In this document: piece by piece, positions 1 through 25,664 of the stretch
How positions within the stretch are numbered: position 1 is the stretch's first letter
How the letters are laid out: each line of letters opens with the position of its first letter
Virus record (IMG/VR): IMGVR_UViG_3300015171_000028
Location: 1-25,664 of that record
Source of the DNA: a virus
Strand: one strand, 5' to 3'
DNA length: 25,664 nucleotides
Program-made: the position numbers and the translations under genes
Notes under the pieces: model-generated
The model's input: only the letters and a program-made list of their open reading frames with translations
What the model was told of the DNA's origin: nothing
Database searches by the model: none

Positions 1-217
1 GCGCGTAGCCGTTCTTATCCGTTCGTATAATGCCCCCCAGTTTATGCTCTTCCCCCTGGTCCACCTGAACGGGCTGAATGTTCTCGCGGATGAACCAGAG
101 CGCCCGGTCAATGCTGTCGGAGGCAAATACATCAGCGCCGTATTGGTGGGTGACGACATAACCCCCCTCAAGTAGGCGGCGGATACGGAACTCGGTGCCC
201 TTATCCTTGTTGTCCAT
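1..217 (-). CDS. Hypothetical protein, 3' end cut by window edge
   Basis: An open frame begins with ATG at 217 and stays open for 72 codons until the left edge, so the C-terminus is missing. The ATG overlaps the stop of the preceding gene by one base (TGATG), the same coupling used throughout this phage. The visible part starts MDNKDKGTEFRIRRLLEGGY and is soluble and charged, with no membrane segment or signal peptide. I do not recognise the family. Its place directly after the holin unit suggests a late lysis or accessory gene, but that is inference only. Confidence 0.7.
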   Translation of the reverse strand, partial: MDNKDKGTEFRIRRLLEGGYVVTHQYGADVFASDSIDRALWFIRENIQPVQVDQGEEHKLGGIIRTDKNGYA

Positions 218-399
218 CAGTGCGTCCCCTCTTCCGTTTCTGTCTCTTGGGCGTCCCGCCACAGGCGCATCTGAGCTTCCAGATACTTCACCGCTTTTGG
301 GAGGTTGTCCGTCACGAGATCGAAGTCTCGGTCTACGACGCCGACGCCATATCCGCCCGCCGGGAAGCCGATAATTACAAGTCGCTTGTGCCCGTTCAT
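217..399 (-). CDS. Hypothetical 60-residue protein
   Basis: The start is the ATG at 399, which overlaps the holin stop codon in a TGATG junction. Longer upstream readings run through the holin gene in another frame and are Arg-rich, so they were not used. The protein begins MNGHKRLVIIGFPAGGYGVG. It has a short beta-strand-like N-terminus, a Gly-rich turn, an amphipathic helix (about residues 33-48) and a very acidic Glu/Thr tail. No known domain is recognised. It sits between the holin and the truncated last gene, within the coupled left-end unit. Confidence 0.65.
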   Translation of the reverse strand: MNGHKRLVIIGFPAGGYGVGVVDRDFDLVTDNLPKAVKYLEAQMRLWRDAQETETEEGTH

Positions 400-827
400 C
401 AGTGTTGCCCCGCCACGCCTTTGATTTTCTCGTAGGTGCGCAAGCCACCCATACCGAGCATCCCGAACATGAGTTGCCAGAGGGTATCGTCGAGCATCGG
501 AGGTGCCGGTACAGGGTGCCCGATGATGCCAGCCGTCCACATGCCGATAGGAGCAATGACGAACTGGTACGCGAGCGCCGCAGAGCACACCCAGCCGATA
601 GAGGGGCGCCATCCAGCAACGAACGTGCTCGCGTTACTGGCTTCCGCCTTGTTGGTCTCTAGTTGCGCCATGTTGCTGTTGATGGCAGCGAGAGCAACGG
701 CCTTGTTGATCTCGTCTTTCATCTCTTGCGACTTCGCATTGTCCGGCACGAGCCGGTCGACAACGGTATTGATCGCGCTGGATACGGGCGCGAGGAAGCT
801 AGGCATGATTGTGTCTAGTAAACCCAT
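399..827 (-). CDS. 3TM-family (GTA-type) holin
   Basis: Likely forms the lesion in the inner membrane that lets an endolysin reach peptidoglycan. It matches the pattern of the 3TM holin family first described for gene transfer agent release. There is a helical N-terminal part (residues about 12-65), the signature GWRPSIGW (72-79), hydrophobic segments at about 77-103 and 112-129, and the C-terminal RTYEKIKG (130-137). Two ATGs compete. The one at 833 overlaps the previous stop but lies directly against the AAAGGA ribosome site (834-839). The one at 827 is six bases from that site and is preferred (142 residues). No lysozyme or amidase is visible nearby, so the endolysin is probably left of the window. 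Confidence 0.85.
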   Translation of the reverse strand: MGLLDTIMPSFLAPVSSAINTVVDRLVPDNAKSQEMKDEINKAVALAAINSNMAQLETNKAEASNASTFVAGWRPSIGWVCSAALAYQFVIAPIGMWTAGIIGHPVPAPPMLDDTLWQLMFGMLGMGGLRTYEKIKGVAGQH

Positions 828-829
828 GT

Positions 830-1060
830 TCATTCCTTTCCTGTGGCGGAAGCCCTGCTGACGGCAGGCCGATCGAACTGAATGCACTTGAAGGAGAAGG
901 CGACGACCTTGTCGTCTTCTGTCTTGTTCATCTCCAGACGCGCTAGCGCCGTCTCTGAGATGAATGTTTTGCAGTCTTCCTCGCCGTTCACGTCTTGCGC
1001 TGCGTAGTTCATCTCGCCGCTTGCGAGCCATGCGATAAGCACTGCGACCATGACGTTCAT
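830..1060 (-). CDS. Small probably exported protein
   Basis: The ATG at 1060 overlaps the upstream stop (ATGA). A 76-residue product begins MNVMVAVLIAWLASGEMNYA, a short hydrophobic stretch that could be a signal peptide or membrane anchor. The remainder is hydrophilic with two cysteines (about residues 30 and 53) that could form a disulphide in the periplasm. No lipobox Cys follows the hydrophobic segment, so it is not a typical Rz1-type lipoprotein. Sitting directly upstream of the holin, it may belong to the lysis module, for instance as a periplasmic accessory protein. That role is inferred from position alone. Confidence 0.65.
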   Translation of the reverse strand: MNVMVAVLIAWLASGEMNYAAQDVNGEEDCKTFISETALARLEMNKTEDDKVVAFSFKCIQFDRPAVSRASATGKE

Positions 1061-1443
1061 TGGTGTATCCCGTGCCTGATGGTTGTGTGATCCACGCCCG
1101 CCACTCTGCCGATGCCGGAGAGTGACGCGCCTTCTTTGTGCAGCCCTTTCCACACGCGCCATCGCACCTGTGATCCGGCGCGGTTACGTGGTGAGAGAGC
1201 CCGTTCCAGTGGGACGCCAGCCGCTACGGCTTCGCTCTCTAGGAGCGAGCGATACCGCGAGGGGGAAATGGTCTTGGCGTTGTATTTGACGGGCAGGTTT
1301 AGCTTATAGGCGCGCTGATAAACGGCGTTCACCGTGCGGCCTAGCAGGCGCGCGGCTTCTCTGCCTGTTGCGGTACACCACACGCCGCGAAGAGCTGCAT
1401 CCTCGACTGGCGTCCAAGGCTGAAACTTCGTGGTGGAGTTCAT
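1057..1443 (-). CDS. DNA-binding protein: SANT/Myb-like plus DnaA-domain-IV-like
   Basis: A 128-residue basic protein with two DNA-binding-type segments. Residues about 9-50 have the SANT/Myb-like pattern: PWTPVEDAALR, then AARLLGRTVNAVYQRAYKLNL. Residues about 93-126 (RWRVWKGLHKEG, then SLSGIGRVAGVDHTTIRHGI) resemble the C-terminal domain IV of DnaA, whose signature is I-G-x3-G-x-D/K-HTTV-x-H. No AAA+ ATPase domain is present, so this is not an initiator ATPase. It most likely binds DNA as a regulator of late or lysis genes, or recognises a DnaA-box-like site. Start and stop overlap both neighbours by four bases. Confidence 0.8.
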   Translation of the reverse strand: MNSTTKFQPWTPVEDAALRGVWCTATGREAARLLGRTVNAVYQRAYKLNLPVKYNAKTISPSRYRSLLESEAVAAGVPLERALSPRNRAGSQVRWRVWKGLHKEGASLSGIGRVAGVDHTTIRHGIHQ

Positions 1444-1859
1444 TTACGCACTCCCCCGCCGGTCTCTGCGTCGATCTCGCGCTGAAGGTTGGCGAGTGCG
1501 CGCCATGCGACTTTCGTGCTGTGGCGAACGCCGTCAGTGTCGCGCGTGCCCGCGTCTATCAGATGCCGCAGAAGCGCATCTTTTTCGTCGGTGCTTTTCT
1601 CTTTCGCCCAGTGAAGAACTTCGCCGGGATTGTGCTGCTCGTTGCCGATGCGGGAGAGGATCGCCACCTCGATCAGCGCGTCGGGGAAGTAGTTCACGAC
1701 GCCAGAGAAGACAGGCGCGGCTTTGCGGGCCTTCGCGTCGCCGATGCGGTCCTCGCCTATACGATCACCGCTAGGCTTCGTGCCTTTACACGAGCAAACA
1801 AACGTCGGGTTTAGAAGGTGGTCGCAATCGTTCGTATGAAACTCTCCGCCGTGTCTCAT
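1440..1859 (-). CDS. DUF5664-type protein (dATP/dGTP diphosphohydrolase N-terminal-like)
   Basis: A 139-residue protein whose middle and end match what I know of the DUF5664 family, common in phages and named for the N-terminal region of a dATP/dGTP diphosphohydrolase. Recognisable blocks are FSGVVNYFPDALIEVA (51-66), GNEQHNPGEVLHWA (72-85), DALLRHLIDAG (94-104) and DTDGVRHSTKVAWRALANLQ (107-126), rich in His, Asp and Glu. A Cys/His cluster at residues 8-24 (H8, C12, C22, C24) could bind metal and looks like an add-on. An enzyme acting on nucleotides is possible, but the reaction is unproven. Coupled by ATGA to both neighbours. Confidence 0.8.
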   Translation of the reverse strand: MRHGGEFHTNDCDHLLNPTFVCSCKGTKPSGDRIGEDRIGDAKARKAAPVFSGVVNYFPDALIEVAILSRIGNEQHNPGEVLHWAKEKSTDEKDALLRHLIDAGTRDTDGVRHSTKVAWRALANLQREIDAETGGGVRK

Positions 1860-2110
1860 TTGTAGATTTTCCTATTCAAGTGCATCGCCGCCAGCGCGCC
1901 GCATCCAGCGCAGAAGCCATTCGTGACCCCGAGGGCGATAGAGTTGGTTTTGACTGCCAGTAGAACTATGGCGACTTCGCAGACGCCCATCCCCAGCGAC
2001 AACGGCATGACGAGCGCGTAACGCCCCGTCACGACGTTGATCTGCTGGAGGGCTTTCAGGGCGATGTAAACGAACGCCATCGCACCTGAAACTGCGAACG
2101 ACCAAAGCAT
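1856..2110 (-). CDS. Small multi-span membrane protein
   Basis: The ATG at 2110 shares its first base with the preceding stop (TGATG) and has a G-run that could serve as ribosome site just upstream. The 84-residue protein starts MLWSFAVSGAMAFVYIALKA and has three hydrophobic stretches (about 2-20, 32-53, 57-76). It has a polar N(Q/N)VVTGRY loop, a CxxC-like pair (C67, C70) and a basic tail. Its size and topology would suit a holin or antiholin. It also resembles small membrane proteins of unknown role seen in other tailed phages. With the 3TM holin two genes downstream, a role in lysis timing is possible but not shown. Confidence 0.7.
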   Translation of the reverse strand: MLWSFAVSGAMAFVYIALKALQQINVVTGRYALVMPLSLGMGVCEVAIVLLAVKTNSIALGVTNGFCAGCGALAAMHLNRKIYK

Positions 2111-3345
2111 CACACGCCCCCCAAACTGCGGGCCGGGAGTGTGACTTTGCCGCCGTAGGAGAACCGCTCTTTGCGGGGCTTCTCGGGCGTGCGGTAATAC
2201 TCTTTGTTGAAGTAGCGATAGATGTCGTTGCACCGGATGATCGCGCCCGTGTTAGGGTCTTGCTCCAGTGTGACAATCATCCCGCCTACATGCGCTTCGA
2301 GCTTCTTCTTGCGCATGAAGGGCGTTTGATCTTCTGTCGTACCGCCCTGGATGATCCAGCAATTGCGGTAGTTCAGAATTTCTTGTTTGTGGTAATGGCC
2401 GCCGAGCACGACTGCGGGCTTGTCGCCGCCTTCATAGCTCTCGACGAGCTTCTGCATTGCGTAGCTGATGGCATAGGAAGAGCCGCCACCCGGATGCACG
2501 ACGCGCATGCGCGCCGATTTGTTGGTCTTGGCGTTGATAAGGTCTACGTCAGCTTCCATGAAGCCGAGGTAGATGAAATCCTCGCGCCCGTTGTCACGCA
2601 TGACGCGCTCGGTCCACCGTCCGATGTCGATACCTTCGCGCTGGCCGTACCAGCCTTCGTGATCGTCACCGGCGATGAAGTAGGTCTTGATGCCTTCGCG
2701 CTGCGGGTACTGCTCGGCGAGATAGCGGAGCTGCGGGTCCATCCCGTGAATTTCGAGGTCGAACTTGTTGAAGCGCGCTTCGCCGTCAATGTAGTTGCCG
2801 GCGTTGAAGACTTGCGTGATCCCGCGCGCTGCGAAGCGGTCGTAGAGATCGTTCAGCACGTCCAGGCGCGCGTACTTCGATCCGATGTGGTTGTCGGTGA
2901 CAAAGCCGAACCTGAACTCATGCAAGCTGTTTGAAGTGAGATCGTGTCTCGCTTCCGCCCTGGAGAGGCGAATAGGCGGGGCCTTTTCGACTGACCATTT
3001 GCTGTCGATAAAGTGGAGATTGACGCCGCGCTCACAAGCGTCTTCTAGCGCCCTGTGCGCGGCTGATTGCGAGCACTGAAGCTCTTCTGCAATCTGTTCG
3101 ACGGTGAGGGGGGTTTTGCGGAGCCGGACGAGAATATCGTCGAACGAAACGGGCTCTTTACCTTCGGCCTTTGCGGGGCCAGAGGTGGACGCTGCGGGTT
3201 TGAACCCGCGAGACTTGAAGGCGGCTAGACGCCGTGCAAGACCGCCAGCGGAAAGGTTGAGCTTGGCGGCTGTCTTAGTTCGATCGCCACCGAACGAGGC
3301 AAATGCCCGCTGGGTGTCGAGAATGTCCTTATCTGAAATTGTCAA
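2110..3345 (-). CDS. Calcineurin-like metallophosphoesterase with N-terminal HTH segments
   Basis: A 411-residue protein starting at TTG (3345), with an AGGAG ribosome site (3353-3357) seven bases away. Residues about 5-45 form a Fis-like helix-turn-helix (TKTAAKLNLSAGGLARRL) and about 66-120 a winged-helix-like segment. The C-terminal two thirds is a binuclear metallophosphoesterase: DNH (151-153), GNYIDG (183-188), GDDHE (226-230), H284 and GHYH (316-319). Motif II normally reads GDxxD and motif III GNH[DE]. Here D and N are exchanged between the two. It could cleave phosphodiesters in nucleic acid or nucleotides; the substrate is unknown. It is the first gene of the left-hand unit. Confidence 0.85.
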   Translation of the reverse strand: MTISDKDILDTQRAFASFGGDRTKTAAKLNLSAGGLARRLAAFKSRGFKPAASTSGPAKAEGKEPVSFDDILVRLRKTPLTVEQIAEELQCSQSAAHRALEDACERGVNLHFIDSKWSVEKAPPIRLSRAEARHDLTSNSLHEFRFGFVTDNHIGSKYARLDVLNDLYDRFAARGITQVFNAGNYIDGEARFNKFDLEIHGMDPQLRYLAEQYPQREGIKTYFIAGDDHEGWYGQREGIDIGRWTERVMRDNGREDFIYLGFMEADVDLINAKTNKSARMRVVHPGGGSSYAISYAMQKLVESYEGGDKPAVVLGGHYHKQEILNYRNCWIIQGGTTEDQTPFMRKKKLEAHVGGMIVTLEQDPNTGAIIRCNDIYRYFNKEYYRTPEKPRKERFSYGGKVTLPARSLGGV

Positions 3346-3370
3346 TTAGGGCTCTCCTGTGGGTGCCTAA

Positions 3371-3395
3371 GTGTGTGATATCAGTGAACACACAC
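3371..3395. repeat. Inverted repeat over the -10 region, candidate operator
   Basis: Perfect 7-base arms GTGTGTG (3371-3377) and CACACAC (3389-3395) with an 11-base spacer. The repeat covers the -10 element and most of the spacer of the promoter at 3375-3403, which is where a repressor would block RNA polymerase. The heptamer GTGGGTG at 3359-3365 lies just downstream of the expected start of transcription. Confidence 0.5.
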
Positions 3396-3403
3396 CTAGT
3401 CAA
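3375..3403 (-). promoter_or_regulatory. Sigma70-like promoter of the left-hand unit
   Basis: Read on the minus strand, TTGACT (3398-3403) is followed after 17 bases by TATCAC (3375-3380), with TGA just before it as an extended -10 element. Transcription would begin near 3368, giving a leader of about 23 bases that carries the AGGAG site and TTG start of the phosphoesterase gene. It lies in the 70-base gap between the membrane-protein gene and the phosphoesterase gene, one of the few gaps where a promoter fits. Confidence 0.65.
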
Positions 3404-3415
3404 CAGGGAAAGCAC

Positions 3416-3649
3416 CTAGGCGAATAATTTACGGATGTAGTCGCCGAAAGCCGTCCAGAGGCCAGCTGCACCGACCAAGCAGCTTCCGAAAATAGTTAAC
3501 GCCCTGCCGTGGGCGGCTTTTGCGGCAGTTTCGGCCATAATGTGATTGCTGACGACTAGCAGGTTGGCTGCCATAGCCGTTGTCGACACCATCACCATGT
3601 TCAGCTTGGTCTCGACAACGGCTAGGCGTTCGTGTATGTCGGTTTCCAT
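3416..3649 (-). CDS. XhlA-like small membrane protein
   Basis: A 77-residue protein with an N-terminal amphipathic or coiled-coil segment (METDIHERLAVVETKLNMV, residues 1-19), a helical linker, one membrane segment (about 50-68) and a short basic tail (YIRKLFA). This layout matches XhlA/haemolysin-type phage proteins that assist host lysis, though the sequence match is only by pattern. It stands after the ejection genes, 54 bases from the nearest one, and just before the left-hand promoter. The start codon is ATG at 3649 with only a weak ribosome site. Alternatives are a tail-tip or ejection-related membrane protein. Confidence 0.7.
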   Translation of the reverse strand: METDIHERLAVVETKLNMVMVSTTAMAANLLVVSNHIMAETAAKAAHGRALTIFGSCLVGAAGLWTAFGDYIRKLFA

Positions 3650-3698
3650 GTGGTGGCCTGTGATAATCGTAGTGATCGTTCTAGGGTGGTTCGTCAGT

Positions 3699-3712
3699 TT
3701 TCGTTAACGAAA
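3699..3712. repeat. Perfect 14-bp palindrome across a stop codon
   Basis: TTTCGTTAACGAAA reads identically on both strands and spans the TAA stop of the third ejection gene (3704-3706). As RNA it would make at most a five-pair stem with a TTAA loop and no T-run, so it is not a standard terminator. A protein-binding site is another reading. The gene junction is one of the few here without overlapping coding ends. Confidence 0.6.
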
Positions 3713-5221
3713 CGCCCCGGTGAGCGTCGGAATAGAGCTAGCAGCCAAGCGGCGCAGCAGGTTTTCCGTTTGGGGGTCCATCTGTCGCGGCCCCGCCATT
3801 GTTCCCCCGTTTCGCATCATGTCGGCCGCATTGAGTGCCCGACGCTCGATCAACCCCGAATTGATTGATCCCGCAGTCTCGCCGACGATCTTGGGCGCGA
3901 GTGCTTCCGGGTGCCCCGTGGCAACGCCGCCGAGCGCAATCAGATTGCCGATCATGCCGTGCCCGAGCTTGGACAGCTTCGTAAGCCCCTGCGTTACACG
4001 ATCGCCCTCCGCGACGCCGCGAATGGCGTCTTGCTCGTCGGGGCTGAAGCGGCGCATCTGCGCCTTGTTGAGCGCAAGCGTTTTGAATTCGCTGGTGATT
4101 GCCGTGCCGGAATTGCCGCCCTGCGCCGTCTTCAGCTTCGCCCGATCTACCAAATCGTCAAGCACGTCGCCTTTGCTCATGCGGGACCAAAGGTCGCGGG
4201 CGCTGCTAAGCACGTTACCGACGTTCTGTGTGTCGCCGCCGACTACATCGGAGTGGTTGAGCCCGGTGAGGTAGTTGTCGAGCCGATCTTGCATAAGCCC
4301 GGCAACGCGCCGCTCGTCAGGTTCCGCGCTCTTCGTGCCGATACCCACAATGCGGCGAAGCGTTTCCACGTCGCGGATTGGCACGTCGCCAGATACTTGC
4401 GGTGCGCCCGGAACACTTGTAGCCCCAAGGATGCGCTCTAGGGCGCGGTTGGCCTTCGGGTGCAACACAGGATCAATCCCCTCGCGCTGCATGTCGGTCG
4501 ACAAGCCGTTGGCGAACTGATTAAAGCTCGTACCCTTTACGACTACGCCCGAATTGTCCGCCGCCTTATATAAGTCGTCGGCTTTCGTCCGTAGATCGTC
4601 GCCAGAAGGGGTGTATGGTTTCACGCCGAACATGCGGCCCGCGCCCGCCGTAAGGGCAGGCACAACACCACCGACGACGCCGCCGACTTCTGCGCCTGTC
4701 TTGGCGTCTTGGATGCGGTTATCAAAGCCGCCTTCGCCGCGTGTGAAGCTATCGGCCCCGCCGATGCCTGCGCCAGTGGTAATGCCGCGCACAATCTTCT
4801 GGGGTAGCGTTGCGCCGCCGCCGAAGATGGTATCTGCAACGGCTGGCGCAGCCTTCGTTAGCGCGCTGCCGCTCGCGATACCGCCCGCAAGCTGTGCGCC
4901 GGTCGAGATGATTGGGTGCGCGGCGTCGAAGCCTTTATCCATGCCGCGCTGCGTAGCAAGCTCGTTGTTGTAGCGTTCGCCGAACGTCGCGCCTGGGATT
5001 TGCTCTTTCGTAAGCCCGAGCGCATGAGTGACGGGGTCGAGCGCCGCGTTCGTCGCGGCGTCCGCCTCGTCGAGCAGGCCCCCAATGATCGGTATGCCGC
5101 GCGAGGCAGCGCGCACGACGTTCGTTGCGTTTACGCCGGTGTTTGCGGCGTGTGCAGCGTCAAACTGATCGAACGGGTTGCCCGTCTGCGGGGCGTCAAA
5201 CTGGTCGAAGGGGTTCGCCAT
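3704..5221 (-). CDS. Internal virion / DNA ejection protein candidate (third)
   Basis: A 505-residue Ala/Gly/Asp-rich protein. The N-terminus holds a duplicated motif, NPFDQFDA at residues 3-10 and 15-22. Next come helical and Gly-rich hydrophobic stretches (GIPIIGGLLDEADAA near 42-56; long GG-rich segments at about 110-200) that could interact with membrane. A helical C-terminal half ends in SIPTLTGAFR. No enzyme motif is seen. Its position as the last of three large proteins behind the tail genes matches ejection proteins of short-tailed phages, which enter the host envelope ahead of the DNA. Its ATG abuts the preceding stop (TAAATG). Confidence 0.7.
   Translation of the reverse strand: MANPFDQFDAPQTGNPFDQFDAAHAANTGVNATNVVRAASRGIPIIGGLLDEADAATNAALDPVTHALGLTKEQIPGATFGERYNNELATQRGMDKGFDAAHPIISTGAQLAGGIASGSALTKAAPAVADTIFGGGATLPQKIVRGITTGAGIGGADSFTRGEGGFDNRIQDAKTGAEVGGVVGGVVPALTAGAGRMFGVKPYTPSGDDLRTKADDLYKAADNSGVVVKGTSFNQFANGLSTDMQREGIDPVLHPKANRALERILGATSVPGAPQVSGDVPIRDVETLRRIVGIGTKSAEPDERRVAGLMQDRLDNYLTGLNHSDVVGGDTQNVGNVLSSARDLWSRMSKGDVLDDLVDRAKLKTAQGGNSGTAITSEFKTLALNKAQMRRFSPDEQDAIRGVAEGDRVTQGLTKLSKLGHGMIGNLIALGGVATGHPEALAPKIVGETAGSINSGLIERRALNAADMMRNGGTMAGPRQMDPQTENLLRRLAASSIPTLTGAFR
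5157..5215. repeat. Direct repeat, 36-base period, encoding NPFDQFDA twice
   Basis: Two 23-base copies (5157-5179 and 5193-5215) differ at only two positions. They encode the two NPFDQFDA motifs near the N-terminus of the third ejection-type protein, 12 codons apart. The near identity at DNA level suggests a recent duplication. Confidence 0.8.
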
Positions 5222-6985
5222 TTACTGCCCCAATGCGCGCTTCGCCGCGCCCGCGCCGTACTTCTGGTCAAAAGCGGGAGCGAGCGCCGGGTTCTGCTTT
5301 AAGTGCTGCACGGCTGCGGCAGGCAGGGTAGGCGCCGGCCGGGCCGCGTCGACATACTTCTTATCGGGGTTTGCCGAAGTGAATGCCTGGCGCGCGTCGA
5401 GCTTGTTCCAGTTCTTCCCGTCGCCATAATATTGCGTGGTGAAATTCGCTTCGTCTACTTGCCGTTGGAAGCCTGCAATGATGGGCGCGGCAACCGCTTC
5501 GGGGTTGACGGACAGCAGTCCCGGCTTGACGCCCGCGATGATATTGAACAGCCCCAACGACGGGCGGCTGCCCGCAATAGCTTTCGTTTGCAACCCGGCG
5601 AGTTCGGTGGACAATTCTTTCGTGATGTCGCCCGCAGTAGCGGCTTCCATGAGCTTGTCGCCCCCTAAGCCCATAGCGACGAGACCCTTTTTCACGTCTT
5701 GAATATCGTTACCCCACGCGCCGTGCGTGACGTTTTTGGCTGCTTCTATGAGCTGCTTCGCCTTGATGATGCCCTCTTGCGCGGCGTTTGCGCTGGTATT
5801 GAGCGTCTTGATTTCCTCAGCGTGCTTATCGATGTACGGGTTCTTCCCCGCCGCGTATCCGGGGAGGCCGTTCTTCAAATCGCTCGCGCGAGCGAGAGCA
5901 GGGGTTCCGTCCGTCGTGCTGTATACTTCAACGGGCGTCTGTGCCTTTTCGTTGTTCGTGGATGCGATACGCCCTGCGGTCTCGCGATTGATTTGCTCGT
6001 CTTTCGCGGCCCACTCGCCGCCGATCTTGTTGTTGTCGATTTGTTTTTGCGCGGCTTCGCGGGCCGCTTGCTGCTGGGTCGCAACGCCGCCCTCTTTCGC
6101 CGCTGCGTCTTCGTTGACGCCCACAGTCACCGGGGCCAGAGTATTCGCGTCCACCGTCCGCCCAAAACGATCGAGCGTACGCCCCGGCGTTACGCCCTGG
6201 CGCGCTTGATCGATGAGATGCGAGCCTACTTCTGCTTTGCCGTTCAGCGAATAAAGCAGCCCAAGGTTTTCGAGCCGCGCGCGATTTCGCGTGGCGGATG
6301 GGTCGGCATAGAACGGTTGCTGTGCGGGCGCAGTCGCAGACGTAGCAGGAGCAACCGCTTGCGCCACGCCGCTATTACCCGCTATCGGGGCCGCATCTGG
6401 TGCCCCGCCGAACATTCCGCGCACATTACTGAAGCCCTGCGGCATAGCCAAGCTCTGCATGGCGTCCGCCGCGTTGATAACGGCACCTGTATTATCGGGG
6501 GCGCCTTGCGGAGCGGGTTGTGCAGCCTGGGGTACGGAGGGTTGTGCGTCGGGATTGAGTTGCTGAATAATATTCCTTTGGTACGCGGCTGCCCCCGCCG
6601 GGATATTATTGAGGTCGGTTACGGCCCCCGTTACCCCCGCGTTTATGCCGGCCGTTTGGTTCACACCGAACTGCGCTTGCTGCGAACCCGCAATCTGCGA
6701 GTTGAGCGCGGGGAGAGCCCCGGCCTGTTGAGCGTATGCAGTCGGCGCGTTCAGTGCTGCGGCCTCTTGCGCGGCCTGTGCATCGCGCCCGGTGAGAAAA
6801 TTGATAAGCCCCCGGTGGTCAAGGCTCTGCCCCCTCGCCGCGTCGCCCTGCGCTTTGATGTACTGCGCAAGCCACTCGGCAGGTACTTTAGGCATCGCGG
6901 GAAACGCGGGTGCGCTGGCAGCCGGTGCAACGGGCGCATTCGTCCCGTTCTGTGCGTCGGTGAAGTAGTCCATTATCGACGGCAT
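5222..6985 (-). CDS. Internal virion / DNA ejection protein candidate (second)
   Basis: A 587-residue protein starting at ATG 6985 with TAGGATG as ribosome site. Composition is strongly Ala/Gln/Asn/Pro-rich. The first 230 residues look disordered with poly-Ala and Pro-Gln tracts. A central region (about 285-420) is rich in charged coiled coil, and the C-terminal part (about 420-530) is more globular with LFNIIAGVKPGLLSVNPEA. The tail ends in Ala/Pro-rich sequence. No catalytic motif such as a lysozyme or transglycosylase site is recognised. The order (collar, GNAT-like, three such proteins) supports a DNA-ejection role, as in other podophages. Confidence 0.7.
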   Translation of the reverse strand: MPSIMDYFTDAQNGTNAPVAPAASAPAFPAMPKVPAEWLAQYIKAQGDAARGQSLDHRGLINFLTGRDAQAAQEAAALNAPTAYAQQAGALPALNSQIAGSQQAQFGVNQTAGINAGVTGAVTDLNNIPAGAAAYQRNIIQQLNPDAQPSVPQAAQPAPQGAPDNTGAVINAADAMQSLAMPQGFSNVRGMFGGAPDAAPIAGNSGVAQAVAPATSATAPAQQPFYADPSATRNRARLENLGLLYSLNGKAEVGSHLIDQARQGVTPGRTLDRFGRTVDANTLAPVTVGVNEDAAAKEGGVATQQQAAREAAQKQIDNNKIGGEWAAKDEQINRETAGRIASTNNEKAQTPVEVYSTTDGTPALARASDLKNGLPGYAAGKNPYIDKHAEEIKTLNTSANAAQEGIIKAKQLIEAAKNVTHGAWGNDIQDVKKGLVAMGLGGDKLMEAATAGDITKELSTELAGLQTKAIAGSRPSLGLFNIIAGVKPGLLSVNPEAVAAPIIAGFQRQVDEANFTTQYYGDGKNWNKLDARQAFTSANPDKKYVDAARPAPTLPAAAVQHLKQNPALAPAFDQKYGAGAAKRALGQ

Positions 6986-6995
6986 ATTTTACATC

Positions 6996-7799
6996 CTACC
7001 ATTTAAACTGAGGGAATATGCCGCCGTTGCCGCCGATGATGCCCCCGAGATTGAACCCGCTCGTGCTCGAATTTGATGTCCCCGTCCCGCTCGCGGTGCC
7101 GCTGGATGTCTGCGTTCCGCCACCACCACCAAGCGCCTGCAAGATTTGCGCGTAGGTGAGCGCCGGGGTGTTGCCCGCCGCGAGAGCGGTCGTGCCTGCA
7201 CCTGTGGCCGTCGAGCCGAGACCGTTGATGAGATCGAGCGCGTTGATGCTCTGCGCGGTGCTGTTTGTGTTGTTGTTGCTGAGCTGTGCAGCGCCGGTGA
7301 GCTGGCGGTTCAGGCTGTCGGTGTAATTCTGGTAGCCGAGCTGTCCGGCTTCGTTTGCAACGGCAGAGTTGAATGCATTTGCATTCGCGCCGGAGCCGTA
7401 TCGTCCATCAGCGGCAAAGCTGCCGTCTGTGGCGGCTTGTGCGCCCCTGCTGAATTGGTCGAGCACGTTCTGAAAGTTCGGGTTGTTGCCCGACATAGAA
7501 CCATCGGCAAACGGCGTCAGATATTGGTTCGCCCCGTTTGCTGTTCCGCCCGGAGTACCAAACGCAAGTGCCTGGTTGAGCCCTGTGGTGGCTGCGCCCG
7601 ACGCTGCATTTGCGCCCACGCCCGTAAGGTTGAGCCCGGTTTGCGCGAGAGCCGCACCCTGCGGAGCGGTCTGCCCGGCGAGGTTCCCTGCGGTGCCCCA
7701 CGCCTGCTGAAGCTGCGGCAGGTTGTTTGGCGTCGCCGAAGCGTTGGCGCTTTGCGTCTGATTGCTAGACGTTTTGCCGGAAGTGCTGCTTTTGCTCAT
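6996..7799 (-). CDS. Internal virion / DNA ejection protein candidate (first)
   Basis: The start is ATG 7799, overlapping the stop of the GNAT-like gene (ATGA) and preceded by AAGGATT. A further upstream reading would overlap that gene by about 50 bases and is unlikely. The 267-residue protein is low in charge and rich in Gly, Ala, Ser, Thr, Asn and Gln. The N-terminus is a Ser/Thr/Asn-rich disordered tract. The central block has ADGRYGSGANANAFNSAVAN and a helical segment near Y-D-S-L-N-R-Q. The C-terminus is a Gly/Ser/Thr tract ending GGIFPQFKW. Similar proteins are common between tail and ejection genes in podophages. The exact role is inferred. Confidence 0.65.
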   Translation of the reverse strand: MSKSSTSGKTSSNQTQSANASATPNNLPQLQQAWGTAGNLAGQTAPQGAALAQTGLNLTGVGANAASGAATTGLNQALAFGTPGGTANGANQYLTPFADGSMSGNNPNFQNVLDQFSRGAQAATDGSFAADGRYGSGANANAFNSAVANEAGQLGYQNYTDSLNRQLTGAAQLSNNNTNSTAQSINALDLINGLGSTATGAGTTALAAGNTPALTYAQILQALGGGGGTQTSSGTASGTGTSNSSTSGFNLGGIIGGNGGIFPQFKW

Positions 7800-8206
7800 A
7801 CCATTAAATCCTTGAAAAGCGTCACGCCGGTTTCGCGCATCCCGCAAGCTCGCGCCCAGCCGCGCCGAAAGGCGCCTTCAATCCCAGTCGCCCCGCTTTT
7901 GAGGGCGTAGTCTTCGACTGTGCTTTGGAACTCTTTAAGCCACCGCCCCATATGCTTGCCCGCGATGTATGGCACGTGGCACACGATGCGGCGGGGATAC
8001 TCTACCAATCTGGTAGTCATTACCGCATCTACAGCGAGACGCTGCTCGTCCCACGCTATCCAAAGAAGGTGCTCGCCATCCGTTATGAGGTCGAGAATAT
8101 CGTCCGGCTCGTAGCAGCCATTCGTGTGGATCGTGACCTTCTCGAAGAAGGGCCGAAGATCGGCCCACTTCTCTTTGGCCATGTATGCGGGAACTTGGAC
8201 GATCAA
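7796..8206 (-). CDS. GNAT-like virion-associated protein
   Basis: A 136-residue protein with the fold pattern of GCN5-type acetyltransferases. Strand-rich LLWIAWDEQRLAVDAVMTTR (about 48-67) leads into RRIVCHVPYIAGKHMGRWL (72-90), where the Gly/Arg-rich turn corresponds to the acetyl-CoA loop. A helix and a final strand follow, with GWARACGM. Such short GNAT-like proteins recur between tail and ejection genes of podophages, with no proven substrate. The open frame begins with TTG at 8206, overlapping the collar stop (TTGA). An internal ATG at 8182 would shorten it by eight residues and has no better ribosome site. Acetylation activity is unproven. Confidence 0.65.
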   Translation of the reverse strand: MIVQVPAYMAKEKWADLRPFFEKVTIHTNGCYEPDDILDLITDGEHLLWIAWDEQRLAVDAVMTTRLVEYPRRIVCHVPYIAGKHMGRWLKEFQSTVEDYALKSGATGIEGAFRRGWARACGMRETGVTLFKDLMV

Positions 8207-8952
8207 GTTTTGATGACGTAATTCAGCGGCGCGAAGGGTTGCATGTTGTTATGCAAACCGCCGCCGCCGGACGTATTGCCCGCAACCGTGTGGTTGTGCT
8301 GCGGCAGCGCGTCGATCGTGATGCCTGTGGTGCTCGTGGTGGTAGACAGAGTTGACGCGTTATGCGCGGCGAGCAATTCGTCCGCGCCGGTAGCGAACCC
8401 GGCAGTATTGGCGTGGTTCACCCCTGCCACACGATCGGCGTAGGTATGGGAGTGCGCCGGGTCGACGAGCGTGTGGGTGTAAGACCCGTCTTCCGTCGTG
8501 ATAATGTTGACAGCCAGGGCGGGCACTTCCGCGACCAGCAGCGTATGGTTTTCCTCGCCGCCTAGGCCCGCAAGAGCGCGCGCAGTAAGTCCGGCGCCCG
8601 CCGCAGTGCCCGCACCAACTACCGTGCGGCTGCGTAGGTCAGGGAGGTTGAAGGTGGTCGATCCGTCGCCCGAGCCCCATGTCGAGCCAAGCACGCCCCA
8701 CAGTGCCGCATAGGTCGTTCGGCTGACCGCAGACCCGTCGCAGTATAGAAATCCCGCAGGCGTAGCTGCGGCTGCGATGGCGACCACACTCCCCGTTGGG
8801 AGAAGCTGGCCGCCAGAAAGCGCGGACGCAATGTCAGCCATCATTTGACGGATGGCGTCATTGATGTTTGAGGCGTTGCAGTTCTCGCCGATGTTGATGC
8901 CCGAGATAGCCGTGTTTGCTCCGGGGGTCGTGCTATACGCAGAAATGCCCAT
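8203..8952 (-). CDS. Phage tail collar domain protein
   Basis: A 249-residue protein with the tail-collar domain at its centre: P65-AGFLYCDG (to 73), SRTTYAALWGVLGSTWG (77-93) and FNLPDLRSR (101-109). The second half is Thr/His/Asn-rich with a PQHNHTV motif and a Gly/Asn-rich end (SGGGGLHNNMQPFAPLNYVI). That pattern is common at the tips of short fibres that bind receptors or trimerise around metal. Residues 1-45 form a leader (NINDAIRQMMADIASAL) typical of attachment to a tail. It probably forms a short fibre or receptor-binding tip, next to the beta-helix spike gene. Start ATG 8952 has a TAAGGA ribosome site. Confidence 0.85.
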   Translation of the reverse strand: MGISAYSTTPGANTAISGINIGENCNASNINDAIRQMMADIASALSGGQLLPTGSVVAIAAAATPAGFLYCDGSAVSRTTYAALWGVLGSTWGSGDGSTTFNLPDLRSRTVVGAGTAAGAGLTARALAGLGGEENHTLLVAEVPALAVNIITTEDGSYTHTLVDPAHSHTYADRVAGVNHANTAGFATGADELLAAHNASTLSTTTSTTGITIDALPQHNHTVAGNTSGGGGLHNNMQPFAPLNYVIKT

Positions 8953-8961
8953 TTTATTTCC

Positions 8962-10509
8962 TTACGGCCATGTTGCGGGTTGCGTAATGGGGGAGAACAC
9001 AATCGGGTTTCCGGCCGCCGCACTGGGCGCGTTCCAGGCCCCGGAAATGGCGCCGATCTGCCCCGCGAACTGCCATATTTTGTTGGCGTTAGCAGTCGTC
9101 CCGGTGTCGAAGATCGCGAAAGTCCCAAACACGCTGTTGTAAAGTTCGTACCCAACGCCGCGAATATCAAACGTGAATGGGTAGTTAGCGGCTGCGGTGG
9201 TAGACTTCAGGCTGAACAGCCGGCCGTAGGGGATAGCCGTGCCATTGATGTTGTAGAAACTATCTAGCGTGATCCCGTTACCCAGCGGTGGCGCGGGCAC
9301 ATCGCTAAACGTGACATGGAACATCGCGGCTCGCGCCGCCGCTCCGCTATATACGAGGTTGGTCTTCAGCCCTTCTACGCGGACGCTAGTCAGTAGGTTG
9401 TCGAGCACGAAGCACCAGTCGGCGTTCGTAGTACCTTCTGTAAAGGGGTCGACAATCGCGGTGTTTCGCGCGAGTTGGAATATGCCTAGCGTACTCGTCG
9501 CTACGTCGCCGAGACCGAAATAGGGCGCCTCCATTACTATGTCCGTGCCCGCTAGCACGAAGGGCGTAACAGTTGCTCCGTCTTGCTGCTTGAACCGGCA
9601 ATTCACAAAGACGCACTCGTCTTGGTTGTTGCCGATGTAGAGTGGCGCGGGCGCGGTGATTTGCAGGCCCGTCCAGGTTCGCCCCGTGAACATCCCGCTC
9701 TCGAACGTGCTGGAGGTCGCGTGCATGGCGTAAGTGGCAAGCGATGCACTTCTAATCGTTAGCCCTGAAGACGCCCCGATAGAACCCCCGCCGCCGCCGC
9801 CTGCGCTCGAACTGCCGAACGCGGTGACAGTGCCGGACGTACCCAGTGCAGTAAGGTCAATTCCGAAATTGTTGAGGTATCGCCCGGTAGTGCCGGGGTT
9901 GAAGTCTAAGACGTATGTGCCCGAGAACCCGGCTAGGGCTTTGATGGTGGAGGCGTCGCCGTTCGCGCCAGAGAGGGAGGCTACAAACGGGATGGGCGAG
10001 GACACCCCTAATATGCCAATCGGAATGGACACGCATCCCGCGCCGGTTCCGGGCGCTTGCGTATCTGCGCACGCCATCGCAGCCTTTAGGGGGGCTGTGT
10101 CGTCAGCAACGCCGTTTGCGACGGCGCCGAACCACATGACGTTTACGATGCCTTTAGCGATAGAGACGACGCCCGCGCCAGTCGCAACAAAGAGCTGCTC
10201 GTCGCCGGCGAGAACGCTTCCGTTGATCGTAAGGTTGAACGCCCCGAGGGTGATCTTGCCCCCGGAGAAAATAACCTCTTTGGAGGCGAGGGTTGTGTTG
10301 GCTGTGAGCGTGAAGTCTTGGTTGATTACCAGGATACCGTTTACGGCCGAAACGTTCAGGTCAGCGACCGGCAACGAATTATATTGCGAAAGATAGCCGC
10401 GCCCTTTGACGACGTGGTCTAGCATCTGCGAAGTAGAGTTCGAGGCTTCCGCCAGCACTCTCCGGTGGATGCGGTCATCCGTACTATCTAGGGGAACCCG
10501 CGTCGTCAT
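8962..10509 (-). CDS. Beta-helix tail spike/fibre protein
   Basis: A 515-residue protein with a short helical N-terminal anchor (about 1-40). A strand-rich region follows, then WFGAVANGVADDTAPL (126-141), the entry sequence of pectate-lyase-type right-handed beta-helix domains in phage spikes. A repetitive strand body continues to about residue 430. A Gly6 run lies near residue 240, and a smaller C-terminal domain closes the protein. It is expected to bind, and perhaps cleave, host surface polysaccharide as a trimer. The active-site residues cannot be assigned by eye. Its ATG overlaps the hub stop codon (ATGA). Confidence 0.8.
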   Translation of the reverse strand: MTTRVPLDSTDDRIHRRVLAEASNSTSQMLDHVVKGRGYLSQYNSLPVADLNVSAVNGILVINQDFTLTANTTLASKEVIFSGGKITLGAFNLTINGSVLAGDEQLFVATGAGVVSIAKGIVNVMWFGAVANGVADDTAPLKAAMACADTQAPGTGAGCVSIPIGILGVSSPIPFVASLSGANGDASTIKALAGFSGTYVLDFNPGTTGRYLNNFGIDLTALGTSGTVTAFGSSSAGGGGGGSIGASSGLTIRSASLATYAMHATSSTFESGMFTGRTWTGLQITAPAPLYIGNNQDECVFVNCRFKQQDGATVTPFVLAGTDIVMEAPYFGLGDVATSTLGIFQLARNTAIVDPFTEGTTNADWCFVLDNLLTSVRVEGLKTNLVYSGAAARAAMFHVTFSDVPAPPLGNGITLDSFYNINGTAIPYGRLFSLKSTTAAANYPFTFDIRGVGYELYNSVFGTFAIFDTGTTANANKIWQFAGQIGAISGAWNAPSAAAGNPIVFSPITQPATWP

Positions 10510-12038
10510 CTATTTCCGCCGGGCGAGAAGGAAACTTCTGCGCCCTGGATGTGTGTAACGGTGTTGCCCGCTGGAGCTGTCAACCGGATACGCTGAAAGC
10601 GGCCTTCGCTGCGTTGCGGGGCGATACCGTCGATATTGGTGGAAGTCGGTGCGGTGAAGGTAATGGGGTCGCCAAGTCCCTGCCGCGAGGCTACGGAGGC
10701 TTGCGTCTGCGCGGCGGAGCCTAGGCCCTCGACAATAGGGCGCACCGCGTTGATCCGCGAGCGCCCTGGGGAGAGTTGAACTTCCGTCGTATCGACGGAA
10801 AAGGCCATATTCGGGCCGGTAAAGCCGCCAGCGGTGAAAGTACTGTCGAAGCCCCCTAGAACAAGTAACCCGCCAGCTAGAACTGGGCTGTCAAGGCTAA
10901 AAGGGAGGGTGTCAATATTATACCCTAAAGCGTCGATCCCATCAAGAGTAGTTCCGAAAGATCGCGTGAGGAACAAGGTGCTGCCGGTGAACCCGGTAAT
11001 GAGAGAAAAGCGCCTAACTATGGGATTGTAGACTAGGATGCGGTTGTGGACGCCGTTGCTGTTGCCGGTGCCTGCATATGTCCAAAAGCACATGCCGGTA
11101 ATCGGGTCAGCAATACCGGTGACCCCCGCGAGGTAGTTGGGGTCGCAGTCCAAGAAAAAGGCAGTATTCACCTTCCCCACGCCAATCGGGATGGCGACAG
11201 TGCCGTCAAACGCATACCAGCCATCGTAACTGAGGAAGTAGCAAATTTGGCCGGCTTGGATGACGGATGCAGGAGCGAGGACGCCCCGTAGTTTTTCCAC
11301 CGGCTGAATGGCGAAAATCTTATTGTCGCCCGTGAATAGCATCCGAAAGACGGCCTGCTCGAAGAACAGCGCAGCCGCGCAAGACGAGAGATCGGGCGCG
11401 ATAGCTTTGAGGCGCCCGTGGGGGCCTTTGACCTCCTGCCAGTCGCTCGAAGCGGCGATAGCCGCGCTGGAGCCAATGAGCGGCCAACTCGTGTAGTCGC
11501 CGAGTGCTGACCAGCGAACACCCTGCGGTTGGATGCCAACCGTAACGTCGTTTATGTCGCCGCACAGAAGAAAGCCGGGTTGAATGGCAGCGATGACCGC
11601 CGCGGTTGGCGCGTTGCCACCTACATTTGCAAAGTTTGATGCTGATGCGGTTTGAACCCGCTGTAGGGGGTCGACACCGTTGGAGGCGTAGACGTACCCG
11701 CTGCCTTCGGTAAAGCTCCATCGGCCGCCTATGGGGGTGGTGTACGCCATGCTGGAGCTATCTACGAAGTTCGGCTTCGTGGCGTTCGTCGCCCGATATA
11801 GCTTCGTGCGGGTACCGGCGTAGAGCCCCGGATTGCCTGATGCGTCGTGCGAGGAGAAAGCCCCGATCGGGGCCGAGTTCAGCGGCGCCGTAGCGACTTG
11901 CTCAAACGACGGTATGGGGCTGTACGTCGTCTGCGTCCGCGGAAGCACGTTCTGGATACTGTTGCTGCCCGGGTTGCCGAAGTCGGCTTGGTCCGGCAGA
12001 TAGTCCCCGAGCGGAATGGTGCGCCTGTTGAAGCTCAT
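10506..12038 (-). CDS. Tail hub / DNA-stabilisation-type protein
   Basis: A 510-residue beta-rich protein beginning MSFNRRTIPLGDYLPDQADF, with the early N(x)IQNVLPRTQTTYSPIPSFE pattern. Similar N-termini are common in the large tail protein that caps the connector of many podophages. Repeated strand units (for example GPHGRLKAIAPDLSSC, GQICYFLSYDGWYAFDG, NRILVYNPIVRRFSLITG) look like blades of a beta-propeller. This resembles the P22 gp10 type of packaged-DNA stabilisation/hub protein in architecture, though I would not claim direct orthology. It lies between the two spike genes. Coupled to both neighbours by ATGA overlaps. Confidence 0.65.
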   Translation of the reverse strand: MSFNRRTIPLGDYLPDQADFGNPGSNSIQNVLPRTQTTYSPIPSFEQVATAPLNSAPIGAFSSHDASGNPGLYAGTRTKLYRATNATKPNFVDSSSMAYTTPIGGRWSFTEGSGYVYASNGVDPLQRVQTASASNFANVGGNAPTAAVIAAIQPGFLLCGDINDVTVGIQPQGVRWSALGDYTSWPLIGSSAAIAASSDWQEVKGPHGRLKAIAPDLSSCAAALFFEQAVFRMLFTGDNKIFAIQPVEKLRGVLAPASVIQAGQICYFLSYDGWYAFDGTVAIPIGVGKVNTAFFLDCDPNYLAGVTGIADPITGMCFWTYAGTGNSNGVHNRILVYNPIVRRFSLITGFTGSTLFLTRSFGTTLDGIDALGYNIDTLPFSLDSPVLAGGLLVLGGFDSTFTAGGFTGPNMAFSVDTTEVQLSPGRSRINAVRPIVEGLGSAAQTQASVASRQGLGDPITFTAPTSTNIDGIAPQRSEGRFQRIRLTAPAGNTVTHIQGAEVSFSPGGNR

Positions 12039-12439
12039 GCCTTAGGCCAAATTTTAGTCCAAATGGTCGTCGGACGAGCCCCAACTGCAACTAAAACGAT
12101 GCTGTCCCCGAGTTCGGAGACCGCGCCGCTGACGACCGTAGCGCTGACGAGGAAGCCTATAATGGTGTCACCCGGGAGGCCGCTGTCGGCTGCCGCCGCG
12201 ATGCTATCGCCTAGCTCTACGAGCGCCCCGGAAATCGCGAGTGGGATTACTAGAGACCCGGCAACGCCATCGCCAAGTTCGAGTAGGGCGCCTGTAATCG
12301 CTCCAGCTAAAAGGAGCAGCCCAGAGACGCCGTCGCTTGTTTCCACAAGCGCGCCGGAGATCGTAGCGCCGCCCCCGCCGCCTGTAGAAGGGGTGTCGCC
12401 GAACGGGGCTTCGCCAAAGGCATCGAAACCGAAGGACAT
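12035..12439 (-). CDS. Repeat-containing small tail protein
   Basis: A 134-residue protein with an N-terminal FGFDAFGEAPFGD segment seen at the start of other phage tail proteins, then a Gly5 linker. Four degenerate copies of (I/V)(S/T)GAxxExxDxx(V/I) follow at about residues 27, 48, 69 and 103. The first three have a strict 21-residue period. Each copy is predicted as a pair of hydrophobic strands with an acidic turn, so the whole may fold as a small beta-solenoid or fibrous connector. A C-terminal TTIWTKIWPKA tail may be the docking end. A clear GGAGG site precedes ATG 12439. Function is inferred to be structural. Confidence 0.65.
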   Translation of the reverse strand: MSFGFDAFGEAPFGDTPSTGGGGGATISGALVETSDGVSGLLLLAGAITGALLELGDGVAGSLVIPLAISGALVELGDSIAAAADSGLPGDTIIGFLVSATVVSGAVSELGDSIVLVAVGARPTTIWTKIWPKA

Positions 12440-12443
12440 TTAA

Positions 12444-13544
12444 CTACCTCCGGTACCTATAGCCCCAGCAGTATAGATCGGCTGTGGTCGATCCGCCGAT
12501 CTTGTAGTATAACGCCGCTGTCGTAGCGGCGTTGACTGGTTGCCACCAACTCAACTGCATCGAGCCTGTGGCCGCGGAGTTGATTAGCGCCGAGTACCCG
12601 ACGCCATCTACGCTTATAATAACCGCCCCCGCTCCCGCCGTGATGTTGCAAGAGACGTTAACGAACAGTTCTAGCACCGTACCGTTATTGGGTGCCACGC
12701 CGCTTGCATCAACGGCCGTAAACGTCCCGGCCGCACCGGCAGTCAGTAGTTTGAATGGCGCCGCGGCGGAAGTGTCTGCGAGATATATAACTTCACATAG
12801 CCCTCCCCCCAGCTCGCGATGCAGAAACGGCCGGATATGTGAACTGGCGTCCGTAAGGATTGTACCTAGCCAACGCCGAGAGGTGTCGCCCGTCTTGCTG
12901 CGCGCGTTACCGGCGGGCACCGCAAAGGCTACGGGGGGGTTCGTACTTCCTGCTGCACCACCGGAGACCGCCTCCAGCGTAAGAGCGCCAGAGCTTACGA
13001 ACGCAAACACGTTGTAATATGTGCTGGCAGCTAGAGTAGGGGTGATCGTCGCCAGTGCAGCTACAGACAATGGCGCGCCATTCATCCCCTCTATCCACGC
13101 GCACCCGGCAGAGGCCGCAAGTGTGACGTTAGAGGGCGCCGACATTTCCAGCCCGTACATTTCTCTGCGGTTCAAGTTGAACGAACTGGTACCCTGAACA
13201 GCGTCCCACGAGCAGATGATTGTCGGGTTCGCGCTCGCTCCAGAGAAATCGATCCGAACCTGCGTACCGCTAGAGTTGCTGATTGTTGCAGCGGCGCGCG
13301 TCAAGGTGTGCGCTGTGGTGTCGATAGTGCCGATACCACACTCGAAGAGGTTATCGACGAACGCGCAGTATGGCACTGTATCGTTTGTCGCAATCGCAAC
13401 GCCCGTCGTCGGGTCATGGATCGCTTCTGGGTTGATATATCCCCCGGTCGGGGCCGCGCCGTTCATCCCGGCGAACACAGCCGTAGCGTTGGGCTTGGTG
13501 CTCGTTACGAGCCTGCATCGATTATCGAATAGCATTTTGACCAT
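12444..13544 (-). CDS. Virion structural (tail) protein
   Basis: A 366-residue Ala/Thr/Ser-rich, strand-rich protein. The N-terminal part (about 55-100) carries VPYCAFVDNLFECGIGTI followed by HTLTRA and IDFSGA. This is a block I know from phage tail and fibre proteins, where it forms a small beta domain. The centre and end show further beta-sandwich-like stretches, finishing with YYKIGGSTTADLYCWGYRYR. No enzymatic motif is recognised. It lies between the first spike and the repeat protein, so it may be a fibre, a spike adaptor or a carbohydrate-binding tail part. Start ATG 13544 has AAGGGG five bases upstream. Confidence 0.65.
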   Translation of the reverse strand: MVKMLFDNRCRLVTSTKPNATAVFAGMNGAAPTGGYINPEAIHDPTTGVAIATNDTVPYCAFVDNLFECGIGTIDTTAHTLTRAAATISNSSGTQVRIDFSGASANPTIICSWDAVQGTSSFNLNRREMYGLEMSAPSNVTLAASAGCAWIEGMNGAPLSVAALATITPTLAASTYYNVFAFVSSGALTLEAVSGGAAGSTNPPVAFAVPAGNARSKTGDTSRRWLGTILTDASSHIRPFLHRELGGGLCEVIYLADTSAAAPFKLLTAGAAGTFTAVDASGVAPNNGTVLELFVNVSCNITAGAGAVIISVDGVGYSALINSAATGSMQLSWWQPVNAATTAALYYKIGGSTTADLYCWGYRYRR

Positions 13545-13553
13545 TTGTGCCCC

Positions 13554-15284
13554 TTAATCCGCGTATCCGTTGGCGTTCGTGATCGTGAGCGTGCCGCCCA
13601 CGAAGGAGTTAACCGAATACATCCCGGTCGTTTGTGTGTTCTTGATTGTGAAAGAGCCGCCCGTTAGTGGGCGCCCGGCCCCCGCGTTGCGCAAATACCC
13701 CGTGAGCCGCACATTGCTGAGGCTACCCGCGTTGTGGTTCACAACACTGAGAGCGGTGTCATAGTCGACTTCAAGTTCAACCCCGCCGGTGATGTTGGCC
13801 CCGGTGGCTGTCTTGACTACGGGGCTGTCCACAGCAGAGAAACCGGACCCGACTTGGCGAAGGAACTTACCCTTGATTTTACCGACGTTCCCGGCGACGA
13901 GCATAATCGGCTGCGCGTTATTTGTCGCTCCGGTTGGGAGCCATATCTTGCCGTCGAAATGGATATTGTCCAATCCGCCGCCGGACTGGTTGCCGACATA
14001 GATGTAAGGGGTATTCTGTGGGTACGCGACAAAGTCGCGGATCGTTATGTTGTCGAACTGCCCGTCTATGTTGAAAAACCCGATTTGATCTGGTCCGCCA
14101 GCGGGGGCGGAAAAATCGACCTTAATATCCTCAAAGAGAAAGTTGCCGAAGTTGCCGGCACCGTTAATGCTCGTGCTTGTCTGGAACTGCGTAAGAACAA
14201 TGCCCTGATATGAAGTGGCCCCGTACAACCGACGAACAGTTACGTTGTCTATGCGGCTTACCGTCGAGAGAAAACGAATTGCGCCGGCGTTGAGCACGTT
14301 CTCTGCCCCGCGCGTCAGTTCGTGCCCGTCTACAAGAGTGCCCCCCGTCAGCGCGCCGTTACACGGCCAGTTTGTTCCTAGTGCGAAGCCCGCGCCGAAG
14401 AACGAGAGAACAGAGGCCGCGCTGCCGTCGTTAGCGTTAAAGGCGATGTTATCATCTGCGCCGCAATGCGTCTTAATATTCTCGAAAATTATTCGGTCGC
14501 ACGGCCCTTCGGCCTGCGCGCAGCCGATACCTGGGCCGGCGGTGGGGCTTTGGTCCATGTTGCAATTACGCACTACAAAGTTGCGGCAATTTGCGTAGTG
14601 GATGAGGAATACCTGTGAAGAAAATAGGTCGGCGTCTTCGATGAGGACGTTATCCACGCCGTAGCATTTTATGCCGCAATGCGCGCCGTTCGTGTTGTCG
14701 AATATATTGGCCGCGCCGGTGCCTTGTTGTTGGCGGTTGCAGTTCCAAGTCCCGCCTTGAAGGTGGAAGTTCTTGTTCGCAAAAAAGGACGGATCGACAA
14801 CGCGGTAAAGTTGGTTCCCTACATGCGCGGGGTCGAGCTTTCCGAAGCTGTTCTGGCGGCTCGTGGATGCATCGTTTCCAAGACACCCCGCGTTGCGCCA
14901 CATATCGCAGTTCGCGTTGGCGCGGAGGATAAGGCCGCAATCTTTATTGGGCGCAATGATGTTGATGTTCGACGGGAACAGGAGCGCCGCGCTGATGCTC
15001 CATGCGTCGTCCCACAGAAGAGTGCAGCCTGCAGCAGCGGTGACGGCGGTTTGGAGCTGCGTTGTGTAGTCTGTTCCGCTCGGGGCGGTACTGCCATATG
15101 CGATAAGCCCCCGAGCGTCGCCCACCACACCGCCCATAAGCGCGGAGAGGGCCAGAAACTTAGGGCCGCGCGTGTACTTCGCGATGGTGTCTATCGACAC
15201 CCACTTATTAGCGCTGTGGGGCAGCTTCTCCGTGCCCACAGGCGCGGTGTCTTGGCCACCGGCGGCGCTTCCAATAGCGGTCAT
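13554..15284 (-). CDS. Beta-helix tailspike protein, possible depolymerase
   Basis: A 576-residue protein. The N-terminus has DTAPVGTEKLPHSANKWVSI (about 12-31), similar to short virion-anchoring segments of many phage tail proteins. The body is a long right-handed parallel beta-helix of pectate-lyase/GH28 type. It has repeated N-rich turns such as FVVRNCNMDQSP, RIIFENIKTHCGADDNIAF (Asp pair typical of this fold), RIDNVTVRRLYG and FLFEDIKVDF. The CGADDN stretch near residue 275 is a plausible active-site turn. It probably binds and perhaps degrades capsular or O-antigen polysaccharide. Start ATG 15284 follows the preceding stop by three bases. Confidence 0.8.
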   Translation of the reverse strand: MTAIGSAAGGQDTAPVGTEKLPHSANKWVSIDTIAKYTRGPKFLALSALMGGVVGDARGLIAYGSTAPSGTDYTTQLQTAVTAAAGCTLLWDDAWSISAALLFPSNINIIAPNKDCGLILRANANCDMWRNAGCLGNDASTSRQNSFGKLDPAHVGNQLYRVVDPSFFANKNFHLQGGTWNCNRQQQGTGAANIFDNTNGAHCGIKCYGVDNVLIEDADLFSSQVFLIHYANCRNFVVRNCNMDQSPTAGPGIGCAQAEGPCDRIIFENIKTHCGADDNIAFNANDGSAASVLSFFGAGFALGTNWPCNGALTGGTLVDGHELTRGAENVLNAGAIRFLSTVSRIDNVTVRRLYGATSYQGIVLTQFQTSTSINGAGNFGNFLFEDIKVDFSAPAGGPDQIGFFNIDGQFDNITIRDFVAYPQNTPYIYVGNQSGGGLDNIHFDGKIWLPTGATNNAQPIMLVAGNVGKIKGKFLRQVGSGFSAVDSPVVKTATGANITGGVELEVDYDTALSVVNHNAGSLSNVRLTGYLRNAGAGRPLTGGSFTIKNTQTTGMYSVNSFVGGTLTITNANGYAD

Positions 15285-15287
15285 GCT

Positions 15288-15404
15288 TTAATCCCAAGTA
15301 ATCGGAGAGCCGTCGTCCCACGTAATCGTGCTGCCATCGTCCCAAGTAATTGGGTCGTTGCTCGGCGTCGGGATGATGACGACGTAAAAGAAATCGCCCG
15401 GCAT
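15288..15404 (-). CDS. 38-residue ITWD-repeat peptide
   Basis: ATG 15404 shares a base with the upstream TAA (TAATG), and the frame closes at 15288. The peptide has an N-terminal strand-like half (MPGDFFYVVIIPTPSND). It then has three copies of ITWD with an 8-residue period (residues 19-22, 27-30, 35-38) joined by DGS. Short TWDDG-type repeats turn up in other phage tail proteins, usually without known role. Coupling on both sides and a clear repeat at protein level support translation. It could be a small linker or assembly factor for the adjacent spike. Confidence 0.6.
   Translation of the reverse strand: MPGDFFYVVIIPTPSNDPITWDDGSTITWDDGSPITWD
15292..15352. repeat. 24-base tandem repeat in the ITWD gene
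   Basis: Three units start at 15292, 15316 and 15340, each opening with TCCCAAGTAAT or TCCCACGTAAT on the plus strand. The period of 24 bases preserves the reading frame, so copies add eight residues each. The last unit is partial. Such repeats change in number by slippage. Confidence 0.75.
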
Positions 15405-15805
15405 TAGTTCGCGCTGGTGATCGTGAGGGAGCTGACGGAGACATTCTGGCCAACAGTGATCGTTGTGCTGGCGATAATAAGGTCCGTACCCCCGGTGCCT
15501 ACGGTGCCGTCCACTACGGCGGTGCCGCCTGCGGTGCAGAGCCGGAACCACGCTGCCGTGCTGTTTGCTAGACCGACGTTAGCTGTGATGGCGTTAGCGG
15601 TGAGGACACCGGCGGACGAAGCCGCTGCGAAGGGCGAGCCGCAAGTGAACTCCAATAGTTTAACCTGCGCGCCAACAGCGGTGTTGGGGCTGGCCGGCTG
15701 CGCGCCGTCATAAATGCGCAACAGCCCAGCAGCGCCGACTTGGCTGGTGATTAGATCGAGGCGCGCGTTCTTCAGCGCGGTGGAATATTTGACATTGTTT
15801 GCCAC
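15404..15805 (-). CDS. Conserved beta-rich virion protein
   Basis: A 133-residue protein starting at GTG 15805 behind AAGGAG. It begins MANNVKYSTALKNARLDLIT and continues with GLLRIYDGAQPASPNTAV, AAWFRLCTAGGTAVVDGTVG and ending strands (TTITVGQNVSVSSLTITS). I know this pattern as a widespread small structural protein of tailed phages, found between head-completion and tail genes. The all-beta composition suggests a decoration or tail-shaft type protein. No enzyme site is seen. It heads the spike cluster and is coupled to the 38-residue peptide downstream. Confidence 0.75.
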   Translation of the reverse strand: MANNVKYSTALKNARLDLITSQVGAAGLLRIYDGAQPASPNTAVGAQVKLLEFTCGSPFAAASSAGVLTANAITANVGLANSTAAWFRLCTAGGTAVVDGTVGTGGTDLIIASTTITVGQNVSVSSLTITSAN

Positions 15806-15824
15806 GGGTATTCACTCCTTGGGA

Positions 15825-16487
15825 TTAGCGGTAAGAAGAACTCGACATACCCATACGAAGCGGGCCTGCGCCGAGCTTGCGTTTGGCGTCTGACTTCGCG
15901 AGTTTCGCGAGCGCGGCGGTGAGCCCCGCGGCCCACTGCGCGACAGTGTCTTTGTCGTCGATATAGGCGGCGGCCTGCATCAGCGAGCCGTACAGATAGA
16001 TATTTGGGTACTTCGTGAGGAGCCAGTTCACACCCCTCGCGGCAGTCGCCAGGGGTGCGAACTTGTAGTAGGCCATCTCTAGGGTGGCACCGACTGGCGC
16101 GGCGCTCTGCGGCACGAAAAAGATTTCAGATGCTATGACAGTGTAGTTGCGGGCTACTGAGATATTACTCTGCTGCGCGTCTATGACTGCGGCCCTGTTT
16201 GGGGACACGTAGTCGAGCGCGGTATTGGCGCAAGCGACTGGTGACCCGGTAACTTTGAGCCGTATCATTTCGAGAAAGCCGTCGGGGAGGTCGATAGCCG
16301 CGTCCGTCACGGTCGCGATGTCGATCTCTTCCATTTCGGCGGTTCGCATCTCGGGGTCGAGAACGAACTCACTCTCGAAGAGCTGGATGAACGTATCCGT
16401 GCGGGCCGCGAGAGCGGTGTCGCCGGTACGCATCAGCCATTCGGAAATGGCTGTTTCGAGATCGCCGAGATTACCGATACGTGCCAT
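15825..16487 (-). CDS. Head-tail connector (SU10-type adaptor)
   Basis: A 220-residue mostly helical protein starting at ATG 16487 (GTG at 16490 is in frame just before it). It begins with MARIGNLGDLETAISEWLMR. The pattern includes FIQLFESEFVLDPEMRTAEM (about 33-52), ATVTDAAIDLPDGFLEMIRL (60-79), a strand part with EIFFVPQSA, then YPNIYLYGSLMQAAAYIDD (165-183) and a helical end. This fits the adaptor proteins that sit under the portal, as in phage SU10 and relatives. It overlaps the upstream gene end by 17 bases and lies between neck and tail genes, as expected. Confidence 0.75.
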   Translation of the reverse strand: MARIGNLGDLETAISEWLMRTGDTALAARTDTFIQLFESEFVLDPEMRTAEMEEIDIATVTDAAIDLPDGFLEMIRLKVTGSPVACANTALDYVSPNRAAVIDAQQSNISVARNYTVIASEIFFVPQSAAPVGATLEMAYYKFAPLATAARGVNWLLTKYPNIYLYGSLMQAAAYIDDKDTVAQWAAGLTAALAKLAKSDAKRKLGAGPLRMGMSSSSYR

Positions 16488-16824
16488 CACCCACCGGGCC
16501 TAGCGTCCCTGGAGCGGTACGCAGATAAAAATTGTCGGGGTCATTCAGCTTGCGCGCGAGGCGAGCTTGGTCGAGATCGTCGGCGAGAACGTCGAACCCC
16601 TCGTTCATCCATGCCATTTGAACAACGGTAGGGATGGATGCGACGCGCTTCATGTCCTTGTCGGCGAACCAGCCGCCGTCGCTGTGGTTGCGAAGCTCTT
16701 TCGCGTAATCCAGCACGGGCTGAACTTCTTGCTGCGAGCGGAAAACTACTTTTCCGCTAGCGTCAAAAAGCACGTCCGTCTGGACGCCGTTAGGCGAACG
16801 AGAAAGGGGGCGCCAGTCGGACAT
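16471..16824 (-). CDS. Neck/virion-associated conserved protein
   Basis: A 117-residue soluble protein with two blocks. The first is a strand part (DWRPLSRSPNGVQTDVLFD, then VVFRSQQEVQPVLDYAKELR). The second is a helical part (DMKRVASIPTVVQMAWMNEG, then ADDLDQARLARKLNDPD) ending with the FYLRTAPG motif. The pattern recurs between capsid and adaptor genes in podophages. I do not know a demonstrated function; a head-completion or neck role is inferred. ATG 16824 overlaps the upstream stop by one base (TAATG). Confidence 0.7.
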   Translation of the reverse strand: MSDWRPLSRSPNGVQTDVLFDASGKVVFRSQQEVQPVLDYAKELRNHSDGGWFADKDMKRVASIPTVVQMAWMNEGFDVLADDLDQARLARKLNDPDNFYLRTAPGTLGPVGDGTYR

Positions 16825-17018
16825 TACGAGCCAACAAATTTGACTGAGGGGAGGTTCTTGTAGATCGCGGCGTCTTTGGCGTTGAAGTCGACTACATCGC
16901 CTTTGAAGGCGCGCTGGTAGCCGTCATCGAACCACACAACATCGGCAACGATCTCGACAGGGACTTTGCCCTTGTAGGCATCACGAGACGGGTCTACGCA
17001 ATAAAATTCTTGAGCCAC
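16824..17018 (-). CDS. Small hypothetical virion-region protein
   Basis: A 64-residue protein beginning at GTG 17018 behind a strong GCAGGAG site. It starts MAQEFYCVDPSRDAYKGKVP and has strand-like VEIVADVVWFDDGYQ followed by FKGDVVDFNAKDAAIYKNLP. It is soluble and acidic, with no recognised domain. It is the first gene beyond the terminator that follows the capsid gene, and the first of the connector group. Confidence 0.7.
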   Translation of the reverse strand: MAQEFYCVDPSRDAYKGKVPVEIVADVVWFDDGYQRAFKGDVVDFNAKDAAIYKNLPSVKFVGS

Positions 17019-17034
17019 GGATAACTCCTGCGTT

Positions 17035-17072
17035 GGGAAAAGAGAGGCGCGGCCCGATTAAGAGCCGCGCCT
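17035..17072 (-). terminator. Rho-independent terminator after the capsid gene
   Basis: On the minus strand, AGGCGCGGC (17064-17072) pairs perfectly over nine bases with GCCGCGCCT (17045-17053) across a 10-base loop. The sequence continues as CTCTTTT (to 17038). It lies nine bases after the capsid stop codon (17081-17083) and before the GTG of the next gene. All genes beyond it read the same way, so it probably lets a fraction of transcripts through, giving more capsid than tail message. Confidence 0.85.
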
Positions 17073-17080
17073 GTAGGCGA

Positions 17081-18061
17081 TTACGTCAGGTCGGCAACAA
17101 TGCCGTGAGCCGCTTCGTTGAGCACTTCGAGCGTGAACTCGACGAGCAACTGACGGTTATCGGCGTCGCCGGTCTTCGCCAGCGGCCAATTCTTCATGGG
17201 CCGGTAGTTGGCGATTTTGACGAACTTCGGCGAGAGCAACAGCGCCGACTTGTTGCGCTGGAAGATGTTCGGCACAACGGCAAGCTGGCCGAAGTCGGAC
17301 ACGTACACGTCCGCTGCGCCGATGATGGCGCCCATCTCTGCCTTGTTGAGCTGGAAGCGGTTAACCGCAATACCAGCGAAGGCAGAGAAGTTCTGCTTTT
17401 GGTTGGTGCCGAGCGACAGAATGGTGGGCTTTCCGCCGGCGTTATAGACGGCCGCGATTACGACCTTCAGCAACGTTTCGGTGAACGCACGCGCGGTTCC
17501 GTCTACCGGAGGGGCAACCTGCCCGGCGGAGAACCCGCCGGAAGCGCCACCGCCACCGCCACGAGAAACGTTCGTGGTAAGCCAGCTCTCGAAGCTCCCC
17601 ATCAAGCCAGGGACCGTGCCGTTGTCGGTCTGCGAGCCCTGGTTGTTGGTGATGGTCACTTCCATCTGGCGCTTCAGTTCCAGACCTTTCAGGAGCACTT
17701 GGTACTCCATCTCGTTCGCACGACCGGCGGTATTGGCCGCCTGCAAACCACCGGCGACGGCGGCTTTGCGGGTCATGATCTGAGTGCGGTTACCTACGCG
17801 CGTGGTCGGCGTGGTGGACGCGGCCGGTGCGTCTGCACCTTCGAGTGCGGCGTCGGCAGCGGCGCCACCAGCAAGGGCCTGCACCGCGTTGGTCGCGGCG
17901 AGCTTCTGGATTTGCCATTCGTGGTATTTCGCGCTGGCCTTCGACTTGCCGATTGCGGAATAGAAGGGGGTGTCGGTGCGGTCGATGCGAGAAATCACAT
18001 CTTCCAAGTCCTCGCGGATACCAACGGCGTCCTTGTAGAGGAAAGTTCCTGCGACAGTCAT
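17081..18061 (-). CDS. Major capsid protein (SU10/DUF5309 type)
   Basis: A 326-residue protein with the pattern of the SU10 major head protein family (DUF5309). The N-terminus is MTVAGTFLYKDAVGIREDLE, followed by RIDRTDTPFYSAIGKSKA (25-42) and YHEWQIQKLA (45-54). Later blocks are RVGNRTQIMTRKAAVAGG, ALLLSPKFVKIANYRPMKNW and the ending LVEFTLEVLNEAAHGIVADL. These fit the HK97-like fold. A Gly-rich stretch near residue 165 may be the flexible loop. It follows the scaffold gene by 30 bases, has an AGGAG site and is trailed by a strong terminator. Confidence 0.88.
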   Translation of the reverse strand: MTVAGTFLYKDAVGIREDLEDVISRIDRTDTPFYSAIGKSKASAKYHEWQIQKLAATNAVQALAGGAAADAALEGADAPAASTTPTTRVGNRTQIMTRKAAVAGGLQAANTAGRANEMEYQVLLKGLELKRQMEVTITNNQGSQTDNGTVPGLMGSFESWLTTNVSRGGGGGASGGFSAGQVAPPVDGTARAFTETLLKVVIAAVYNAGGKPTILSLGTNQKQNFSAFAGIAVNRFQLNKAEMGAIIGAADVYVSDFGQLAVVPNIFQRNKSALLLSPKFVKIANYRPMKNWPLAKTGDADNRQLLVEFTLEVLNEAAHGIVADLT

Positions 18062-18091
18062 TTTGATGCACTCCTAAACGTGGGTTGGGGG

Positions 18092-19150
18092 TCAGCCCAT
18101 AAGCAGGCCGCGGGCGTCTTCGATGTCGCCGGAACGGTCGAGCTTGGTGAGCTGTGATTGGCGGCTTGCCGCTTTCGCATCACCGCGGGGGCTCGTGCTT
18201 GACGTGCCCGGTTTGACAGTGGTGCGAGGCGGGTCTCTTGTGAGCGCCTTGGCTTTCGCCGCTTGCGCCCGGTCGTAGAGCATCGCCTTTTGGGCGAGCT
18301 TGTAGACGTAGGGATCAATGGTCGTCCGAGCCGCCTGCTCGGGCACTCCCATTTCTTTAATCGCGTAGTCTTGCAGCTCCGTCATTTCCTTCACGGCAAC
18401 AGTCTTGTCTTGCCAAGTCGGAAAGGCGGTGATGAGCGCATCGCGCGCTTGCTTCATCGTTTCTTGCTGCGCTTCATTGGCCTTCTGCGTCAGCACTTGC
18501 TGCGCTTCTGCCTGAGCTGCCCGAGCTGCGTTGAACTCCATCAGCCGGGCTTGGAAGAGTGAAAACCTTGCGGGGTCCCGCTCGGCGAGTGCCGTCACGT
18601 CGGCTTCTGATTTGATCTCGGGGAATTGTTTCGCCAGCGATTTCACTTCGTTGCTGACGTATTCCGATACCTTGTCGGCTATCCCTTTGAGCTTGTTGAC
18701 TTCAGCTTCCACCGTCTTCCGTTGTTCGGCTTGGCTGTTCTGAAGATTGCGAAGCTCGGTCGTCCGATCCTGTTCGCGACGCGCAATTGCTTCCTGCGCG
18801 GCACGAGGCAAGGATTTGAAAACGTCCTTCTCTTCGGTCTTCCAAGACGACGGGGGTTCGATGGGAGGGAGTGCATCACTACTCGCCTGTTCTACATCCT
18901 CGTCGTTCACGTCCCCCTGGTCGGCAGGGGTATCTTTTTTGGCCGCTTCTTTGGCCGCTTTTTCGTCTGGCGAAAGCCCATCATCTACTGGGGTTTCGGC
19001 ATCCGACTGCGCTTCTTTGGCTGGTTCTTTGGCTGGTTCGGTTGATGCGGCGGCGGGATCGTCCACCGGGTCTTTCACCGCCCCTTCGCTGGGGGCCGCA
19101 CGCATCAGTTCGATTGCGCTCTCCATAGAGAGCGAAGTGTCTTCAGACAT
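18092..19150 (-). CDS. Scaffolding protein
   Basis: The start is ATG 19150 with GAGGAA upstream; a longer upstream reading overlaps the previous gene in an Arg-rich frame and was rejected. The 352-residue protein has an acidic, Pro/Ala/Asp-rich disordered N-terminus (about 15-90). A WKTEEKDVFKSLPRAAQEAI motif (about 104-123) comes next, then a long coiled coil (about 125-280). A basic C-terminus (about 305-345) could contact the capsid shell. This composition and its location before the major capsid gene match scaffold proteins of podophages. The protein would be lost or cleaved during head maturation. Confidence 0.8.
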   Translation of the reverse strand: MSEDTSLSMESAIELMRAAPSEGAVKDPVDDPAAASTEPAKEPAKEAQSDAETPVDDGLSPDEKAAKEAAKKDTPADQGDVNDEDVEQASSDALPPIEPPSSWKTEEKDVFKSLPRAAQEAIARREQDRTTELRNLQNSQAEQRKTVEAEVNKLKGIADKVSEYVSNEVKSLAKQFPEIKSEADVTALAERDPARFSLFQARLMEFNAARAAQAEAQQVLTQKANEAQQETMKQARDALITAFPTWQDKTVAVKEMTELQDYAIKEMGVPEQAARTTIDPYVYKLAQKAMLYDRAQAAKAKALTRDPPRTTVKPGTSSTSPRGDAKAASRQSQLTKLDRSGDIEDARGLLMG

Positions 19151-19170
19151 TGTTCCTCGTGGGGTTTGGT

Positions 19171-19491
19171 TTAAGCGCGCCGAAACTGGTTCAGCGCAAT
19201 TGGCGCTGAGGGCTCGGGTTCTCCGGTGGTACGGATTGCGTCGAGTTCTTTCTGCGCAATCTTCCCGTTGTTCACGTAGGTGCGAAGCTGCCCCTCGATC
19301 TTCGAGAGAATGGTCATCGCGACCCAAATCTTTTCCCGCCCGTCGGTGTCGCGCGGATCGGAGTTTTCCCAGGCTTTGCTGTATGCTTTGCGAAGCTCTT
19401 CAAAAGCCGCGCCGGTGTGCTTCAGTTCCAGTTCGGTAGCCGAGCCGCGGTTCTGCTGGGATACGAACTTGTTCTGTTGGTCTTCGGTCAT
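19171..19491 (-). CDS. Small conserved head-region protein
   Basis: A 106-residue helical protein. It includes TELELKHTGAAFEELRKAYS (19-38) and DTDGREKIWVAMTILSKIEG (48-67), a block often met in phage genes between portal and scaffold, followed by QLRTYVNNGKIAQKELDAI. Soluble, with a Pro-rich tail. Its role is unknown; packaging or head assembly is inferred from position. It overlaps the upstream gene by four bases (ATGA), and the scaffold start lies 20 bases downstream. Confidence 0.7.
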   Translation of the reverse strand: MTEDQQNKFVSQQNRGSATELELKHTGAAFEELRKAYSKAWENSDPRDTDGREKIWVAMTILSKIEGQLRTYVNNGKIAQKELDAIRTTGEPEPSAPIALNQFRRA

Positions 19492-19673
19492 TCTGGAAGC
19501 TCGCGCATTTTAACCGCGTGTATTCGCGTGATGCGCCCAGTTTTGCGCTCCTGGTCCAGCAAGAGCGCGTACCCAAAAAGCCGAAAGCATTCGCTTGCGA
19601 TTAGGAAGGGAACCCATACGTAGCGCGGGGGGAGAGGCACATACCACTTATCGACGCCACTAAATTCCATCAT
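19488..19673 (-). CDS. Hypothetical 61-residue protein
   Basis: Two in-frame ATGs (19673 and 19670) lie over the portal stop codon, the first giving an ATGA overlap. The protein has YVPLPPRYVWVPFLIASECF near the start, a moderately hydrophobic stretch, then a charged tail (LLDQERKTGRITRIHAVKMR). It is not a clear membrane protein. No family is recognised. It sits between portal and the small head-region gene in a tightly coupled set. Confidence 0.65.
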   Translation of the reverse strand: MMEFSGVDKWYVPLPPRYVWVPFLIASECFRLFGYALLLDQERKTGRITRIHAVKMRELPE

Positions 19674-21829
19674 ACGTTACCCACGCCCTTTTCGGCGCTG
19701 AGTTTGGCCTGCTGCGCGTTGAGCTTCATGGCTTCGTTTGCCTTGAACGCTTCAATCTTCATGTCAAACGCAGCCTTCATCTGCTCCATGCGAGCGTCGT
19801 GCTCGAACTCCATCAGTTCGAGTTTTTGCTTGTGCGCGAACTCGTCCTGCATGGCTTGGTGCTTCGCGGCGGCCTTGGACTGTTCGAGCTGCTGCGTGAT
19901 GGCGAGCTTCTGTTGGCCCTGCTGCTGGTCGGCTTGCATCTCTTGCTGCGCAAGCTGCTGGCTGTGCGCCTGCTCTGCCTGCGTCGCTTGGGCCTTGGCT
20001 TGCGCCTCGACCATCGCGGGGTTCGGCGGGGGCGGCGCATTCGGGTTCGGAGGCGCGGGCTTCATAAAGAAGGGGTCGACAGACGGCACACCGGCGAGAC
20101 GAATGATGCGGTCCATCGTGTTGTAGATATTCTGGTAGGCGACGAGCGGGCCATTCGGGTTGCCCTGCTGCATAAGGACTTCCTTCTGCACGCCGAGCAT
20201 CTGCATGAAGAAGCCGATTAGCTGTTGCTTGCCGGCGCCAGAGATCGGGAACGTCACTTTGAGGTGGCGGCGCTTCTTCCACTCGCGGGGGTTTATGGTC
20301 TCCCACTTGCCGTTAAGCTGAACGACGTTCTTTTCTTCGCCGAACTCTTGCAGCATCTCATGGACGCCGCGAAACATATCCACGATCAAGGTCTCGGCGA
20401 TTACTCGCGTCATCAGCTTGATACGCATCTCGGCCGCATCCATGATGCGCGTAATGCCGGTGGCGGTGTGGTTAAGGCTATCGCCATCGAGGCCCTGGTT
20501 ATACCGAGATACGCCGGTGCGGTTCTCCCGAACTTCGTTCATGTGCTCGATCAGCGGGAGCGTCCAATGCCCGATGGGCTGGGTCTCTAGCTGGTTCAAA
20601 CCGCCGGGCATCTTCGTGCGTACAATGCCGCCGACGCGGTTATTTAGAAGGTCGTCGATCGTGTTTTCGGTCGCGTGGGTCTCGGCGACTTCGGTGCGTT
20701 GGTTGTTCGCGAAATAGGCGTTGTTCAGTGTCGCGCGAAGGAGCGCCGTCTTGATCTGTTGTACGTCGAGCACCAGGTCAGCCAGCGCACGACCGAAGAT
20801 ACGGTGCGGCATTATGATCGGCGTGCCGGTCGCCATCGGCCAGCTTGTGACTTCCTCGATGCCGAGGATTTCGTAGTTGCTGACTGTGGTAATTTTGTAC
20901 CGGCGTGGAATTTCGTCTTTCTCTAGGGGGAGCCGGATGTAGTGCTCGACCACTTCGATAAGACGCATCTCCTTGTTGATGTCGTCCGTGCTTTGAAGAT
21001 TGTCTTGGTTGTCCTGAACAGTCTGCCGTGCGTTGGCTTCGCTGTTGTCGCTCATTACAATCGCGGACGGGGCTTTCATAATGATCTCTTTCTTTTTGGG
21101 AAAGAGTTCGATCACGTCAGCTTGCGGCTTGCGGCTGGTATGCGCCCAATATGGGAGCTTCTGCGTCTCCCGAGAGTTCTTGGAAATCAGAACTTCTTCG
21201 GGGGGCATCGCGTAAACGCGCGGCACCTTTATCTTTTTGACGGTCTCCGCAACGCAGTTATAGAATTTGGCGGGCTGGCCGGTCAGAGGGTCGGTGTCGG
21301 TGTACTCTTGCACGTCGCGAAGGGTGACTTCTTCGTCTGCCGTCATCAGCGCGTAGCTGTCGGCGGGCAGACCTTCGTAAGTCTCGTGCTGGCGGTCCTC
21401 TTCGTGCTCCATCGCCCACTTGGCGAAACCATTCTTCTGGAGCAGGCTATCTTTGATGATCGAGTAGAGGATCAGGAACCCGTTGTTCTCTTCGTAGATC
21501 ACATGGTTGACGTAGTCGGTCTCTTGGCGCGCGGCAGCTTCGTCGCCCGGCCCCATCGGCTTGAACTCGCAAAGGTTCTCGCCGGATGTGAGTGCGTCTA
21601 GGATGATAGGCAGAACGCCTTCGACAACGTCTTGGACTGACGTGTCAGTGGCGGAACTCTCGCCGTCGTTCGCGGGCATGTCCCGCATTTCACCGTTGTA
21701 ATATTCGTAATTCTTTATGCGCTGTTCGGATAGGTCGCTGGACTGCACGCAGCCGAGAGCATTCACGCGCTCCGCTTCGAGGATTTGTTTTAGGCGTTCG
21801 TCGCCAAGGTCGTTAACAATGGTCCTCAT
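19670..21829 (-). CDS. Portal protein
   Basis: A 719-residue protein of the podophage portal type. Early blocks are RIKNYEYYNGEMRDMP (37-52), VVEGVLPIILDAL (68-80) and ETDYVNHVIYEENNGFLILY (103-122), then KDSLLQKNGFAKW. A central domain includes SWPMATGTPIIMPHRIFG and GLDGDSLNHTATGI, hallmarks of portals that form the 12-subunit DNA channel. The last ~130 residues are a Gln/Ala-rich coiled coil (QAKAQATQAEQAHSQQLAQQ and onwards), the barrel or crown region, longer than in many relatives. It follows large terminase by an ATGA overlap, the usual order. Confidence 0.9.
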   Translation of the reverse strand: MRTIVNDLGDERLKQILEAERVNALGCVQSSDLSEQRIKNYEYYNGEMRDMPANDGESSATDTSVQDVVEGVLPIILDALTSGENLCEFKPMGPGDEAAARQETDYVNHVIYEENNGFLILYSIIKDSLLQKNGFAKWAMEHEEDRQHETYEGLPADSYALMTADEEVTLRDVQEYTDTDPLTGQPAKFYNCVAETVKKIKVPRVYAMPPEEVLISKNSRETQKLPYWAHTSRKPQADVIELFPKKKEIIMKAPSAIVMSDNSEANARQTVQDNQDNLQSTDDINKEMRLIEVVEHYIRLPLEKDEIPRRYKITTVSNYEILGIEEVTSWPMATGTPIIMPHRIFGRALADLVLDVQQIKTALLRATLNNAYFANNQRTEVAETHATENTIDDLLNNRVGGIVRTKMPGGLNQLETQPIGHWTLPLIEHMNEVRENRTGVSRYNQGLDGDSLNHTATGITRIMDAAEMRIKLMTRVIAETLIVDMFRGVHEMLQEFGEEKNVVQLNGKWETINPREWKKRRHLKVTFPISGAGKQQLIGFFMQMLGVQKEVLMQQGNPNGPLVAYQNIYNTMDRIIRLAGVPSVDPFFMKPAPPNPNAPPPPNPAMVEAQAKAQATQAEQAHSQQLAQQEMQADQQQGQQKLAITQQLEQSKAAAKHQAMQDEFAHKQKLELMEFEHDARMEQMKAAFDMKIEAFKANEAMKLNAQQAKLSAEKGVGNV

Positions 21830-23127
21830 GCGAGGGCGAACTTCCTGTACTTCAGAGGGCGGTTGAACCCGGTAGCGGGTCGGCGACCATCAGCGACGCA
21901 GCCGTAGCGAAATGCGTCCGCCGCGTGGCTCGTCCAATCGTGAAGGGGGTAGTCTTTGAACATTTTCAGTTTGTCGTCATAGGCGCGGCGGTATTGGCTG
22001 AGGGCCTTCACGCCGGCTGCACACTTGACGTTGTCGAACCAGAAGAGCGGTAGGATCATGCGGACGGATTGAATGCCGTCATCGGGCTTGATCTTGGGCG
22101 CGACCTCCATTTTGAGGCCGAGCGCAGCCAACATCTCTAGCCGAGTTTTGCCAGTCCCGAGTTCACGGTTCGTAAGGTCGAACGGCCCCACATGACGGGA
22201 ATAGGCGTAAGGCTTATTAATGATAGCGCGAGCGTAATACTCAAGACCTTGACCAGACGCTTCGAGATAATCAACAGCGTGCCATTCGTTGTTAACTCGC
22301 TGAATAAACCAGATTGCGGTGCTGTCTCCGATGCCCAAATCCCACCACGTTTCGACGGGGACAGCCGGGTTGTACGGGACATTGGTAAGCCGCTTTTCTT
22401 TCTCGATTGCTTCAAACAAATCGCCGTAGTAGGCGCCGCGCATGGCGGCCTCGAAGGAGCAGTAATACTCCTGTCGGATCATGTCCTCGTCCATACCCGT
22501 CTCGCGCTCTTCCTGAATTTGGTCAGGAGTTACGACGCCGGTCTGGTCGACACCGAGGATTTGAGCGAACCAACTGCCGTCTTTTTCTTGCTGCCGTTTA
22601 GCCATCTGATAAAGGTCGTACAGATGGTTCTTACCGCGGGGTGTTGACGGAAATATTTCCCAGCCGCCATTTTCCCGTAGGATGGGGCGTAAGAAATCGC
22701 GAGCAGCAGGGTTTGCAATTGCGTACTCTGAATAGACGACACCGACAGGGTTGGTGCCGACGAGGCTGTTGTAGTTGTCGCTGCCGACTAGCTGCCAGAT
22801 TGAGCCGCACTTCAGCTCGATAGTCATGGTCTGCTTGTCGACGGCCTTGCGCAGCTCTTCGGGCCACACTTGGTCTATGATGCGCCGGCCTTCGCGGTCG
22901 ATACCGTTCCACACGGCCTTACGCGCTTGCTCGGCCTCTGGCAGCATGTGCCAGTACACGCCTTTGCGCTGGTGCGCTGCGACCGCCGTGAAGTTCAGGG
23001 CGACGCTGTCTTTGCCGGAGCGCCGATGCCATACCGGAACGGCATGTCTGCCGCCGCGTTCGAGATAGTCCCAGAGGGGACGCTGGTATGGTCGGGGCCT
23101 CCACTTATTCGGGAGGAGTAAGGGCAT
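21826..23127 (-). CDS. Terminase large subunit
   Basis: ATPase and nuclease motor of DNA packaging, 433 residues. ATPase domain: PRPYQRPLW (11-19), Walker A-like HRRSGKDS (34-41), Walker B region GVVYSE (129-134) with E134 as likely catalytic glutamate, and the coupling motif PSTPRGKN (160-167). Nuclease domain: WWDLGIGD (261-268) with D263 and D268, and DWTSHAADAFRYG (397-409) with D404, the acidic residues expected to hold metal. All key motifs appear intact. The ATG at 23127 directly follows an in-frame TGA (23128-23130) and has no strong ribosome site, so it likely depends on coupling to upstream translation. Confidence 0.93.
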   Translation of the reverse strand: MPLLLPNKWRPRPYQRPLWDYLERGGRHAVPVWHRRSGKDSVALNFTAVAAHQRKGVYWHMLPEAEQARKAVWNGIDREGRRIIDQVWPEELRKAVDKQTMTIELKCGSIWQLVGSDNYNSLVGTNPVGVVYSEYAIANPAARDFLRPILRENGGWEIFPSTPRGKNHLYDLYQMAKRQQEKDGSWFAQILGVDQTGVVTPDQIQEERETGMDEDMIRQEYYCSFEAAMRGAYYGDLFEAIEKEKRLTNVPYNPAVPVETWWDLGIGDSTAIWFIQRVNNEWHAVDYLEASGQGLEYYARAIINKPYAYSRHVGPFDLTNRELGTGKTRLEMLAALGLKMEVAPKIKPDDGIQSVRMILPLFWFDNVKCAAGVKALSQYRRAYDDKLKMFKDYPLHDWTSHAADAFRYGCVADGRRPATGFNRPLKYRKFALA

Positions 23128-23205
23128 TCAGACTTTCGGTCTTGGCACTATGATCTGGGTGCTAACATGTTGCATGAGCCAGCGGCGATACCGGGGGAAC
23201 CTCAA
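23128..23205 (-). CDS. Possible 25-residue peptide abutting large terminase
   Basis: A frame from TTG 23205 overlaps the stop of the 51-residue gene (TTGA) and runs 25 codons to TGA 23128-23130, with the terminase ATG directly after in the same frame. The peptide is basic (starts MRFPRYRRWLM, ends IVPRPKV). It fits the spacing exactly and would couple translation across the 74-base gap. There is no strong ribosome site, and such short frames can occur by chance. Treat as a candidate leader peptide. Confidence 0.3.
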   Translation of the reverse strand: MRFPRYRRWLMQHVSTQIIVPRPKV

Positions 23206-23357
23206 AGCCACACCGCCCCGATCACGAGGCCGGAGACGAACGCAATCGGGAGGAACACCCACTGGTGCAGGCTAACCCACATCTCAGCGGACTTCGCGTC
23301 GGTGCGGGCTTTGTTCAGTTCGGCTTCGAGGCTCTTGATTGCGCTGGAGACGGTCAT
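23202..23357 (-). CDS. 51-residue membrane protein between the terminase genes
   Basis: ATG 23357 overlaps the small-terminase stop (ATGA). The protein has an amphipathic helix (about 3-25, AIKSLEAELNKARTDAKSAE), then one hydrophobic segment (about 32-50, ending GLVIGAVWL) at its very C-terminus. This is a tail-anchored topology. It is shorter than a normal inner-membrane spanin. T7 places its spanin genes between the two terminase genes, so the position is reminiscent, but the orientation (coil first, anchor last) differs from an i-spanin. An XhlA-like or lysis accessory role is possible. Confidence 0.65.
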   Translation of the reverse strand: MTVSSAIKSLEAELNKARTDAKSAEMWVSLHQWVFLPIAFVSGLVIGAVWL

Positions 23358-23755
23358 TGGTGCTCCTGGTCGTTGAAGCGAAGGATGGCGATGCTTAGCC
23401 CGCCCTCTTTGCTCATCTCTATGTCTGTGGCTGGATTACCGAAGCCCCACTTCAGAAGATCGTTCGCTGCTTTGCTGGCGACTTCGGGGTCTTCGCTGTC
23501 CAAGTTCTTCGAGAGCACTTCGATCGCCCGTTCGGCGAAGTCCGCTGCTCGTTTCCGCATGGCGCGCTTAAGGGCGGTGCGGGTAATCTCTAATTCGTCC
23601 TGCTTGATCGGCGGCAGGACTTCTTGAAGGGGCGCGGGGGCAGGTAGAGCGGGTCTGCTGTTGTGGTGCTCTACTTGCCCGCGCATTGCTTCTTCGGCGG
23701 CTAGTCTGCGGCGCTCTGCTTCTTTGCGGGCGCGCTTCTTGGGGCTACCTGCCAT
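23354..23755 (-). CDS. Terminase small subunit-like protein
   Basis: A 133-residue protein with a Lys/Arg-rich N-terminus (1-20), a Pro-rich linker (34-50), then helices (about 53-103). The block DPEVASKAANDLLKWGFGNP (89-108) is typical of small proteins directly upstream of large terminase in many phages. The C-terminus has GGLSIAILRF (118-127), often the part that contacts the large subunit. It would recognise packaging-start DNA as a ring. No textbook HTH is visible, so identity rests on position and pattern. The ATG shares a base with the upstream TAA. Confidence 0.65.
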   Translation of the reverse strand: MAGSPKKRARKEAERRRLAAEEAMRGQVEHHNSRPALPAPAPLQEVLPPIKQDELEITRTALKRAMRKRAADFAERAIEVLSKNLDSEDPEVASKAANDLLKWGFGNPATDIEMSKEGGLSIAILRFNDQEHQ

Positions 23756-24099
23756 TACGCGGCGGGCACGACCGGGTCTACGTGCGGGTCTGACGGAACG
23801 CTAGACGCGGCTTCCAGTGCCGTCGCCATAGCAACGAGCTGGTCGGCAACGCCCTGTAGGTCTGCTGGGTCATCGAGAGGGTGCGACGGCTTGTTGGCGA
23901 TGATCTCGTCTGCCAGGGCCTTCAGCGAAGCGACTGCGTCATTGACGGCGTGGGCCATTGCGGCCATGCCGATCTTGATGTGGTCGAGTTCAACGGTCAT
24001 CAGGGCAACCCTTTGTTCGAGGCCATAGACGATATACGCAAGTGCGCAATTGAGAGACGCCGGTTGGCGGCACCGCTTCGGCCGCTCCCACCAGGTCAA
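23755..24099 (-). CDS. Coiled-coil hypothetical protein
   Basis: The open frame starts at TTG 24099, overlapping the previous stop (TTGA), giving 114 residues. Heptad-like hydrophobic spacing continues without break from about residue 16 (LNCALAYIVYGLEQRVAL) through MTVELDHIKIG to about residue 65, which favours the longer start. An ATG at 24000 with AAAGGG upstream would give 81 residues and is the main alternative. A second helical region runs about 77-97, followed by a Pro/Val-rich tail. No family is recognised. It precedes the small terminase gene and may be a packaging accessory. Confidence 0.55.
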   Translation of the reverse strand: MTWWERPKRCRQPASLNCALAYIVYGLEQRVALMTVELDHIKIGMAAMAHAVNDAVASLKALADEIIANKPSHPLDDPADLQGVADQLVAMATALEAASSVPSDPHVDPVVPAA

Positions 24100-24407
24100 T
24101 GGGTTGTCGTTTCGACACCAGCGGCCTTTTCAGCGCGCCTCTGTTCAACGTAGGCCCAAAACTTCCCTAGGGTCTGCGACTGCTGCGGGAACCAACTATC
24201 TGGGCCGTATTCCTGAAGATGGGCAATTCCGTGGGCGTGCATCTCGCTGGCGTTCTCGATCGTGCTGAACGCCCCAGTAGCGAGGCCCTGTAGGGCGACA
24301 CCGTAGGGCACCCGCATAATCTCACCGGTGACGGCGGTCTTCCCGCCTGCGGAGATCGGGCACGCACACATGGCGTTAACCCAGAGGGTCGGCACCATGA
24401 GGTTCAT
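24096..24407 (-). CDS. Hypothetical 103-residue protein
   Basis: The ATG at 24407 overlaps the stop of the 26-residue gene (ATGA). The protein has a moderately hydrophobic start with C14 and C16 (MCACP), a mixed central part (GGKTAVTGEIMRVPYGVALQ), then a helical, charged C-terminal half (about 50-95). No known domain is recognised. It lies in the chain of small genes before the packaging genes and is probably an accessory protein of unknown role. Confidence 0.6.
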   Translation of the reverse strand: MNLMVPTLWVNAMCACPISAGGKTAVTGEIMRVPYGVALQGLATGAFSTIENASEMHAHGIAHLQEYGPDSWFPQQSQTLGKFWAYVEQRRAEKAAGVETTTH

Positions 24408-24484
24408 TTCAGGCGCTCGTCTATGTCGAGGACCGCGAACACGGCGAAGCCGGCTAAGAGCAGGAAGAACGATAAGGGGATCAC
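24404..24484 (-). CDS. 26-residue membrane peptide
   Basis: A GTG at 24484 overlaps the stop of the 33-residue gene (GTGA) and gives a 26-residue peptide: one hydrophobic helix (about 3-19, SFFLLLAGFAVFAV) and a charged end (DIDERLK). Its stop overlaps the next ATG (ATGA). A GGGAG site lies upstream. A longer reading in the same frame is Arg-rich and overlaps the 93- and 33-residue genes, so it is unlikely. Short length makes the call tentative, but the double coupling favours translation. Confidence 0.5.
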   Translation of the reverse strand: MIPLSFFLLLAGFAVFAVLDIDERLK

Positions 24485-24582
24485 CAGTGCCGCTCCCACA
24501 GCCAATCGACTATCTTGATCCCGATGAACCAACCGATGAAGGAACCAACGGCAAACGCGAGCCAGTCTACGAATACGGTCAT
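24481..24582 (-). CDS. 33-residue glycine-zipper membrane peptide
   Basis: ATG 24582 overlaps the stop of the 93-residue gene (ATGA). The peptide has one membrane helix (about 7-25) with G13, G17 and G21 spaced as GxxxGxxxG (GSFIGWFIG), a packing motif for helix oligomers. It has five tryptophans, three of them in a Trp-rich C-terminus (DWLWERHW). Function is unknown. The layout recalls small membrane-active phage peptides that form pores or block superinfection. Confidence 0.6.
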   Translation of the reverse strand: MTVFVDWLAFAVGSFIGWFIGIKIVDWLWERHW

Positions 24583-24860
24583 AATTCAAATACCCGCTCG
24601 GCTTCCTTGCGGGCATAGAGCTTACGTCTGTTGATCTCGATACGAGTGCGTTCGACTTCTTGGCTGTATTCTGCGGCTAGTTTCTTGCTGCGTTCGAAGG
24701 TGTATTGCTGTTCGTAGTACTCCAAGCGCCCGTCGAGCTGCTTGGCGTCCATTTTGGTCAGGTCAGATTGGGTGACTGCGTCGGGTAGGAATTTGCCGCC
24801 CTTCAGGGCGTTGTTCACTTCAGCGTCGAATGTGGGTACGTCGGCGTGTTGCTGCTTCAT
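24579..24860 (-). CDS. Hypothetical 93-residue helical protein
   Basis: The ATG at 24860 is the first codon behind the promoter at 24869-24896, apparently without a ribosome site. The protein begins MKQQHADVPTFDAEVNNALK. After a KGGKFLPDAVTQSDL turn it has a long charged coiled coil (about 38-92) rich in Glu, Arg and Lys (RLEYYEQQYTFERSKKLAAE and onwards). No family recognised. As first gene of a chain running to the terminase genes, it could be an adaptor or regulator. Its stop overlaps the 33-residue gene start. Confidence 0.65.
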   Translation of the reverse strand: MKQQHADVPTFDAEVNNALKGGKFLPDAVTQSDLTKMDAKQLDGRLEYYEQQYTFERSKKLAAEYSQEVERTRIEINRRKLYARKEAERVFEL

Positions 24861-24868
24861 CTAAGGAC

Positions 24869-24896
24869 AACATAACATATTCAGTGGGTGTGTCAA
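24869..24896 (-). promoter_or_regulatory. Sigma70-like promoter, possibly giving leaderless mRNA
   Basis: On the minus strand TTGACA (24891-24896) is followed after 16 bases by TATGTT (24869-24874), with TGT ahead as an extended -10 feature. Only eight bases separate the -10 from the ATG at 24860, so transcription would start at or within two bases of the start codon. It would drive the small-gene chain and, by readthrough, the terminase, head and tail genes. Confidence 0.65.
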
Positions 24897-24900
24897 CACC
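24887..24900. repeat. Inverted repeat over the -35 box
   Basis: GGTGT (24887-24891) and ACACC (24896-24900) are exact inverted arms around a 4-base centre. They overlap TTGACA (24891-24896), as a repressor site would. The heptamer GTGGGTG sits at 24884-24890. Confidence 0.45.
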
Positions 24901-24904
24901 TAGT

Positions 24905-25198
24905 TTATTCGGCAGCGTTTGCGCCCAATTCGAACTGCCGCAGCTCGCCGTCTTCCGCTAGGCGTTCCCAGCCCCACAGCTTCAACCCTTCCCGGCGAAG
25001 CGCCCTACGGCCGGCGAGGGCCATCGGGAGGGTAAAGCCGCACGCAGGGCGGTGGAACCCTGTTGGGGTGGCTACCCCGTCTTTCACTGTGCAAGTCATT
25101 GATACTAGGTACGGCTTAGGTGCGTGGGTGGCTTCGGGGCCGATCCGCACAATTATCGTGCCGCGGCAGACGCAGGGCCATTCGACGAATGCGTGCAT
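24905..25198 (-). CDS. Hypothetical 97-residue Cys/His protein
   Basis: The start is ATG 25198 with AAGGGGG (25205-25211) six bases upstream. An ATG farther upstream (25240) lies upstream of the predicted transcription start, so it is not used. The protein begins MHAFVEWPCVCRGTIIVRIG. C9, C11, H25, C36, H49 and C53 are candidate metal ligands. The rest is a mix of strands and a charged helix (GRRALRREGLKLWGWERLAE). No family recognised. It stands alone between two promoters, so it is probably controlled separately from the packaging genes, perhaps as a regulator. Confidence 0.65.
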   Translation of the reverse strand: MHAFVEWPCVCRGTIIVRIGPEATHAPKPYLVSMTCTVKDGVATPTGFHRPACGFTLPMALAGRRALRREGLKLWGWERLAEDGELRQFELGANAAE

Positions 25199-25211
25199 GG
25201 GTAACCCCCTT

Positions 25212-25248
25212 GTGGGTGTTAACCATAGTATAGCACACACGCACCCAC
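25212..25248. repeat. Inverted repeat flanking the -10, candidate operator
   Basis: GTGGGTG (25212-25218) and CACCCAC (25242-25248) are perfect 7-base inverted arms, 23 bases apart. They enclose the -10 box and expected transcription start of the promoter at 25227-25256. The same heptamer occurs by the other two predicted promoters. Confidence 0.5.
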
Positions 25249-25256
25249 CGAGGCAA
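25227..25256 (-). promoter_or_regulatory. Sigma70-like promoter with extended -10
   Basis: On the minus strand TTGCCT (25251-25256) and TATACT (25227-25232) are 18 bases apart, with TGC directly before the -10, an extended -10 that would compensate for the weak -35. Transcription would begin near 25219, leaving a leader of about 20 bases with an AAGGGGG ribosome site before ATG 25198. Confidence 0.65.
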
Positions 25257-25464
25257 GATTTTTCGGCGGGCGGGGGTACGGTTAAGTCGGCGGAATTGGG
25301 TCCCCCTATTCACGGGGGTAGGGTGGCTCCAGCCCACGGCCATTTGCGGTCCGCGACGCGGCTGGTCCTAATCCCGGCCGTCTTTCCAGCCTGTCACGCG
25401 GATTTTCTCACGCGGCAATGTGGGGCGCCTAGTGGCCTCTACCCCCGACAACCTCTGTATTCCT
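25249..25464. other. Non-coding stretch with GC hairpins
   Basis: This is most of the longest gap (25199-25464); the rest holds the promoter and leader listed separately. I see no convincing gene. Structural features are a CCCCC/GGGGG stem (25302-25306 with 25314-25318, 7-base loop) and a stem CGGCTGG/CCGGCCG (25359-25365 with 25374-25380, one G-T pair, 8-base loop). Neither has a T-run on the minus strand, so neither is a clear terminator. No tRNA arms are recognised. A short TTG frame lies just left of the 62-residue gene but is not supported. Confidence 0.5.
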
Positions 25465-25653
25465 TTACCGCTTCCACCAGGGCAGCGCCGCGCGAGCCTC
25501 GTACTTCGCCCAGCAGGCGTCTATGGCAGCCCAACGAGCGCGGTCTAGCTCTTCCCACGCTGCTATGTGGAGCGGGCGCCCTACGTAGGCCATACGGCAT
25601 TTGACGCTGGGGAGCCGGTAGCTGTCTGCGTTGGGCTTGGTGTCTTCGGTCAT
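25465..25653 (-). CDS. Hypothetical 62-residue protein
   Basis: ATG 25653 is preceded by AGGGGG, visible to the window edge. The protein begins MTEDTKPNADSYRLPSVKCR. The centre is helical (LHIAAWEELDRARWAAIDAC, about 29-48) with several Trp and Ala residues, and a basic Trp-rich end (ALPWWKR). There is no membrane segment, and I recognise no domain. It is the rightmost gene and precedes the non-coding stretch. Confidence 0.6.
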   Translation of the reverse strand: MTEDTKPNADSYRLPSVKCRMAYVGRPLHIAAWEELDRARWAAIDACWAKYEARAALPWWKR

Positions 25654-25664
25654 GCGGTCCCCCT

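Follow-up and report, generated by a model that had tools for sequence, protein, structure and literature searches.

Two very short ORFs of 33 and 26 codons lie upstream of the terminase genes of the virus record analysed here, and are joined to each other and to both neighbouring genes by 4-nt stop-start overlaps. We interpret positions 24,582 to 24,404, tentatively, as two genuine single-span inner-membrane microproteins that would be co-translated, form a bundle and serve an accessory task directed at the host membrane, and would not be the core holin. The window (the whole stretch of DNA analysed) is a virus record of 25,664 bases, probably a fragment. All its recognised genes are on the minus strand, as are the two micro-ORFs, and encode the terminase, portal and major head protein, virion and tail proteins, and a holin.

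Arrangement of the micro-ORFs in the packaging operon

The translations of the 33-aa and 26-aa ORFs are MTVFVDWLAFAVGSFIGWFIGIKIVDWLWERHW and MIPLSFFLLLAGFAVFAVLDIDERLK, respectively. Each peptide has one hydrophobic stretch; the maximal 17-residue hydropathy was 1.86 for the 33-mer and 2.46 for the 26-mer. The genes are co-directed and share a 4-nt overlap at all three joints (ATGA, GTGA and ATGA, Table 1), which is the layout predicted for a translationally coupled pair. A frameshifted fusion of the two ORFs was also considered and is not favoured, because a slippery sequence was not seen by eye at the GTGA overlap. The preliminary description had proposed two coupled membrane-like micropeptides beside the packaging genes, and the overlaps, read directly, together with the gene-like codon-frame scores (see below) confirm this. 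It had also placed both genes below normal gene-calling cutoffs, which is correct for the 26-aa gene (81 nt) and incorrect for the 33-aa gene (102 nt with its stop codon), the default minimum gene length of Prodigal being 90 nt. Genes of 26–40 codons are easily missed by phage annotation.

The pair is preceded by a 93-aa gene and followed by a 103-aa gene (LMVPT family). The structure model of the former is all helix with a pLDDT of 77, and that of the latter weakly resembles DUF7210 proteins over ∼40 residues in a fold search (E 0.1 or worse). Neither family gave a significant Pfam, PHROG or fold match. Single-sequence searches with the two genes found no relatives and alignment searches found nothing beyond three phage records (L002, L003 and L006); the 93-aa helical family and the LMVPT family are thus seen here in four phages only.

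A promoter-like site upstream of the 93-aa gene is the probable start of the packaging operon. In each of the four phages (window, L002, L003 and L006) the TTGACA element precedes the start codon of the 93-aa gene by 30–32 nt, a spacing that suggests a leaderless or nearly leaderless mRNA. Given the positions of TTGACA and TATGTT, the microproteins are probably encoded by the second and third genes of one operon, with an mRNA that would begin at about the first start codon. A near-palindrome, TAGGTGTTGACACCTA, surrounds TTGACA in L002 and L006; it is partly kept in the window and differs in L003, and it may be an operator.

Table 1. Positions of the micro-ORFs, their overlaps and other features of the window, and of the TTGACA regions in related phages (record named where it is not the window).
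Feature	Position	Strand	Remarks
Promoter-like site TTGACA-16-TATGTT	24869..24896	-	Consensus scan, 10/12 matches; ends 8 nt before ATG of 93-aa gene
TTGACA region, window	24858-24900	-	
TTGACA region, L002	3430-3473		
TTGACA region, L006	106-150		
TTGACA region, L003	about 3560-3604		
93-aa gene, first of operon, predicted helical	24579..24860	-	Homologues in L002, L003, L006; codon score +0.52
ATGA overlap, 93-aa TGA stop / 33-aa ATG start	24579..24582	-	Sequence
33-aa single-helix membrane-like microprotein	24481..24582	-	ORF; AxxxGxxxGxxxG and Trp-rich tail
GGGAG, Shine-Dalgarno-like	24493..24497	-	Read by eye; 8 nt before GTG of 26-aa gene
GTGA overlap, 33-aa TGA stop / 26-aa GTG start	24481..24484	-	Sequence
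26-aa single-helix membrane-like microprotein, GTG start	24404..24484	-	Sequence
ATGA overlap, 26-aa TGA stop / 103-aa ATG start	24404..24407	-	Sequence
103-aa gene (LMVPT family)	24096..24407	-	Homologues in L002, L003, L006; codon score +0.51
Small terminase gene (probable)	23354..23755	-	Directly before large terminase region; homologous-looking ORFs at same place in L002, L003, L004, L006
51-aa ORF, C-terminal hydrophobic helix	23202..23357	-	ATGA-coupled to preceding small terminase gene; codon score +0.71
Large terminase gene	21826..23127	-	phrog_2472, E 1.4e-49; phrog_2 (terminase large subunit), E 2e-22
Second holin-like gene	1856-2110	-	Weak match (phrog_7045)
Holin of the GTA_holin_3TM kind	399-833	-	PF11351, phrog_3427; ∼23.6 kb from micro-ORF pair; start at 833 placed from ATGA overlap with preceding ORF

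Coding evidence for the micro-ORFs

Codon usage was scored with a log-odds model trained on the 13 large ORFs of the window, for which the true frames gave 0.55±0.24 bits per codon and the wrong frames about −0.7 (95th percentile of the wrong frames, −0.14 to −0.19). The 33-mer and the 26-mer scored +0.65 and +0.69 bits per codon, respectively, and the other two frames were strongly negative. A purely synonymous-codon test pointed in the same direction and is weak at such length (p values of 0.11 and 0.05). The frame of a single 70-aa protein (24616-24404) was rejected: its codon score was −0.66 over the 33-mer stretch, so that it is no gene there.

In dinucleotide shuffles with both ATGA ends fixed, the gap between the flanking genes was tiled by ORFs in 4.9%, and an all-hydrophobic tiling was obtained in 4 of 20,000 shuffles. 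ATGA-coupled tiny ORFs in other related loci were hydrophobic in 17 of 185 cases (9%) in the sense orientation versus 11 of 153 (7%) in antisense, and a general enrichment of coupled hydrophobic ORFs in the terminase lineage was therefore rejected. Because the shares are similar on both strands, coupling and hydrophobicity alone do not prove a gene; the coding case stands on the codon signature, the tiling and the comparison with relatives, and on these grounds the two ORFs are probably genuine genes.

Database searches returned no counterpart of the peptides. Neither matched any Pfam or PHROG model (E 0.1 and 10), tblastn of the 33-mer against phage records gave no homologue, and a degenerate DNA pattern of the 26-mer had no hit in viral contigs. 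A search of nine related records with both peptides, run without a positive control, was empty as well, which for that reason shows little. No homologue of either peptide occurs among the four phages that bear the flanking genes.

The variable junction in related phages

The search with the large terminase yielded few close records and many that are distant; its relatives in genomes belong mostly to Alphaproteobacteria. Homologues of the 93-aa and 103-aa genes were present in three records only. The large terminases of these phages are 82–84% (L002 and L003) and 75% (L006) identical to that of the window. In L002 and L003 the 93-aa and 103-aa homologues abut via ATGA with nothing between them. 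In L006 the junction holds two other ORFs, of 40 and 39 codons, which also encode hydrophobic peptides and overlap each other and their neighbours by ATGA throughout. The junction, empty in two relatives and occupied by a different coupled pair in a third, is thus a variable slot in the packaging operon.

The L006 pair and the window pair are no more similar than hydropathy-matched shuffles. The flanking genes are just 35–43% identical, and fast divergence of one shared pair is therefore possible. An all-hydrophobic tiling of the L006 gap was obtained in 1 of 20,000 shuffles; the codon scores of the L006 ORFs were lower (+0.14 and +0.42, with a model trained on one 442-codon ORF). According to the preliminary description, frameshifts or stop codons in both frames of related phages would speak against the genes. 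In the relatives compared we found clean absence (L002 and L003) or a different pair (L006), and no frameshifted remnants, which answers this point in part. The 33-mer resembled a 37-aa peptide of L002 (3013-3126) at p 0.0014 against hydropathy-matched shuffles; as one of 45 comparisons, this similarity is only suggestive.

Relatives differ more generally in what lies upstream of the terminases. In a close terminase relative (L004), a Tad2-like gene at 1-273, with a Thoeris anti-defence 2-like domain (PF11195, E 2.6e-21), ends directly before the small terminase gene. A passage in PMC12043709 describes Tad2 proteins as phage sponges that blunt host immunity. A junction that is empty in two relatives and holds unrelated coupled hydrophobic pairs in two phages is a clear place to test for functional cargo, and suggests a rule for further searches, namely to look for inserts, tiled exactly through stop-start overlaps, that separate genes adjoining in relatives. 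In distant relatives, a single hydrophobic ORF of 28–31 aa was observed just upstream of the large terminase (L021 1449-1544, L022 3867-3962 and L076 3435-3521); it is missing from most close relatives of L021 and L022.

Glycine zipper, holin resemblance and possible functions

The 33-mer carries G13, G17 and G21 as GxxxGxxxG, extended to A9 (AxxxGxxxGxxxG), and Trp residues at positions 7, 18, 27, 29 and 33, so that the glycine zipper and Trp-rich tail of the preliminary description are indeed present. In permutations of the 33-mer, GxxxGxxxG occurred in 0.48% (0.8% within residues 7–29), for a motif that was picked post hoc. A degenerate DNA pattern for GxFxGWFxG was compared with viral contigs. 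Among the matches listed, most were ORFs of ∼135–150 aa with N-termini like MKEIWNWIQ..AIGGFLGWFLGG, and 9 of the 10 ORFs scanned among them were phage holins of PF05105 (Phage_holin_4_1) at E 4e-42 or better; the spacing with Phe and Trp is thus a holin-like first-helix motif. The 33-mer shares with these holins the spaced GxFxGWFxG in a hydrophobic helix, with Trp and small residues ahead of it, and the first-helix motif GGFxGWFxGG has its counterpart in GSFIGWFIG, a likeness on which the search itself was built. The holins differ in having ∼135–150 aa and several membrane helices, against one helix in each of the 33- and 26-aa peptides. At E 10 the PF05105 profile matched neither the 33-mer, the 26-mer nor their fusion, and the control proteins matched at E 4e-42 or better. 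Given the missing profile match and the selection by motif, the resemblance supports the view that the 33-mer could pack like a holin helix, and not that it belongs to the family.

These data bear on the proposal of a small pore or lysis regulator made in the preliminary description. The zipper motif is real, and hits of the DNA pattern are mostly members of a holin family; the proposal is not upheld as the leading reading, for lack of a Pfam or PHROG match, and with a separate holin in the window and the pair absent or replaced in close relatives. In its most specific form, which is the strongest rival to our reading and which we nevertheless consider rather unlikely, the 33-mer would form pores in the manner of a minimal pinholin, with the 26-mer as partner or antiholin, so that the pair would amount to a two-helix hairpin split in two that times lysis beside the main holin. 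Apart from the recovery of PF05105 holins by the motif, it is supported by the pinholin S21 of phage 21, also a small membrane protein with GxxxG helix packing, in which both helices have GxxxG motifs thought to aid pinhole formation, and by the use of two distinct holin-like proteins in some phages (PMC13056207). S21, however, has both helices in a single chain, is made from a dual start and belongs to a lysis cassette, with a SAR endolysin as partner of such pinholins, whereas the packaging operon of the window encodes two separate chains of one helix each, and a three-helix holin lies elsewhere; an endolysin was not recognised among the scanned genes of this fragment record. The motif-selected resemblance without a PF05105 match argues against this rival, as do the holin already present at a distance of ∼23.6 kb, which makes a core lysis role of the pair less likely, the weak second holin-like gene, and the lack of the pair in the closest relatives (L002 and L003), which would not be expected of a needed lysis gene.

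The next rival is a translation relay, in which the ORFs are translated, the peptides do little, and ribosomes are still carried from the 93-aa to the 103-aa gene although a small insertion has split these formerly abutting genes. The ATGA junction of the flanks in L002 and L003, the coupling kept through the inserted ORFs in the window and L006, and the complete turnover of sequence are all consistent with it. A relay needs neither hydrophobic peptides nor a phage codon signature, yet both gaps yield two hydrophobic peptides, and we regard this explanation as improbable. Chance ORFs within a short non-coding insert are very improbable. In their favour, ORFs of any kind tile the gap exactly in about 5% of shuffles, coupled hydrophobic mini-ORFs turn up just as often in antisense, and homologues are lacking; against them, both ORFs have gene-like codon-frame scores and the arrangement recurs at the same junction in a second phage (L006). 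Least probable is a role as tiny type I membrane toxins, used on the host late in infection. TisB and HokB are tiny single-helix membrane peptides that form pores (PMC8309996), and the window peptides, compared by size and hydropathy only, have a similar length and a single hydrophobic helix; stop-start overlaps tie them into a packaging operon, however, the usual toxin layout is not in evidence, and a shallow search identified no antitoxin RNA.

Most likely, the pair consists of accessory peptides that change fast and are directed at the host membrane. Passages in PMC6728339 and PMC10666635 state that translation is coupled by 4-nt overlaps, and that genes joined in this way often encode subunits of heteromeric complexes. 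Ribosomes that end the 93-aa gene would re-initiate at each overlapping start, and both peptides would be made together in similar amounts. Each may insert as a single helix, and the glycine face of the 33-mer may allow tight packing, against further copies of itself or against the 26-mer, into a small helix bundle; the pair is encoded in a variable slot between two conserved genes. Candidate tasks are superinfection exclusion (named in the preliminary description, and presumably within this accessory class), counter-defence, and modulation of a host membrane complex as the putative target. The accessory task is favoured over core lysis because of the turnover of the slot, the counter-defence cargo in the operon of a relative and the separate holin, and it suits a pair that is absent or replaced in close relatives better. 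Against it stand the lack of a peptide homologue, the lower codon scores in L006, and the hydrophobicity of coupled tiny ORFs, which is not enriched; moreover, the Tad2-like gene, seen in one relative only (L004), has its place in the operon farther downstream than that of the micro-ORF junction. It is unlikely, in our estimate, that phages of this terminase lineage share a two-peptide membrane device, a rapidly replaced, co-translated pair of single-helix peptides at one junction of the packaging operon whose bundle acts on the host membrane, with the architecture kept and the sequence not.

Known accessory proteins offer partial parallels. SieA of phage P22 is much larger than the 33- and 26-aa peptides. 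Like other superinfection-exclusion or moron membrane proteins, it is an accessory phage product that acts at the host membrane (PMC10883804); it differs in being prophage-expressed, and the likeness is one of gene type. Tad2-like proteins are similar in that an accessory counter-defence gene lies in the corresponding region ahead of the terminases in a close relative (L004), but are soluble nucleotide sponges of unrelated sequence, and the comparison bears on the neighbourhood only.

The probable small terminase ORF had no significant match to Pfam or PHROG families. The 51-aa ORF that follows it, ahead of the large terminase gene, is the third small ORF of membrane-like character, with GLVIG in its hydrophobic C-terminus; a different ORF of 55–72 aa occupies this position in relatives. 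A further ORF, of 25 aa, lies between the 51-aa ORF and the large terminase gene and was judged non-coding (codon score −0.23). At 1440-1859 (minus strand) the window encodes a dATP/dGTP diphosphohydrolase N-terminal family domain (PF18909, E 2.5e-8), which we take to belong to nucleotide metabolism and to be related to phages with altered DNA bases.
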